Shown: piece by piece, positions 1 through 64,000 of the stretch | How positions within the stretch are numbered: the first letter of the stretch is position 1 | How the letters are laid out: every line of letters starts with the position of its first letter | DNA from: Phycisphaerales bacterium | GTDB lineage: Bacteria > Planctomycetota > Phycisphaerae > Phycisphaerales > SM1A02 | Direction of reading: 5' to 3' | Assembly (NCBI GenBank): GCA_009691725.1 | Contig: SIAP01000001.1 | Location: 96,128 to 160,127, forward strand | Length of the DNA: 64,000 bases | The notes under the pieces: generated by a model | Databases searched by the model: none | What the model saw: only the letters and a program-made list of their open reading frames with translations | What the model was told of the DNA's origin: nothing | Made by a program: the position numbers and the translations under genes

Positions 1-481
1 GTGTGAAGGCCAACGGAATCGTGAAGGACCTCAGGTCTGTGAGAGTCGCCGCAAGGAGCGACCCAAGGAGAAAGACGACTGCAAGAAACGCAGGGAGCGT
101 CGTAAGAAATCCGTTGCTCTGAAACCACGCTGCACCACCCGGTGCCCACCACCCACTCGGACTGGCCACGAAAACAACCGCGTAGTAGGCGGCGAAGAGT
201 CCGCCCGCAATCAGTTCAATCGCGACATAGCGAAATGGGATAACAGACCTGCAAGACCAGCACCGTCCCCGCGCGAAGATCCATCCGAGAATTGGGAGGT
301 TTTGATACCACGTCAAACGGCGTCCACAGATGGGACAGCGGCTTGGTGGGGCAACGACACTCATCCCCTCTGGAATTCGCAGCGAGGTCACATTGACGAA
401 ACTTCCAACACAACCACCGAGCGCAAAGACGAATCCGAGCCCAATGAGATGTGGAAGCCAAAGTTGCAGCAGATCAGTCAT
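1..481 (-). CDS. Prepilin peptidase (A24 family), C-terminus runs off the window
   Basis: Reverse-strand reading: MTDLLQLWLPHLIGLGFVFALGGCVGSFVNVTSLRIPEGMSVVAPPSRCPICGRRLTWYQNLPILGWIFARGRCWSC..., with the CxxC...CxxC N-terminal domain and a later TDLRSFTIP (aspartate motif). Confidence 0.85.
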   Translation of the reverse strand, partial: MTDLLQLWLPHLIGLGFVFALGGCVGSFVNVTSLRIPEGMSVVAPPSRCPICGRRLTWYQNLPILGWIFARGRCWSCRSVIPFRYVAIELIAGGLFAAYYAVVFVASPSGWWAPGGAAWFQSNGFLTTLPAFLAVVFLLGSLLAATLTDLRSFTIPLAFT

Positions 482-516
482 CGTTGGGCATCAGGTGAGA
501 TGGGAATCGTGGAGAC

Positions 517-813
517 CTAGCGTGCGCTTGGGGACTTTGCATCGTCCGCCCTCCCGACCAAGTCGGCGGCAGCGATGCGTTCAATCTCGGTGCGGGCGCT
601 CTCGAGTACTTCACGGCAACGTCGCACCAGCGCCGCACCCCGTCGATACTGGCGCAGACTTTCGTCGAGCGGAACATTCCCCGATTCAATGCGGGCGATG
701 ATCGATTCCAGTTCCGCCAATGCCACCTCGTAGGTCAGCGTCTCGACAGGATCCCCCGCAGCCGTGGACTCGGTCTTGCTCTTCGAGGCACCTTTGGGTT
801 TCTGGTCGTTCAT
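517..813 (-). CDS. xseB: Exodeoxyribonuclease VII small subunit
   Basis: 98 aa, LTYEVALAELESIIARIESGNVPLDESLRQYRRGAALVRRCREVLESARTEIERI; start overlaps xseA stop. Confidence 0.93.
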   Translation of the reverse strand: MNDQKPKGASKSKTESTAAGDPVETLTYEVALAELESIIARIESGNVPLDESLRQYRRGAALVRRCREVLESARTEIERIAAADLVGRADDAKSPSAR

Positions 814-2288
814 GGCGTGCAGTCTAGTGATCCACCGTCGCGTTGAATCACCACCTGATCGATGACGCTTCCGACTCGACCATCTGCGAGCAGCGTCTCA
901 ACACGTTCGCCGACGTTCAGACTCATCGCGCGTCGAATCGGCGTGCCAGATGCGTCGACGGTGATCGAGTATCCGCGGTCGAGCACCGCTTGGGGACCAA
1001 TTGCGTGCAATGTGCGAGCTGCGGAATCCACTCTGTTTCGTGCGCTTTGCATGAGGGCAGTCCCTGCGCCCACGAGCGCTGCAGACATCATCGTGGTGCG
1101 AGTCTGCTCTGTGGTAATGCGGTTCGCTGGATGGAGCCGAGCCAAGCGTGCGTCGAACCCTGCACGTGCCTGATCGCGTCGATGGATGCACTGTCGCGTT
1201 ACATGCGCGAGCGCGGTCGCAATGCGCGCAAGGGCACTGGCATGGACCATCAATCCCGTGCGCGGATCGGACATTCCCCGCGAGCGAGCAGCCAATTCAA
1301 ACCGCGCCAGATCGCGCTGCACTCTCCCTCCTTGTGCGCGTGTCAAATGCCGAGCGAGTCCATCAAGTTGTTCGCGCAGCGTGTCGCGACTTGGGAGTGT
1401 GTCCGTCACCGCGCGCGAGGGGGTCGCAGCACGACGGTCTGCAACGAGGTCGGCGATGGTTGTGTCACTCTCATGCCCAACACCCGTGACGATGGGAGTC
1501 TTGCATGATCGAATCGCGTCCGCAACGATTCGTTCGTTGAACGCCCAGAGATCTTCTTGGCTTCCTCCACCGCGAACGAGAAGAATGACGTCGATCCCAC
1601 GCCGTGACGCTGCGGCATCAACTGCGGCGATCGCCGCAGCGATTCCAGCCGCCGCATGGGAACCCTGCACTCGAATGTCCACGGCGATGATCCTGGTTGC
1701 GGGAAATGCCCGCGCTGCCGCATCGAGGCAATCTGCCTCGGCCGCGCTATTGGCACTCGTCAGCAGTGCGATGCACATTGGCATCGCTGGGATCGCAACC
1801 TTTTGGGACGAATCAAAGTATCCCAGTGCACGAAGTTCGTTGCACAGTTGTCGATACCGCGCATCGAGATCGCCTGCCCCCACCGCTTCCATCTTTGATC
1901 CCTGAATCTGCGTTCTGCCTTGCGGCGGATAGTGCGTCACCGATCCGGTCAAGATCACCGCCATGCCATCCACGGGTGCGCAGACAGTCTGATCCGCAAC
2001 GGATCGAAACATCATGCAATCGATGCGCGAAGTTGCATCCTTGAGTGAGAAGTACCAATGGCCTTGGACCGCACGAAAGTTCGAGATCTCTCCAGTGACG
2101 CGGACATTGGTGAGCGCTCCCTCAAGCGCACTGCGAATAAGTTGCGACAGAGCTGTGACGCCCAGCGCGGGAGCTTCCGTCGTCTGTGCCGCGCTGGGTT
2201 TCTGCCGCGATTCTGGAGATCCATGCTTCGACATGGAGTCGAACAGTCCGCCAGCCGCGAGGGATGGATCAAAGGGCTTGCGCGTCAT
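810..2288 (-). CDS. xseA: Exodeoxyribonuclease VII large subunit
   Basis: OB-fold VTGEISNFRAVQGHWYFSLKDATSRIDCMMFR, LLVRGGGSQEDLWAFNERIVADAI, TGVGHESDTTIADLVADRRAATPSRA; start chosen at MTRKPFD (2288). Confidence 0.95.
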   Translation of the reverse strand: MTRKPFDPSLAAGGLFDSMSKHGSPESRQKPSAAQTTEAPALGVTALSQLIRSALEGALTNVRVTGEISNFRAVQGHWYFSLKDATSRIDCMMFRSVADQTVCAPVDGMAVILTGSVTHYPPQGRTQIQGSKMEAVGAGDLDARYRQLCNELRALGYFDSSQKVAIPAMPMCIALLTSANSAAEADCLDAAARAFPATRIIAVDIRVQGSHAAAGIAAAIAAVDAAASRRGIDVILLVRGGGSQEDLWAFNERIVADAIRSCKTPIVTGVGHESDTTIADLVADRRAATPSRAVTDTLPSRDTLREQLDGLARHLTRAQGGRVQRDLARFELAARSRGMSDPRTGLMVHASALARIATALAHVTRQCIHRRDQARAGFDARLARLHPANRITTEQTRTTMMSAALVGAGTALMQSARNRVDSAARTLHAIGPQAVLDRGYSITVDASGTPIRRAMSLNVGERVETLLADGRVGSVIDQVVIQRDGGSLDCTP

Positions 2289-2293
2289 GCGAC

Positions 2294-2300
2294 TATCGTA
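2294..2300. promoter_or_regulatory. Candidate bidirectional -10 element TATCGTA for recG (+) and xseA (-)
   Basis: TATCGT ends 7 nt before recG TTG 2306; opposite-strand TACGAT ends 7 nt before xseA ATG 2288. Confidence 0.6.
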
Positions 2301-2305
2301 GGGTC

Positions 2306-4477
2306 TTGAACGAATCGTTTGATCCAACTGCGCCGCGGCGAAGCGATCATCCACCCGCGACTATCGCGCCGATCGACCTGCGATTGGCGATCGGAGATCT
2401 CACTGGAGTTGGACCGCAGTGGAGTGCGCGGTTCGCACACCTTGGACTGCGAACAGTGGGCGATCTGCTGAAGCACCTGCCGCTGCGATACGAGACCGAG
2501 GCCGCCGAAGAGGCAGTCATTGAAGCGAAAGCGGCGACCGCGCAGAGCGAAACCACGCTCACGAGAACTGTGCGTGGCGAGATTCAGCGAGTGAAGCACA
2601 TTCCGTCACGACGACCTCGAACAGAGGCACTGCTTGCTGACGAGAGCGGGACGATTCGCCTTGTGTGGTTCAATGCGCCGTGGCTGGTGAAGAAGATTCA
2701 TCCAGGGGCGCGCGGAATCGCCCAAGGAAAGGCGAAGTTGCGCGGCGGCTATCTCGAGATGGTGAATCCAAAGTGGGAGGCGCTCGGTGATGGGCTGGGA
2801 GAGGAACGGGTGATTCCTGCGCAGGTCGGTCGCCTGCGACCGATCTACCCCGCCACCGAAGACTTGCAGTCGGCGCGCATCGACCGCGTCATGTCCGCAA
2901 TTCTGCCCGGCGCACTGGCATCCATTGTGGATCTCGTGCGCCCCGAACTGATCGCGCAGCGCGGACTCATCGCGCTCAACGATGCGTACCGAATGGTGCA
3001 CTCCCCGCTCGACGGCAACGAGGCAGAAATCGGTCGCACGCGATTGGCATATGACGAACTCTTGTCATTGCAATTGGCGATGGCGATGCGCCGATGGCAG
3101 GTCCGCCATGCGATGCACGCGCCTGCTTTGCCGATGAGTGCCACCGTTGAAGCAAAGATTCTCTCGCGCATTCCCTTTGAACTGACGGATTCTCAGATGC
3201 AGGTGTGCGGTGAGATTGCCCACGATCTTTCTGACACGATGCCGATGAATCGACTTCTGCAGGGCGATGTTGGCTCTGGGAAGACTGCGGTTGCGCTCTA
3301 TGCGATGTTGATTGCAGTGGCGCATGGTCATCAGGCAGTGTTGCTCGCACCAACCGAGATCCTGGCAGAGCAGCACATGCACACTCTGTGCGGGATGCTC
3401 GACGGAAGTCGCGTACGGATTGCTGCTTTGACTGGGAGCCTGCGGACTGCCGACCGAGCCGTGGTGGTCAACGGCCTTGCATCTGGAGATTTCGACATTG
3501 CCATCGGCACGCATGCGCTGCTCGGCGATGAGATTCGATTCAAGAGTCTCGCACTTGCGATCATCGATGAGCAGCACCGATTTGGAGTTGAGCAGCGCGC
3601 TGCCCTGCGCACAAAGGGACCAACCCAATCGCAGGTGCCGCACACGCTCGTCATGACTGCCACACCCATTCCGCGAACGCTCGCGCTGTCATTCTTCGGC
3701 GACCTCGATATCAGTTCGCTCCGTGGCCGTTTGCCGGGGAGGACTGCACCGACGACCCGTGTGATGCCGACTCATCGCAGTGGTGAGGTCTATTCGTGGC
3801 TGCAGTCGCGCGTCGCGCGCGGCGAGCAAGCGTTCGTTGTTGTGCCGGCTGTCCACGAGAGCGATCTTGGCTTGAAGGATGTCGCCTCGCATGCCGAGGC
3901 ACTCCGCACGGGCGAGTTGGCGGGGTGTCGCATCGGGCAACTGCATGGTCAATTGAAGCCCGCCGAGTGTGAGAGTGTGATGGAAGACTTTCGCCTCGGG
4001 AAGCTTGATGTGCTTGTTGCGACGAGTATCGTCGAAGTGGGAGTTGATGTTGCCAACGCAACGGTGATGGTGATCGAGCACGCCGAACGATTTGGGTTGG
4101 CACAACTGCACCAATTGCGCGGTCGCGTTGGCCGCGGGGGAAAACCGGGATTCTGCGTTCTGATTGGAGACCCACCGACAGAGATTGCACAGCGACGATT
4201 CGACGCAATCGCATCAACCACGGACGGATTTGAGATTGCAGAGTTGGATCTGAAGTTGCGCGGTCCTGGCGAGTTCTTTGGGGCACGGCAATCAGGGCTT
4301 CCCCCGCTGCGCGTCGCAGATCTCTCACGCGACTTTGAGCTCTTGATGAATGCGCGGACCGACGCGCAACAATGGATCGGTGGGACGGGTGATCTCACAG
4401 AAGCGCGCGACCTGCCGCTCCGTCGCCGGGTCCTCGGCCAGTATGGCGCCGCGCTTGGCCTGAGCGACATCGGCTAG
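2306..4477 (+). CDS. recG: ATP-dependent DNA helicase RecG
   Basis: LLQGDVGSGKTAVALYAM, IDEQHRFGVEQR, MTATPIPRTLALSFFGDLD, QLRGRVGRGGKPGFC; proposed TTG start 2306 (LNESFDPTAP). Confidence 0.95.
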   Translation: MNESFDPTAPRRSDHPPATIAPIDLRLAIGDLTGVGPQWSARFAHLGLRTVGDLLKHLPLRYETEAAEEAVIEAKAATAQSETTLTRTVRGEIQRVKHIPSRRPRTEALLADESGTIRLVWFNAPWLVKKIHPGARGIAQGKAKLRGGYLEMVNPKWEALGDGLGEERVIPAQVGRLRPIYPATEDLQSARIDRVMSAILPGALASIVDLVRPELIAQRGLIALNDAYRMVHSPLDGNEAEIGRTRLAYDELLSLQLAMAMRRWQVRHAMHAPALPMSATVEAKILSRIPFELTDSQMQVCGEIAHDLSDTMPMNRLLQGDVGSGKTAVALYAMLIAVAHGHQAVLLAPTEILAEQHMHTLCGMLDGSRVRIAALTGSLRTADRAVVVNGLASGDFDIAIGTHALLGDEIRFKSLALAIIDEQHRFGVEQRAALRTKGPTQSQVPHTLVMTATPIPRTLALSFFGDLDISSLRGRLPGRTAPTTRVMPTHRSGEVYSWLQSRVARGEQAFVVVPAVHESDLGLKDVASHAEALRTGELAGCRIGQLHGQLKPAECESVMEDFRLGKLDVLVATSIVEVGVDVANATVMVIEHAERFGLAQLHQLRGRVGRGGKPGFCVLIGDPPTEIAQRRFDAIASTTDGFEIAELDLKLRGPGEFFGARQSGLPPLRVADLSRDFELLMNARTDAQQWIGGTGDLTEARDLPLRRRVLGQYGAALGLSDIG

Positions 4478-4480
4478 GCT
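4475..4480 (+). promoter_or_regulatory. Candidate leaderless -10 TAGGCT for ABC operon
   Basis: Ends 7 nt before ATG 4487. Confidence 0.45.
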
Positions 4481-4486
4481 TGTTCA

Positions 4487-5158
4487 ATGGTGATAGCACA
4501 GCAGGATTCAGTTTCGAGCACGGGAGTTTCCATCGCGAATCTCCAGTTCTCGTACGACCGAGGTTTTCAGCTTCGTATCCCCTCGCTCGAAGTTGCCCGC
4601 GGCGAGCAGGTCTTGCTGGCTGGGCCATCGGGCACTGGCAAGTCGACACTCCTTCATCTGATCGCAGGACTTGAGGAGCCACTGCACGGGGTGATACGGA
4701 TTGCCGGCGAAGACTTTCTAAAGCTTCAGGGGAGCCGACGCGACACCTTTCGCGGTCGGCATATTGGCATGATCTTCCAGACATTCAACCTCCTGCAGGG
4801 ATTCACCGCCATCGAAAATGTCATGCTCTCGCTGATGCTCGCTGGATACTCGACGGAGGAACAACGTCGACGCGCAGAGTCTTCGCTTGGGCGGCTGGGA
4901 ATCACAGATCTCCATGCGCCTGTGGAAACGCTCTCGATTGGGCAACAACAACGCGTGGCGGTGGCGCGCGCGGTCGCTGGCGAACCGAGCGTTGTGCTTG
5001 CTGATGAACCGACAGCGAGTCTGGACCCAGAGAACGCAAGTGCGACAATCCAACTCATCAAAGAGGCCGCACGCAATTGCGGTGCTGCGCTGATTGTCAC
5101 GAGCCACGACCCTCTCTTGCGCAGCCTATTCACACGCGTGATTGAGGTGACCGGATGA
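4487..5158 (+). CDS. ABC transporter ATP-binding protein (LolD/MacB type)
   Basis: Walker A GPSGTGKST, signature LSIGQQQRVAVARAV, Walker B VVLADEPTASLD. Confidence 0.93.
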   Translation: MVIAQQDSVSSTGVSIANLQFSYDRGFQLRIPSLEVARGEQVLLAGPSGTGKSTLLHLIAGLEEPLHGVIRIAGEDFLKLQGSRRDTFRGRHIGMIFQTFNLLQGFTAIENVMLSLMLAGYSTEEQRRRAESSLGRLGITDLHAPVETLSIGQQQRVAVARAVAGEPSVVLADEPTASLDPENASATIQLIKEAARNCGAALIVTSHDPLLRSLFTRVIEVTG

Positions 5159-6465
5159 ACGACATGCGCATCGTGCTTCGAAGTCTCAGTGCGCGACGGC
5201 TGACGAGTGCAGTCACCATCGGAATGGTGATGGTCTCCGTCGCGCTCCTCTTGGTGTTGCTGTCGCTGCGTGAAGCTGCTGACCAGGCATTTCGCCGAGG
5301 GACCGGCAATGTGCATCTCCTGGTGAGTGCAGACGCAAGCCCGCTCGTGGCAGTCCTCAATGGCCTCTTCTATGCCAATGCTCCCGCCAATCCCATCTCG
5401 TGGCAGAAGTATCAAGAAGTGGCGGGAAGTTTTCCATGGCAGTGGGCGATCCCGACGCAACTCGGCGACTCATTTCGCGGCAGTCCTGTGATGGCGACCG
5501 ACTCAGCATTCCTGCGCGACTTTGAGCCAGTGCCCGGCGCACCCTTTCGGTTCAGCACAGGCCGTGCCTTTGAAGGGGAATTCGAGGTCGTCGTCGGAGC
5601 GCACGCCGCTCGCGAGCACGCCCTGCACTGTGGGGGGAAGATTGTCCTCAACCATGGATCGAGTGGAAGTCGTGAGGGCGGGCATGAACACGCGGATCAT
5701 CCCTATGAAGTGGTTGGCATCTTGCAGCCGACTGGATCGGCGCATGACCGTGCACTCTTCACGAATCTTGAAAGTTCGTGGATCATTCACGCGGAGGATC
5801 GGCTCGAGCAGGATGGCGCGAGCGAGAGTGAAGCGGATCATGATCATGATCACGATCATGACCATGGGCACATCGAGACCGCAGACCTGGCAGACGAGGA
5901 CAAGTTGATCACGGGCATCTTGCTGCGGCTCCCAACACGACCGGGCAGCGACGCATCTGCTTCAATCGCGCCACAGATGGATCGACTGCGCCGCGACACA
6001 TCGATCACCGTTGCGCAACCAGCACAGCAGATCGGTCGCCTGATGGCGATCGTTGGCGATGTCGATTGGCTCTTTGTGGTGATGGCTGTTGTGGTGCTTG
6101 TATCAAGTGCGATCAGCATCATGCTTGCGATGGTTTCGTCGATGGAACTCCGACGACGACAGGTGGCCGTCTTGCGCGTGCTTGGAGCAAGTGCGTGGCG
6201 CGTCTTCTTTCTGACGATCACGGAGAGCACCATCATCGGAGTGATCGGAGCGATCCTCGGCGCTGCGCTCGCCGTGGTTGGATGCCAGGTCGCAAGCGCT
6301 GTGCTCGCAAGCCGCATTGGAATGGTGATTGGTGGTGTGGTGGATCTGCGCAGTGCATCCATGGTGGTTGCCGGCGCGGTGGTGTTGTCGGTGCTCGCCG
6401 GAGTGTTGCCGGCGATCAAGTCATACCGCACTCCAGTCGCACGACATTTGCGTCCGATTGCCTAA
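5155..6465 (+). CDS. ABC transporter permease (FtsX/MacB type) with His/Asp-rich loop
   Basis: N-terminal TM, large extracytoplasmic loop containing EADHDHDHDHDHGHIE, C-terminal FtsX-type TMs; ATGA overlap with the ATPase. Confidence 0.88.
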   Translation: MNDMRIVLRSLSARRLTSAVTIGMVMVSVALLLVLLSLREAADQAFRRGTGNVHLLVSADASPLVAVLNGLFYANAPANPISWQKYQEVAGSFPWQWAIPTQLGDSFRGSPVMATDSAFLRDFEPVPGAPFRFSTGRAFEGEFEVVVGAHAAREHALHCGGKIVLNHGSSGSREGGHEHADHPYEVVGILQPTGSAHDRALFTNLESSWIIHAEDRLEQDGASESEADHDHDHDHDHGHIETADLADEDKLITGILLRLPTRPGSDASASIAPQMDRLRRDTSITVAQPAQQIGRLMAIVGDVDWLFVVMAVVVLVSSAISIMLAMVSSMELRRRQVAVLRVLGASAWRVFFLTITESTIIGVIGAILGAALAVVGCQVASAVLASRIGMVIGGVVDLRSASMVVAGAVVLSVLAGVLPAIKSYRTPVARHLRPIA

Positions 6466-6467
6466 AC

Positions 6468-7208
6468 ATGCGATTGTTCTGGATCACAATCGTGGTGCTG
6501 ATTGCGGCTGCGGTGGGAGCATTCGTGCTCGTCGAAGAGGACGCGCCCTTTCAAGAAACAGACGCCACCGTCATGACTGCGCAGCACACGCCGACCACGG
6601 ATGCGGTCGACCCATCGGCTCTCGCCGCAACAGTTGCACCCACGATGGCAACGACGCTAGCCCCCACGATGGCAACGACACAGTCTGGTGCGGGATCACA
6701 ATTGGGCCTCGATCAGCAGATCAAGGATGCCACAGTTCGTGCTGGAAAGATCTTGAGAGAGGGCTCAACCATCATGGCAGATGGGAAGTTTTCGATTCCA
6801 GGCGCAGGCACGAAGGAGAGTCCCTACGAGATCACCTGGGAACTCCTGATGAGTGCCGGCGACACATACATTCCGCGCCTCGGCGAGCGAGAGATCCCAC
6901 AGCGCGTCGCACTCTTGAATGGCGCATTCGTTCGCATCTCTGGATACATCGCCTTCCCGTTGATTGCGACGGAATCTCAAGAGTGTCTCGTGATGCTGAA
7001 TCAATGGGATGGCTGCTGCATCGGCATTCCGCCGTCGCCCTACGACGCGATTGAAGTGCGACTGCTCTCGCCTGCGGACAGCTCCAGCCGACACGTCGTT
7101 CGCATCGGCACCATCGAGGGTGTTTTTCACATCGATCCCTATGTGATGGAAAAGTGGCTCATTGGACTTTTTACAATGGATCAGGCCGTGCTCTCAACGG
7201 AATTATAA
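6468..7208 (+). CDS. DUF3299-like exported protein
   Basis: N-terminal TM; YEITWELLMSAGDTYIPRLGEREIPQRVALLNGAFVRISGYIAFPL...LNQWDGCCIGIPPSPYDAIEV resembles the DUF3299 pattern. Confidence 0.7.
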   Translation: MRLFWITIVVLIAAAVGAFVLVEEDAPFQETDATVMTAQHTPTTDAVDPSALAATVAPTMATTLAPTMATTQSGAGSQLGLDQQIKDATVRAGKILREGSTIMADGKFSIPGAGTKESPYEITWELLMSAGDTYIPRLGEREIPQRVALLNGAFVRISGYIAFPLIATESQECLVMLNQWDGCCIGIPPSPYDAIEVRLLSPADSSSRHVVRIGTIEGVFHIDPYVMEKWLIGLFTMDQAVLSTEL

Positions 7209-7210
7209 GC

Positions 7211-8947
7211 ATGATCAACACTCTCCTCTGCTCACTCGTTCTTGCAACGACCCAAAGCGTCACCGCACCAACCTCAGTCACACCGGAAGCAGCGATGACC
7301 CAGTTGCGCCAACTTGTTGCAAAGTCTGCCGCTCATGCGTCGATCGTCACGATCGGTCGGTCGTGGACCGGCCGACCGATCGAGGTTGTCGCCATCGGCG
7401 CAGACCCATCGAAGAGCGACACATTCCCTGCCATTTTGCTGGTGAGCGGACTCGACGGCAGTCGGCCTGGTTCGGTGTCGATCGCAGTCGCTGCTGTTGA
7501 ACATCTCTTGTCCACGCCAGAACTCTGGCGAGCCTGCACGTTTTATGTCATTCCCTGTGCGAATCCAGATGCATTTGCAGGACCAAGCCTCAAATGGGAG
7601 GGGCGTGCGAATCGCAGCGCGCACCCCATCGACGAAGATCGCGATGGACGCATCGACGAAGACCAACCACGCGACATCAACTGCGATGGTGCGATCACGA
7701 TGATGCGCAGACTCTCGCCACCTGCAAGTGATCCACCGACACACATGATCGATCCGGGAGATGGGCGTCTCATGCGGATACCAGATGCGACGAAGGATCA
7801 ACGCGCCACGCACTCCCTGTTTGTGGAGGGAACCGATTCGGATCTTGATGGATCGATCGCCGAGGACGACTTCGGCGGCATCGACATCGACCGGAACTTT
7901 CCGCACCGCTGGAGCGAGTTCGATCGCACCGCTGGCGCATTTCCGTTGAGCGAACCCGAATCACAGGCGCTCGCGCAATTCGTGTTGACGCATTCGCGCA
8001 TCGTGGGGGCTCTCGTCATCGGGAGGTGGGACAACCTCGTCAAGACACCGGATTCCAATGGGCGCGACATCACTGGAAAGACTCCGCTCGCCCTCGATGG
8101 CGCGGATCAATCAACGTGGCAAGAAATGGGGAAAAAGTGGCGGGAACTCTCGGCACAAGCCCGTTCGACCGAGTGCGATCCATCAGGTTCGCTGGCACTC
8201 TGGCTCTATGCACACCGAGGGATTCCAACATTTTCGACACAAGCGTGGGGTCGACCTGACGCATCACCACCCCCTGCTGCTGCCCCCCCTGCGCCGCAGC
8301 CAGTTCCGTCCGATCCCGCCGCACCGACCGCGCCACCAGCGCCGATCGCGCCGATCTTTCCACTCGAGAAACCTGCCGATGAAGAGGCAGCGGCATGGTT
8401 GGCATGGAGTGATCGCGATCAATCTGGACGGGGCTTCGTGCCGTGGGTGCCCTTCGATCATCCCACGCTCGGGCGAGTCGAGATCGGCGGGTTTCGAAGC
8501 GGTTTTCGCACAGATCCGCCTGCCAGCGAAATCGCGCGTTTGGGAATCGCGGTTTCCAACTTCATGAGCGAACTTGCCAAGCGCCGGCCTCGCATTGCGT
8601 GGGAGAGTGTCACTGCGAAGGCAGTTGGCGGCGGGGTGATCGAAGTCGAAGCCGCACTCGTCAATCAAGGGTGGCTTCCGACTGCGACCGCGATGGGAAA
8701 GTCGAATCGTCAATCACCGCCCGTCATCGTGACGGTCTCTGTGCCCAAAGCTCGGATCCTTGCGGGACAGCGCGTTACGCTCGTGGATGCGCTGGCGGGT
8801 GCGGGCGGTCGACGCTCATTCCGATGGCTTGTCACCGCACTCCAATCCGAGCCGATCACCATTGAGGCGCGCTGGGAACCAGGCGAGACTCAGCGTCTCA
8901 TCATCACAGGCACCACAGTGACACTGCCAGCGGAGATCGCTCGATGA
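7211..8947 (+). CDS. M14 carboxypeptidase-like protein, probable inactive paralogue
   Basis: Shares NPDAF, IDEDRDGRIDEDQPRDINCDG and GIDIDRNFPHRW with the next gene but lacks HxxE and the third His; Pro-rich linker. Confidence 0.75.
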   Translation: MINTLLCSLVLATTQSVTAPTSVTPEAAMTQLRQLVAKSAAHASIVTIGRSWTGRPIEVVAIGADPSKSDTFPAILLVSGLDGSRPGSVSIAVAAVEHLLSTPELWRACTFYVIPCANPDAFAGPSLKWEGRANRSAHPIDEDRDGRIDEDQPRDINCDGAITMMRRLSPPASDPPTHMIDPGDGRLMRIPDATKDQRATHSLFVEGTDSDLDGSIAEDDFGGIDIDRNFPHRWSEFDRTAGAFPLSEPESQALAQFVLTHSRIVGALVIGRWDNLVKTPDSNGRDITGKTPLALDGADQSTWQEMGKKWRELSAQARSTECDPSGSLALWLYAHRGIPTFSTQAWGRPDASPPPAAAPPAPQPVPSDPAAPTAPPAPIAPIFPLEKPADEEAAAWLAWSDRDQSGRGFVPWVPFDHPTLGRVEIGGFRSGFRTDPPASEIARLGIAVSNFMSELAKRRPRIAWESVTAKAVGGGVIEVEAALVNQGWLPTATAMGKSNRQSPPVIVTVSVPKARILAGQRVTLVDALAGAGGRRSFRWLVTALQSEPITIEARWEPGETQRLIITGTTVTLPAEIAR

Positions 8948-10698
8948 AGCACATGCACTTGATTGCGGGTCTGCTGTCCATCACGATTCACACTGGAACG
9001 GCGTGGAGTCAGCAGCAATTGCCTGGAAAGGTCGACATCGCGTGGAACCGTTTTTATGACGACACCGAGGTCCTCCGCATCGCGCAGTCACTCGTCGCGG
9101 CCTACCCCAACCTTCTGACAATTGAAGAGATCGGAAAGTCCGCGCTTGGGAGACCTCTCATCGTGGTGACGCTCAACAACCCACACACTGGAGCCGCGAA
9201 CACCAAGCCCGCCATGTGGATCGATGGCAACATTCATGGAAATGAAATCCAGGCAACAGAAACCGTCTTGTATTCGATCGATTACCTCTGCCGCGCGTTT
9301 GGCAAAGTTGCGCCATTGACAGAGTTGATCGATCAGTCTGTCTTTTACTTTCTCCCAAGTGTCAATCCAGATGGTCGCGCGAATTGGTTTGCTGCGCAGA
9401 ACAACTCGCACTCGTCGCGCACTGGCATGCGCCCCACAGATGAAGATCGCGATGGCGCCCTCGATGAGGATGGACCAGAGGATCTCGATGGCGATGGGTC
9501 GATTGGTCAGATGTGGCGCAAAGATCCCCTTGGAACACATCGTCGAAACCTCCGTGATCCGCGCATTCTCGAAAGTGTCCCCACAGAGCCTCGCCCGGAC
9601 GGGACGATTGAGCACGGCGATTGGTCACACGCTGGAAGTGAAGGAATTGACAATGACGGAGATGGTCAGGTCAATGAGGATGGACCAGGTGGGTATGACA
9701 TGAATCGCAACTGGCCCAGCGACTGGCAGCCCGTCCATGTCGAAGGTGGCGCGGGCGACTATCCATTGTCCTACCCCGAAACAAGGTCAATCGCTCTGTG
9801 GATTCTCGCGCACCCCAACATTGCCGCCGGGCAGAGTTATCACAATGCAGGAGGGATGATCTTGCGCGGCCCCGGTGCGGACTATCGCGAGTCTGAGTAT
9901 CACGCAGGTGATCGCAACACCTACGACTCGATCGCCAGTGCTGGCGAGGAGATGCTCCCCTACTACAGATCGATGGTGATCTACAAGGATCTCTATACGG
10001 TGCATGGCGGATTTGTGAATTGGTTGGCAGAGTCACTTGGCATTATCTCGTTCACCAACGAACTCTGGTCTGACAAACGCATCCTGCAGAACGGCAACGA
10101 TCCATCGCCAGAAGAAATGACTCGATGGCGTGACCGTCTGCTCTTTGAACAGACGACGACAGAGTGGAAGGAACTCCCCCATCCCGAATTTACGACGGTG
10201 CTGGTCGGAGGTGGCAACAAGTGGTCAAGAAGAATCCCTCCACCATTCATGCTTGAAGAAGAGGCTCACCGCAACTTCGCATTTACGGCATTTCACGCGC
10301 AGCAGATGCCGCTTGTGCGCTTTCATTCCATCGCGATCGAACCCTGCGGCGAGGGTCTCTGGACGATCACCATCGACATCGCTAATGATCATCGGATTCC
10401 GACGCGCACAGTTCGAGCGAGTGACAAGCGCATCGGGATGGCAGATCGGTTAACCGTCAGCGGGGTTGATCTCACAGTGCTGTCGGGTGGTCCGATGCCG
10501 CAGCGGCTCGGGACCACTTTCGAACCTGTCCGATTCAATCCAGAATCGTTGATGATTGAGAGCGGTATCCCAGGACTCGGTCATCGCACCTTTCGATTCA
10601 TTGTGCAGGGCACTCCCCGCTCAAGTGCGACGATCAAGTTCAGCGGCGAGAAGTTCAAGACGATTGAAAAGACCATCACGCTTTCGCCAAAGCCGTGA
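8944..10698 (+). CDS. M14-family zinc carboxypeptidase
   Basis: Signal peptide; MWIDGNIHGNEIQATE (HxxE), PSVNPDGR, GGYDMNRNWPSDW, GQSYHNAGG, TNELW; Dx[DN]xDG inserts. Confidence 0.88.
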   Translation: MKHMHLIAGLLSITIHTGTAWSQQQLPGKVDIAWNRFYDDTEVLRIAQSLVAAYPNLLTIEEIGKSALGRPLIVVTLNNPHTGAANTKPAMWIDGNIHGNEIQATETVLYSIDYLCRAFGKVAPLTELIDQSVFYFLPSVNPDGRANWFAAQNNSHSSRTGMRPTDEDRDGALDEDGPEDLDGDGSIGQMWRKDPLGTHRRNLRDPRILESVPTEPRPDGTIEHGDWSHAGSEGIDNDGDGQVNEDGPGGYDMNRNWPSDWQPVHVEGGAGDYPLSYPETRSIALWILAHPNIAAGQSYHNAGGMILRGPGADYRESEYHAGDRNTYDSIASAGEEMLPYYRSMVIYKDLYTVHGGFVNWLAESLGIISFTNELWSDKRILQNGNDPSPEEMTRWRDRLLFEQTTTEWKELPHPEFTTVLVGGGNKWSRRIPPPFMLEEEAHRNFAFTAFHAQQMPLVRFHSIAIEPCGEGLWTITIDIANDHRIPTRTVRASDKRIGMADRLTVSGVDLTVLSGGPMPQRLGTTFEPVRFNPESLMIESGIPGLGHRTFRFIVQGTPRSSATIKFSGEKFKTIEKTITLSPKP

Positions 10699-11975
10699 GC
10701 GACGAGCCTGTCGACATCGCCATCGTCGGAGCCGGAGCAGCGGGGCTCTTCGCTGCGATATGGGCCGCACGCGAGGTCTCCGGGCTGAAAATCCTCGCCA
10801 TGGATGGCGCGCGAACACTTGGCGCAAAGATTCTTGTGGCGGGCGGAGGACGCTGCAACGTCACGCACTGCCAGGTTGGATCGAGCGACTACTGCGGGAG
10901 CGACCCCGAACTCGTCCAGCGGATTCTGCGCTGCTTCACTGTCGACTCCACGATTGCATTCTTTGAGGAGTGCGGCGTCACGCTCAAACAGGAAGACACG
11001 GGAAAACTCTTTCCAACGACTGATCGCGCACGGACGGTTCTCGACGCTCTGCTTGGTGAGGCGCGTCGGACTGGCGTTGAGCTGCTGCACCCGCAGCGCG
11101 TCGAACGCATCACTGCCAGCGGCGATGGATTCATCGTGGAGGGCGGCGAGAGATCAGTTCGCACGCACAAGATCATCGTCGCCACTGGCGGGATGAGCCT
11201 TCCCAAGTCTGGGTCGGACGGACAGGGACTCGCTATGGCGCAAACCCTTGGGCATTCCATCACACCGCGCATCGATCCTGCGCTCGTTCCACTGACACTC
11301 GCCCAAGGTCATTGGCTCACCGAACTGAGTGGCGTCGCGCTGTTTGCAGAAATCGTGGCATTCGCTCACGGCGGCGCAGTCGCACGGGACGGTCGAGGAA
11401 AGCCTGTGCCGCCTTTGCGCGGCGCCCTGCTCTGCACACACTTTGGCCTTTCGGGACCTGCTGCCCTCGATATCAGTCGCCACTGGCTGCAACTGCAGGC
11501 TGTCGATCCGACTGCAGGAATTCGCATCAACTGGCTTCCAGGAACGCGACCGCAGGAACTTGAACGCGAACTCGTGCGCACCAAGGGGCAGAGTGTCTTG
11601 GCGTTCTTTCGAACACGGATTCCAGATCGGTTTCTGCGCGCCGCGTGTGCGCAGATCGGAGTCGACCCTGTTGACGGGATTCAGCAATTGACGCGGCATC
11701 ATCGCGGTGCGCTCGTGCGTGCGATCACGGAGTGCGAGGTTGTTCCCACGGGGACGCGAGGATTCACCGCCGCGGAAACGACAGCGGGTGGAGTCCCGCT
11801 CAGTGAACTCAATCTTGATCGACTCGAGAGTCTCAGGTGTCCTGGGCTCTTTCTCTGCGGCGAGATGCTCGATGTCGACGCGCGTATCGGCGGATTCAGT
11901 TTTCAGTGGGCGTGGGCGAGCGGGTTCGTGGCCGGACGTGCCGCGGCACGCGCCGTTGCCGGCGTCACAAAGTGA
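10695..11975 (+). CDS. HI0933/YhiN-like FAD-dependent oxidoreductase
   Basis: IAIVGAGAAGLFAAIWAA, ILVAGGGRCNVTH, GGMSLPKSGSDGQG, CGEMLDVDARIGGFSFQWAWASG. Confidence 0.9.
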   Translation: MSDEPVDIAIVGAGAAGLFAAIWAAREVSGLKILAMDGARTLGAKILVAGGGRCNVTHCQVGSSDYCGSDPELVQRILRCFTVDSTIAFFEECGVTLKQEDTGKLFPTTDRARTVLDALLGEARRTGVELLHPQRVERITASGDGFIVEGGERSVRTHKIIVATGGMSLPKSGSDGQGLAMAQTLGHSITPRIDPALVPLTLAQGHWLTELSGVALFAEIVAFAHGGAVARDGRGKPVPPLRGALLCTHFGLSGPAALDISRHWLQLQAVDPTAGIRINWLPGTRPQELERELVRTKGQSVLAFFRTRIPDRFLRAACAQIGVDPVDGIQQLTRHHRGALVRAITECEVVPTGTRGFTAAETTAGGVPLSELNLDRLESLRCPGLFLCGEMLDVDARIGGFSFQWAWASGFVAGRAAARAVAGVTK

Positions 11976-12423
11976 TTTCGGCGCGCATCATCGCTCCAAC
12001 TCGCGCCACTGTCTCCTTCACCTGCGTGGGCGCCGCGCTTTCGCGCACGCCACTGGCGACGGCTCGATACCAATCTGCGATCTCCCATGCAGCGGTGCCC
12101 TCCTGTGATGGGTCTCGCGGAATCAGGTGCGCATGCAGATGTGGCGCACCCTCGCCGAACATCACGACATAGACGCGGGGAATGGACAGCACACTGCGAA
12201 TCGATCTCATGGAAGCTCTCAGAACGTGGCCGAACTCCTTCGATTCCGTGACATCCAAGTCTGCGACGCTTGCCACATGCCGCTTTGCATCGAGCAGAAA
12301 CCACCCATTGAGCGGCGCAGGATGCGGATGGTGACGCAGCAACCATCGTTCGTTCTCCCATGCGAAATCCTGCCGTGATGCGTTGCTCTGCTGAATTGTG
12401 CAGACGCCGCACGGTTCTGTCAC
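11965..12423 (-). CDS. HIT family protein
   Basis: VYVVMFGEGAPHLHAHLIPR (HxHxH-like). Confidence 0.8.
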   Translation of the reverse strand: MTEPCGVCTIQQSNASRQDFAWENERWLLRHHPHPAPLNGWFLLDAKRHVASVADLDVTESKEFGHVLRASMRSIRSVLSIPRVYVVMFGEGAPHLHAHLIPRDPSQEGTAAWEIADWYRAVASGVRESAAPTQVKETVARVGAMMRAEITL

Positions 12424-12704
12424 TTGATTCCCTTGGGACCGCCCTCGCTCACATATTTTTCTTGGAGAGCAGATTCCAAGTCAACATCGCAGATGTTGGC
12501 CAGCGTGCAAAGCCACGCCATGCAGTCTGCGAACTCTTCCCGCAAGTTGACAGGATCCCCCTCGCCTCGTTCGAACTTCCCGATCGCATGTGCGAGTTCT
12601 CCAAATTCCTCGGCGAACCACACGAAAGTCTTGGAGGCGCCCCGCGCCCGGTCGGTCGCGTCATAGCGCGCACGGATCATGGTTTGGAATTCGGAAACCT
12701 GCAT
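12420..12704 (-). CDS. MazG-like nucleotide pyrophosphohydrolase
   Basis: FVWFAEEFGELAHAIGKF..REEFADCMAWLCTLANICDVDLESAL. Confidence 0.75.
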   Translation of the reverse strand: MQVSEFQTMIRARYDATDRARGASKTFVWFAEEFGELAHAIGKFERGEGDPVNLREEFADCMAWLCTLANICDVDLESALQEKYVSEGGPKGIK

Positions 12705-12710
12705 CCAAAC

Positions 12711-12716
12711 AGATTA
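12711..12716 (-). promoter_or_regulatory. Candidate leaderless -10 TAATCT for mazG-like/HIT operon
   Basis: Ends 7 nt before ATG 12704. Confidence 0.5.
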
Positions 12717-12759
12717 GGCGATGGCGATGAAAGTGCTCACGCACCGACGAGGCAGCCAT

Positions 12760-14421
12760 CTAGTTGCAAGCGCAACTGCCCCAGTGGGCCAAAATGTAGA
12801 TCAAGTCTTTGGCGTCAACAAACAAGTCTCCATTGATATCGGCGACTTGGCTCCCGCTCGCGCCCCAGCTGGTCAGCAGAAGGATCACGTCGGCAGCATC
12901 GATGACAGTGTCACCATTCAGATCGGGTGGGCATTCAGTGGAGTCGATGTTGAAGGAATAGACATTGCCTTGGGCAAGCATCTGATTGGAGGCACGTGGA
13001 GCGCCGACAAGGACGGTATCTGGCGCAACGGCGATGCTTGCACCGAAATTCGCGTCGGCAACATTGGCGTTTGCGAAAGGAACAAATCGAGTTCGCTCCG
13101 TCCACGCGCCACAGATTCCAGGTTCTCGACCAAAGACCCAGGCACTTCCACGATTCGCTACAGCGATCGGTGAAGTGACCTCGACCCCTGCCGCGCCGAT
13201 CACAGCAAGATCTGCAACCAGTGCGACTGACGCACCGAATCGATCGCCGAGTTGCCCGATTGTCGCCGTCAGATGGCCCTTCAACTCGAATGTGCCGGTG
13301 GACGACTCGAGTTCAAAGATGGTTGCGGACCCAGCCGAATCAGTTGCGCTCGGAGCGCCAATGATCACTCCCCATGGGGACGCGCCAATGGAAGACCCAA
13401 AGAGTTCATCAATGACTGGCGCTCCTCCAACGAGCCGTTGGACGAGACACCACTCGCCCCACGAAGGATTCGTCGCAAGAATGGTCGGTGCTGGGTTGTC
13501 TAGTGTGTTGCGGCGAAAGACGAACGCTGTCCCCTGTTTCGATACTGACACCGTCTGTCGCTTCGCACCCACAATCAAAAAGTCGCCTGACAATTCAACG
13601 GCTGTTCCAAAGATTCCCGACGCGGCGAGTTGCGGGTTCTCGCTACCAATAGTTGGTGGAACGATGAATGCCGTCTGCACCCATCGACCTGTGCTTGGGC
13701 TCCAATCGAAAAGAGTCACCGACCCGGCATCAATCCGTGTGCCATCGTCATCCGTTGGGGCACCGACCGCGATCGTGGCATGATTCTGTCCAGAGACCAA
13801 GCGTTCCTGAATGGCGACAGCAGAACCGAACAAGTCGATGGACTTGGGCGCTTGGTGCGAAAGTTCGTAGGGAATCGGAGACCACCCAGTTCCGCTGCGT
13901 TTCCACACGCAGGCGAGCCCCGCCTGCAATTGAATCGGCGGAGTTCCTCCCGTCGTGATCTCTCTTCCGGGGACACCCGCAACAATCCAACCGTTCGATG
14001 CTGCAACCGATGCTCCGGTGTTGTCGTTGGCAACACCCGTCGGAAGAGTCAGGTTGTTTTGCCACTGGAAAATGCCGCTCCCAAAATACTTGTACACATG
14101 CACGATTCCCTGCGCCGCAGCAACCGTGCCACCCGAGGGCACATTCCATCCCGGCGCGCCAACCGCACACACATCTGAAGTCACCGCGATAGAGATGCCA
14201 AATGAGTCCGCGGAGGATCCACCCACTGGTGCGTCCAGTTGATCGAGTGGGGAAGAAGATGCTTGCCCCAGCGCTGTTGAATGTGCCGCAACTGCGAACA
14301 CTCCCGCTGTCACAGCCACAGCGAAGCGACCACGCCCACGACAAACACCACGCATGAACTGCAACATTTGGTGGTGCAGCCTTTGTGATCGATGCCACGA
14401 GATCATGTGTGCAAACATCAT
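12760..14421 (-). CDS. Secreted FG-GAP repeat protein with dockerin-like C-terminus
   Basis: Repeated FGxSIAV/VGAP motifs; C-term ECPPDLNGDTVIDAADVILLLTSWG..VADINGDLFVDAKDLIYILAHWG; start at 14421 preceded by GGAGAGG (ORF-track start overlaps the tRNA). Confidence 0.8.
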   Translation of the reverse strand: MMFAHMISWHRSQRLHHQMLQFMRGVCRGRGRFAVAVTAGVFAVAAHSTALGQASSSPLDQLDAPVGGSSADSFGISIAVTSDVCAVGAPGWNVPSGGTVAAAQGIVHVYKYFGSGIFQWQNNLTLPTGVANDNTGASVAASNGWIVAGVPGREITTGGTPPIQLQAGLACVWKRSGTGWSPIPYELSHQAPKSIDLFGSAVAIQERLVSGQNHATIAVGAPTDDDGTRIDAGSVTLFDWSPSTGRWVQTAFIVPPTIGSENPQLAASGIFGTAVELSGDFLIVGAKRQTVSVSKQGTAFVFRRNTLDNPAPTILATNPSWGEWCLVQRLVGGAPVIDELFGSSIGASPWGVIIGAPSATDSAGSATIFELESSTGTFELKGHLTATIGQLGDRFGASVALVADLAVIGAAGVEVTSPIAVANRGSAWVFGREPGICGAWTERTRFVPFANANVADANFGASIAVAPDTVLVGAPRASNQMLAQGNVYSFNIDSTECPPDLNGDTVIDAADVILLLTSWGASGSQVADINGDLFVDAKDLIYILAHWGSCACN

Positions 14422-14538
14422 TCTGGATATACCTCTCCCGAAATATACGAATAGAAATGGAAAGAAGCGAAAAGACTTTCGCCCAATCCCCAGAAATCCA
14501 CTTCTCACCGATGCCTCGCCCTTGCAACACAACAAAAG

Positions 14539-14612
14539 CGTCCTCGGTGCGGGTCGAACGCACAACCTTTGCCTTCGGAGGGCAACGCTCTATCCAATTG
14601 AGCTACGAGGAC
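14539..14612 (-). tRNA. tRNA-Arg (anticodon CCG)
   Basis: GTCCTCG TA GCTC AATTGGAT AGAGC G TTGCC CTCCGAA GGCAA AGGTT GTGCG TTCGACC CGCAC CGAGGAC G; 7-bp acceptor pairs; CCA not encoded. Confidence 0.95.
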
Positions 14613-14622
14613 CGAATGAGCC

Positions 14623-14628
14623 ATTCTA
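14623..14628 (-). promoter_or_regulatory. Candidate -10 TAGAAT for tRNA-Arg
   Basis: Ends 11 nt upstream of mature tRNA 5' end. Confidence 0.45.
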
Positions 14629-14670
14629 ACCAGTGACCATCCGAGTCTCGTTCGCTAGCCTCGGGAACGC

Positions 14671-15918
14671 ATGAACCCGCAGAGAGTCCACGGCAAGGCC
14701 AACCACGCAACGCGCGCCATCCACGGCATCACCTTTTTGAACTCGTTGGCGACTGGAGTTCTTTGGAATGGGCTGGGGTTCATCACCGCCCGCGAGTTTC
14801 ATTACTCGGCGCTTGAGACCTGCCTGCTTTTCGTCGCAACGGGTGCTGTCTATGCACTCGCAGCGTTTCTATGCGGACGCGTTCTTCGACGATTCGAAGG
14901 AAGAGTGAGCCCACGAAAGATGCTCTATTTACTCTTCGTCGTGCAGACCATGGTTGCGCCACTCGCCGCAATCGAGTCCAGCAGCGTCGGCATCATCATC
15001 GTGGCAATCGTGGTCAGCATCACTGGCGCCTGCCTCTGGCCAATCGTCGAGTCCTATGTCGCCGCCGGCCGCTCGGCGCAAGACACTCGGCGCGCGATCG
15101 GTCTCTGGTGCCTCGTCTGGATGCCATCGGTCGCGCTCGCCCTAGTGTTCATGGCCCCACTGCAGCGAGACGATGGTTGGCTCACTCCGCGCATGGCACT
15201 CTTCGCGATCGCTCCCGTGAGCCTGCTCTCGATTGTGTGCCTGCGATTTCTGCCAACTCGACCCGCGCACCACTTTGTCGCCGCCGAGGCCGCCCCGGCC
15301 GTGTATGTCGCTCAACTGCAATGCGTTCGCATACTCCTGCCGGCGTCGTATGTACTCGTTGGCGCACTGAGCCCGCTCATGCCGTACCTGCTCGGGCGTC
15401 TGGCGCTTGATGCCACGAGTGAGACTCCCCTTGCCGCAGTCTGGTTGAGTGCCCGAGTCGTCGTCGTTGCATTGATGGCATCGCTTCCATTCTGGCATGG
15501 TCGATGGTCGACGCTTCTGCTCGGTTCGGCGCTCCTCATCGTGGGATTCACACTCGTTGTGACGCTGCCCACGCTGGCGACCTGCATCATCGGGTTGATC
15601 GCCTTTGGATTGGGTCACGGCATGATTTATTACGCAGCGCTCTACTACGCACTCCGTGTTGGGAGCGCGCAAGTCGATGCTGGTGGAATTCACGAGGCAC
15701 TGATTGGGCTGGGATATGTGATTGGTCCTGCAGCCGCACTGACTGGATCGCTTCTCGGCGGAGGTGGATGGACGGTTGCGGTGATGTGCGGTCTGATGGC
15801 AATCGCTTCGATTCCCGCAATGCGCCCGTGGTGGAAACTACGGCGCGCCTCTGCCAAGTTCGAATTGCAAGGCACCATCGATGGTGGGATAGTTGAAACG
15901 AAAACCACTTCGCAGTAG
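14671..15918 (+). CDS. MFS transporter
   Basis: About 12 hydrophobic segments, FLNSLATGVLWNGLGFITAREFHYSALETCLL. Confidence 0.8.
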   Translation: MNPQRVHGKANHATRAIHGITFLNSLATGVLWNGLGFITAREFHYSALETCLLFVATGAVYALAAFLCGRVLRRFEGRVSPRKMLYLLFVVQTMVAPLAAIESSSVGIIIVAIVVSITGACLWPIVESYVAAGRSAQDTRRAIGLWCLVWMPSVALALVFMAPLQRDDGWLTPRMALFAIAPVSLLSIVCLRFLPTRPAHHFVAAEAAPAVYVAQLQCVRILLPASYVLVGALSPLMPYLLGRLALDATSETPLAAVWLSARVVVVALMASLPFWHGRWSTLLLGSALLIVGFTLVVTLPTLATCIIGLIAFGLGHGMIYYAALYYALRVGSAQVDAGGIHEALIGLGYVIGPAAALTGSLLGGGGWTVAVMCGLMAIASIPAMRPWWKLRRASAKFELQGTIDGGIVETKTTSQ

Positions 15919-16821
15919 TACGGCAGGCTCGACGAATTGCCCTTGGAGCAACAGCTCGCTGCCCATCTCGCCAAAGATCAACCGCACGAGCGGCGCTGGA
16001 AACGGCGCAACGGATGGTCGACGCAAGACGCGCGCCAGTGCGCGGGCGAACTCCCTTTGTGAGAGCGCTCCCGGAGCGACTGCATTCACTGGTCCTCGAA
16101 TCGAATCCCTCTCGATGACAAACTGAATCGCCGCGGTCAAATCGTCGAGATGAATCCAGCTCATACCTTGGCGGCCACTCCCAACGGGCCCCCCTGCACA
16201 CAGCAGAAACGGCAGACGCAGTCGTGCGATAACACCACCGTGCGCGCTCACCACGACCCCGATCCGCATTCGCACAGTTCGGATCCCTCCCTGCTCCACG
16301 GGGACGAGCGCGGCTTCCCACTCTTTTGTGACCGCTGCCAGAAACCCGCTCCCAGGTCCGGCGGATTCATCCACCTTCGGCGGCTGGCGATCGCCGTAGT
16401 ACCCGACGCCCGATGCACACACGAATACAGCGGGTGGTTTTGCCAGGCGTGCGATCACCTCGCAAAGACACCGCGTTCCAACAGCGCGGCTCTCCATGAT
16501 CGCCCGCTTTCGCTGCGGAGTCCAACGACCACTTGCTATGTTTTCGCCGGCGAGATGCACGACGGCATCGATGCCCTCAAGAGATGCTGCGTCCCACGAT
16601 CCCATCGGATTCCAGCGCACCTGGTCACGCGATGGTGACGACTCCCCGCGCACGAGTTGGCGGACGAGTTGAATGACTCGGTGACCGCCGCCGCGCAGAG
16701 ATTCGCAGAGGGCAGAACCAACCGTCCCCGTCGATCCGGTGACCGCGATGACTCGGCGCGACCGATCGCCCTGCGCTTCATTCCCAATCACGTCTGGCTG
16801 AGTGATGTTGCGTTGGTTCAC
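15838..16821 (-). CDS. TIGR01777-type NAD-dependent epimerase/dehydratase
   Basis: VIAVTGSTGTVGSALCESL, VVHLAGENIASGRWTPQRKRAIMESR, GVGYYGDR, GPVNAVAPGALSQREFARALARVL; GTG start at 16821 proposed. Confidence 0.88.
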   Translation of the reverse strand: MNQRNITQPDVIGNEAQGDRSRRVIAVTGSTGTVGSALCESLRGGGHRVIQLVRQLVRGESSPSRDQVRWNPMGSWDAASLEGIDAVVHLAGENIASGRWTPQRKRAIMESRAVGTRCLCEVIARLAKPPAVFVCASGVGYYGDRQPPKVDESAGPGSGFLAAVTKEWEAALVPVEQGGIRTVRMRIGVVVSAHGGVIARLRLPFLLCAGGPVGSGRQGMSWIHLDDLTAAIQFVIERDSIRGPVNAVAPGALSQREFARALARVLRRPSVAPFPAPLVRLIFGEMGSELLLQGQFVEPAVLLRSGFRFNYPTIDGALQFELGRGAP

Positions 16822-16827
16822 TCTCAC

Positions 16828-16834
16828 TAGACTA
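16828..16834. promoter_or_regulatory. Candidate bidirectional -10 element TAGACTA for gmhA-like (+) and epimerase (-)
   Basis: TAGACT ends 7 nt before ATG 16840; opposite-strand TAGTCT ends 8 nt before GTG 16821. Confidence 0.55.
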
Positions 16835-16839
16835 TGGTG

Positions 16840-17430
16840 ATGCCATCGTTCGCACGGACTGCGCAAGAGAGCTTTCGATTTCGACTCCAACAGGCTGAGC
16901 GCGCGCTCGCCGCGCTTGCGGGATTTCAAGGCGGAATTGAGACAATCATTCAGAGCACCCGCGATACGCTCGCCAATGGCAAGATGGTTCTCACCTGTGG
17001 AAACGGGGGCAGCGCGGCCGAAGCGCTGCACTTGAGCGAAGAGCTCATCGGACGCTACAGATCGAATCGACCGCCATTCAAGTCGATCTGCTTGACCGCC
17101 GATCCAACCGCACTCACCTGCATCGCCAACGACTTTGGATTCGAGCGGGTTTTCGCCAGACAACTTGAGGGTCTCGCTTCGAGGGGCGATCAACTGATCG
17201 TCTTCTCGACTTCTGGAGCGAGCGCCAACATTCTTCGCGCTCTCGAATCGGCGCGTGCGCTGGGAGTTCGCACAGTTGGCTTGCTTGGCGGCGATGGCGG
17301 CGACGCGCTGTCACTCTGCGACCACGCGATTGTCATTTCGGGCGTGGATGGTGCTGCAGTTCAGGAGATTCATCAGATGATCGTGCATATTCTTTGCGAG
17401 AGTCTCGAACCCGCCACCGCCCACACATGA
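16840..17430 (+). CDS. gmhA: SIS-domain sugar isomerase (GmhA-like)
   Basis: LTCGNGGSAAEALHLSEELIGRY, IVFSTSGASANILRALESARALGVRTVGLLGGDGG. Confidence 0.85.
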   Translation: MPSFARTAQESFRFRLQQAERALAALAGFQGGIETIIQSTRDTLANGKMVLTCGNGGSAAEALHLSEELIGRYRSNRPPFKSICLTADPTALTCIANDFGFERVFARQLEGLASRGDQLIVFSTSGASANILRALESARALGVRTVGLLGGDGGDALSLCDHAIVISGVDGAAVQEIHQMIVHILCESLEPATAHT

Positions 17431-18542
17431 GCAGAAGCCGCCTGTACTACATCGTTTGCAGACTTGTCATCCCGTTGTGGCTATTGGCGGGTGCGCTGTT
17501 CAAGCTGATGGAGCTCAATCCCAAGTTGCTGCCGCCTTCCATCTTTGCGGTCGTCCAGTTCTTCGATGGCGCGTTTGGAATCAGCGGCGTCCCGTGGCTC
17601 GACTTGGCGATCCGCATCATCGTCGGCACGGAGATTGCGCTCGTCGCAGTGATGCTCACGATGCCACGGCTGGCGCGACCAGTGGCCATCGCAACCATGA
17701 GTCTCTTCTGTCTCATCCTGCTGTGGATCATCATCCCAGCGTTCGCCGAGAAGGGATGGAGCGGAGCATGGAAGGGATCCTGCGGATGCTTTGGCGATGC
17801 AGGACCGAATCCGATCATCATGCTGATGATGGACGCGACGCTGTTGACGCTTGCAGTGATTTCCAAACGACGTGTGCTCGGCTCGCCCGCTCCAACAACG
17901 ACCTTCGGTCTGCCAAGCGCGATCACCTTGACTCTCGCGGGCGCAATCGTGGCGTACGCGGTGCCCGCGCGAGCGAAGATCGTGATACCGATTGTTCCCA
18001 TCGAACCGATCGTCGACCCCGTCGTTCCTCCGATCGATGACCCCATCCCGACGACGAATGGGAACGACCCTCTCAAGCCAACACCGCCGCCAGTCGTCAC
18101 TCCTCCAAAGATCGCCGCGTGGACTGGCATGCCTGCGACGGCGGCGCCTTACTACATTCCGGTTTTCTCCACGTGGTTGGGAACTCGTTTCGATGGACAA
18201 GAGATTGCGCGACTCATGACTGTTGCGCCGCCAGCGGCGATCAACAGCGGGACCTGGTTCGTCATGTTCTACCGAGAAGATTGCGACCACTGCCACGAAC
18301 TTCTTCAAGCCCACTTCTCTGGTCATCTCGATGTTCCCACGCTCACCATCGCCATTCCAGATACCGATCCGGCCGCATCGCTGGAGATGCCCTGCGGCGA
18401 GTGCGAGGTGCGAACACTGCTCAAGGGTCCCGAGTATGTGCTCACCACGCCGGTTCTCATGCGGGTCGTCAATGGTGTGATCACTTCGATCGCTCCTGAT
18501 TCGGAAGATCGCGCCGCGATTGAGCGCTGTCTCACTCCTTGA
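17427..18542 (+). CDS. MauE/DoxX-like membrane protein with C-terminal thioredoxin-like domain
   Basis: TM segments with GSCGCFGDAG; Pro-rich linker; MFYREDCDHCHELL and second CGEC. Confidence 0.65.
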   Translation: MSRSRLYYIVCRLVIPLWLLAGALFKLMELNPKLLPPSIFAVVQFFDGAFGISGVPWLDLAIRIIVGTEIALVAVMLTMPRLARPVAIATMSLFCLILLWIIIPAFAEKGWSGAWKGSCGCFGDAGPNPIIMLMMDATLLTLAVISKRRVLGSPAPTTTFGLPSAITLTLAGAIVAYAVPARAKIVIPIVPIEPIVDPVVPPIDDPIPTTNGNDPLKPTPPPVVTPPKIAAWTGMPATAAPYYIPVFSTWLGTRFDGQEIARLMTVAPPAAINSGTWFVMFYREDCDHCHELLQAHFSGHLDVPTLTIAIPDTDPAASLEMPCGECEVRTLLKGPEYVLTTPVLMRVVNGVITSIAPDSEDRAAIERCLTP

Positions 18543-18552
18543 AAGCACCACC

Positions 18553-19536
18553 ATGCGCACGCTTGTCATCCGGATACTCGCGCCGATTCTTCTGGCTGCC
18601 ACTGCGATTGCATGGATCTCTCAAGGGACAATGTGGATGCCTCGGTGGATGGCAAACGTTGGATTGCGACTCTCGCTCTCGGAAGTTGCGATGGCTCAAC
18701 TGACCATTGGCATCTTGCTTGCGTCCACATTGACATTCGCCCTCTTGGGATCATGGGTGAAACCAGCGTTCATTCGCATTGCATTGATCGGCTATGCCTT
18801 CTGCGCTGTGGCAACGATCGCATCTGCTTTCGCTGGCAGTGGAGCGCAGTCGCTCGTGCTGCCAACGATTGGGTTGGTTGCTGCGCTGGGGCTGAACGCT
18901 CTCGCTGACCGCGCCGCCCCCACACTGCGAACACCCCGCCACGGTGCCAATGTGTGGATGTGCGGAGCGTTCGTTGCGATCTGGGTGGTGCCCATTGGAG
19001 TTGCTGCACAGATACCAATCGCGAACAGTTCGCTGACGGTCGGTGATGGGTCGGCCAATGGGCTGCAACGAGGACCAGCGAGTGTCGTGTTGGACTATGC
19101 GCACTGGCAAGGCCGAACACTTCCAGATACAGGACTGTCGAGACTTCTTCCATTGTTGACTGCGCTGACGATTGAAGGTCAATCGATCGTCATCCTGTAT
19201 AGCCCAGAGTGCGGTCATTGCAGAGAGCTCTTTGCCGAATACTTCACGCAGTCAATGGGCGAGGTCAAGGTCATTGCGGTGGAAGTCCCCCCAGCGCCGG
19301 GGAGTACACCGCTTGTGGGAGACAATCTCGGACCCATCGAGTGCCCGAGTTGCCAGTGGCTGTCGCTCCCAGCAGGCACGCATTACATCCTCAAACCCCC
19401 GACGATTCTGGTGGTCAAGGATGGGCGGGTGATCTGCGCAACCGATTCTGATTGGAAGGCATGCTTGGGTGATCCCCCATCACCAACCCCATCACCAACC
19501 CCATCACCAGCGTCTCCAACGGCGATCACTCCATAG
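18553..19536 (+). CDS. Membrane-anchored thioredoxin-like protein
   Basis: Four TM segments; VILYSPECGHCRELFAEYF, then IECPSCQWL; C-terminal PSPTPSPTPSPASP. Confidence 0.6.
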   Translation: MRTLVIRILAPILLAATAIAWISQGTMWMPRWMANVGLRLSLSEVAMAQLTIGILLASTLTFALLGSWVKPAFIRIALIGYAFCAVATIASAFAGSGAQSLVLPTIGLVAALGLNALADRAAPTLRTPRHGANVWMCGAFVAIWVVPIGVAAQIPIANSSLTVGDGSANGLQRGPASVVLDYAHWQGRTLPDTGLSRLLPLLTALTIEGQSIVILYSPECGHCRELFAEYFTQSMGEVKVIAVEVPPAPGSTPLVGDNLGPIECPSCQWLSLPAGTHYILKPPTILVVKDGRVICATDSDWKACLGDPPSPTPSPTPSPASPTAITP

Positions 19537-20569
19537 GTCGCGACTTCGCTGCGGGGCGCACTGCGCTGGATGTAATCGAAATCGTGCGAGCGCGAATCAC
19601 GACAAGACCTCCGTCACACTCGAATCTTCGCGGGCGGCGCGTCTCGTCGCAGATGCTCTGGGCAATGCTTCGAGTCACTTTCGGTTCCAGCGACATGGAG
19701 CGCAATCCAAAGACACTCGTCAAGAGCGCTGCGCATCGAACGACCCCGCAGGAACGCAAGGTCTCGCGCGGAATCTCGTCTGCCATCAAACCGTTCTGGA
19801 GCGCCATCTGCCGCAGCGCCCACGCACCACTTCGTGCGGCCTCGCTGGCGTGCAGGGCGTGCTTGGCCATCTGCGGCCACCGCGTCAAGAGTTCCGGGAT
19901 GACCCGATGTCGAAGAAAAGCGCGGGGCGAATCGATGTTCGCGTTGCTTGCATCGTCGCGCCACTCCAAATGCAGGTGTCGACACAATGACTCAATCTCG
20001 CGCCGACTCACAGACAGCAGCGGACGTGCAATTCGAATCCTGCTCCGTGGCGACGCAGCGCGAACCCACGGAATCGCAGCAAGTCCGCGGCTTCCAGCGC
20101 CCCGACCAATCCGCATCAACAACGTCTCGAGGACATCATCGCTTTGGTGGGCAAGAAGAATCCATGGCGTTCCGCTTCGCTTCGCTGCGCCCTCGAGCGC
20201 CGCAAGTCGAAGGGTGCGAGACTGTGCAGAGAGTCCCCCCTTCCCCGCCGCTGGTCTGATATCGATCGAAGAAAAGGCAACGCCGATTCGCGCACAGAGT
20301 GCCGCGCAATGGAGTTGTTCTTCGTCCGCCTCTTTTCGAAGATGGTGATGAACATAGACCGCAGACACGGTCAGCGCGCTTCTCGCGCGCTGCGCGAATG
20401 CTGCTGCGAGGACGACCAGTGCAGTTGAATCCACCCCCCCGCTCAAACCAACCAGCAGACTCTCGCCAGATTTCCATCGACAACGCATCGCAAGATTGCG
20501 CGCAAATGTCGCACAGATCGGGTGCCTGCGCGCCCGAAGCAAGATCGCATCCGTTGCAGTCGTTCTCAC
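19526..20569 (-). CDS. tilS: tRNA(Ile)-lysidine synthase
   Basis: PP-loop LLVGLSGGVDSTALVVLA, LAHQSDDVLETLLMRIGRGAGSRGLAAIPWVR. Confidence 0.9.
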   Translation of the reverse strand: MRTTATDAILLRARRHPICATFARNLAMRCRWKSGESLLVGLSGGVDSTALVVLAAAFAQRARSALTVSAVYVHHHLRKEADEEQLHCAALCARIGVAFSSIDIRPAAGKGGLSAQSRTLRLAALEGAAKRSGTPWILLAHQSDDVLETLLMRIGRGAGSRGLAAIPWVRAASPRSRIRIARPLLSVSRREIESLCRHLHLEWRDDASNANIDSPRAFLRHRVIPELLTRWPQMAKHALHASEAARSGAWALRQMALQNGLMADEIPRETLRSCGVVRCAALLTSVFGLRSMSLEPKVTRSIAQSICDETRRPRRFECDGGLVVIRARTISITSSAVRPAAKSRPME

Positions 20570-20573
20570 ACGG

Positions 20574-21377
20574 TCATGCTACGGCGATGCGTGTGCGTGG
20601 CGAAGCGTTCGATGCGCTGCGCCGCTGTGTGGCAGTTGCCGCAGGAGTTGGTGTCGCGACCGGTGCAGCGAGTGCGCATCGAACCATTCGTTCGACCGCG
20701 AGTGGGTCATCTGCAGTCGCATCGGCGCCAATTTCTTCAGCGAGGCCCGGGGCACGAGCAAAGACACCGCCGCCGCAGATCACTGGGAAACTGGGGCGCG
20801 ACTGCGCCTCTCTGAGCATGTCAATGAGTTGGCGGATCCGTGGCGCGTCGGACGCGGCGGCGGCGAATACGACCAGCGCGTCGGGTTTGCGCTGTCCAAT
20901 CTCGGAGATGATTTCGTCGTTGGCGACGCCACCCGCTGCGAAAAACACGCAGTATCCACTCGCCTCCAGCAAATCGCTGCATAGTTGGCCAGCGAGATCT
21001 TCTGATTCATTTGGTCCGCAGACGCACAGCAGCGTTCGACCATTGCGCGGTGCCTGCTCGTAGCGAGCCTGCGCCTGATCGACGAGCATGCGTAGGAGTC
21101 GAGTGGCGTACTGATACGCGAGCGTGGTGAGTTGGTCATGACGCCACATACGAAAGATCGTCTGCATCGTTGGCCAGTACAACTCGTGTGCGAGTTGCGT
21201 CGCGGTCAATCCATGTCCGTGGACCTGCTCGATGAAGGTGCGCGTGGCGAGGCGATCTCCGGCAACGGAGAGTTGGAGGAGGCGTTCGAGGGCGAGCTCC
21301 GTATTCATGAGTGGCTTGGTCATGTTTGTCTTGCTTGTCTTGTTTGTCATGTTGCTCTGGTTGGTCTGGTTGGTCAT
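20574..21377 (-). CDS. B12-binding-domain-like sensor protein
   Basis: Helical N-domain (ELYWPTMQTIFRMW..) plus Rossmann-like half LLCVCGPNESEDLAGQLCSDLLEASGYCVFFAAGG..PVICGGGVF; N-terminal Asn/Thr/Lys-rich tail. Confidence 0.65.
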   Translation of the reverse strand: MTNQTNQSNMTNKTSKTNMTKPLMNTELALERLLQLSVAGDRLATRTFIEQVHGHGLTATQLAHELYWPTMQTIFRMWRHDQLTTLAYQYATRLLRMLVDQAQARYEQAPRNGRTLLCVCGPNESEDLAGQLCSDLLEASGYCVFFAAGGVANDEIISEIGQRKPDALVVFAAAASDAPRIRQLIDMLREAQSRPSFPVICGGGVFARAPGLAEEIGADATADDPLAVERMVRCALAAPVATPTPAATATQRRSASNASPRTRIAVA

Positions 21378-21487
21378 GGACTTCTTTTCGACTGTGCGCG
21401 CTCCGAAAATCCCAGCAGGACAAAGGAACTCCTCGAGAGCGTTATTCGCTACTGGGAAATGCATTATCAACCGTGAAAGTGAGTCGA

Positions 21488-21493
21488 TAGGAT
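21488..21493 (+). promoter_or_regulatory. Candidate leaderless -10 TAGGAT for ubiE
   Basis: Ends 7 nt before GTG 21500. Confidence 0.5.
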
Positions 21494-21499
21494 CGGGTT

Positions 21500-22327
21500 G
21501 TGGCATCCTCTTACGAAAATCCATCTTCGACGACGCCAACTGGCGATGCCACGACTCCAGTTGCGACAGACCCGTCGTTGAGTTGGGATAGCGCCTCGCT
21601 TCGTGGCAACCCACACGACCGAGACGACAAAGCAATGCGAGTTCGAGAGATGTTCACGGCGATCGCACACGCATACGACCTCAACAATCGCGTGCACTCG
21701 CTGGGTCTCGATCAATCGTGGCGTCGAAAAGCGGTGCAGCTTGCAGAACCAGTGGTCGGCGCAGAAGTGTTGGATGTCGCGTGTGGCACTGGGGATCTCT
21801 CGCAGTCGTTTGCGCTCGCTGGCGCCAAGCGCGTGATCGGGCTGGACTACACCCCGGCCATGTTGGATCAGGCACGCATGAAGGCTGCTCGCAAGGGTGG
21901 CGCCTGTGGCCGGATCGAATATGTGCAAGGCGATGCGCAAGAGCTTCCCTATTCCAGCCGCTGCATGGACATCGTGTCGATTGCCTTTGGCATTCGAAAT
22001 GTGGCAGATCCACTGCGCGCAATTCACGAGTTCCATCGCGTGCTGCGCCCGGGGGGTCGGTTAGTGGTGCTGGAATTCGCCGAGCCGCAGCACCCGGTGA
22101 TCCGTTTCATGCATCGCATCTACACCCACCACATCATGCCGTGGACCGCGACAATCCTTGCGCGCGATGGCTCCGGCGCTTATCGCTATCTCCCCCGATC
22201 CGTCCAGACATTCCTCGATCCCTCGGCACTCGCGACCCAACTGAAGAGCGCCGGGTTCTCCAAAGTTTCCCAGCATCCATTGACGATGGGTACCTGTGTC
22301 GTCACTGTTGGAGAGGTGTCGACATGA
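21500..22327 (+). CDS. ubiE: UbiE/MenG demethylmenaquinone methyltransferase
   Basis: VLDVACGTGDLSQSFALAGAKRVIGLDYTPAML, ELPYSSRCMDIVSIAFGIRNVADPLRAIHEFHRVLRPGGRLVVLEF. Confidence 0.92.
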   Translation: MASSYENPSSTTPTGDATTPVATDPSLSWDSASLRGNPHDRDDKAMRVREMFTAIAHAYDLNNRVHSLGLDQSWRRKAVQLAEPVVGAEVLDVACGTGDLSQSFALAGAKRVIGLDYTPAMLDQARMKAARKGGACGRIEYVQGDAQELPYSSRCMDIVSIAFGIRNVADPLRAIHEFHRVLRPGGRLVVLEFAEPQHPVIRFMHRIYTHHIMPWTATILARDGSGAYRYLPRSVQTFLDPSALATQLKSAGFSKVSQHPLTMGTCVVTVGEVST

Positions 22328-22376
22328 TCGATAATCGCTCCACAGTTCCGAGAAACGACTACACTGGAAATTGCCC

Positions 22377-23303
22377 ATGATCTTCGATGTAATGACACGC
22401 GCGTGGCACTCGCCAGAGCAACTCGGCTTCGAGTTGGCGGAGGGAATCCGAAATCAATCTCGCCGTCCGGGTGGTCTTGACGGCACAATCGGATCGCACA
22501 CGCGTGCCATGGAGTGCGTCGGTTGCGCACTGGTCCATGGATTCAAGTCTCAGGCCCTCTCGGCCGTTGTTCCGCCGGAGTTCGTCGCAGATGTGGTCTC
22601 TCGACAGCCACATCGACTCGCAGGAGTTGCTGGAATCGACCCGATGTCCCCATCGTGGTCCGACGATCTGGATCACGCACGATCGCTAGGACTTGCTGCG
22701 GTCACGGTCTCCCCCTCCGCGCAGGGATTTCACCCAACCCATTCCAATGCCATGCGCTTCTTTGATCGCTGCGCGTTCGAACGCCTTCCCGTCTTTGTGA
22801 GTCGACCAGGAATCTTGTCGCCCGCGATGATCTTGGAGTATGACCGTCCTACTCCATGGGATGAAGTTGCACGGACCTTCCCTGCACTGAAGATCATCAT
22901 CGCCGAAATCGGTGCTCCTTGGATTGATGAGACCATTGCACTGCTGTCGAAACACCCCGGCATCTATGCCGATACGAGCGGGCTCGCCTCGCAGTCGTGG
23001 CGGCTGTACACCACGCTGCTGCATGCACACGAGGTTGGAGTCCTCGAGAAGATATTCTTCGGTTCTGGATTCCCATTCGCATCTCCCGCCGCTGCGGTGG
23101 AGGCGATCTACTCACTCAATTCGTATGCGCTTGGAACAAACCTCTCGTCGATCCCACGCGCGGCTCTTCGACTGATCGTGGAACGCAATCCGATTACAAC
23201 GCTTGGCATGACGGCGCCTCTCACGATCGGAGCACACGCGACCCATGCACCTGCCACCGATCGATCTGCGTTTAGTGCGGGAACGCACTCACCCCAGCGG
23301 TGA
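22377..23303 (+). CDS. Amidohydrolase family protein
   Basis: GVAGIDPMSPSW..., LKIIIAEIGAPWIDETIALLSKHPGIYADTSG, FGSGFPFASPAAAVEAIYS. Confidence 0.75.
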   Translation: MIFDVMTRAWHSPEQLGFELAEGIRNQSRRPGGLDGTIGSHTRAMECVGCALVHGFKSQALSAVVPPEFVADVVSRQPHRLAGVAGIDPMSPSWSDDLDHARSLGLAAVTVSPSAQGFHPTHSNAMRFFDRCAFERLPVFVSRPGILSPAMILEYDRPTPWDEVARTFPALKIIIAEIGAPWIDETIALLSKHPGIYADTSGLASQSWRLYTTLLHAHEVGVLEKIFFGSGFPFASPAAAVEAIYSLNSYALGTNLSSIPRAALRLIVERNPITTLGMTAPLTIGAHATHAPATDRSAFSAGTHSPQR

Positions 23304-24037
23304 TGGCGACACTGACACACAACTCGCGCTGGTGGATCCCAGTCGTCACTCCGTTGGCGACTTCTTGCGCGGCAGCGTGCGTGACTGTGTTCTTTCCCCT
23401 CTGCTTGGTGGGATGCATGTTTGCTGCGGGATGCGGCGTCGGTGCAGTAGGACGATTGGAAGTCACATCGATGGGAGACAGCCCAAGAACGCTTGTGACA
23501 GATCTCGGGGTGAGCACCTACGCACTCGAACTTGCCAACACATCGTTCATGATGAGCGATATCACCCAAGAAACGCTCCAGGACTCCACATCGATTTACG
23601 GTCATGTGCTGCATGTCGAACTCCTGTGGGTTCCAAAGGCTGGCCACACCGCCGTTGATCCGGCCGCGACCAATACAAGTATTCGCCTTGTCGTTTTCTC
23701 TGGAAAGGAGATTGGCGTGTATGGAGGCGGTGGATTCGCGTGGCCGACTGGTGAGCCGGGCGAGCCCCAATACGGACTCGACATCGTTGGATCCAATGTC
23801 TCTCTCCTCGCTGCAACATCCGGATTCATCGACCTGCTCAGCCCCGCACAACTGACGGGTCGCTTGACGAGTCGATTGGATGACGCCAAAACACGACAGA
23901 TGCGAAGAGCCACGAGCCAGTGCGTGACCAACGCACTCAAGCGCGTCCAATGGGTTGGACCGATGTCAGGCGATCTGCAAGAACGGGCGCGCTCGCCAAT
24001 GGATGGGTCATCAATTGATGATGTCGTCTTTCGTTGA
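23300..24037 (+). CDS. Exported protein of unknown function
   Basis: ATGA overlap with upstream gene; hydrophobic N-terminus ending LVGCMFAAGCGVGAVG. Confidence 0.6.
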   Translation: MMATLTHNSRWWIPVVTPLATSCAAACVTVFFPLCLVGCMFAAGCGVGAVGRLEVTSMGDSPRTLVTDLGVSTYALELANTSFMMSDITQETLQDSTSIYGHVLHVELLWVPKAGHTAVDPAATNTSIRLVVFSGKEIGVYGGGGFAWPTGEPGEPQYGLDIVGSNVSLLAATSGFIDLLSPAQLTGRLTSRLDDAKTRQMRRATSQCVTNALKRVQWVGPMSGDLQERARSPMDGSSIDDVVFR

Positions 24038-24739
24038 GCCGCTGGCTTTCGCTGAGCCGCTAGCCGCAAAGAGTCCCCGTGCGATGGCGATCATCGCCGC
24101 AGTGCATGGTGTGGCAACGGGTGGAACCTCGAGTCGGTGGATGAGTTGAAACTCTGAATACTCCCAATTGGGCGGAGCATCGGGCGGATTCTCCATCTCG
24201 AGCTGATGAACGACCTCCCAGTTTCGCGTTTCTCCGTCGAAGATCAGCGCAGCGGCACGTGGCGGTCGTGCACAACGAACACCACACTCCTCCATCAATT
24301 CCCGTTCGATGCCGACCGATGGGTCTTCGCCGGGCTCTACGGCTCCGCCTGGCGCGAACTCCCACTGACCCGGATAGGTTGCGCAGGACTCTGAACGCCT
24401 TCCAATCAGCCACCGACCCTGCCAATGCGCGATGCCCTTTGTTCCAAGCCCGATGAAACCAGTTTCCACGCCGACGCTGCGGACTGCGCCCATTCGGTAG
24501 TTCGTCCGAGTCACGTGAACCGTCGCTCCTCCGTGTCCATCGCGATGCACGCCGATGACATGCCAGCATGCGCCATCGGTGAAGTGCGGATGCGCGTCGG
24601 TCAGTGCGTCCCATGCGAGCGCGATGCTGTCGATGGAAGCTCTGGGAACAAATGGAATGGAACTCGGCTGGACCCGTGGCGGTCGCCGAAGCCAGATGAT
24701 CCGATCACTGCTGCGCATGGGATCCCGAGGCATCGGCAT
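24011..24739 (-). CDS. NUDIX hydrolase
   Basis: WEFAPGGAVEPGEDPSVGIERELMEECGV (Nudix box-like). Confidence 0.8.
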   Translation of the reverse strand: MPMPRDPMRSSDRIIWLRRPPRVQPSSIPFVPRASIDSIALAWDALTDAHPHFTDGACWHVIGVHRDGHGGATVHVTRTNYRMGAVRSVGVETGFIGLGTKGIAHWQGRWLIGRRSESCATYPGQWEFAPGGAVEPGEDPSVGIERELMEECGVRCARPPRAAALIFDGETRNWEVVHQLEMENPPDAPPNWEYSEFQLIHRLEVPPVATPCTAAMIAIARGLFAASGSAKASGSTKDDIIN

Positions 24740-24893
24740 CGAGCGTCGGCAGAAATTTTTGTCGAGTGATCACCTACGGATCGTAGTCCACGACTTCATC
24801 ACCTACTAGGGATCGTGGTGCACAACCCGACCGAGTTTCGTCCCCAAGAAATCTCGTCAGAAACCCCCCGTGACAGGCCGATGTAGAGCATCT

Positions 24894-25112
24894 ATGACGC
24901 ACGAGCACCGCACTCCAACAGTCGACCACCTCGTCGAATCCATCGTCGCGATGAGCCCCAGCGCAGACCGGCAGTGGCTCCTGGACTTTGATGCGTACGA
25001 CCTCATGCGGTACCTCCAACACCTCGAGTGCGCACTCGAACCGAGAACGACCGCGTCACCGTGGCAACGCCTTGGCGATACTCCGGCGATCGTCTGGCGC
25101 ACCGGGGAGTGA
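24894..25112 (+). CDS. Small hypothetical protein (72 aa)
   Basis: MTHEHRTPTVDHLVESIVAMSPSADRQWLLDFDAYDLMRYLQHLE...; fills an otherwise empty gap. Confidence 0.4.
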   Translation: MTHEHRTPTVDHLVESIVAMSPSADRQWLLDFDAYDLMRYLQHLECALEPRTTASPWQRLGDTPAIVWRTGE

Positions 25113-25116
25113 CGCA

Positions 25117-25161
25117 GATCCTCGCAGAGATCTCGCGGGGATCTCGCGGGGATCTCGCAGA
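25117..25161. repeat. 11-bp tandem repeat GATCTCGCGGG (about 4 copies)
   Basis: gatcctcgcaga gatctcgcggg gatctcgcggg gatctcgcaga. Confidence 0.9.
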
Positions 25162-25208
25162 ATGCTGAACGAGGTTTTTCAGAGTCGAGTGAATTCCGAC
25201 ACGGTGCG

Positions 25209-25691
25209 CTACTGGCGTTCTCGTGAGGCGAGGAAGATGGCGAGTTGCTTCTTGAGCAATCGCAATCCAAGAAGCCCCCGCACCCGCGTCAACAACTCGA
25301 CCTTATTGACCGGCTTGGAAACGAAGTCATCGCATCCAGACTCGACCGCTCGCTCCATATCCCCCAGTTCGTGGAGCGCGGTCACCATGATGATGACTGT
25401 GTCGCGGGTTGCTGGATTCGCCTTGATCTTTTGACAGACTTCAAATCCAGACATCCGAGGCATCATCACATCCAACAAGACAAGGTCGGGATGATCACCT
25501 TCAATTCGTGCGATTGCCTCGAGCCCATCGCGGGCGATGAGGATGCGGCATGGCAGACTCTCCATATACGCCTGAATCAGTTCGAGGTTTTGCGCGTTGT
25601 CATCGACGATGAGAACCGTTCCCGTGCTCAAGTCCACCTCGGACGCGCCGTCGTGTGCTGGGAATGTTCCAGTTCCTGTCGATCCGCTCAT
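25209..25691 (-). CDS. Stand-alone response regulator receiver protein
   Basis: VLIVDDNAQNLELIQAYM, DLVLLDVMMPRMSGFEV, VTALHE, VSKPVNKVELLTRV. Confidence 0.92.
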   Translation of the reverse strand: MSGSTGTGTFPAHDGASEVDLSTGTVLIVDDNAQNLELIQAYMESLPCRILIARDGLEAIARIEGDHPDLVLLDVMMPRMSGFEVCQKIKANPATRDTVIIMVTALHELGDMERAVESGCDDFVSKPVNKVELLTRVRGLLGLRLLKKQLAIFLASRERQ

Positions 25692-25697
25692 GCCGGA

Positions 25698-25703
25698 AGT
25701 GTA
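25698..25703 (-). promoter_or_regulatory. Candidate leaderless -10 TACACT for response regulator
   Basis: Ends 7 nt before ATG 25691. Confidence 0.5.
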
Positions 25704-25751
25704 CGAGGATCTCGCGCTTTCTCCACGGCGACGACCGACCGTGACCTACCT

Positions 25752-28700
25752 TCAACTCGAAGCGCAATCCTGCATCGCACGAGCGACTAACTCGATGGGA
25801 TGGAGAGCCGTTCGCGCAGTCCCATCCGTCACTTGATGGCGGCAACTCGAGCCTGGTGCGCAGACAATGGAATCATCATGCGCGCGAATTGCTGGAAAGA
25901 GATCTTGCTCTCCAATGCGCATCGAAAGGTCGTAACTCTGTTCGCGAAAGCCAAATCCCCCTGCCATACCGCAGCAGCCCGTGGCGAGCGCCTCCACTTG
26001 ATTGGGAAAGATCCGCTGTAACAACCCAAGTGATGTACCCGCCCCCCACAGTGCCTTCTGGTGGCAGTGCGCATGAAGCAGGATCGATTCGCGCGTGTGG
26101 GCGAAGGCGGGGCGAATGGGATGACTCTCCCACCGATCATTCAAGAACTCCTCAATCATCCACGACTTCGACGCAAGCCCTCGCAGAGATTGCAGATCGA
26201 CCCCCATTTTGAGTTCGAGCCAATCGTCCTTGATTGCAGAAAGGCACGAGGGCTCGAGTGCAAGAATTGCAACCGCTCCTTCGCGGCGCATGGCGTCAAG
26301 AAGTGCAGTCGCAGTCGCACGCGTCGTGCGTGCTGCGTCCGCAAGCATCCCACACGAAATCGCGGCTCGCCCGCAGCAGCCTGCGTGCGGAAGCACCACG
26401 CGATATCCAAATGCCTCGAGGACCTCGACTGCAGCACGGCCAACCTCGGGCGTCGACCACTGCGTGAAGCAATCGGGAAGCAACAGGACCGTCGGTTGCT
26501 CTTGGAGGGATCGTGGTCCATCCTGCTGGACTCGCAACTTCGCGCGGCGTTCCATCCACGATCGAAGCGCAGGACCGAACTGGGGAAGCGATCTCTTTGA
26601 CGACATTCCAAGAAGCGCCGCGACCAGCGCACGTACGGGAGTTTGTCGAACGAGCGCACTGGCGATCGGCCAGATCGCAGAACCAAGTCGATTGATGATC
26701 TGCACATTCGCCATCGCACGAACGCGCCATGGCACACCACCACGACGCCAGTACTCCTGTGCCGTGAACTCGGCTTTCAACTTGGAGATGTCGACGTTGC
26801 TTGGACACTCCGTCTTGCACGACTTGCACGAGAGGCAGAGCTCCAGCGTTGCCTTGGTCTCTGGATCGCTCCACCGCTTCGCCGAGGTTGCATCACCACT
26901 GCCAAACTGTCCGGAGACGGCCAGCCGGAGCGCATTGGCACGACCTCGGGTGGCGTGACGCTCATCCTTCAGCACGCGGTACGAGGGGCACATCGTGGAG
27001 CCCGGCGTGAGCCGTCGGCAGAGCCCAGCCCCATTGCACTGCTCGAGCGCATGGCCAAATCCCTCCTCGCGGTCGTAGCGAAAGAATGTCTCGACCTCGC
27101 CAAGATGGACGAACTGTGCGTCATCTGGTCGAACTCGCAGTTTCGAAGTGATCTGGCGTGGGTCGTCGTTGTTCACCAGGTTGCCTGGGTTCAACAGTCC
27201 CTGCGGATCGAAGAGTTTCTTGACGTCTCGGATTGCCTGTGCAATCACGGGACCAAGCACCCGAGTCAGGAGTGGACTGCGCACGCGTCCATCACCGTGC
27301 TCACCACTGAGAGCGCCGCCATACTTCACAACGAGGTCAGCGACGTCGATCGCAATCGCGCGCATCGTTGCGAGTCCCTCCTCAGTGCCGATTGCCACAA
27401 GTGGACGGATGTGCAGGCAACCAACTGATGCGTGGGCGTAGTACGCAGCAGTACTGCCATGTCGCGCGACGATCGCTCGAAACTCTTCAACGAACTCTCC
27501 CAGTCGCGAGGGATCGACCGCCGTGTCTTCCACGAACGTGACTGGACGGCGAATCCCAGGGATGCCATGCAAGAGCGGCTCGCCAGCTTTGCGAATTCGC
27601 CACGCGGCATCCATCGCGACCGCATCGAAGTGCCGGACCATTGGGACACCAGGGAGAGCGCGCCCGAGCAACGCCATTTTCTCGTCGAGTTCCGCCTTGG
27701 AATCGGCGAAGTACTGCACATACATCACTGCGTTGACACACCCCGAGGGAGGTTGTGGCAGCACTTCAACATCGCGGAGGAAACTCGGATTTTTCCGCGC
27801 CATGCTGATGACCATGTCATCGATCAATTCCACTGCGCTGGGCTTTGTGGCGATGATCCCCATCAACGGTGCCAGTGCTTCGCGAACGCCATCAAACCCA
27901 AAAATCGCCAGACCGCGGAACTTCGGCACTGCCACCAGCGCCAACTGCGCCTGCAGGATGATCGCTAATGTGCCCTCCGACCCGCAGACCAGGTGCGCAA
28001 GGTTGACACGATCAAATGTGCCTGGAGTCGACGCTCGCATTTGCTCGATGAGAATGTCGAAGTTGTAACCGTCCACATGACGGCGAATCTTTGGTGTTCG
28101 GTGCTCGATCTCACCTGCGATCGGCAGGAGAATCTCCGCAAGCTTTCGAGTGAGTGCTGCGATGCGTGGATCGCGCTCGCTTTGCCCCTGAGCAAAGTGC
28201 ATACGAGAACCATCAGACAGAATGACATCGACCGCCACCAGATGTTCAACGGTGCGCCCGTACAGAATCGAGTTTGCGCCTGCCGAGTTGTTGCCGATCA
28301 TCCCGCCGATGGTTGCATGCGAACTGGTTGCGACATCTGGACCGAACATCAATCCAAGCGGTGCGAGGGTCCGATTCAGTTGATCCAGGACGACTCCAGG
28401 TTCCACGCGGACTGTCCGTTCAACGGGATCGACCTGGTTGATTCCCCTGCAATTCGCACTGAAATCAATCACGACCGCTTCGTTGACCGTCTGTCCAGCG
28501 AGCGCAGTTCCCCCGCCGCGTGCGAGAATCGCAACTCCCAAGTCTGCGCACACCTCGACCGCCACGACACCATCTGCAACCGAACTCGGAATCACAACGC
28601 CGATCGGCTCCACTTGATAAATGCTCGCATCGGTTGCGTAGAGCATTCTGTCGTGCGCAGCAAATCGAATCTCACCCGACACCTTTTGCGCGAGCGCGTC

Positions 28701-28808
28701 AGCGATCTGTGTTCGCCTCTGCTGCGTGCGTGAAGGCGCCACAAAGGAAAGATGCACATCGCGATGAGCATTCATCGCGCCACCCTCCTGCGCAACCCCC
28801 TCCATCAA
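25752..28808 (-). CDS. FAD-linked oxidase / 4Fe-4S / CCG-domain protein (GlcD-Dld like)
   Basis: ARGGGTALAGQTVNEAVVIDFS, SGEHGDGRVRSPLL, CLSCKSCKTECPSNVDISKLK, HAGCCGRAAISCG, ATGCCGMAGGFG. Confidence 0.93.
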   Translation of the reverse strand: MMEGVAQEGGAMNAHRDVHLSFVAPSRTQQRRTQIADALAQKVSGEIRFAAHDRMLYATDASIYQVEPIGVVIPSSVADGVVAVEVCADLGVAILARGGGTALAGQTVNEAVVIDFSANCRGINQVDPVERTVRVEPGVVLDQLNRTLAPLGLMFGPDVATSSHATIGGMIGNNSAGANSILYGRTVEHLVAVDVILSDGSRMHFAQGQSERDPRIAALTRKLAEILLPIAGEIEHRTPKIRRHVDGYNFDILIEQMRASTPGTFDRVNLAHLVCGSEGTLAIILQAQLALVAVPKFRGLAIFGFDGVREALAPLMGIIATKPSAVELIDDMVISMARKNPSFLRDVEVLPQPPSGCVNAVMYVQYFADSKAELDEKMALLGRALPGVPMVRHFDAVAMDAAWRIRKAGEPLLHGIPGIRRPVTFVEDTAVDPSRLGEFVEEFRAIVARHGSTAAYYAHASVGCLHIRPLVAIGTEEGLATMRAIAIDVADLVVKYGGALSGEHGDGRVRSPLLTRVLGPVIAQAIRDVKKLFDPQGLLNPGNLVNNDDPRQITSKLRVRPDDAQFVHLGEVETFFRYDREEGFGHALEQCNGAGLCRRLTPGSTMCPSYRVLKDERHATRGRANALRLAVSGQFGSGDATSAKRWSDPETKATLELCLSCKSCKTECPSNVDISKLKAEFTAQEYWRRGGVPWRVRAMANVQIINRLGSAIWPIASALVRQTPVRALVAALLGMSSKRSLPQFGPALRSWMERRAKLRVQQDGPRSLQEQPTVLLLPDCFTQWSTPEVGRAAVEVLEAFGYRVVLPHAGCCGRAAISCGMLADAARTTRATATALLDAMRREGAVAILALEPSCLSAIKDDWLELKMGVDLQSLRGLASKSWMIEEFLNDRWESHPIRPAFAHTRESILLHAHCHQKALWGAGTSLGLLQRIFPNQVEALATGCCGMAGGFGFREQSYDLSMRIGEQDLFPAIRAHDDSIVCAPGSSCRHQVTDGTARTALHPIELVARAMQDCASS

Positions 28809-30055
28809 TCCGTGCCCGCAGCGTGGAAGTGCGCTTCGTGCAGCGCCCGCAGTCGTCCGAGATACGCATCTGGAGGAATTCGATTCCTGCGTGCCATCAC
28901 GGCACGAACGGTCGACTCAAAGCGATTGAATCGGTAGGACTGGGAGCGCTCTGGTGTCAGCCAAGCAAATCGTTCCACGAAGTTGAGTGGTCGAGGGATT
29001 GCGATCATTGCCCCAGTGCCGATGGTTGATCCCGTGTTGAGCGCGACGAGGATCGAGGTCTTCGCGTGATCGCCGATGACTCCGCCATAAAACACCCGAC
29101 CAGTGCTCTCATTCGAGCCCGCGGCGTCAAGGCGCGTCATGACTTCGCCGTACGTATTCATGAGATTCGAGTTGCAGGTTCCTGCACCGAGATTCACCCA
29201 TTCACCGATGAGCATGTCACCGATGTGCCCCTCGTGCGCCTTGTTCGAATAGCCAGCGATCACAGTGGATCCAACTTCGCCTGCAATCTTGCTGTGAGGT
29301 CCGATGACCGTTCGTGCCTTGATCAACGCTCGATCCAAGACCGTGGAGTGGTCAAGCACTGCCACGGGACCGCACACCACTGCGCCAGGGCGAACGGTCG
29401 CACCATGAGCAAGGAGCACAGGACCATCGGTTGTGTCAATGATCGCACCGGGACAGACCCGCGCAGTCGGGTCAACGAAAAGTGCGTGGTGTCCGAAGCG
29501 CGTCACGCCAGCAGAGGCGCGATCAGTCAACTCCCCGCTGCGACTCAGCAGTCCAATATCCGCGGGGATGCTCTGCTCGAGCCTCCCGAGCAACTCCCAC
29601 GGCGTCTTGATGGTTTGCCCATGCCCAAGTGGGCGGCGCGTGATGTGATGTGGCAACCCGTCCGCTCCCCGCGCGCGTTCAAGAAATCGCTGCGACTCCG
29701 CACTGGTCAACCGTGCCATCGCGACGCGATCGTCCGTGGTCACGATCGCTTCTCCCACTGTGAGCGAAGCCGCATCTTCGAGCGAGTCGAGCGCACCGTT
29801 GATCAGAATCACTTCGCCCGCGTGGTTGGGAAAGCGACCGACCAATGTCGTTGTCGACGCAACCCGTTCGGTGACCACCGCCAACAGATGCTCCTGCGGA
29901 TAGAGCGCGTCCACTCGTCCAAGAACCCGCATCGTTCGCTCGATGCAGGTCAACGCACCGAGTCGTTGTTCAAAAGTTGCGCGCAGATCGCCAAGTGGTC
30001 CAAACCGAGATAGACCATCGTCGAAGAGCGCCACGATTGTGCCTGGCGATCGCAT
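28805..30055 (-). CDS. GlmU-like sugar-nucleotidyltransferase/acyltransferase
   Basis: Left-handed beta-helix hexapeptides (PGAIIDTTDGPVLLAHGATVRPGAVVCGPVAVLD), GEWVNLGAGTCNSNLMNTYGEV. Confidence 0.8.
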   Translation of the reverse strand: MRSPGTIVALFDDGLSRFGPLGDLRATFEQRLGALTCIERTMRVLGRVDALYPQEHLLAVVTERVASTTTLVGRFPNHAGEVILINGALDSLEDAASLTVGEAIVTTDDRVAMARLTSAESQRFLERARGADGLPHHITRRPLGHGQTIKTPWELLGRLEQSIPADIGLLSRSGELTDRASAGVTRFGHHALFVDPTARVCPGAIIDTTDGPVLLAHGATVRPGAVVCGPVAVLDHSTVLDRALIKARTVIGPHSKIAGEVGSTVIAGYSNKAHEGHIGDMLIGEWVNLGAGTCNSNLMNTYGEVMTRLDAAGSNESTGRVFYGGVIGDHAKTSILVALNTGSTIGTGAMIAIPRPLNFVERFAWLTPERSQSYRFNRFESTVRAVMARRNRIPPDAYLGRLRALHEAHFHAAGTD

Positions 30056-30061
30056 CGGCGC

Positions 30062-30067
30062 AATCTA
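30062..30067 (-). promoter_or_regulatory. Candidate leaderless -10 TAGATT for GlmU-like gene
   Basis: Ends 7 nt before ATG 30055. Confidence 0.5.
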
Positions 30068-30655
30068 CTGTCGAATGATTCGAGTCGTCTCGGACTTGAT
30101 CCGCCGAGGAAGCGTTGATGGAAAGTTCCACCAACTATGGGTGCGAATGAGCAGCCATCCAATCGGAAGCGCCATCACCGCCGTTGAGAGCGCCTGTGCG
30201 AATTGACTGCCAAGTTCCAAGAGGGCTGAACCATCTCCCCACGGCGGAGGCGAGTCTGGATACCACGACCGGAGTGCCCACCACGCCGTCCACATCAGTC
30301 CGCTCGCCACAGTGAGGGCGCCTGCCATCGCAGCGACGGCGATGGGATTGCGCCTCACCAGAAACCCGCGAACAGCCACAAGGAGCTGCACCGCGAAAAA
30401 CAGTCCAATCGCAGAGGGACCGATCAAGTAGAAGGGCGCATGGGGTCCAAAGAAAGATGGGTTTGAGAGGTCCATCATGAGTCCTGCGAGCAATGCAAAC
30501 CAGTTCAGTTCTTCCAGCGGTGCGTGCATTGCCACGAACGCGACCAGGATGAGTGTCAGCTTCGGATGGACTGAGCCAATCTCAAAAGCTGGCATGAAAG
30601 AGATGTCCGCAACCAGCACTGCAAGCAAGAGCGGCACAGCGACGATCCACTTCAT
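30065..30655 (-). CDS. mreD: Rod shape-determining protein MreD
   Basis: MKWIVAVPLLLAVLVADISFMPAF...LLAGLMMDLSNPSFFGPHAPFYLIG; overlaps mreC stop. Confidence 0.82.
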   Translation of the reverse strand: MKWIVAVPLLLAVLVADISFMPAFEIGSVHPKLTLILVAFVAMHAPLEELNWFALLAGLMMDLSNPSFFGPHAPFYLIGPSAIGLFFAVQLLVAVRGFLVRRNPIAVAAMAGALTVASGLMWTAWWALRSWYPDSPPPWGDGSALLELGSQFAQALSTAVMALPIGWLLIRTHSWWNFPSTLPRRIKSETTRIIRQ

Positions 30656-31509
30656 GACCCCTGCCCCGGCGTCAGCTTGATGACAACTTCTCCAACTCCA
30701 GCGGGGTCGACCGCAGGGCGAATGAGCACTTCGCCACGGAGCGGTTGAGACTCCTTGCGTCGGATTTCGGTCACGACTCCAAGTCGCATTCCTTGCGCAC
30801 CGATCGGCCATGTGGAGTCCTTGATGCGCACGAGATCGCCTGGACGTGCGGCTGAGTCGAGCTCGACATCGCCACGGAGGTACCCCTGACCATCCGGCAC
30901 GACTTGAATAGAAATGACTTGCGGTCGACTCGATCTCTCCTGATCTGCCGGGACCACAAAGGCATCGATCCGACCGATCGCGCGATTGCCCGCTGCGATG
31001 ACAGTGCAGGTGATTGCGCCAACTTCAGGGGCAATTCGACCGACCACACCATCACCATCGACCAGCGCGACATCTCCCGCCATCACACCCTGCTGTGATC
31101 CGATGTTCAGTCGCAGCGCATCTCCGCCTTGGCTTGGGACTCTTCCCACAACGCTCGCAGAAGCAAGCCTCAACACCGTTCCGCGCGGCGACTCTCCGAT
31201 CACCACTTCGTAGGCACGCAGTTTCCGTTGAAGTTCTGCGACGCGGATCTGTTCAGCGTGCCAGAGCCCACGAAAGTAATCTCGGTCCGTGGCAAGTGCA
31301 CGATCTGCCTCGTTTTCGGCATCAACACGGGGGCGCAGCCAGAGCCGGATTGCAGTTCCGCCATGAGCGATTGGCGTCAACGGAACCCACAGAATGGAAG
31401 AGAGATCACTCCCCAGCGGTGCAATCCATCGTGTTGGAAGCACCCCAAGCACGACGAAAAGTGCGATCACCAACATGATCGGTTGTGCGAAGGGTGGCGT
31501 GCGAGCCAC
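30652..31509 (-). CDS. mreC: Rod shape-determining protein MreC
   Basis: N-terminal TM, ASVVGRVPSQGGDALRLNIGSQQGVMAGDVALVDGDGVVGRI; between mreB and mreD. Confidence 0.88.
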   Translation of the reverse strand: MARTPPFAQPIMLVIALFVVLGVLPTRWIAPLGSDLSSILWVPLTPIAHGGTAIRLWLRPRVDAENEADRALATDRDYFRGLWHAEQIRVAELQRKLRAYEVVIGESPRGTVLRLASASVVGRVPSQGGDALRLNIGSQQGVMAGDVALVDGDGVVGRIAPEVGAITCTVIAAGNRAIGRIDAFVVPADQERSSRPQVISIQVVPDGQGYLRGDVELDSAARPGDLVRIKDSTWPIGAQGMRLGVVTEIRRKESQPLRGEVLIRPAVDPAGVGEVVIKLTPGQGS

Positions 31510-31535
31510 GCTATGAATTCCTTACGCGCGCGAAG

Positions 31536-32606
31536 TCAAAGTTCCTCAACATTGGACTCAAGCACAGACTTGTACCGTTCCAAGTTTTCGAGATAGTCCG
31601 CCGTTCCGCGTGCCACACAGGTCAGTGGGTCATCTGCAATCTTGACGCAGAGTCCGGTGCGGTCGATGAGCATCTGGTCGATTCCACGAAGCAATGCACC
31701 GCCGCCAGCCACAGTGATGCCGTTGTGTTCCAGATCCGGGTTGCACAAATCGGCGGCGAGTTCGGGATCAGCTTCACGGAGGGTCTTGACGACCTCATCA
31801 GCGATTTTGCGAAGCGGTTCAGAGAGCGCCTTGCGAACTTCCTCCGAATTGACCTCGATTTGACGGGGAAGACCGGTCGCCACATCCCGACCGCGCACCT
31901 TCATCGCCAACTCTTGATCGAGAGGCCATGCACTTCCAATTCGGATCTTGATCTGTTCGGCTGTCTGCTCTCCCACTCGGAGTCCGCGATCTTCTTCGAG
32001 GAATCGGATAATCGCATCGTCGAAGTCATCCCCAGCGATCCGCAGACTCGACGCCTTGGCAATGTCTCCAAGGCTGAGGATCGCAATCTCGCTCGTGCCA
32101 CCGCCGATGTCCACCACCATGCTCGCAACCGCATCATCGAAGGGCAACTTTGCGCCCATCGCCGCCGCCATCGGTTCTTCCAACAGATACACCTTGCGCG
32201 CGCCAGCTCGATCGGCGCTATCGAGAACCGCTCGCTTCTCAACGGCAGTGATTCCAGACGGAATCGAAATGACGACACGCGGACCGAAGATCCTGCTTCG
32301 ACCCATCACCTTTTGGATGAAGTACTTGAGCATCGCCTCGGTGATTTCGAAATCGGAAATGACTCCGTCTTTCAGAGGGCGAATTGCTTGGATGGACCCG
32401 GGGGTTCGACCAAGCATCTCTTTCGCAGCAAAGCCAACGGCCGTGCCATTCAAGAGCACCTGATTCGTTCCCCGCCGCACCGCAACCACCGACGGCTCGT
32501 TCAGGACGATGCCCTCGCCTCGGACGCACACCAATGTGTTGCATGTCCCCAGATCGATACCCATATCCACGCTGAAATAATCCAACATCTTGTCTAGAAC
32601 CACCAT
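31536..32606 (-). CDS. mreB: Rod shape-determining protein MreB
   Basis: DMGIDLGTCNTLVCVRGEGIVLNEPSVVAV, MVVDIGGGTSEIAILSLG, TVAGGGALLRGIDQML; strong Shine-Dalgarno AAGGAGGT. Confidence 0.97.
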   Translation of the reverse strand: MVVLDKMLDYFSVDMGIDLGTCNTLVCVRGEGIVLNEPSVVAVRRGTNQVLLNGTAVGFAAKEMLGRTPGSIQAIRPLKDGVISDFEITEAMLKYFIQKVMGRSRIFGPRVVISIPSGITAVEKRAVLDSADRAGARKVYLLEEPMAAAMGAKLPFDDAVASMVVDIGGGTSEIAILSLGDIAKASSLRIAGDDFDDAIIRFLEEDRGLRVGEQTAEQIKIRIGSAWPLDQELAMKVRGRDVATGLPRQIEVNSEEVRKALSEPLRKIADEVVKTLREADPELAADLCNPDLEHNGITVAGGGALLRGIDQMLIDRTGLCVKIADDPLTCVARGTADYLENLERYKSVLESNVEEL

Positions 32607-32643
32607 AAGTCGGCACCTCCTTGGCCTGTTGAAGCGATGTGAT

Positions 32644-32913
32644 TCAGTGTGAATCAATCGCCATGAATGGGTTTCCTTCGTCGTTCGTTCCGTCGACACC
32701 AGCTAGATTATCGAGCGTGACTGCGGCGACTCCAGCACCAAGTGCAAGAGTTCCAGCCAACAGAATCGCCGTGTAAATGTTGAGTTCTCCTGACGGGGAG
32801 TGCGCCTTCTTTGCACCGCCGGCGGTCAGTTTGGATGGCTTGAGAGAAGCAGCTGAAATGGCTGGCGGCGCCGCATTCTTCGGTGATTTCTTGCCGATGC
32901 CTAGGAACGCCAT
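32644..32913 (-). CDS. Small membrane protein of unknown function
   Basis: 89 aa with one TM (YTAILLAGTLALGAGVAAVTL); in line with mreB. Confidence 0.6.
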   Translation of the reverse strand: MAFLGIGKKSPKNAAPPAISAASLKPSKLTAGGAKKAHSPSGELNIYTAILLAGTLALGAGVAAVTLDNLAGVDGTNDEGNPFMAIDSH

Positions 32914-32919
32914 TTGAGT

Positions 32920-33813
32920 TCACTGCCCCTTTCTAGTACCGGCGCGCTGACCAACGCTCACAGGTCCGCGCACGTTGAGATCTTCCAATTCGACAATTCC
33001 TACCGCGCGATTCACATCGGTGTTAGTGATCCGCAACTTTCCGATGAATCGTGAGCCATCGCTGATGGTCAATAGCCAGCCGTCACGGATCCCATCGCGA
33101 CTGCCTGCGTCAATTTCTGCAAAGACGCCCATATCGGTGCGTTGAACATCAAGGATCTGCGCCGAGATATCGCGGTCTGGAATGGGCGCAACGGCACCAA
33201 GTGCTGCTACTTCATCTGACGACGGTCCATGCTTCGCAGTGAAGTCTCGAACCACTTGATCGGTCTTGGCAAGTTGTCTCTTGACTTCGTCGCGTTGCTC
33301 TTCCAAATCGCGTTTGGATTCGAGCGCCCCTCGCAGATCACTCTCCGCCTTGCTGTACTTGTCCTCAAGCTCGATTCGAATCCGCTCGAATGCAGCAACC
33401 TGCGTCTGGTATGTGGACAACTCTTCGCGGAGAGTTTCGTTGAGGGCGCTCTGCACACGAGCACCCTCCTCGGAGAGCTTGACCGTTGCCACCGAACTTG
33501 CGAGCGTCACTTCCTTCTGCGCAATCTGTGTCGCGAGACTCTGCGCACGCAGCTCACACGATGCGAGATCGCTGTTGACGCGGCTGAGTGCGGCGTCCAA
33601 GTCACGCACGTGCGATGCGGTGTCACTCTCAACCTTTGCGCGGAGTGCTCGTTCAGTGTCAAGTGCCGCACGAGCTGCCGCCGCTTGCACTTCTTGGTCC
33701 TTTACCTGTTGGCGAAGGGCAGCCTGATTATTTGTCTGAACGGCGATCAGCGGAACAAGAGCGACTGCAAGAAGGGCGACAAGGACAACGAAGACTTTCG
33801 TAAGAATGTGCAC
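32920..33813 (-). CDS. Membrane-anchored coiled-coil protein of unknown function
   Basis: N-terminal TM, long Ala/Glu/Arg coiled coil, C-terminal ISAQILDVQRTDMGVFAEIDAGSRDGIRDGWLLTI. Confidence 0.7.
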   Translation of the reverse strand: MHILTKVFVVLVALLAVALVPLIAVQTNNQAALRQQVKDQEVQAAAARAALDTERALRAKVESDTASHVRDLDAALSRVNSDLASCELRAQSLATQIAQKEVTLASSVATVKLSEEGARVQSALNETLREELSTYQTQVAAFERIRIELEDKYSKAESDLRGALESKRDLEEQRDEVKRQLAKTDQVVRDFTAKHGPSSDEVAALGAVAPIPDRDISAQILDVQRTDMGVFAEIDAGSRDGIRDGWLLTISDGSRFIGKLRITNTDVNRAVGIVELEDLNVRGPVSVGQRAGTRKGQ

Positions 33814-33940
33814 GGGTTGGACCTATTTGTGAGCGATGCCGAGGAGAAGAACTGCGTCGAGGAACACTCTAGAAATGCTCCCACATGAACGGAGAGTTTT
33901 ACCCGCTGCGCCCGAGCGTGTCAACGATTGTTCGTGGTCC

Positions 33941-34010
33941 ATGCGGCGCCCATGCGGCTCAATGCGGCTCCAATGCGGCTCAATCCGGCTCAATGCGGCT
34001 CAGCGCGGCC
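33941..34010. repeat. 10-11 bp tandem repeat ATGCGGCTCA (about 7 copies)
   Basis: atgcggcgccc atgcggctca atgcggctcca atgcggctca atccggctca atgcggctca gcgcggccca. Confidence 0.9.
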
Positions 34011-36927
34011 CAGTGTGAAGGTTCCCGCTGGCGCGCAAATACGCCGCAGCCGCCGTCAATCGAACGATTGGAACTGGATCGCTAAGCAGCGGTGCGATCG
34101 CACTACACGCTCGCTGTCCACCCGCCCAACCGAGCGTGGCAACAGCTTGCCCTCGGATTGCCGGAGAGGGATCGACCACTGCCGTCTGGCAGAGTTGAAA
34201 AATCGGCTCTAGGTTGGGCTCGCCAATCCGAATCAACGCTTCGCCTGCGATCAGTCGGATTTCGAGTGGTCGTTCAAGAGGACCCTGACCATTCCAGATA
34301 CCAATAAGGTGTGGACGGGCTCCTCGGTCATTGATCTCGCCGATCATTTGGCAGGCAATCGCGACAAACTCCGACTGCTCGAGGGGCGAAAACAGTGCTG
34401 CGCGTATCGGGTCGAGTTGACGGACATCTCCCATTTTCACCATCGCCTCAGCAGCTTGGAGATCGATCAATCTCGATCGAATCTGGTCGGCGCCCTCGAG
34501 TCGCCTTCCCACAACGCTCTCCACCAACCCGATCGCTGATGCATTTCGCAACTCTCCCAGCAGGAAGATGGAATTCGCGCGGACATCAGCGCTGGGACTC
34601 ATGACGAGGTCTGCAAACGGACTCAGATCCACCTGCCTGCCGAGTCGTACGAGTGCGAAGAGCGCTCCAGCGCGCACCGAGGGGTTGGGATCGAGGAGAA
34701 GCGGCTCCACCAGGTCGGCGCAACCGCTCAATGTTTTTTCTCCGACCACCACCGCGGCAGCAAACCGAACACCTGGATTTGGATCGCCGAGCAGTCGACA
34801 GGCGATCGGTTGCAACTCTTCTGGACGAGATTTCAATCCCTCAAGCGCGTGCGCTCTGTAGATCGCTTCGCCGCTTTGCGATGCGCCGACGAGAATTCGC
34901 AGGGCGTGCTCTTGAGGAGGTTCGCTCGGATCGACTGAAATCGGAGGTGACGTTGCCTGCTGTGGCATTGCTTGCTGTTGGCTCTGCTGTTGGGAGCGCT
35001 CTGTTTGGGGCGTTTGGGCAATTCCACTCTCAGAGGGCTTGGCAGTGCGCGAACTCCACCCGGGCTGAACCTGATCGGTCACCGTTGGCGCAGACGAGTT
35101 GCAGCCCGCCATGCCGTGGAATCCACAGACGAGCAGACACACCATCAAAGAGCGGACTATTCCTTCGCGCCTGGAAGCGACGGAAATCATGCGACGACTG
35201 AAAGCGCGCACGAAGTCGCCAGACGCCATCGCCATTGCAAGAAGTGCCAGTGCGAGAAGTGCCATCACAGGCGAGAGTACATCGCCAAAGTGACCGAACA
35301 CAGTCATGCGTCGATCCAACTGGACACGGGTTGTGAATCCACCTGCCACGCGTGCGGCGACTTCTTCGCCAGCAATCACAGCGCCATCACTCCCGATGGA
35401 CTGCGAAATCCCGGTGTTTGCAACGCGCACCATTGGCACTCGGTTTTCGATGCATCGCCACCGCGCGATGATTGCGTGTTGCGCGCGCCCCCAGTCACTC
35501 GCGCCAAACCATCCATCATTGGAGAGGTTCACCAGAATCTGCGCCTGTTTCATTCCATCACGATCGTGCACGAGATGACGCACGACGCTGCCGACGGTGT
35601 CTTCAAAGCAAATCGGGGTGGCGCACTCCAGGCTGCGGGATCGATCCTCTGCGTCTTTCCATACAAGGGTGATTCGTCGAAACTCCGCCGACGCATCGAG
35701 ATCAAATGTCATACCACGAGCACCCAGAGCGAGGCACCGTTCCTCCAACCACGCCCACTTGGAGATGTATGGCATGGTCTCGCCAAAGGGGGTCAGAAAC
35801 ACCTTGTCATATCGCGCGTACGGCGGCTCGCCATGCACGAGATACGCACTGTTGAATTGGTGCTTCCATGACCATCGACCATCAACTTCGCGCAACCCAA
35901 TGAATGCAGGGCTGCCAACCAGAAATGGAGCGCCGATCCGAGTGGCGATTGCCTTCGCCAGCGAGGCGAATCGATCCCCAGGCCAGTAGCCACCTTGAAC
36001 GAGCGTTGAGATCGTCGCCGGTTCAAGTCCAAACCCTGGCAACATTGTCTCGGGCCACACCACAAGATCGATCCGCTCTCCCTGTTCGAGCGATGCGTCA
36101 GCCAGTGCGATCGACATGCGGCTGAACTCCAGCAGATCCGCCTCTTGTCTTTCGCGGGGCCATCCAATCTTGTTGTCGGTGGCGAGATTCGTTTGCACAG
36201 CCAGAATTCGAGGACCATCAAGAAGGCAACCATTCCGCTCGTTGAGCCTCCACGATCCATAGATTGCTGCGAGCGCAATTGTGGACAGTGCGAGCGTCCC
36301 TCCAACAGTTGCACGGCGAAGTGCGTGAGGGCTTCTCGTCCCCTCTCTCCAACGCCACACATCCACCGCGCCACCAGCGACAATCGCAACCATCGTCGTG
36401 CAAAGCGGCGCACCGCCAAGGTCTGCGATCTGAGCGAGTGCTGGAGAGTTGATGAGAGGCTGTCCGATTCCATACCAGGGATAGCCGTCAAAGACGACCT
36501 CGCCGCGCAGCCACTCAGTGGCGGTCAACGCAATTGGCGCGCTCAGCGCAGCGGGGATGCTCTGTCCCACACTCGACATCAGACCCCTCTGCGCGGTGAG
36601 GCGCAACCACCACACCACCATCGGCGCGTAGAGCGCGAGGTAGAGGCATGCCGCGGGATAGCCGACCGAGGTGACCTCACGCATCCACCACTGAAACCAG
36701 AGCCACATCGCAAGCGATGAGACGAAGACCGCGATGAACTCGCGCAGACCAAAGCGCGCGGACCGCGAGAGGACGATCCAGCCGATTGGAGTTGCGAAGG
36801 TCATCCACCACACATCAAAGGGGGGGAACGCAGCAACGAGGCAGAGCGACGGAAGTGCCGCAAACCCCCACAGACTCGCCCAGGAGAATGACTGCAATTC
36901 GATGGTTGCCCTCGTTGGCGCCACCAC
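34000..36927 (-). CDS. lnt: Apolipoprotein N-acyltransferase fused in frame to a HEAT-repeat module
   Basis: LVVWPETMLPG, VNLSNDGWFGASDWGRAQHAIIARWRCIENRVPMVRVANTGIS (Lnt); then signal-like MISVASRREGIVRSLMVCLLVCGFHGMAGC and HEAT-like repeats. Confidence 0.88.
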   Translation of the reverse strand: MVAPTRATIELQSFSWASLWGFAALPSLCLVAAFPPFDVWWMTFATPIGWIVLSRSARFGLREFIAVFVSSLAMWLWFQWWMREVTSVGYPAACLYLALYAPMVVWWLRLTAQRGLMSSVGQSIPAALSAPIALTATEWLRGEVVFDGYPWYGIGQPLINSPALAQIADLGGAPLCTTMVAIVAGGAVDVWRWREGTRSPHALRRATVGGTLALSTIALAAIYGSWRLNERNGCLLDGPRILAVQTNLATDNKIGWPRERQEADLLEFSRMSIALADASLEQGERIDLVVWPETMLPGFGLEPATISTLVQGGYWPGDRFASLAKAIATRIGAPFLVGSPAFIGLREVDGRWSWKHQFNSAYLVHGEPPYARYDKVFLTPFGETMPYISKWAWLEERCLALGARGMTFDLDASAEFRRITLVWKDAEDRSRSLECATPICFEDTVGSVVRHLVHDRDGMKQAQILVNLSNDGWFGASDWGRAQHAIIARWRCIENRVPMVRVANTGISQSIGSDGAVIAGEEVAARVAGGFTTRVQLDRRMTVFGHFGDVLSPVMALLALALLAMAMASGDFVRAFSRRMISVASRREGIVRSLMVCLLVCGFHGMAGCNSSAPTVTDQVQPGWSSRTAKPSESGIAQTPQTERSQQQSQQQAMPQQATSPPISVDPSEPPQEHALRILVGASQSGEAIYRAHALEGLKSRPEELQPIACRLLGDPNPGVRFAAAVVVGEKTLSGCADLVEPLLLDPNPSVRAGALFALVRLGRQVDLSPFADLVMSPSADVRANSIFLLGELRNASAIGLVESVVGRRLEGADQIRSRLIDLQAAEAMVKMGDVRQLDPIRAALFSPLEQSEFVAIACQMIGEINDRGARPHLIGIWNGQGPLERPLEIRLIAGEALIRIGEPNLEPIFQLCQTAVVDPSPAIRGQAVATLGWAGGQRACSAIAPLLSDPVPIVRLTAAAAYLRASGNLHTGPR

Positions 36928-36930
36928 GAA

Positions 36931-37767
36931 CTAGTTGCCCGAATAGTCGATGATCCGGCTGATTTCACTCCGCAGATTCGAGCGATGCACGATGCGGTCA
37001 ATGAAGCCAGCGGCAAGCAGAAACTCGCTCGTCTGAAAGCCCTCTGGCAGTTCCTGCCGAATTGTTTGCGCAATGACGCGGGGACCGGCAAAGCCGATCA
37101 GCGCGCGAGGTTCCGCGAAGATGAGATCTCCAAGCATTGCGAAACTCGCTGTGACCCCGCCGGTTGTTGGATCGGTCAAGACGGAGATGAACAACCCGCC
37201 CGCATCATCAAGACGCCCGAGCGCTGCGCTGGTCTTGGCCATTTGCATAAGCGAAAATCCTGACTCCTGCATGCGCGCTCCTCCCGAGCAACTCACGATG
37301 ATGATCGGGAGCCCATGATCGGTGGCGTGCTCGATAGCGACGGTCACTTTTTCGCCGACAACCGATCCCATAGAACCTGCGAGGAACGAGAAGTCCAACA
37401 CCGCGACCACAACTTTTCGACCCTTGATGAATCCAGTTCCTGATTGGAGACCGTCGTTCTCCCCGGTCTGTTTCTGTGCCTGAATGATGCGGTCGCTGTA
37501 CGCCTTGAGGTCCACGAACTTCAGCGGATCCGCTGGTGCCATCTTTGCGTTCATCGGTTCAAATGTGCCGGTGTCAAGCAGTTGCTCAACCCGCTGGCGA
37601 CCGCTCATCCGCATGTGGTAGTCACAGCGCGGGCAGACGTGAAGGTTTTGCTCCACCGCTTTTCGAAAGAGTGTTTCGGAGCAGGCCCCACACTGCATCC
37701 ACAAACCGTCTGGAACAGCCCGCTTCAAGAGGGTGCCGGTTGCCATTTCCGAAGTGGGTTCAGCCAT
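36931..37767 (-). CDS. accD: Acetyl-CoA carboxylase carboxyltransferase subunit beta
   Basis: Zn ribbon MQCGACSETLFRKAVEQNLHVCPRCDYHMRMS; MGSVVGEKVTVAIEHA; SGGARMQESGFSLMQMAKTSAAL. Confidence 0.96.
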   Translation of the reverse strand: MAEPTSEMATGTLLKRAVPDGLWMQCGACSETLFRKAVEQNLHVCPRCDYHMRMSGRQRVEQLLDTGTFEPMNAKMAPADPLKFVDLKAYSDRIIQAQKQTGENDGLQSGTGFIKGRKVVVAVLDFSFLAGSMGSVVGEKVTVAIEHATDHGLPIIIVSCSGGARMQESGFSLMQMAKTSAALGRLDDAGGLFISVLTDPTTGGVTASFAMLGDLIFAEPRALIGFAGPRVIAQTIRQELPEGFQTSEFLLAAGFIDRIVHRSNLRSEISRIIDYSGN

Positions 37768-37802
37768 CGCAGTCATCCTAGCCAACGGAACTCCTCACAG
37801 GA

Positions 37803-38477
37803 TCACCGGCCGCGCAGTGCGCTGATCACTTTGGCGTAACTCGAACTCGCGAATATTGCGGAGGCAGATACAAGAGTGTCGCACCCTGCCTCGACGCATG
37901 ACTTCGCGTTCGATGGCGTGACTCCTCCATCAAGTTGCACCCGCTGACTCTTCGATATCCGCGCCCGAACTGCACGCACCTTTGGCAATGCAGAGCGCAA
38001 GAACTTCTGCCCGCTGAATCCTGGGTGCACACTCATGACAAGGAAGAGATCTGCGATCGAGAAGAGCGATTCCATTCTTCGCCAAGGTGTTTCTGGTTTG
38101 ATTGCAATCCCGGCAGTCGCCCCTCTGGCTTGAATCCTCCGAATCAACGACGTGGGAGTGCGCACGGTCTCCACATGAAATGTGATGTTGTTCGCTCCAG
38201 CATCGAGAAATGGTTCGACGAATTGTGCCGGATCGGTCACCATCAGATGCACGTCAATCCATGCGGCGGGAAGGGTTCGACGAACGGCGGAGCACACCGC
38301 GGGACCCATCGAAAGATTGGGGACGAAGTGCCCGTCCATGACATCGACATGAATGAAATCGCAGCCAGCTCTCGTGACAGCCTTGAGTTCACCGCCGAGA
38401 TTCGAGAAGTCGGCAGAGAGAATGCTTGGACCGACGAGAGGTCGCTGAATCTCGCCATGAAAGAGTGTTGCAGTCAC
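37803..38477 (-). CDS. rpe: Ribulose-phosphate 3-epimerase
   Basis: GPSILSADFSNLGGELKAV, FIHVDVMDGHFVPNLSMGP, DVHLMV, MSVHPGFSGQKFL, LDGGVTPSNAKSCVEAGCDTLVSASAIF. Confidence 0.96.
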   Translation of the reverse strand: MTATLFHGEIQRPLVGPSILSADFSNLGGELKAVTRAGCDFIHVDVMDGHFVPNLSMGPAVCSAVRRTLPAAWIDVHLMVTDPAQFVEPFLDAGANNITFHVETVRTPTSLIRRIQARGATAGIAIKPETPWRRMESLFSIADLFLVMSVHPGFSGQKFLRSALPKVRAVRARISKSQRVQLDGGVTPSNAKSCVEAGCDTLVSASAIFASSSYAKVISALRGR

Positions 38478-38502
38478 CAGAGTCTTACTCGTGGATGCGC
38501 AG

Positions 38503-39603
38503 TCAAGGCGTGTGCGCTGGAACGGTTGCAGGCGTCGTGCTCGGCGCCGATGGTGCCATCGCAGTCGCTGGAAGGACGCCCTTGACGCCGCGCTTCAGCG
38601 CGAGTTCGTATGCGTCGAGTGTCGGCTTGAATGAAGCCTTCTGACTTGGTTCCGCCAAACGAATCGCCTTCTTTTGCGCCTCCACTGCCTTGGCGAATTC
38701 GCCGCGCGCGTAGAACACCGAAGCAAGCGTTGAGTTGGCACTTGGATCGCTCTTGGAAGATGCCTCCAGCATCACCTGTGCTGCGGTGAGCGCGAGGTCG
38801 TTGTCATACGAACGCATTCGAGGGTCAGAGGAGAGGGTAATCGCAAGATCAGAGAGCGCGCTCAAATCTTTTGCGTCGACGAACGCCAAGATCATCGCCT
38901 GCGCGTAGAGCTTCGAAGCGGCGATGTTCTTTTCCTCGTTGACGATGACGCGGTACCTCTCCAGTGCGACATCTGTGAAGACTTCGGGTCCCATCGCGAT
39001 CACTTCGTCGTACTGACGGTACCCGTCTTGGAAATTCTTCAGTTTGATCGCACGACGAGCCGCCTCAAGCAGAGGCTGCGCCTTGGCACTGAGCACTGGG
39101 TCATATCGACCAGCGAGCGAGAGTTTGACGGCGCGCGTGAACTCATCAGACATCGGATGACCGATGAAGACGATCTTTCCATCTTGACCGATCACAAATG
39201 CGCATGGGATTCCATTCTGTCCTGAGGCTCCCATGAAGGCTGCATTGATCAACTTGTCTGGATCGATCGCAACGGCGTAGGACATCTGCGCTCCAAGTTT
39301 GCGTATAAATGGTTCGACCTTCGCGCGGGCTTCATCACTCACGCCAATGACATCAAGACCCTTTCCGCATTGCGCTTGATACAACTCATTCAGGTGTGGG
39401 ATCGACTGTCGGCAGGGACCGCACCATGTCGCCCAGAATTCCACCACTCGTACTTTGGCTGACGGACTTGGTTCACCTTGGACAAACTCGAGTCCGTCGA
39501 TGGATGGCGCAACTGAACCAACCGCCAACTTCGGCGTGGCGTCCTGCACTGGCGCCATCGCAAGTGCGGCGAGAATGGAGATTGCAAGGATGGTGCTTCG
39601 CAT
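38503..39603 (-). CDS. TlpA-like thioredoxin-domain protein
   Basis: Signal peptide; VVEFWATWCGPCRQSIPHLNELY. Confidence 0.88.
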   Translation of the reverse strand: MRSTILAISILAALAMAPVQDATPKLAVGSVAPSIDGLEFVQGEPSPSAKVRVVEFWATWCGPCRQSIPHLNELYQAQCGKGLDVIGVSDEARAKVEPFIRKLGAQMSYAVAIDPDKLINAAFMGASGQNGIPCAFVIGQDGKIVFIGHPMSDEFTRAVKLSLAGRYDPVLSAKAQPLLEAARRAIKLKNFQDGYRQYDEVIAMGPEVFTDVALERYRVIVNEEKNIAASKLYAQAMILAFVDAKDLSALSDLAITLSSDPRMRSYDNDLALTAAQVMLEASSKSDPSANSTLASVFYARGEFAKAVEAQKKAIRLAEPSQKASFKPTLDAYELALKRGVKGVLPATAMAPSAPSTTPATVPAHTP

Positions 39604-39611
39604 GGTGTTTT

Positions 39612-40859
39612 TTACTTTCTTGGTTCACTATAGCGCAGAGACACCGGGCAATCGAGAGCGGCGAGGCATGCGAACTCCTTCCCTTCCAACATCTCCAGAG
39701 AGGCACCTCCGCCGGTCGAGATGTGACTGAATCGAGCCGACTGCTCGGCGAGTTCGACCACGGCTGCCGTGTCCCCTCCACCTGCGATGCTGATCGCACC
39801 AGCCTCGGTCGCGCTCACGATGGCTGTTGCCAACGCGAAACTCCCCGTATGGAATGGCGTGGTCTCGAACGCTCCCACCGGTCCATTCCAGAGGATGGTT
39901 TTTGCCGCCGCAAGGATCCGCGCAAAGCGTGCGACCGTCTGTGGACCGATGTCGAGTCCCATGAGCCCGTCAGGGATTGCCGCATCAATGCGGCTCGTCG
40001 GAGTGCCCACCTTGAGTGCTTCTGCGCACACATGGTCGATCGGAAGTTCGATCTGCGTGCGACTCTCCGCAGCAAGTTTCAGAATCGCACGCGCTTCGTC
40101 AAGCATCCCGTCCTGAACGAGACTCTTCCCAACTGCGATTCCCTGGGCCTTCAAGAATGTGTACGCCATCGCCCCCCCAACCAGAATCGTGTCGACCCTG
40201 CCGCAGAGGTTTCGAAGCGCAGTCAATTTGTCAGAGACTTTCGCTCCGCCGATGATTGCAACGAATGGATGAGTTGGCGCGTCGAGCACTCCCTTGAGAT
40301 AGCGAATCTCTCGCTCGAGCAGTCTGCCCGCGACGCAGGGCTTTCCCTGTGCACGAAACGCTCTCGGGAGCGCGAGCATTGACGCATCACCTCGGTGCGA
40401 TGCGCCAAAGGCATCGTTGCAATAAATGTCAGTGAACTCCACCAAGATCGACGCCAGCGCAGGATCTCCCTTTTTCTCCCCCTTCTCAAAGCGCAGGTTC
40501 TCGAGGAGGATCGCACCTCCGGGCGTGAGCGCACGGCACGCATCCGCGGCGGAGTCATCAGTGCAGCGTGGACCAACAAGTTTCAGCGAGTTCAGTTGTG
40601 GCGAGAGTTCCCGCAATCGAGCGGCAACCGGAGCAACACTGAACTCGCCCTCGAAGCCAACTCCTGCAGGTCGACCTAGGTGCGTGGCAAGGACGACGCT
40701 CCCGCCGCGAGCCAGAATCGACTCAATCGTCGGGATCGTCATCCGAATTCGACGATCGTCCGTGATTCGACCAGCCGCATCCTGTGGAACATTGAAATCG
40801 CAGCGCACAAAGACACGGCGGCCCGCAACATCAACCTGATCAATCGTGATTGGCATCAT
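39612..40859 (-). CDS. pgk: Phosphoglycerate kinase
   Basis: VRCDFNVPQDAAGRITDDRRI, LATHLGRPAG, IIGGAKVSDKL, LWNGPVGAFETTPFHTG, IAGGGDTAAVVE. Confidence 0.97.
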   Translation of the reverse strand: MMPITIDQVDVAGRRVFVRCDFNVPQDAAGRITDDRRIRMTIPTIESILARGGSVVLATHLGRPAGVGFEGEFSVAPVAARLRELSPQLNSLKLVGPRCTDDSAADACRALTPGGAILLENLRFEKGEKKGDPALASILVEFTDIYCNDAFGASHRGDASMLALPRAFRAQGKPCVAGRLLEREIRYLKGVLDAPTHPFVAIIGGAKVSDKLTALRNLCGRVDTILVGGAMAYTFLKAQGIAVGKSLVQDGMLDEARAILKLAAESRTQIELPIDHVCAEALKVGTPTSRIDAAIPDGLMGLDIGPQTVARFARILAAAKTILWNGPVGAFETTPFHTGSFALATAIVSATEAGAISIAGGGDTAAVVELAEQSARFSHISTGGGASLEMLEGKEFACLAALDCPVSLRYSEPRK

Positions 40860-41826
40860 GGCGAAGAAGGTACAACTCGATGGCTCAATGGCGCTCCCCG
40901 CAGTCATCGTCATTCTTGGTCCGACTGCAAGTGGCAAGAGCGCAGTTGCCGCCGAGATTGCAGCGTGCGCCGAGCATCAGTGCGAGATCGTCAGCGCGGA
41001 TTCGATGCAGATCTACCAGGGGATGAACATCGGCACCGCCAAACCATCGTGCGAAGAACAGGCTCGGATTCCGCATCATCTCATCGATATCACAAGCCCC
41101 TACGAAGATGGGTTTACGGTCGATCGTTGGCTCGATGGTGCGCATGAGGCAATCGCTTCGATCGGCATGAGGGGGAAATCTGCGATCGTCGTCGGCGGGA
41201 CGAACCTGTACGTGCAAGCGCTGCTCTGCGGGCTGTTCGATGGACCCGCAGCCAACGAATCGCTGCGCGCCGAGCTGCGCACGCTCACACTGACCGACTT
41301 GCGAGCACGACTCGAGAGCGTCGATCCACAGTCTGCACAGCGCATTCATCACAATGATCAGCGTCGCATGATTCGTGCGATCGAAGTGACCCTAGCGACG
41401 GGCATCGCGATGAGCCTTCACCAAACTCAGTGGAGTGCGCGTGGACCCACTTTGCCCGATGGTTGGGCGTGCGTTGGGCTGCTCCCCAACCCCCCATCCA
41501 ATGCGCGCGCCATCAATCAGCGCGCCAAGTCGATGATGGAGCATGGTTTCCTCGGCGAGGTCACTCATCTGCTTGCGCGAGGACCGCTGGCATCGCAGGC
41601 GGCCGAAGCTGTGGGATACCGCGAACTTTCGCAACATCTGAGCGGCGATCTCAGTCTTGACGATGCGATCGAGCAGATCAAGATCCGGACGCGAAAGCTC
41701 GCCCGTCACCAACGCACCTGGCTCAAGCGATTTCGCCACCTCGAGAGATCTGCGTGGTCGACGGCGCCCTGCGAGGAGAAATCTTCGGGCGAGTTTTGGC
41801 GGGCGGTTCTCGGACCTGCGAAATGA
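40858..41826 (+). CDS. miaA: tRNA dimethylallyltransferase
   Basis: VIVILGPTASGKSAVAAEIA, SADSMQIYQGMNIGTAKPS, VGGTNLYVQALLCGLFDGP; alternative start 40888. Confidence 0.95.
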   Translation: MAKKVQLDGSMALPAVIVILGPTASGKSAVAAEIAACAEHQCEIVSADSMQIYQGMNIGTAKPSCEEQARIPHHLIDITSPYEDGFTVDRWLDGAHEAIASIGMRGKSAIVVGGTNLYVQALLCGLFDGPAANESLRAELRTLTLTDLRARLESVDPQSAQRIHHNDQRRMIRAIEVTLATGIAMSLHQTQWSARGPTLPDGWACVGLLPNPPSNARAINQRAKSMMEHGFLGEVTHLLARGPLASQAAEAVGYRELSQHLSGDLSLDDAIEQIKIRTRKLARHQRTWLKRFRHLERSAWSTAPCEEKSSGEFWRAVLGPAK

Positions 41827-41962
41827 AATTCGATGGGGTTTCAATGGGCATTCCAGGGGAAATAGTTGCAAAACTTCGGTCGTGACTCCTGTTGGTGAGA
41901 AGATCTTGCCGATGGGCACGCACTTGACAATGTGCAAACTCAACTCATGATCTCCCGCGCTG

Positions 41963-44740
41963 ATGGCAAAGAAATCGAAAACGACTCCCACAACGGCACC
42001 AGTTTCGAAGTCCAAGAAACGACCTTCGACGAAGCCCCGTGCGGCTGCCAAGGATCGTGCAGCGTCTGGAAACGAAGTCGATGGCTCCTACCAACTAGTG
42101 ATTGTTGAGAGTCCTGCCAAAGCCAAGACGATCGAGAAATACCTGGGTAGCGGCTTCGTGGTGCGGGCGAGTGTTGGACATATTCGAGACCTTCCCCCTC
42201 GAGCTCCCAAGGGTGTGAAGCAACCAGTTCCGGGAGTTGATCTTGACACATTTGAACCCACCTATGTCGTGGATGATCGCAAACTCAAGACGGTCAGCGA
42301 ACTGAAACGACTGGCGAAATCAGCAAGCCAGATTTGGTTCGCCACCGATCTTGACCGAGAGGGAGAAGCGATCGCCTGGCATCTCACGGTCCTCCTTGGA
42401 GTTGCACCCGAGAAGGCCAATCGCGTCGTCTTTGACTCGGTCACGAAGTCGGATGTTTCCGACGCATTCGCACATCCCAGACCGATCAACATGGATCGGG
42501 TCGACGCACAGCAAGCGCGGCGGATTCTCGATCGAGTCGTGGGCTACCTCGTGTCTCCTGTGCTCTGGAAGAAGGTTGCCGGAGGGCTCAGTGCTGGACG
42601 AGTCCAGAGTCCAGCGACGAGGCTGATCGTGAATCGCGAACGGGAGATTGCAGCATTCACGCCTGACGAATCCTGGTCGATGAGTGCCGAGATGGCACTC
42701 GATCCAGAGAGTGCGAAACGACTCGAAACTGCGTGGATCTCGTTCTGCGCCCAGAAGGACGAGCGCGGTCGAGGACCGCTCGTGAGGGAACGAATGTCGT
42801 GGCTCGCCGATCACAAGGGTCTCGAGTGCGAACTCGTGGAAGTTGCGGGCGTACCTGTGAAGATTGAAGCGAACAAGGACGCAGCAGACGACCTCACGCT
42901 TGGGGTGCTTGTTGCTGCACAAGCTGCAGGAATCCTCGATCCGCACGTGCAGCGGGTCACCGACCCAGAGGCGCGAGGTCGAGGAAAGAACAAGGCCACC
43001 ATTGTCGGTCGGATCGATCCTGCAGCGCGATATGCCGTCGCATCGATCGACACAACGCGCACAAGATCCAAGCCATATCCCCCGTTTATCACGAGCACGT
43101 TGCAACAGGCAGCATCTGGAAAACTGAGCTTCGCTGCAGACCGCACCATGCGAGTTGCGCAACAGTTGTATGAAGGAATCGACATCCCAGGCGAAGGTCG
43201 CGTCGGTCTCATTTCGTACATGCGAACGGATAGCACGCACCTCTCCGACGAAGCCCTCTCACGAGCGCGAGCCTTCATCGGCTCGCACTACGGACAGAAC
43301 TATCTGCCGCCCGCAGCGCGCATCTATTCGAAGACTGCCATCGGCGCACAGGAGGCGCATGAAGCGATTCGACCAACTGATCCAGCGCGTACCCCCGAGT
43401 CGCTCTCTGGTTCTCTCACGGAAGAGCAGCAGAAGCTCTACTCGTTGATCTGGCGCTCATTCATTGCCTGTCAAATGGTTGATGCGCAATGGGATTCCAC
43501 TGCGATCCGACTTGTGCGCAGCGACAAGCCAACCGGCGCCACATTCAAGGCCAATGGTCGAGTGCTTGTCTTTGATGGTTGCTATCGAGCTTCTGGGATC
43601 CCCACATCCGACAGCGAACAAACGCTGCCTCGGGTCGCAGTGGGAGACCTCTCCGCGCCCTTCTCAATCGAACCGCAGCAGAAGTTTTCGAGTCCCCCGC
43701 CGCGATTCAGTGAAGCCACGCTTGTCAAGGCACTTGAGGATGCTGGAATCGGTCGCCCATCGACCTATGCCAGCATCATCCGCACGATTCAGGATCGCGA
43801 GTATGTCGAGCAGGTCGAGCGGCGCTTTCACGCCACGGACCTTGGCATGGCCGTGAACGATTTTCTCGTCGAGGCGTTCCGAGAGAACTTCATCGAGATC
43901 GACTACACGCGGCGAATCGAGGAAGAGTTGGATGAAATCGCTCAAGGGAAAGAGCATTACAAGGACATGCTGCGCGGCTTCGTGAAGGAGCTCAATCCGG
44001 GTCTCGCGAGAGGTTCGAAGATGGAGCATGTCAAGGCAACAACCGTCTCAGCGCCATACGCCTGCCCGACATGCGGCTGGCGAACTGAGTATCGGCTTGG
44101 CAGGCACGGACGCTTTCTTTCCTGTGGCAGTTACCCCGATTGCAAGTACGCAAACCCAGTGAACCGAGAGGGCAAGCCGCTGCTGCCGACCCATCTCGAC
44201 CTCGTCTCTCCAAACGGCGTCGCGATGGTGCAGCGACATGGTCGTTTCGGCGAGTTTCTGGTGGAAGATCTCCCACGACCAGAGAAACCAAAGAAGTCGA
44301 AATCGAAGAAGAAGCCCGATGCGGATGCGGTGGCTGCGCAGCGCGCGTCTGGTCCGCTCATCTTGAATATCGATCGCAAGGGTGGGGTCAAGTTCCCCTC
44401 TCCGCCAGCGTTGCTAACCGATCTGCCATGCACCAAGTGCGCATCGCCGCTCAATCTGCGTGATGGGAAACGCGGCGCATGGCTGGGATGCAGTCGATTT
44501 CCAAAGTGCCGCGGGCGCGAGAGCTTTGCGAAACTTCCAGAGGCTCAGCAAGAGAAACTGCAGCGCGCGCTCGATGCACACATGCGGGGTTTCGTACCGA
44601 TTGTGATGCGCCGTGAAAATGGCGATGTCGTCCCAGAGGGAACGCCAGTTGAACTCTTGATCAAGACCAGCGGCATTCAAACACTCGCACTCCATCCCGA
44701 GTACCTGCGAGAGAGTGCGGAACAAGCCAAGAGTGCGTGA
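41963..44740 (+). CDS. topA: DNA topoisomerase I
   Basis: LVIVESPAKAKTIEKYLG, ATDLDREGEAIAWHL, SAGRVQSPATRLIVNRE, SYMRTDSTHLSDEAL, C-terminal zinc ribbons. Confidence 0.97.
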   Translation: MAKKSKTTPTTAPVSKSKKRPSTKPRAAAKDRAASGNEVDGSYQLVIVESPAKAKTIEKYLGSGFVVRASVGHIRDLPPRAPKGVKQPVPGVDLDTFEPTYVVDDRKLKTVSELKRLAKSASQIWFATDLDREGEAIAWHLTVLLGVAPEKANRVVFDSVTKSDVSDAFAHPRPINMDRVDAQQARRILDRVVGYLVSPVLWKKVAGGLSAGRVQSPATRLIVNREREIAAFTPDESWSMSAEMALDPESAKRLETAWISFCAQKDERGRGPLVRERMSWLADHKGLECELVEVAGVPVKIEANKDAADDLTLGVLVAAQAAGILDPHVQRVTDPEARGRGKNKATIVGRIDPAARYAVASIDTTRTRSKPYPPFITSTLQQAASGKLSFAADRTMRVAQQLYEGIDIPGEGRVGLISYMRTDSTHLSDEALSRARAFIGSHYGQNYLPPAARIYSKTAIGAQEAHEAIRPTDPARTPESLSGSLTEEQQKLYSLIWRSFIACQMVDAQWDSTAIRLVRSDKPTGATFKANGRVLVFDGCYRASGIPTSDSEQTLPRVAVGDLSAPFSIEPQQKFSSPPPRFSEATLVKALEDAGIGRPSTYASIIRTIQDREYVEQVERRFHATDLGMAVNDFLVEAFRENFIEIDYTRRIEEELDEIAQGKEHYKDMLRGFVKELNPGLARGSKMEHVKATTVSAPYACPTCGWRTEYRLGRHGRFLSCGSYPDCKYANPVNREGKPLLPTHLDLVSPNGVAMVQRHGRFGEFLVEDLPRPEKPKKSKSKKKPDADAVAAQRASGPLILNIDRKGGVKFPSPPALLTDLPCTKCASPLNLRDGKRGAWLGCSRFPKCRGRESFAKLPEAQQEKLQRALDAHMRGFVPIVMRRENGDVVPEGTPVELLIKTSGIQTLALHPEYLRESAEQAKSA

Positions 44741-44752
44741 ATCATCGACTGC

Positions 44753-46102
44753 TCAACGATCGGTCGGCGATCGCAGTGCACTCGACCCTCTCCCCGCCTT
44801 CGAGTCGTAGAACAGGGAGAGAGCAGCGAGACAGCCAAGTGCTGCCCACATCGGAATACCAAAGAGTCTCGAATAGTTCATCGATCCCTCCACCGTTGCC
44901 CAGCCGGCCACTTTCCCAGCGATGAAACTCCCCACAATGATCCCGACGCCGATGATGACGAGGTTGTAGAGGCTTTGCGCACTGGCGCGGACATCATCGC
45001 TTGTTTCCTCATCGACAATCATGAAGCTCACGAAGATGAAGCATCCGAAGCACACACCATGCAGAGCGATCGCTGGGATGAGCACGGCGAGTTCGGAAAC
45101 GCCAATCGCTGCTGCAATTGGCGCGGATTGAGCGAAGAGCAACATTCGCAGCGCATAGGCGGCAATCCCGATAGCCAGCAAAGATTTGCGCGACCAGCGC
45201 ACCGCAGCGATTGGGATCAACCCCAGCACAACGATCTCGCTCATCTGCCCAATCGTCATGAGTCCGCCGCCACCCACGCCAAAGATTCCATTCACACATT
45301 TCGTGAAGGCGTCCTCGCCGGCATTGGCCTGATATGCGCCGAGAAACCCAGCTGCATGGACAAAGTAAAACTGATGAATGCACGAGATTGGCACAGCAAG
45401 CAAGAAGAGCATCAGGAGTGGCTGACACCGGATTTCTGAGATCGCCTCAAACGTGGCATTTTTCTTGGCACCGCGCGTTGGAGGTGTCGCTGGGAGAAAA
45501 AAGCAATAGATCCCCATGACGATTCCCAAGACGCCAGAGAGGCGAAATGCGTCAGCCATTCCACTGTATTGCGCCTCGGCGATTTGATCGGCACTACCGA
45601 TTGCTGGGGTGTGACTGTGCAACAGCCATTGGCCCATCGCCAACCCCACTGCGATCCACCCCACCGTTCCCCAGATGCGAACCTTTGCGAAGTCCTTGTC
45701 TCGGTCGATATGGTGAAGGCAGATGGAGTTGGTCAGAGACAGCGTCGGTGAATAGACCAGGCTGTAGACGAAGCTGAACGCCAAGAATGCTCCGAGCGAC
45801 TCGATCGAAGCCAATTGAAAAACGAGCACGCCACCAAGAATGTGGCTGATTCCAAGGAATTTCTCGGTGTTGAAATGCCGATCTGCGATCTGACCTGCAA
45901 TGAACGGCGCGATGACCGCACCAACGGCACCGATCGCGAAGGCGTACCCAATCTCGTCTCCTGAAAACTTGCGCACGTTCGCCAAGTAGGGCCAGAGCAA
46001 TGGAAGCCACGCCCCCCAGATCGCATACTGCAGGAGCATCATCATCGAGAGTCGAGTCCGAACCCATGCTTCAATCGGCGACGGAGGGTTGCGAGTTGTC
46101 AT
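44753..46102 (-). CDS. MFS transporter (nucleoside:H+ symporter-like)
   Basis: RLSMMMLLQYAIWGAWLPLLWPYLANVRKFSGDEIGYAFAIGAVGAVIAPFIAGQIADRHF. Confidence 0.8.
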   Translation of the reverse strand: MTTRNPPSPIEAWVRTRLSMMMLLQYAIWGAWLPLLWPYLANVRKFSGDEIGYAFAIGAVGAVIAPFIAGQIADRHFNTEKFLGISHILGGVLVFQLASIESLGAFLAFSFVYSLVYSPTLSLTNSICLHHIDRDKDFAKVRIWGTVGWIAVGLAMGQWLLHSHTPAIGSADQIAEAQYSGMADAFRLSGVLGIVMGIYCFFLPATPPTRGAKKNATFEAISEIRCQPLLMLFLLAVPISCIHQFYFVHAAGFLGAYQANAGEDAFTKCVNGIFGVGGGGLMTIGQMSEIVVLGLIPIAAVRWSRKSLLAIGIAAYALRMLLFAQSAPIAAAIGVSELAVLIPAIALHGVCFGCFIFVSFMIVDEETSDDVRASAQSLYNLVIIGVGIIVGSFIAGKVAGWATVEGSMNYSRLFGIPMWAALGCLAALSLFYDSKAGRGSSALRSPTDR

Positions 46103-46148
46103 GCGAGAAAGCGTATCGATTCATCGCAGCGGTCGTGCGGTTGCGCCC

Positions 46149-46154
46149 TACAAT
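46149..46154 (+). promoter_or_regulatory. Candidate leaderless -10 TACAAT for ispG
   Basis: Ends 7 nt before ATG 46161. Confidence 0.5.
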
Positions 46155-46160
46155 GGCTCG

Positions 46161-47414
46161 ATGCAACCTCGAAGAAAGACGCGACAGATTCTCGTCGGTG
46201 ATGACCGAACGGGTCGCGTCGCCATTGGCGGTGGCGCTCCGATCGTCGTTCAGACGATGTGCGCTGGATACACATGGGACATCGACGCGTGCGTCGCGGA
46301 GATTCAGCGCTACAAGAAGGCTGGCGCGGAACTTGTCCGAGTGGCAGTACCAGAACGAAAAGACACCGAGGCGCTCAAGTCGATCATTCCGCAGGTCGAC
46401 ATCCCGATCGTTGCCGATGTGCACTTTCACTATCAGCGCGCCCTCGAAGCGATCGAGTCCGGGGTTCACAAGATCCGACTCAATCCTGGCAATATCAATG
46501 ATCGTGATCAGGTGAACTCGGTGATTGATGCGTGCAAGGAGCGAGGGATCCCCATCCGCGTCGGTGTCAATGAAGGCTCAATCATCGAGCGCAAGGACAA
46601 ACAGCGAAGAATGGAAGAACTCGGCAAGTATTTCGCCGATCATCGATCTGGCCACCTGATTGCCTTGATGATCACGAAACTCGAGGAGTACTTGGACATC
46701 TTCGCCGCTCGGGACTTCCACCAAGTTGTCTTGAGCGCCAAGAGTATGGATGCCGCACTGGTCATCGACATCTACACAGAAATCGCAAACCGATTCGACT
46801 ACCCGCTGCATCTGGGTGTGACCCACGCGGGAACAAAAGATTCTGGAGCGATCCGCAGTGTGGTTGCGTTGGGTTCTCTCATCGCCAATGGCATTGGTGA
46901 CACCGTTCGCATTTCTTACGCCAGCGATCACATCGACGAGGTCAAGGATGCGTTTGAAATGCTCTATTGCTTGGGGAAACGCGAACGAAAGGGAGTTGAG
47001 TTGATCGCTTGCCCAACATGCGGACGCATCCAAGTCGATCTCTTCACACTGGTAAAAGAAGTGGAGAAGACACTCATGCCAGAGTTGGATCTGCCGATCA
47101 AAGTCGCGGTGATGGGCTGCATCGTCAATGGTCCAGGTGAGGCGGAGGGGGCGGATGTGGCGGTCTTTGCGGGTGATCGTCGAGGGATCATCTACGTGCA
47201 GGGAGAGCGCGTTGCAAATGTTCCAGAGGAGGAGATTCTTCAGCGGCTTCTGCTGGAGTGCAAGACCTTCGAGGCGCGTGTTCGCGCTGGCGATGCCAAA
47301 CTCGGCGAGAAAAAGGTCTCCATTCTGCCGCCAGACCCCATCGGTGAGCTCGGCAGTGGACATGCCAAGATCGCGGCGGGGTTCGTGGAGCAGGTCACGG
47401 TCGGACGAACCTGA
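46161..47414 (+). CDS. ispG: 4-hydroxy-3-methylbut-2-enyl diphosphate synthase
   Basis: PIVVQTMCAGYTWDIDACVAEI, IVADVHFHYQRALEAIESGVHKIRLNPGNI, LIACPTCGRIQVDL, VMGCIVNGPGEAEGADV. Confidence 0.96.
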   Translation: MQPRRKTRQILVGDDRTGRVAIGGGAPIVVQTMCAGYTWDIDACVAEIQRYKKAGAELVRVAVPERKDTEALKSIIPQVDIPIVADVHFHYQRALEAIESGVHKIRLNPGNINDRDQVNSVIDACKERGIPIRVGVNEGSIIERKDKQRRMEELGKYFADHRSGHLIALMITKLEEYLDIFAARDFHQVVLSAKSMDAALVIDIYTEIANRFDYPLHLGVTHAGTKDSGAIRSVVALGSLIANGIGDTVRISYASDHIDEVKDAFEMLYCLGKRERKGVELIACPTCGRIQVDLFTLVKEVEKTLMPELDLPIKVAVMGCIVNGPGEAEGADVAVFAGDRRGIIYVQGERVANVPEEEILQRLLLECKTFEARVRAGDAKLGEKKVSILPPDPIGELGSGHAKIAAGFVEQVTVGRT

Positions 47415-47432
47415 TTGAACGAGGAAATGCAC

Positions 47433-48506
47433 ATGAATCAACGACGCCAATTCGCTTTCACCATCGTCGAACTTCTCGTGGTGGTGGCAGTCATCGGGAT
47501 CCTCTTGGCGCTCCTCAGTTCTGGTCTGAGCAGCGCGATCGCCAGCGGCAAGAAGACGAAGGAGATGAACAGGCTCAAGCAGGTACTCGTCGCATGGACG
47601 CTCTATTCGGGGCAGTATGAAGACAAGCTCATGCCGGGGTTTATCGATTCCGCTGTGCAACAAGGTCCACAGGGAAGTGCTGCGTGGCAGGTGCGATATC
47701 ACAACAAGGCTGGAAGCGACCTCGCTCCAGAACTCTGCCAGACCTATCCCTGGCGGCTCGCGCCATACCTCGACTACTCCTACGAAACTTTTCTCGGGTA
47801 CCGCGACAGCATCGAAGACAATGTGGACTTCTCGAAGTATGTCGATCCCGAAGTTCCTGTCACGCTGCCTGCGAGTCTGAGTGGTGCGACTGCTTTGGAC
47901 GGTGCTGGAATCGCGATTCAGCCAGCGTTTGGATACAACGCCTATTACCTCGGCGGATGGTGGACAAGCGTTGCGGGAAAGCCAACGGTGACATTTGGAA
48001 CAGGCGGTTACACCGAGGTTGGAACCACGGGAGTGGCGCGTGGTCGTTTGGTTGCCAAGACGCTGGGGAACATTTCTAAACCCTCTGAACTCGTTGTGTT
48101 CACATCAAGCACATTTTTGAATCAAAGTTCGGAGCCCTATTCCAAATTCAACGACTGGACTCCCGGCGCTGCGTGGGCAGTCCCACCCAGACTTGGACCC
48201 GACGCGATCTGGGGCTTCGGTGGAGTCACGTTGCAAGGGGTCGATCTCGTTTCTGCGACGATCGTTGATGACATCCTCGCCGCGTTTTCACCACACGCAT
48301 CCCTTGCACCCCTGACGGCACCGATGGGTGAGGTCGGAAAATTGATGGTGTTCAAGGATCAATCGATCCCCATTTCACGCTACGGAAAGACACTCCCCGT
48401 TGGTCTCGCTGATGGTGGCGTGAGGTCATCGAGTGCGGATGAATTGAACGACATCCGCGTGTGGGTGCCCTGCGCGAACACGCGTGCGTTTACGCACACC
48501 CCTTGA
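47433..48506 (+). CDS. Type II-secretion-like pseudopilin (N-terminal methylation motif)
   Basis: RRQFAFTIVELLVVVAVIGILLALLSSGL; C-terminal GLADGGVRSSS. Confidence 0.85.
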   Translation: MNQRRQFAFTIVELLVVVAVIGILLALLSSGLSSAIASGKKTKEMNRLKQVLVAWTLYSGQYEDKLMPGFIDSAVQQGPQGSAAWQVRYHNKAGSDLAPELCQTYPWRLAPYLDYSYETFLGYRDSIEDNVDFSKYVDPEVPVTLPASLSGATALDGAGIAIQPAFGYNAYYLGGWWTSVAGKPTVTFGTGGYTEVGTTGVARGRLVAKTLGNISKPSELVVFTSSTFLNQSSEPYSKFNDWTPGAAWAVPPRLGPDAIWGFGGVTLQGVDLVSATIVDDILAAFSPHASLAPLTAPMGEVGKLMVFKDQSIPISRYGKTLPVGLADGGVRSSSADELNDIRVWVPCANTRAFTHTP

Positions 48507-48517
48507 ATCGTCCCAAC

Positions 48518-50155
48518 TCACCGATCTGACGAGGTCGTCGCGTCCGCTTGGAGCATGACGCTCGCGATGGTCACATCGTCTGCGTACTTCAACTGCTTCG
48601 CGTACCCCTTCAACAACTCAGAGAGCCGCGTGACATCCTCGCCGCAACTGGTGCTCCCCACGAGTGCCTGTGCAATCAACTCGGTTCCTAACATCGTGCC
48701 CTCTTCGTTGCGCTGCTCTGCGAGACCATCGCTGAAGAGCAAGACTCGATCACCACGATCAAGCGAGATCGGCGTGGGTTCGTAGAGGAAGTCCTCCAAC
48801 ACGCCGATTGGGACGCCGCCGTCCACCTCAAGTTTCTTCGCCTTCCCCTGATGGTCGACCACTAGGTAGTAGCCATGCCCTGCGTCGAAGAGTTGGACCT
48901 TGCGCGCGACAGCGTCGACCTCCACCATCGCGAAGGTGGCGAACTGTCCGGCGGTGGCTCGAGAGACGACAAAATTTGAAAGATCGTAGAGCGCCTTCTC
49001 TGCGCCGATCCCGGCGGAGAGTTGGGCTTCGAGGTGTGCAGTGATTGCTGCCATCAAGAGCCCTGGACCAAGCCCTTTCCCGCTGACATCGCCGAGGAAC
49101 ACCGTCACTCCCGTCTGAGTCTTTGACTGATGCACTCCGAAAATATCGCCTGCGACAACCTGTCCAGGGATCGAACACATCGACCACATCACCTCGCCGC
49201 GCGATCCACTCGATGCTCCCATCATGCGTTCCTGAACCTGGCGTGCGACCGCCAGCTCTTCGAGGAGTTCGCGCTGTCGAGATTCCAGTTCGACGCTCTG
49301 CAGTCGCATGAACGCTAATCCAGTCCATCGGCCAAGTGCTTGACTGAACGACGCGACATCATCGAAGTTCACATTCGCCTCAAAGTTGTCGAGGTACAGA
49401 AATGCGTCGACATGAGCGTCAATCGTGATTGGGATGCAGAGGGCACCAGTGACTCCAGTGCCGATGATGCTCTGCGCCGCTCCAAAGGATTCGTCTTCAC
49501 TCAACCGAACTGGTTTCCCTTGCATGGCCGCACGCACGAGCGTGCGACTGACGGGACGCTTTTGAACGCATCCCTCTGGCCAAGCACCGATGACTTCGAG
49601 TCGACCATCATTTCCCATCACACGGACGATGAGTGCACGTTCGCACTTCGTTCCCTCGACGCATGCCGTGGTCACTGCAGTGGAGACTTCCGCCTCACTC
49701 GACGCTGCGTAGATGGAGATCGAAGACTGAATGAGGAGGTCGAGCTGTCGTTGCGCAGCACTTTCGTGCAGCGGCGGAGCAACCATCACGATCGTGCCAC
49801 CTGCTCCAGAATCAGTCGTGTTGATCACCGTCGCCGCCGCAGTTGCGCCAAGATCAAAGCGCAACGCCCACGGTTGCAACCCAATTCGATCACCCCCACG
49901 TAACGGCATTGGTTGTCGGGGTTCCAACGCGACCCCATTCAAGAGCGTTCCATGGCGACTCCCAAGGTCCGTGACAGTCCATCTGCCATTCTGAAAATGG
50001 AATGATGCGTGCTGCCGAGAAATGGATGGATGATCGAGCCGAATGCTCGCACCGGCCGATCGGCCAACAATGCACACTTTCCCATCCGCCTGCAATTGCA
50101 TCGGTTGCGCAGGGCAGGCACCAAGCGGGACGATCGTGCAGGCCTCGCTGGACAT
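48518..50155 (-). CDS. FHA-GAF-SpoIIE/PP2C phosphatase
   Basis: FHA VGRSAGASIRLDHPSISRQHASFHFQNGRWTVTDLGSRHGTLLNG; GAF-like middle; VTVFLGDVSGKGLGPGLLMAAITAHLEAQ. Confidence 0.9.
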   Translation of the reverse strand: MSSEACTIVPLGACPAQPMQLQADGKVCIVGRSAGASIRLDHPSISRQHASFHFQNGRWTVTDLGSRHGTLLNGVALEPRQPMPLRGGDRIGLQPWALRFDLGATAAATVINTTDSGAGGTIVMVAPPLHESAAQRQLDLLIQSSISIYAASSEAEVSTAVTTACVEGTKCERALIVRVMGNDGRLEVIGAWPEGCVQKRPVSRTLVRAAMQGKPVRLSEDESFGAAQSIIGTGVTGALCIPITIDAHVDAFLYLDNFEANVNFDDVASFSQALGRWTGLAFMRLQSVELESRQRELLEELAVARQVQERMMGASSGSRGEVMWSMCSIPGQVVAGDIFGVHQSKTQTGVTVFLGDVSGKGLGPGLLMAAITAHLEAQLSAGIGAEKALYDLSNFVVSRATAGQFATFAMVEVDAVARKVQLFDAGHGYYLVVDHQGKAKKLEVDGGVPIGVLEDFLYEPTPISLDRGDRVLLFSDGLAEQRNEEGTMLGTELIAQALVGSTSCGEDVTRLSELLKGYAKQLKYADDVTIASVMLQADATTSSDR

Positions 50156-50160
50156 GTCCG

Positions 50161-50835
50161 CTACTGCCTCGCGTTCGTCCGACCAGTTGCTCCGGTGCGC
50201 AGCGACGAGTCTGGATCTCCGCCGTGTCGCTCGACACCCAGTTTCGCGCTCGCCACCAGTCCCTCCATGACTCCGATTGCCTTGTCGGAGTGCGACCGGA
50301 AATACATGTATGGGAAGAGCGAAACAAGTGCGACAACCAATCCGCTGGCGGTGGCGACGAGTGCCTCTGCGATTCCCGACGAAACAAGGCGTGGATCGCT
50401 CAATGTGTCCTTTCCGCCGAGCAACTCGAAACTTCGAATGATGCCCGACACGGTGCCGAGAATACCGAGCATGGGCGCAGCTGTCACGATGGTTGACTGA
50501 ATGTTGAGGAAGCGTTCGAGTCTGGGGCGCTGTCGTTCAACAGAAGCAATTGCGATCGCATCGGAGGGACCGTCACAGGCCAGGTCGTTCGCAACTGCAC
50601 CGTATGGGCTGTTGTCATCCGCCGCGAGCGCAGTCACCGTTTCCGCATCGTTCATGCGTAGCGCGTTGACCATCGCGCGGAGTCGCACGCGCGATCCGCG
50701 CGACGCCATCTTGTGCCAGAACCACACACGTTCGACCGTGAGTGTCACTGACACCAAACTCAGCGCCAACAGCGGCCACATGACTGGTCCGCCTCGTTCC
50801 ATCAGAAGTAACAAACTGTTCCAGAGGAATTGCAT
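50161..50835 (-). CDS. MotA/TolQ/ExbB-type proton channel protein
   Basis: MERGGPVMWPLLALSLVSVTLTVERVWFW, TAAPMLGILGTVSGIIRSFELLGG, IAEALVATASGLVVALVSLFPYMYF. Confidence 0.9.
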   Translation of the reverse strand: MQFLWNSLLLLMERGGPVMWPLLALSLVSVTLTVERVWFWHKMASRGSRVRLRAMVNALRMNDAETVTALAADDNSPYGAVANDLACDGPSDAIAIASVERQRPRLERFLNIQSTIVTAAPMLGILGTVSGIIRSFELLGGKDTLSDPRLVSSGIAEALVATASGLVVALVSLFPYMYFRSHSDKAIGVMEGLVASAKLGVERHGGDPDSSLRTGATGRTNARQ

Positions 50836-50889
50836 CGATGGCGATCATAGTGGGTGAACTGATGCGGTGAACGACTACACTCGGTTGGC

Positions 50890-51774
50890 ATGCGAAGCGC
50901 ACCAACCGTCGAGAACGATGTGTTCTGCCCAACACTCATGGCATCCATCGAGTCGAGGCTTGAGCGTTTCATTCACGAATCGAGTTACTCTCCCCCGCTC
51001 AAAACCGCCGTTGGATATGCCCTACTCGGTGGCGGAAAACGATTGCGCCCGCTTCTGGCACTGCGATGTTGTGAAGCGGTTGGTGCGTCAACAATTGATG
51101 CTCTTGAAGCGGGATCTGCGGTCGAAATGGTGCACGCGTTTAGCCTGGTGCACGACGATTTGCCTGCGCTTGACAATGACTTGATGAGACGGGGGAAGCC
51201 GACGCTCCACATCGCCATGGGTGAGGCGATGGCGATTCTCGCTGGCGACGCACTCCTTGCCCTGGCGCTCCACGCAGCATGCTCAACAAGCCGTGACACG
51301 GCTCGCATCGCCCACGAAGTGACCAATGCAACTTCCGCGATGATCACCGGACAGGTCTATGACACGCTCGGTGGTTTTCCAGAGGGAGTTCCTGCGCATG
51401 AACGGTTACACATCATCCATAACCACAAGACGGGTGCACTCATCCGATGTGCGTGTCGGGTCGGCGCACTCTGTGGCGGAGCGCGCAGCGAAGATTTTGC
51501 AACGATTGATCACTGGGGGGATCTGATCGGTCTCATGTTTCAAGCCGTCGATGATCTTCTCGATGTCACCCAGTCTGCCGATCATGTCGGTAAGGCAGTC
51601 GGCAAGGATGTCGATGCCGGGAAGTTGACCTATCCGTCGGTCTACGGAATCGAAGAGACGCGACAGCAGATCATGCGATTACGAAGTGATGCGCTCGCAA
51701 CTCTCGAGACCCTCGGATCGCGCGGCGAGCACCTCATTTCCATCACCGAATTTCTCGCCGCCAGAACGAAGTGA
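50890..51774 (+). CDS. ispA: Polyprenyl (farnesyl/geranylgeranyl) diphosphate synthase
   Basis: GGGKRLRPLLALRCCEAVG, HAFSLVHDDLPALDNDLMRRGKPTLH, LMFQAVDDLLDVTQSADHVGKAVGKDVDAGKLTYPSVYG. Confidence 0.93.
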   Translation: MRSAPTVENDVFCPTLMASIESRLERFIHESSYSPPLKTAVGYALLGGGKRLRPLLALRCCEAVGASTIDALEAGSAVEMVHAFSLVHDDLPALDNDLMRRGKPTLHIAMGEAMAILAGDALLALALHAACSTSRDTARIAHEVTNATSAMITGQVYDTLGGFPEGVPAHERLHIIHNHKTGALIRCACRVGALCGGARSEDFATIDHWGDLIGLMFQAVDDLLDVTQSADHVGKAVGKDVDAGKLTYPSVYGIEETRQQIMRLRSDALATLETLGSRGEHLISITEFLAARTK

Positions 51775-51838
51775 CCGCAGACCTCGTACCAATCCTGGCT
51801 ATACTTTTTTGCGATCAAGCCCGACGAATGTTCCCCCT

Positions 51839-53794
51839 ATGAATTTACTTGGCTCCATCCATTCCCCTGCACAATTGAAGGCCCTCCCACCCGCCGACCT
51901 CGTGCAGGTGTGCGCCGAAATCCGACACGCCATCTGCGACCAAGTGTCCAAGAGTGGCGGTCATCTGGCGCCAAATCTCGGGGTCGTCGAGTTGACTGTG
52001 GCGCTTCATTATGTCTTCGACTTTGCGCACGACCGTCTGCTCTTTGATGTCGGTCATCAGTGCTACACGCACAAACTGTTGACGGGGCGTCAGCACCTCC
52101 TCCCCCGCCTCCGTCAGCGCGGCGGGATGTCTGGATTCCCAGAACCGAGAGAATCCGCCTACGACTTGTTCACCGTTGGACACGCTGGAACTGCAATTCC
52201 CACAGCAGTTGGGATGGCGCGCGGCGATTCGTTGCAGGGTGAAGGATGGTCACCTGACCAACCCAAGGGCCGTCGGACGGTGTCCCTCATTGGCGATGCA
52301 TCAATCGTGAATGGCGTGGCGATGGAGGGTCTCAACAACGCAGGGACACTCCGCCGACAGTTCCTCGTCGTGCTCAACGACAATGGAATGAGCATCGCAA
52401 AGCCACAAGGAGCCGTTGCTACTTACTTCGATCGATTGCGACTCTCACACACATATGCCGAGTTCAAGAAGCGTGCCAAAGAGGTGGCGCGGCACATGCC
52501 CGGCGGCGACCGCATCAAAGACCTCTACCACCGAATGGGTGAGTCTTCCAAGGCGTTCGTTGCAGAGAACCACTGGTTCGAGCACTTTGGGCTAGTGACG
52601 GTTGGACCAATCGATGGTCACGATCTGCCGACGCTCATTGACTTTCTGAATGAGGCAAAGCACTTTGACCGACCGATGGTCTTGCACGTCAAGACGATCA
52701 AGGGAAAGGGCTTCGAGTTCGCCGAACAGGATGCCTGCGCGTTCCACTCTCCTGCTGCGTTCAAAATCGAGACGCTTGAGAACGAGGGCTGCCGAGTCGA
52801 AGTCAAGAAGAGCGGGCGCTCCTTCACGGCAGCCTTTGGAGAAATCCTTGGTGACTTGATGAAGCGCGACCCACGCGTTGTCGCATGCACTGCAGCGATG
52901 CCAGATGGAACTGGTGTGACCAAGATCTTTGAACAGTTTCCGGATCGCATCTGGGACAGCGGGATTTGCGAGAGCAATGCTTTCGACATGATGGCTGGTC
53001 TCGCAAAGACGGGATGGAAGCCCTTCTTCGCTGTCTACTCCACATTCTTGCAACGTGCGTTTGACCAAGCCTTCCAAGAAGCTGCGTTGCAAGGGCTCCC
53101 CGTCAGACTCTGCCTCGATCGTGCAGGTCTCGTCGGCGGTGACGGCGCTGTCCATCATGGATTCTGCGACATTGCCTTGCTCTGCGTGCTGCCAAAGGCC
53201 TGCGTCATGGCGGCGATGGATGAGTCAAGTTTGCGCGAATGTGTCGAATTCATGCGCGACTACAGCGAAGGCGTTTCATCCGTTCGCTATCCGCGCGATA
53301 GTGTCAGCACGCGATTCGAGAGCACGCCGTGCCCGCCGTTCGTGTTGGGGCGTGCGCGACCGCTGGTGACCCATGCGACTCCAGACGCGGCGATCCTCGC
53401 CTTTGGAGTCTGCGCAATCGATGCGGCCGAAGCGCTCACGACCCTCGATGGCGAATACGCGGTCGACCTCTACGACGCACGATTTGCGAAGCCCATCGAC
53501 GGCGAATTGCTGCGCCGCCTGCTCGAGGCAGGCACTCCCATCATCACCATCGAGGACCACTCCATCCGCGGCGGGTTTGGTTCTGCGGTCTTGGAGACCT
53601 GCAACGCGATGGGGCTTGATACACGACTCATCACACGACTCGCTCTTCCAGATGACTGGATCTATCAGGGGGAACGCAAGGAACAGCTCGCCGAAGCAGG
53701 CATCGATGCTGGATCGATCGTGCGAACGATTCGCACAATCCTGCAGGCTCAACCAGTGGCGCACATTCCATTGGCGACAGCGCCCGCCCGCTGA
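51839..53794 (+). CDS. dxs: 1-deoxy-D-xylulose-5-phosphate synthase
   Basis: SGGHLAPNLGVVELTVALHYVFD, DVGHQCYTHKLLTGR, LNDNGMSIAKPQGAVATYFDRLR, CLDRAGLVGGDGAVHHG. Confidence 0.97.
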   Translation: MNLLGSIHSPAQLKALPPADLVQVCAEIRHAICDQVSKSGGHLAPNLGVVELTVALHYVFDFAHDRLLFDVGHQCYTHKLLTGRQHLLPRLRQRGGMSGFPEPRESAYDLFTVGHAGTAIPTAVGMARGDSLQGEGWSPDQPKGRRTVSLIGDASIVNGVAMEGLNNAGTLRRQFLVVLNDNGMSIAKPQGAVATYFDRLRLSHTYAEFKKRAKEVARHMPGGDRIKDLYHRMGESSKAFVAENHWFEHFGLVTVGPIDGHDLPTLIDFLNEAKHFDRPMVLHVKTIKGKGFEFAEQDACAFHSPAAFKIETLENEGCRVEVKKSGRSFTAAFGEILGDLMKRDPRVVACTAAMPDGTGVTKIFEQFPDRIWDSGICESNAFDMMAGLAKTGWKPFFAVYSTFLQRAFDQAFQEAALQGLPVRLCLDRAGLVGGDGAVHHGFCDIALLCVLPKACVMAAMDESSLRECVEFMRDYSEGVSSVRYPRDSVSTRFESTPCPPFVLGRARPLVTHATPDAAILAFGVCAIDAAEALTTLDGEYAVDLYDARFAKPIDGELLRRLLEAGTPIITIEDHSIRGGFGSAVLETCNAMGLDTRLITRLALPDDWIYQGERKEQLAEAGIDAGSIVRTIRTILQAQPVAHIPLATAPAR

Positions 53795-53868
53795 CGATCT
53801 CATCGCAGGACTGCGCTGGGCGCTGGCAGAAAAACCGGCAGGTTTGTGAACTTCAAACAGCCGTGCAA

Positions 53869-53874
53869 TAGTGT
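53869..53874 (+). promoter_or_regulatory. Candidate leaderless -10 TAGTGT for yraN-like gene
   Basis: Ends 7 nt before ATG 53881. Confidence 0.45.
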
Positions 53875-53880
53875 GCGTCC

Positions 53881-54255
53881 ATGGCGAGAACTCAAGCTGC
53901 GGCGGATCTTGCGCGGCGAGGCGAAGACGCTGCATTGATATTTCTTCAACAGCACGGCTACGAATTGTGCGCACAAAACCTCCGCGTTGGCAGTGACGAA
54001 GCGGACATCGTGATGCGTGCCCCCGATGGAAGGACATTGGTCATCGTCGAGGTCAAAACGAGATCCTCCCCGACCGCATGGCCCGAAGAACGGATTGATG
54101 CTGCGAAGATGCGCAGCCTCGTTCGACTTGCGCGATCACTCGAGCGCAAGAGCCTCCGCAAGGGCGCACTGCGGATCGATGTGATCGCAGTGAATCTCCC
54201 TCCGGGCTCTGCACCAATCATCCGATGGTTCGAAAACGCAGTCCTTGGCAACTAG
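53881..54255 (+). CDS. YraN/UPF0102 family protein
   Basis: GEDAALIFLQQHGYELCAQNLRVGSDEADIVMRAPDGRTLVIVEVKTRSS. Confidence 0.9.
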   Translation: MARTQAAADLARRGEDAALIFLQQHGYELCAQNLRVGSDEADIVMRAPDGRTLVIVEVKTRSSPTAWPEERIDAAKMRSLVRLARSLERKSLRKGALRIDVIAVNLPPGSAPIIRWFENAVLGN

Positions 54256-54264
54256 TCGCTGTGA

Positions 54265-54309
54265 CTGCGTTCCGGCCGGCTGCGTTCTGTCCGGCTTCGT
54301 TCTGGCAGT
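54265..54309. repeat. 15-bp degenerate tandem repeat (3 copies)
   Basis: ctgcgttccggccgg ctgcgttctgtccgg cttcgttctggcagt. Confidence 0.7.
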
Positions 54310-54341
54310 ACGCGTGCTGCCCAAAGCCGGTCACAAGTCGG

Positions 54342-55634
54342 TCAAGCGTCTGGCAGATAGCGATCCCACGCGATGGTGGTCAACCGCCGAGTCATCTGGT
54401 CGATGTCATTCGTGACCCAGCGGTCGCGCAGCGAACTGAGATAGCGAAACTGTTCGTATCGAGCGCGCTGATCCTCCAAACCTCGACGAATCTGCCGCTG
54501 CAACATGGACTCAAAGATGGATCGCCGCAACTGCGCCTCAATGTCCATCACGCAGTACCAAGAGACTGTCGATGTCTTCCGCATAGGTGCAGTCGCCTTG
54601 CCGTTCTCGACTGCGCTCAGCGCATCACGAATGTCTTGTGCCAATTCCAACCCAGCGATCCCGTTCGGGGGCAGTTGATAAGTTTGCCATCGTCCGTTCT
54701 CCGGTACATGGAGTGCGTCTGCGACCTGTGCAAATGTTTCATTGCGGAGCAGCCGTTCCTCGACATCCTTGATCTGAAGTTCATCCGCCGTCGAGAGTCG
54801 AATTCGACCGATCGTAATTTTCGGTTCCGGATTGAATGTGCTGTCGAGCATTGAGTACTGACGCTCGACATCTCGCCAACTCACGATCGTTCTCGGCTTG
54901 ACCCGCCGGCGAAGCAGGTCTTGCGCAAGCGCCTCATCTCGCTTCTCCTTGAGGTACTGCTCCATATTCATGCCAAACTGATCTTGGAGTGTCTGGGTCG
55001 CGGATGCACGATTTCCGCCATATCCGGCCACAGTTTGTTCTTGAATTCCCTGGAGCCATGCAAAGATTCCCTCTTGCATTTCGGGGGTGAGCATTCCCTC
55101 GGCTTCCGCGATGATGAGTTCGTTGTCGATGTATTGTCGAAAGCGTTCCGCGATGAGATCTTCAATCATCCGCTGCGCTCGTTGCCGTGGGTTCTCCGCG
55201 ACAATTCGGAGAATTCGATCTTCGATGGACTGCATGAAGAGGCTTGCGTACACCGGTCGACCGTTGATCTGCCCCACCAAACTGTCGATCGTCCAATTCT
55301 CCCCCGGCTTGATGCGTATCTCTTCAACAGGAGCGAGCGTCGCAATCGTGGTTGACGAACCATCCGCCGCTCGTTCAACGAGCCGCTCTTGGGTTGTCAC
55401 TCGCTCGCCATCACCCACCCGTTCCGTGACGATGTCGGTCTCCACAGTCGGCGGCGCAACGACCGATCCGGGAACCTGCACGATGTCGAGCGAGGCATTG
55501 TCGCTGGTCAATTGGCTGAAATCTCGTGGCGCGACCTCGTGCGCAGTCTCTGGGCGGTCGATCCAACTCTGGCAACTCGCCAATGAGATTGAAAGCGCGA
55601 CAAGGATCGTGCAGCCAATGCGCCAACAGTTCAT
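54342..55634 (-). CDS. Lipoprotein, possible SurA/peptidyl-prolyl isomerase-like
   Basis: Lipobox ISLASC; VGQINGRPVYASLFMQSIEDRILRI; helical chaperone-like region. Confidence 0.6.
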   Translation of the reverse strand: MNCWRIGCTILVALSISLASCQSWIDRPETAHEVAPRDFSQLTSDNASLDIVQVPGSVVAPPTVETDIVTERVGDGERVTTQERLVERAADGSSTTIATLAPVEEIRIKPGENWTIDSLVGQINGRPVYASLFMQSIEDRILRIVAENPRQRAQRMIEDLIAERFRQYIDNELIIAEAEGMLTPEMQEGIFAWLQGIQEQTVAGYGGNRASATQTLQDQFGMNMEQYLKEKRDEALAQDLLRRRVKPRTIVSWRDVERQYSMLDSTFNPEPKITIGRIRLSTADELQIKDVEERLLRNETFAQVADALHVPENGRWQTYQLPPNGIAGLELAQDIRDALSAVENGKATAPMRKTSTVSWYCVMDIEAQLRRSIFESMLQRQIRRGLEDQRARYEQFRYLSSLRDRWVTNDIDQMTRRLTTIAWDRYLPDA

Positions 55635-55640
55635 GCGTCG

Positions 55641-55646
55641 AGTCTA
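55641..55646 (-). promoter_or_regulatory. Candidate leaderless -10 TAGACT for SurA-like lipoprotein
   Basis: Ends 7 nt before ATG 55634. Confidence 0.5.
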
Positions 55647-55691
55647 CCCAGCGGGCTCCTATACTTGGATCAAAGGACCACGGCGGACATC

Positions 55692-56183
55692 ATGAACCAA
55701 ACCCCAAACGAATCGAACATTCATGTGGATAGTGACTGGAAGGCGCAAGCCGAGGCCGAGCGCGAGAAGTTGCGAAAGATTGATGCGGATCGTGCGAGTG
55801 CAACCCCCGAGAACTCCCACGAGAAATTGCCCCCAGCAGATTTCCGCAGCATCGTCGGACTCCTTGCAACGCAGGCACTCAGCGGGCTTGGTGCGTACGG
55901 GGATCCGGCAACGGGACGTGTCGTGGTGGATCTCCCTGGTGCGCAGTTCGCCATTGACCTGCTTGGAGTGCTCGTCGAGAAGACCAAGGGGAATCTCTCA
56001 GACGAAGAGAACAAAGAACTGACGGCTATTCTCGCCGAACTTCGTTCACGATTCGTGCAGCTCACCCAAATGGTTGCAGCACAGACCGCACGCGGCGGTC
56101 CCGCAAGCATTGCTGCGCCGACGGCGACGAACACAGCCGGTAAAGATGCTCCCCAGAAGTCAAAGATCATCTTTCCCGGATGA
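55692..56183 (+). CDS. DUF1844-like protein
   Basis: DFRSIVGLLATQALSGLGAYGDPATGRVVVDLPGAQFAIDLLGVLVEKTKGNLSDEENKELTAILAELRSRFVQL. Confidence 0.75.
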   Translation: MNQTPNESNIHVDSDWKAQAEAEREKLRKIDADRASATPENSHEKLPPADFRSIVGLLATQALSGLGAYGDPATGRVVVDLPGAQFAIDLLGVLVEKTKGNLSDEENKELTAILAELRSRFVQLTQMVAAQTARGGPASIAAPTATNTAGKDAPQKSKIIFPG

Positions 56184-56216
56184 TGTGAGCGTGCGTGCCG
56201 CGTGTGCACCGATCAG

Positions 56217-56852
56217 TCAGACGCGTTTCACAGGTCGCGCAATGGCGAGATACTGAAGTTTTCCGCCAAAGATCTGCTGCCAGAACGGGGGATAGAGTTT
56301 CATCGGATGGATCTCGCGAAGTATGTCGAGTCCGCATTTCTCCATGCACTCGCGCCACTGGGCGAGTGTGTGGTAACGGTACAGACAGGGGATTCCGTAG
56401 GGACGATTCGCGGCCCAATCCATGAGCGCGATGCGCCACTGCGCCGCAACACCGCAGCGGACATGGTCCTTCACGACGACCACAGATCGTGCCACACGCC
56501 CGCATTCAGCGAGTAATCCCAGTTCGTCGGATTCGTGGTGCAGCACGTCTGCGATCAATACCACATCGAACGAATCGTCCGCGAATGGGAATGCTCCCCC
56601 GTTGTATGCAACCACCCTGATCGGCTCATCGCCACGCACCGCGCGCTCGAGCCCGACAGCCGTGGAATTGCGCCCACAGATGGGATGTGCGATCACGGCA
56701 GCAGCAAGTGTTCCGCCCCCGCATCCAACATCAAGCAAGCGACCGCCCGTCGGCAGGAACTGCGCCACGATCTCGGCGAGAACGCGCTGGCGCGATGCGT
56801 AGATGGGTGCGTGCATCGCCCGCATGAGTCGTCCGATCAGTCCGCCGCTCAT
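56217..56852 (-). CDS. Class I SAM-dependent methyltransferase
   Basis: GGRLLDVGCGGGTLAAAV, FPFADDSFDVVLIADVLHHESDELGLLAECGRVARS. Confidence 0.88.
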   Translation of the reverse strand: MSGGLIGRLMRAMHAPIYASRQRVLAEIVAQFLPTGGRLLDVGCGGGTLAAAVIAHPICGRNSTAVGLERAVRGDEPIRVVAYNGGAFPFADDSFDVVLIADVLHHESDELGLLAECGRVARSVVVVKDHVRCGVAAQWRIALMDWAANRPYGIPCLYRYHTLAQWRECMEKCGLDILREIHPMKLYPPFWQQIFGGKLQYLAIARPVKRV

Positions 56853-58225
56853 ACGGCAGACTCCAGGAATGTGGGTCGATACACCATCCAAAGACTCAAG
56901 CCGAATTGGATGATCACGAGCAAGACGCACGCACGTGCCAGTCGCTTTCGTTGCCAGGACGCCGAGGGATCCAGTGCGATCATGACGAACAATGGCAGCA
57001 ACGCAAGCAGCGGCAGATCCACATAGCGTTCCCAGCACTGCGTGTTCACAGAAAGCGCACTCACCATGCACACGAGTGATGCCACGAGCATCCATCCGCA
57101 TCGGGCGTTGCCGCGTTCAGTTGCGCCGCGCAGGAGGGCTGCGACAACTGCGCCACCGAGTGGCGCGAGTGCCAGCAGGACGAGGCTTCGCCCCGCAATC
57201 GATGGAGTTGCCTGAACAACGCTCCACAATGGACCTCCCCATCGGCCAGCCGCTTGGTCGTAACTGGTGTGGGGAACAATTGCCAACATCAAACCAATTC
57301 CGGCTGCGATGGTGATCGATCGAATAGACAATGCGCTTGGCGCGGCCTTGAAATCATGCAGCGCAGCAGCGAATGGGAGGCCCCAGAGAGCAACCAGACT
57401 GAGGGCGAATGCTGGAGTGGCGAGATTCAATCCCGCATTATGCAGCGATCGATAGGCGGGAGGCATGAGCCCTCCCCACATTGTGACCAAGAGACCGAGC
57501 GTTGCCACAGGAAGTGCCAGACCGATCACCCATCCAACGAAAGGTGCGCTTCTCGCACGCTTCAAAGGCCAGCGATTTCGCCACAACTCCTCGGTCGAGT
57601 TGATCCACCAACCCCACAGCAACATCGGTCCAACAATCCAGATCGAAGACTGGCGAACGAGGACTGCGAGCGATGCAAAGAGGCCGCGCTGCACAGATCT
57701 GCGCGCAGAGTGGTTGGGGGTGGCGTGCCAGTGCAACAGCGATCCAATCACCACAACGACGAACAAGAGTGATGCCACATCGGTGGTCAGCCACATGCTT
57801 CCAGACAAAAAGTATGGAGAGCACAGCAGCGGCGCGGTGCAGGCGAGCGCAGTCCATGCATCGAGTGCGCGGCAAAGAATCTTCCAAAGCACCACAACCA
57901 GCGCGAAGCCACACAGACTTGACATCACTCTCAGCAGTGTGACATGCCCCATGCCAACGGCATCGAAGAGCGCAAGCGCCATGTGGTAGCCCGGGCTTGT
58001 TGCAGAGGGATAGTCGCACAGGAACACACCAATGGAGGGCGCACCATCGGCACCAGTGATCGATTGCACCGCCTCCCGAATGACCACGAGATGGTGACGG
58101 TTCTGGTCATCGGACTCGCTGGTGTGATCACCGCCAAACAAAATGACGGGCCAGACCAACACCACGAATAGCAGGAGGAGAATGATCAGCGGGCGTATGG
58201 GTCCTCGTGCGTTTGGTGAGGACAT
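56849..58225 (-). CDS. Polytopic membrane glycosyltransferase (GT39/ArnT-like)
   Basis: Many TM helices; between the methyltransferase and the UbiA-type prenyltransferase. Confidence 0.55.
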   Translation of the reverse strand: MSSPNARGPIRPLIILLLLFVVLVWPVILFGGDHTSESDDQNRHHLVVIREAVQSITGADGAPSIGVFLCDYPSATSPGYHMALALFDAVGMGHVTLLRVMSSLCGFALVVVLWKILCRALDAWTALACTAPLLCSPYFLSGSMWLTTDVASLLFVVVVIGSLLHWHATPNHSARRSVQRGLFASLAVLVRQSSIWIVGPMLLWGWWINSTEELWRNRWPLKRARSAPFVGWVIGLALPVATLGLLVTMWGGLMPPAYRSLHNAGLNLATPAFALSLVALWGLPFAAALHDFKAAPSALSIRSITIAAGIGLMLAIVPHTSYDQAAGRWGGPLWSVVQATPSIAGRSLVLLALAPLGGAVVAALLRGATERGNARCGWMLVASLVCMVSALSVNTQCWERYVDLPLLALLPLFVMIALDPSASWQRKRLARACVLLVIIQFGLSLWMVYRPTFLESAV

Positions 58226-58233
58226 GTCGAGTG

Positions 58234-59169
58234 TCAGATGAGGAGCGCCCGACGAAGTGCGTCTTCGATGCCAGGGAGATAGAGCACCGCGTAGACACCG
58301 AGCCCAAACAGCGACATCGCCACCGCGACGATTGGATCAGACCGAATCGCAGCGAGTGGAGAGTCACTCATTCCTTGCATCGCTCGTCTGTAGAAACGAT
58401 GCACCACGATTAACACGAGCGGCGTCAGCAGCGCGAGCCCAAACGCCCTTCCGCCGAAGATCCCTTGCGCGTGGGCACTCAGCGTGTACATGAGATACAT
58501 CAGGACGGCGAGCCCTCCACTGACACTGAGCAACCAATTCAATTCTGCGAGATTCCCATACTGGGCGCGCGGCTTCCACAGAGACTCGGCTGACCGCCCT
58601 GCCGATGCGAGATCGCATTGCCTCTTGATGAACGCAAGGTAGAGCGTGAGAAAAAACACGCAGAGAATGAGCCAGATGGAGATGGCAACTGAAATCGCGA
58701 CTGCGCCGCCGATAGCACGCAGACAGAATCCCGTTGCGATCGTGGTTGCATCAACAAAGATCAGGCGCTTCAACCCCAGGTTGTACGCCCCTTGTAGCCC
58801 CACGTAGGCAATCACGACACCCAGCAGCGGACCATCCACTTGGAGTGCACAGATGGTCGCGAACAACATGCAGGCGCCGCCCACGACGAGAGCGAGTGCT
58901 GGCGTCATCGCCTGCGAAGCAACTGGACGCCCCCGCTTGACTGGATGCAGACGATCTTCGTTCGCATCGAGGACGTCGTTGATTGCGTACCACCCACTGG
59001 CGGCAAAGCAGAATGCCGCAAAGGCAAATGAGGCACAAAACATCTTGGAAGCAAAGTTCGCCGCCTCAATTCCACGACCCGCGCCAGGAAGCCAAAATAT
59101 CAGCGGGACCAAGACGAAGACATTCTTGATCCAGTCACCTGGTCTCATCAGGCGCAGGATTGGACGCAT
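58234..59169 (-). CDS. UbiA-family decaprenyl-phosphate phosphoribosyltransferase-like protein
   Basis: LRLMRPGDWIKNVFVLVPLIFW, ASGWYAINDVLDANEDRLHPVKRGRPVAS, LGLKRLIFVDATTIATGFCLRAIGGAVAISV. Confidence 0.85.
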   Translation of the reverse strand: MRPILRLMRPGDWIKNVFVLVPLIFWLPGAGRGIEAANFASKMFCASFAFAAFCFAASGWYAINDVLDANEDRLHPVKRGRPVASQAMTPALALVVGGACMLFATICALQVDGPLLGVVIAYVGLQGAYNLGLKRLIFVDATTIATGFCLRAIGGAVAISVAISIWLILCVFFLTLYLAFIKRQCDLASAGRSAESLWKPRAQYGNLAELNWLLSVSGGLAVLMYLMYTLSAHAQGIFGGRAFGLALLTPLVLIVVHRFYRRAMQGMSDSPLAAIRSDPIVAVAMSLFGLGVYAVLYLPGIEDALRRALLI

Positions 59170-59221
59170 GGGTGTCTTATCGGTCAGCGTGCCTGCCCTG
59201 CACGAGTTTTGAATTCGCACG

Positions 59222-60421
59222 TCAGATGAGTCCAGCGAGCACCGAATCGGCGATCATGAATCCGCGCGGCGTCAATCGCAGGAAGCCATGATGCTCCTCG
59301 AGGAGACCCCCATCGATGTGCCCCGCAATCAACTGGCGGCGATGCGCCCCTTCGGCGGTCGCCCCGAGCAACGAGTCGACACGCTCACGCGGCATGCCCC
59401 GCGTCATCCGCAGTCCCATCATGAAAGCCTCGCCAACTCGCCCATTTGCGTCGAGCGACTCAACATCCTGCACCGGCGACGATGGACCACACTCAAGCCA
59501 CGTCGCCAATCGTGGCACATTCTTCCATCGAATCCCCGCGCCATGAGCGGAGGCGCTTGGACCAAACCCCCACCAATCTGCGTTCTCCCAGTACAGAATG
59601 TTGTGCTGGCAGGTCTTGCCTGGGAGTGCCCAACTGCTGATCTCGTACCTCTCGTATCCAGCCCGCGCGAGTTCCGCAATGACATACTCGTACTGCTCTG
59701 CTTCATCGTCCTCGGGAAGTCTGGTCACAACCCCCTGCCGCAGTTTGACTGTCAGCGGCGTATTTGGCTCGTAGACAAGCCCGTATGCGCTTATGTGGTC
59801 TGGCGCGAGCTCGAGCGTTGCAGCAAGATCTCGCCGCCAATCATCAAGCGTGCTGCCTGGGATTCCAAAGATGAGGTCGAGGTTGACTTGTGGGATGCCG
59901 CTGTTCCGAAGCATGGTGATCGCCCGCCCGACCGAGCGCGGGTCATGATCCCTCTCGAGTGCTTTCAACAACTTCGGCGTGAACGACTGCGCGCCAACGC
60001 TCACCCGTCGAACACCCGCGCTGGCGAGCACATCGGCGGTTGCGTGATCGACAGTCTCGGGATTTGCCTCCACCGACCATTCGGCATCCCTCGCGACGGG
60101 GAGGATTCGTGCGATCGAGTTCAACATGCGCCCAAGAAGCGGCGCACCCAGCATGGTTGGGGTTCCGCCACCGACGAAAACTGTTTCGAGAGGCTGTGTC
60201 AAGAATGGCACTGCACTCTCGAGTTCCTGTTCGAGCCGCTGGACGAATGCTTCTTCGCGGTGCTCGCTGTCGACGAATGAATAGAAGTCGCAGTAGTGGC
60301 ACTTATGCCTGCAAAATGGGACATGGACGTATGCGCCTCTGTAGCGCGCATCGGCGCGACTGGCCACATCGCTTGCCCGCACTTGGGCAACCTGCAGCGA
60401 AACATTCACGGCACCATCCAT
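59222..60421 (-). CDS. hemW: HemW-like radical SAM protein (coproporphyrinogen III oxidase-like)
   Basis: AYVHVPFCRHKCHYCDFYSF, TVFVGGGTPTMLG, SVEANPETVDH, VNLDLIFGIPGSTLDDWRRDL. Confidence 0.93.
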   Translation of the reverse strand: MDGAVNVSLQVAQVRASDVASRADARYRGAYVHVPFCRHKCHYCDFYSFVDSEHREEAFVQRLEQELESAVPFLTQPLETVFVGGGTPTMLGAPLLGRMLNSIARILPVARDAEWSVEANPETVDHATADVLASAGVRRVSVGAQSFTPKLLKALERDHDPRSVGRAITMLRNSGIPQVNLDLIFGIPGSTLDDWRRDLAATLELAPDHISAYGLVYEPNTPLTVKLRQGVVTRLPEDDEAEQYEYVIAELARAGYERYEISSWALPGKTCQHNILYWENADWWGFGPSASAHGAGIRWKNVPRLATWLECGPSSPVQDVESLDANGRVGEAFMMGLRMTRGMPRERVDSLLGATAEGAHRRQLIAGHIDGGLLEEHHGFLRLTPRGFMIADSVLAGLI

Positions 60422-60427
60422 TCAAGG

Positions 60428-60433
60428 AGGCTA
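60428..60433 (-). promoter_or_regulatory. Candidate leaderless -10 TAGCCT for hemW
   Basis: Ends 7 nt before ATG 60421. Confidence 0.5.
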
Positions 60434-60434
60434 G

Positions 60435-61814
<1,380 letters not shown>

Positions 61815-61816
61815 CT

Positions 61817-61912
61817 CGGCCAGAGTTGAGGCCAGAGTGGAGGCCAGAGTTGAGGTCAGAGTTGAGGCCAGAGTTGAGGCCAGAGTTGAGGCCAGAGTTG
61901 AGGTCAGGGTCC
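61817..61912. repeat. 12-bp tandem repeat AGGCCAGAGTTG (8 copies)
   Basis: cggccagagttg aggccagagtgg aggccagagttg aggtcagagttg (aggccagagttg)x3 aggtcagggtcc. Confidence 0.95.
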
Positions 61913-64000
61913 GCTACAGAAGAATGTCGCCAACTCTGCGCACGTCGCATCCCACGAGATCGTGCAGCACTCCGGTTGGATCTTGCCGCAGATGATGAAG
62001 CAACACTTGGATTGATCGCAGAATGGCGTGGCGTGCGCCGTAAAGCACGACCCTGTTCCAGACGAGCCGCAGCTGGGACCATCGCACTCGCAGGGACCAG
62101 ACAGCCCGTTCGCATGCTCCACGCACGAGGAATCCCATTGAGTGATGCAGCAGTTGGGATCGATCGCACACACCGCTTCACAACACTCGACCTTGCGACA
62201 TGAAGGTGAGAGATGTGGCACGCAACAATTGCCCGTTTCTAGATCTCCACACTGTGGCGGCGGACACGCCGCATCGGGACCAATATTGCAAATCTGTTGA
62301 GCCCCGTTCGCGCAGCTGATGTCCCATGCGGTGTCGCAACAGTAGGAATCAATTGCACACACAGCAGTGCAGCATGCCAGATCCTTGCAATTGGGGGTCT
62401 CATGCGGCGTGCAGCACTCGTTCGCACAGGCATCGCCGCAGGGTCGAGTGCAGTCGCACGCCGCCGAACTCAGGGCGAGGCCGACACATGCTTGGTCCCA
62501 CCCGAAGTCGCAGCAGATCGAATCGAGTGCGCAAATCGCTTGACAGCATGCGGCATTGCGACACTTCGGTGAGTCGATGTGCGCCGAACAACACTCACCA
62601 GCCGCCTCATCTCCGCACACCAATGTTGAAGCGCAGTCGGGATCCGCTTGTGCAGCCTGACCGCACGCAGAGTCCCACCCTGTCTCACAGCAGAAGGGAT
62701 CATCGCGACAGATTTTCACACAGCACAGCGCGTCCGCGCAGCCGGCGTGATTGTGACCAATGAAGCACGAGCCTGCCTCAACATTTCCGCACCCAGTCGC
62801 ACAGCGCTCAAATGCAAACTTGACGCAGAAGGAGTCCCATTCCACAGAGCAGCAGTATGGATCCTCTGCACAGACTGCCGCGCAGCAGAACGGATCGCTG
62901 CAATCGGGAGTTTCGTGCGGCACCAAGCAGGGACCATTGCACGGGCTCCCACATCCTGGGAGTCCGCAGCACAATCCCCGCGCAAGCGTGGCACACTCTT
63001 GATCCCACATGATCGTGCAGCATGTCGCGTCGGCGTAGCACACCGCGCTACCGCATGCGACATCATCGCAACCGGGATTGTCATGAACCTCGGTGCAGGA
63101 ACCAGTGCAGGGGAGATTCCAAGTTGGCGCAGGCTTGCACCGTTGGTTGGCGAGCGTCACACAGGGTTGCGTCCATCCAATCTCACAACAGGATGGCATC
63201 ACAAGACAGACTGCGTTGCAGCAGGATGGGTCAATTGACCCAGGAGACGTATGCACATTGAAGGAGCCCTCAGTCCCCGGACAACCGCCTGGCGAAATGC
63301 ACACAAACTCTGCGAGATCAGCGCAATCTGCATCCCAAATGATGCGGCAACAATTCTCATCGATGCTGCAGACTGCCGCAGCGCAGTCCTCATCGGAGCA
63401 GCCCTTGGTCGCGTGTGCGACCAGACAATTCCCACGTCCACTCTCGGAGCCCGTCGGCATCGTGCAGCCGAGTCCAAGTTGCGCAAAGGTCAGCGCTTGC
63501 CCGACACAAATGGCATCCCACTGCACAGTGCAGCAGTACGCATCAGCGATGTCGCAGATGAATATGCAACAACCGGGGTCCGAACACCCTTGCATGAAAC
63601 TCGCGACAAAGCAACTTCGCGCCGTGGGATCACCACAGCCGCCCTTTCGCACAGGGCAGAGCGTCGCGGCTCGCTCGACGCAGGCAAAGTCCCACTCGGA
63701 CGCACAGCAGAATGGATCTGCAGCGCAGACCATCCCGCAACAAATGGCGTTGTCGCAGTAGGGTGTCTTGTGCACTGTGGAGCAGTCACCGGTGAACACA
63801 TCACCGCACCCACCACACACCTCGACCACGGATTCGACACATGCAGCGTCCCAACTTGTCTCGCAGCAGAATGGGTTCACACTGCACACGGCATCACAAC
63901 AGGCGGGATCCGAACACCCCGGCGCGGCGTGAATGACCGCGCAACTATCGAGGGCGTTCTTACACACTGGATTCCCTGCGCAGAACACCTCGGCCGCTGC
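61904..64000 (-). CDS. Giant Cys-rich repeat protein, N-terminus beyond window
   Basis: 12 repeats of about 45-60 aa: GxCxxxHxTPxCxDxxCCxxVCxxDPxCCxxxWDxxCxxxA; frame open to window edge. Confidence 0.85.
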   Translation of the reverse strand, partial: AAAEVFCAGNPVCKNALDSCAVIHAAPGCSDPACCDAVCSVNPFCCETSWDAACVESVVEVCGGCGDVFTGDCSTVHKTPYCDNAICCGMVCAADPFCCASEWDFACVERAATLCPVRKGGCGDPTARSCFVASFMQGCSDPGCCIFICDIADAYCCTVQWDAICVGQALTFAQLGLGCTMPTGSESGRGNCLVAHATKGCSDEDCAAAVCSIDENCCRIIWDADCADLAEFVCISPGGCPGTEGSFNVHTSPGSIDPSCCNAVCLVMPSCCEIGWTQPCVTLANQRCKPAPTWNLPCTGSCTEVHDNPGCDDVACGSAVCYADATCCTIMWDQECATLARGLCCGLPGCGSPCNGPCLVPHETPDCSDPFCCAAVCAEDPYCCSVEWDSFCVKFAFERCATGCGNVEAGSCFIGHNHAGCADALCCVKICRDDPFCCETGWDSACGQAAQADPDCASTLVCGDEAAGECCSAHIDSPKCRNAACCQAICALDSICCDFGWDQACVGLALSSAACDCTRPCGDACANECCTPHETPNCKDLACCTAVCAIDSYCCDTAWDISCANGAQQICNIGPDAACPPPQCGDLETGNCCVPHLSPSCRKVECCEAVCAIDPNCCITQWDSSCVEHANGLSGPCECDGPSCGSSGTGSCFTAHATPFCDQSKCCFIICGKIQPECCTISWDATCAELATFFCSGP

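Follow-up and report, generated by a model that had tools for sequence, protein, structure and literature searches.

The heptamer TATCGTA, which lies at the centre of the 17-bp gap between the divergent genes xseA and recG in a Phycisphaerales genome, very probably acts as a bidirectional leaderless promoter for both genes, judging from its sequence context. Its sequence, spacing and conservation, and a genome-wide class of promoters of the leaderless type, are directly established, and the features concerned are collected in Table 1. A first-pass annotation of the window (the whole 64-kb stretch of DNA analysed here) had read the junction as one -10 element serving two divergent leaderless genes, and this reading is supported by the conservation of the heptamer in 25 of 25 loci, by the leaderless class in the genome and by the published geometry of bidirectional promoters. 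Bidirectional -10 elements and leaderless genes are each known; joining both is new. The analysis goes further than the first-pass reading in three respects: the spread of the layout through the lineage, a second geometry, and an xseA start-codon A that also provides the -18T of the predicted recG promoter.

Table 1. Features of the xseA/recG junction and its neighbours, in window coordinates. Family-library matching covered recG, xseA, xseB and the ABC ATPase.
Feature	Position	Strand	Remarks
Shared symmetric -10 heptamer TATCGTA, putative bidirectional promoter	2294..2300		Kept in 25/25 genus-type loci
recG -10 hexamer TATCGT, 6 nt to TTG	2294..2299	+	T2294 is the base required by recG alone
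xseA -10 hexamer TACGAT, 6 nt to ATG	2295..2300	-	A2300 is the base required by xseA alone
recG, ATP-dependent DNA helicase	2306..4477	+	NF008168, E=7e-226; TTG start, putatively leaderless, aligns with relatives' GTG/ATG
xseA, exodeoxyribonuclease VII large subunit	813..2288	-	TIGR00237, E=8e-113; ATG start, putatively leaderless, kept in relatives
Predicted xseA +1 (A of ATG, - strand)	2288		Sequence geometry; + strand T is -18 of predicted recG +1
Predicted recG +1	2306		Sequence geometry; 18 bp from predicted xseA +1
TAGACT, 7 nt before xseB ATG; putative ordinary one-way leaderless-type promoter	821..826	-	Present in genus mates too
xseB, exodeoxyribonuclease VII small subunit	517..813	-	TIGR01280
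TAGGCT, 6 nt before ABC-transporter ATPase ATG; putative ordinary leaderless-type promoter	4475..4480	+	Overlaps recG stop codon

Geometry of the xseA/recG junction

The junction sequence CATGCGACTATCGTAGGGTCTTG (2286-2308) occurs once in the window, even when three mismatches are tolerated. Read outward from the heptamer, the + strand runs TATCGT-AGGGTC-TTG toward recG and the - strand TACGAT-AGTCGC-ATG toward xseA. On either side the spacer from hexamer to start codon is 6 nt, which puts the closing T of each TANNNT at -7 and its opening T 12 bp from the start codon, the spacing of leaderless genes. The earlier statement that both hexamers end 7 nt before the starts is correct when counted as position -7, and the 18 bp that it gave between the two starts is borne out by the first bases of the start codons (2288 and 2306). 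TATCGTA also shows the reciprocal pairing of -7T with -11A on a single two-stranded -10 element. T2288, opposite the A of the xseA ATG, also stands at -18 of the predicted recG promoter; owing to the TTG start of recG, the corresponding base of the xseA promoter is A. Both hexamers are far from TATAAT, and no -35 element of the classical sigma-70 kind (TTGACA-like, 16-18 bp upstream of the -10) was found at the junction.

Bidirectional promoters arising from -10 symmetry were described by Warman et al. (2021 Nat Microbiol, as cited in PMC10268837). Their divergent transcription start sites (TSSs) are 7-25 bp apart and usually 18 (PMC12825309, PMC10268837), which is the commonest distance at the bidirectional promoters of E. 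coli and Salmonella (PMC12825309, PMC10268837); 10 and 23 bp are further common distances (Warman et al., PMC12825309). At 18 bp, the -7 of each promoter pairs with the -11 of its partner, and the T facing an initiating A functions as a -18T (PMC10268837), a -18T from the opposite +1 being common, not obligatory (PMC10268837). The xseA/recG junction resembles these enterobacterial promoters in its shared -10, its reciprocal -7/-11 positions and its predicted 18-bp start distance (PMC12825309, PMC10268837), 18 bp being the optimum in the former. A -18T supplied by the opposite start (PMC10268837) would be shared for recG, with A at that position for xseA. Some relatives have a predicted distance of 23 bp, which matches another preferred distance in PMC12825309. 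Unlike the enterobacterial promoters, which yield leadered mRNAs or antisense RNA, it would serve two protein-coding genes that are both putatively leaderless, and some bases would belong to a start codon and to the promoter at once; the unit has also been kept from genus to genus.

We propose that a bidirectional promoter of the housekeeping sigma factor has TATCGTA as its shared -10 element. At any one time RNA polymerase would bind in one of the two orientations and start one RNA, at 2288 (xseA) or at 2306 (recG). Both start sites would be the first base of a start codon, and since the RNAs would begin there, both mRNAs would be leaderless and would not need a Shine-Dalgarno sequence. The -7 position of each promoter would pair with the -11 position of its partner, the -18T of the recG promoter would come from the A of the xseA ATG, and a -35 element would be dispensable, with upstream contacts falling within the first codons of the opposite gene. 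The actual start sites, the two-way activity, the mutual exclusion, the leaderless translation and the TTG start are inferred.

Leaderless-type promoters in the host genome

Zheng et al. (2011, PMC3160421) describe leaderless genes in which a TANNNT -10 element adjoins the start codon, its first T about 12 bp upstream, and leaderless TANNNT genes likewise figure in Cortes et al. (2013, PMC3898074) and Zhong et al. (2025, PMC12340547). To place the junction in its genome (2.07 Mb, 51 contigs), we based genome statistics on stretches totalling 366 kb. When ATG and GTG codons downstream of TANNNT were counted without gene calls, they peaked at gaps of 6 nt (61) and 7 nt (45) above a background near 27, and in the same count the peak was absent for control motifs and for TTG. 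With a home-made gene caller applied to the 366 kb, 50 of 202 called genes had a possible start at a gap of 6-7 from TANNNT, against 3-8 at control gap pairs. Since about a quarter of the sampled genes carry TANNNT 6-7 nt before the start, leaderless expression appears ordinary here. Shine-Dalgarno-like motifs were weakly enriched among the genes called by this simple caller, and a -35 signal sought upstream in the aligned leaderless set was not found. Together, these findings show that leaderless-type -10 elements are a major and normal promoter class in this genome, the xseB and ABC-ATPase neighbours of our gene pair included.

The junction thus resembles published leaderless TANNNT genes (PMC3160421, PMC3898074, PMC12340547) in its distance of about 12 bp to the start codon and in having neither a Shine-Dalgarno sequence nor a clear -35. 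Those genes come from Actinobacteria, Deinococcus-Thermus and others, whereas here the host belongs to the Phycisphaerales and one -10 would serve two genes. PMC3160421 and PMC12340547, as searched, mention neither divergent or bidirectional use nor planctomycetes; a comparative paper notes one planctomycete with a signal that may be of the leaderless or the S1 kind (PMC5397173). In the titles and abstracts of the open-access literature we found no combination of leaderless with bidirectional or divergent promoters, or of leaderless with start mapping in Phycisphaerales or planctomycetes.

In the 64-kb window, TANNNT is found at less than half its expected frequency (117 observed, 260 expected), and TANNNTA occurs 3 times against 6.5 expected. 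Many of the surviving TANNNT copies throughout the window stand directly upstream of start codons, as if spurious -10 elements had been purged.

Conservation of the heptamer and the recG start codon

TATCGTA is present in all 25 genus-type loci, at a gap of 6-7 nt to xseA and of 6-8 nt to recG. These loci are the window, 23 close relatives and one locus from another genus of the family (L012), with the junctions of L034, L007, L009 and L042 placed by pattern; they comprise 19 distinct sequences and 16 distinct spacers, some being one genome in two collections. Since the loci are related and some are duplicated between collections, the 25 are not independent events. Many relatives are freshwater MAGs. 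The gaps to xseA and recG were (6,6) in 11 loci, (6,7) in 11, (6,8) in two and (7,6) in one. The first-pass annotation had staked its reading on the heptamer persisting in close relatives that keep the gene pair, and this check did not refute it, the heptamer being kept with spacing nearly unchanged. The seventh, symmetric base, the one after the hexamer, is free in the aligned leaderless set, where it is A at 12% of ordinary leaderless -10s, but it is invariant at recG/xseA, for which one-way use does not account. That T2294, the recG-only base and seventh of the xseA hexamer, is invariant here and free elsewhere argues for two-way use. The centre of the heptamer, TCG (2296-2298), is invariant in the genus too, at positions that the genome's leaderless -10s leave nearly free.

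The recG start codon is GTG in 22 of the 25 loci, ATG in two and TTG in the window alone. In four relatives (L031, L032, L033, L036) an in-frame TGA 6 nt ahead of the recG GTG closes the frame. Over the first 75 nt of recG, 0 of the 19 distinct sequences have a stop in the assigned frame, whereas 16 and 7 of them have one in the other two frames. The start codons expected to work without a leader are AUG and GUG, and the xseA ATG and the relatives' recG GTG or ATG fit this; the TTG of the window is unusual. The TTG start predicted at first pass is supported by its alignment with the relatives' start codons, four of which have the closing TGA just upstream, but it is less certain because TTG makes up 1 of the 50 leaderless starts in the genome sample.

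Two geometries in the wider family

Most of the genera examined retain recG and xseA as a divergent pair, and at 37 of the 40 loci added recG was detected next to xseA. A symmetric -10 in 18-bp or 23-bp geometry was found in 65 of 78 distinct family junctions, compared with a mean of 10.9 and a maximum of 19 in shuffled sequences. TANNNTA occurs in 48 of the 78 and ANNNTANNNT in 34, some junctions carrying both; the second pattern, typically ATGATATCGT, sets the predicted starts 23 bp apart. The gap from xseA to the -10 is 6-9 nt at nearly all family loci. A recG gap of 6-8 nt is confined to the genus and a few other loci (L012, L220, L233, L206, L209, L212, L227); elsewhere in the family the recG leader is short (about 11-23 nt) or longer. 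Since recG lies about 11-23 nt from the -10 in several other genera, double leaderlessness is not universal, but the symmetric -10 and a leaderless-type xseA persist.

These observations fit a single, more tentative reading, to which we give somewhat less than even weight as a whole. Bidirectional leaderless promoters would be a standing regulatory class in this Phycisphaerales family; the heptamer and two start codons (about 23 bp) would make up all the 5' regulatory DNA of two genes, some bases of the start codons also serving the promoter; and the recG/xseA unit would have switched between 18-bp and 23-bp geometries in evolution with its symmetry kept. If true, such a switch would imply that selection has favoured either coupling or mutual exclusion between the expression of RecG and that of exonuclease VII. 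Symmetric -10 elements are known to fire both ways. At this junction the predicted bidirectionality involves a coding gene on either side and has been kept over many genera, so that whether selection maintains it can be tested through sequence comparison and point changes at positions 2294 and 2300. The junction would also show how little DNA can control two genes, would extend leaderless-type promoters to a planctomycete lineage for which the papers searched do not report them, and may offer a route to correcting start codons in these genomes.

Alternative explanations

TATCGTA could be a one-way leaderless promoter for xseA only, with recG expressed from a promoter within xseA or from another start (ATG 2264, TTG about 2384) and the symmetry incidental. 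xseA is indeed the more constant partner, its gap holding nearly everywhere and that of recG varying between genera, and our reading gives the window's recG an unusual TTG. We nevertheless consider this explanation unlikely, since the base that recG alone requires does not vary in 25 of 25 loci, the recG start keeps its 6-8 nt from the heptamer in every genus-type locus, the TGA just upstream closes the recG frame in four relatives and the alternative ATG at 2264 is not conserved. The heptamer might also conserve its letters as codons, if one gene started further upstream and read through it, and in the window each of the two frames continues open upstream of its start (that of xseA as far as GTG 2354, that of recG as far as GTG 2186). 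However, the phase between heptamer and recG shifts (gaps of 6, 7 and 8), the same in-frame TGA closes recG in four relatives, and a TA...TA arrangement that alternates between 18-bp and 23-bp geometry is not a codon pattern, so we give this hardly any weight.

An operator is very unlikely too: in this view the heptamer would belong to a short palindrome bound by a regulator of the two repair genes, such as a damage-response repressor, and would not be a -10 element. Its symmetry, its position between two repair genes and a centre conserved beyond what TANNNT requires would suit an operator. On the other hand, seven base pairs are too short for specificity, the flanks are poorly conserved, and other gene pairs carry other symmetric heptamers (TAGCATA, TAGGATA, TATCCTA) at equal spacing, as a -10 element would predict. 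Chance symmetry was rejected as the main explanation for the shared heptamer. In the 366 kb, double sites spaced 6/6 numbered 2, against 0.05 expected under a second-order Markov model. For the genome pattern searches a reversed-pattern control was set aside, ATNNNAT being by its nature much more frequent than TANNNTA, and Markov and shuffle controls were used instead. One 6/6 double site of the same genome (C50:43884-43906) was dropped since its left frame is just 39 aa long.

Other divergent pairs sharing a heptamer

The first-pass annotation had singled out the coupling to two DNA-repair genes as unusual, but this coupling is nothing special, since phoU/pdxJ and further pairs share the layout. 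In each of the 19 genus genomes the divergent phoU/pdxJ pair carries TAGCATA or TAGGATA (L141, L174-L192; G000:C47:9404-9426), with gap-6 starts for phoU in all 19 and for pdxJ in 18. The shared-heptamer layout of recG/xseA is also found, in some members, at a FAD oxidoreductase/Gfo-Idh-like pair (L134, L150) and at a truncated-globin-like/secreted-protein pair (L148, L151); the names of these genes, phoU and pdxJ included, were read from translations. Most double-site matches in distant genera appear to be chance, with no open frame on one of their two sides. The pdxJ frames at L179 and L190 contain one in-frame TAG each, which may be an error or mark a broken gene. In another genus of the family, CATNCGTGTATGCTAC recurs in several genomes (g19), beside an ABC ATPase gene in L164, and is apparently a conserved two-way site.
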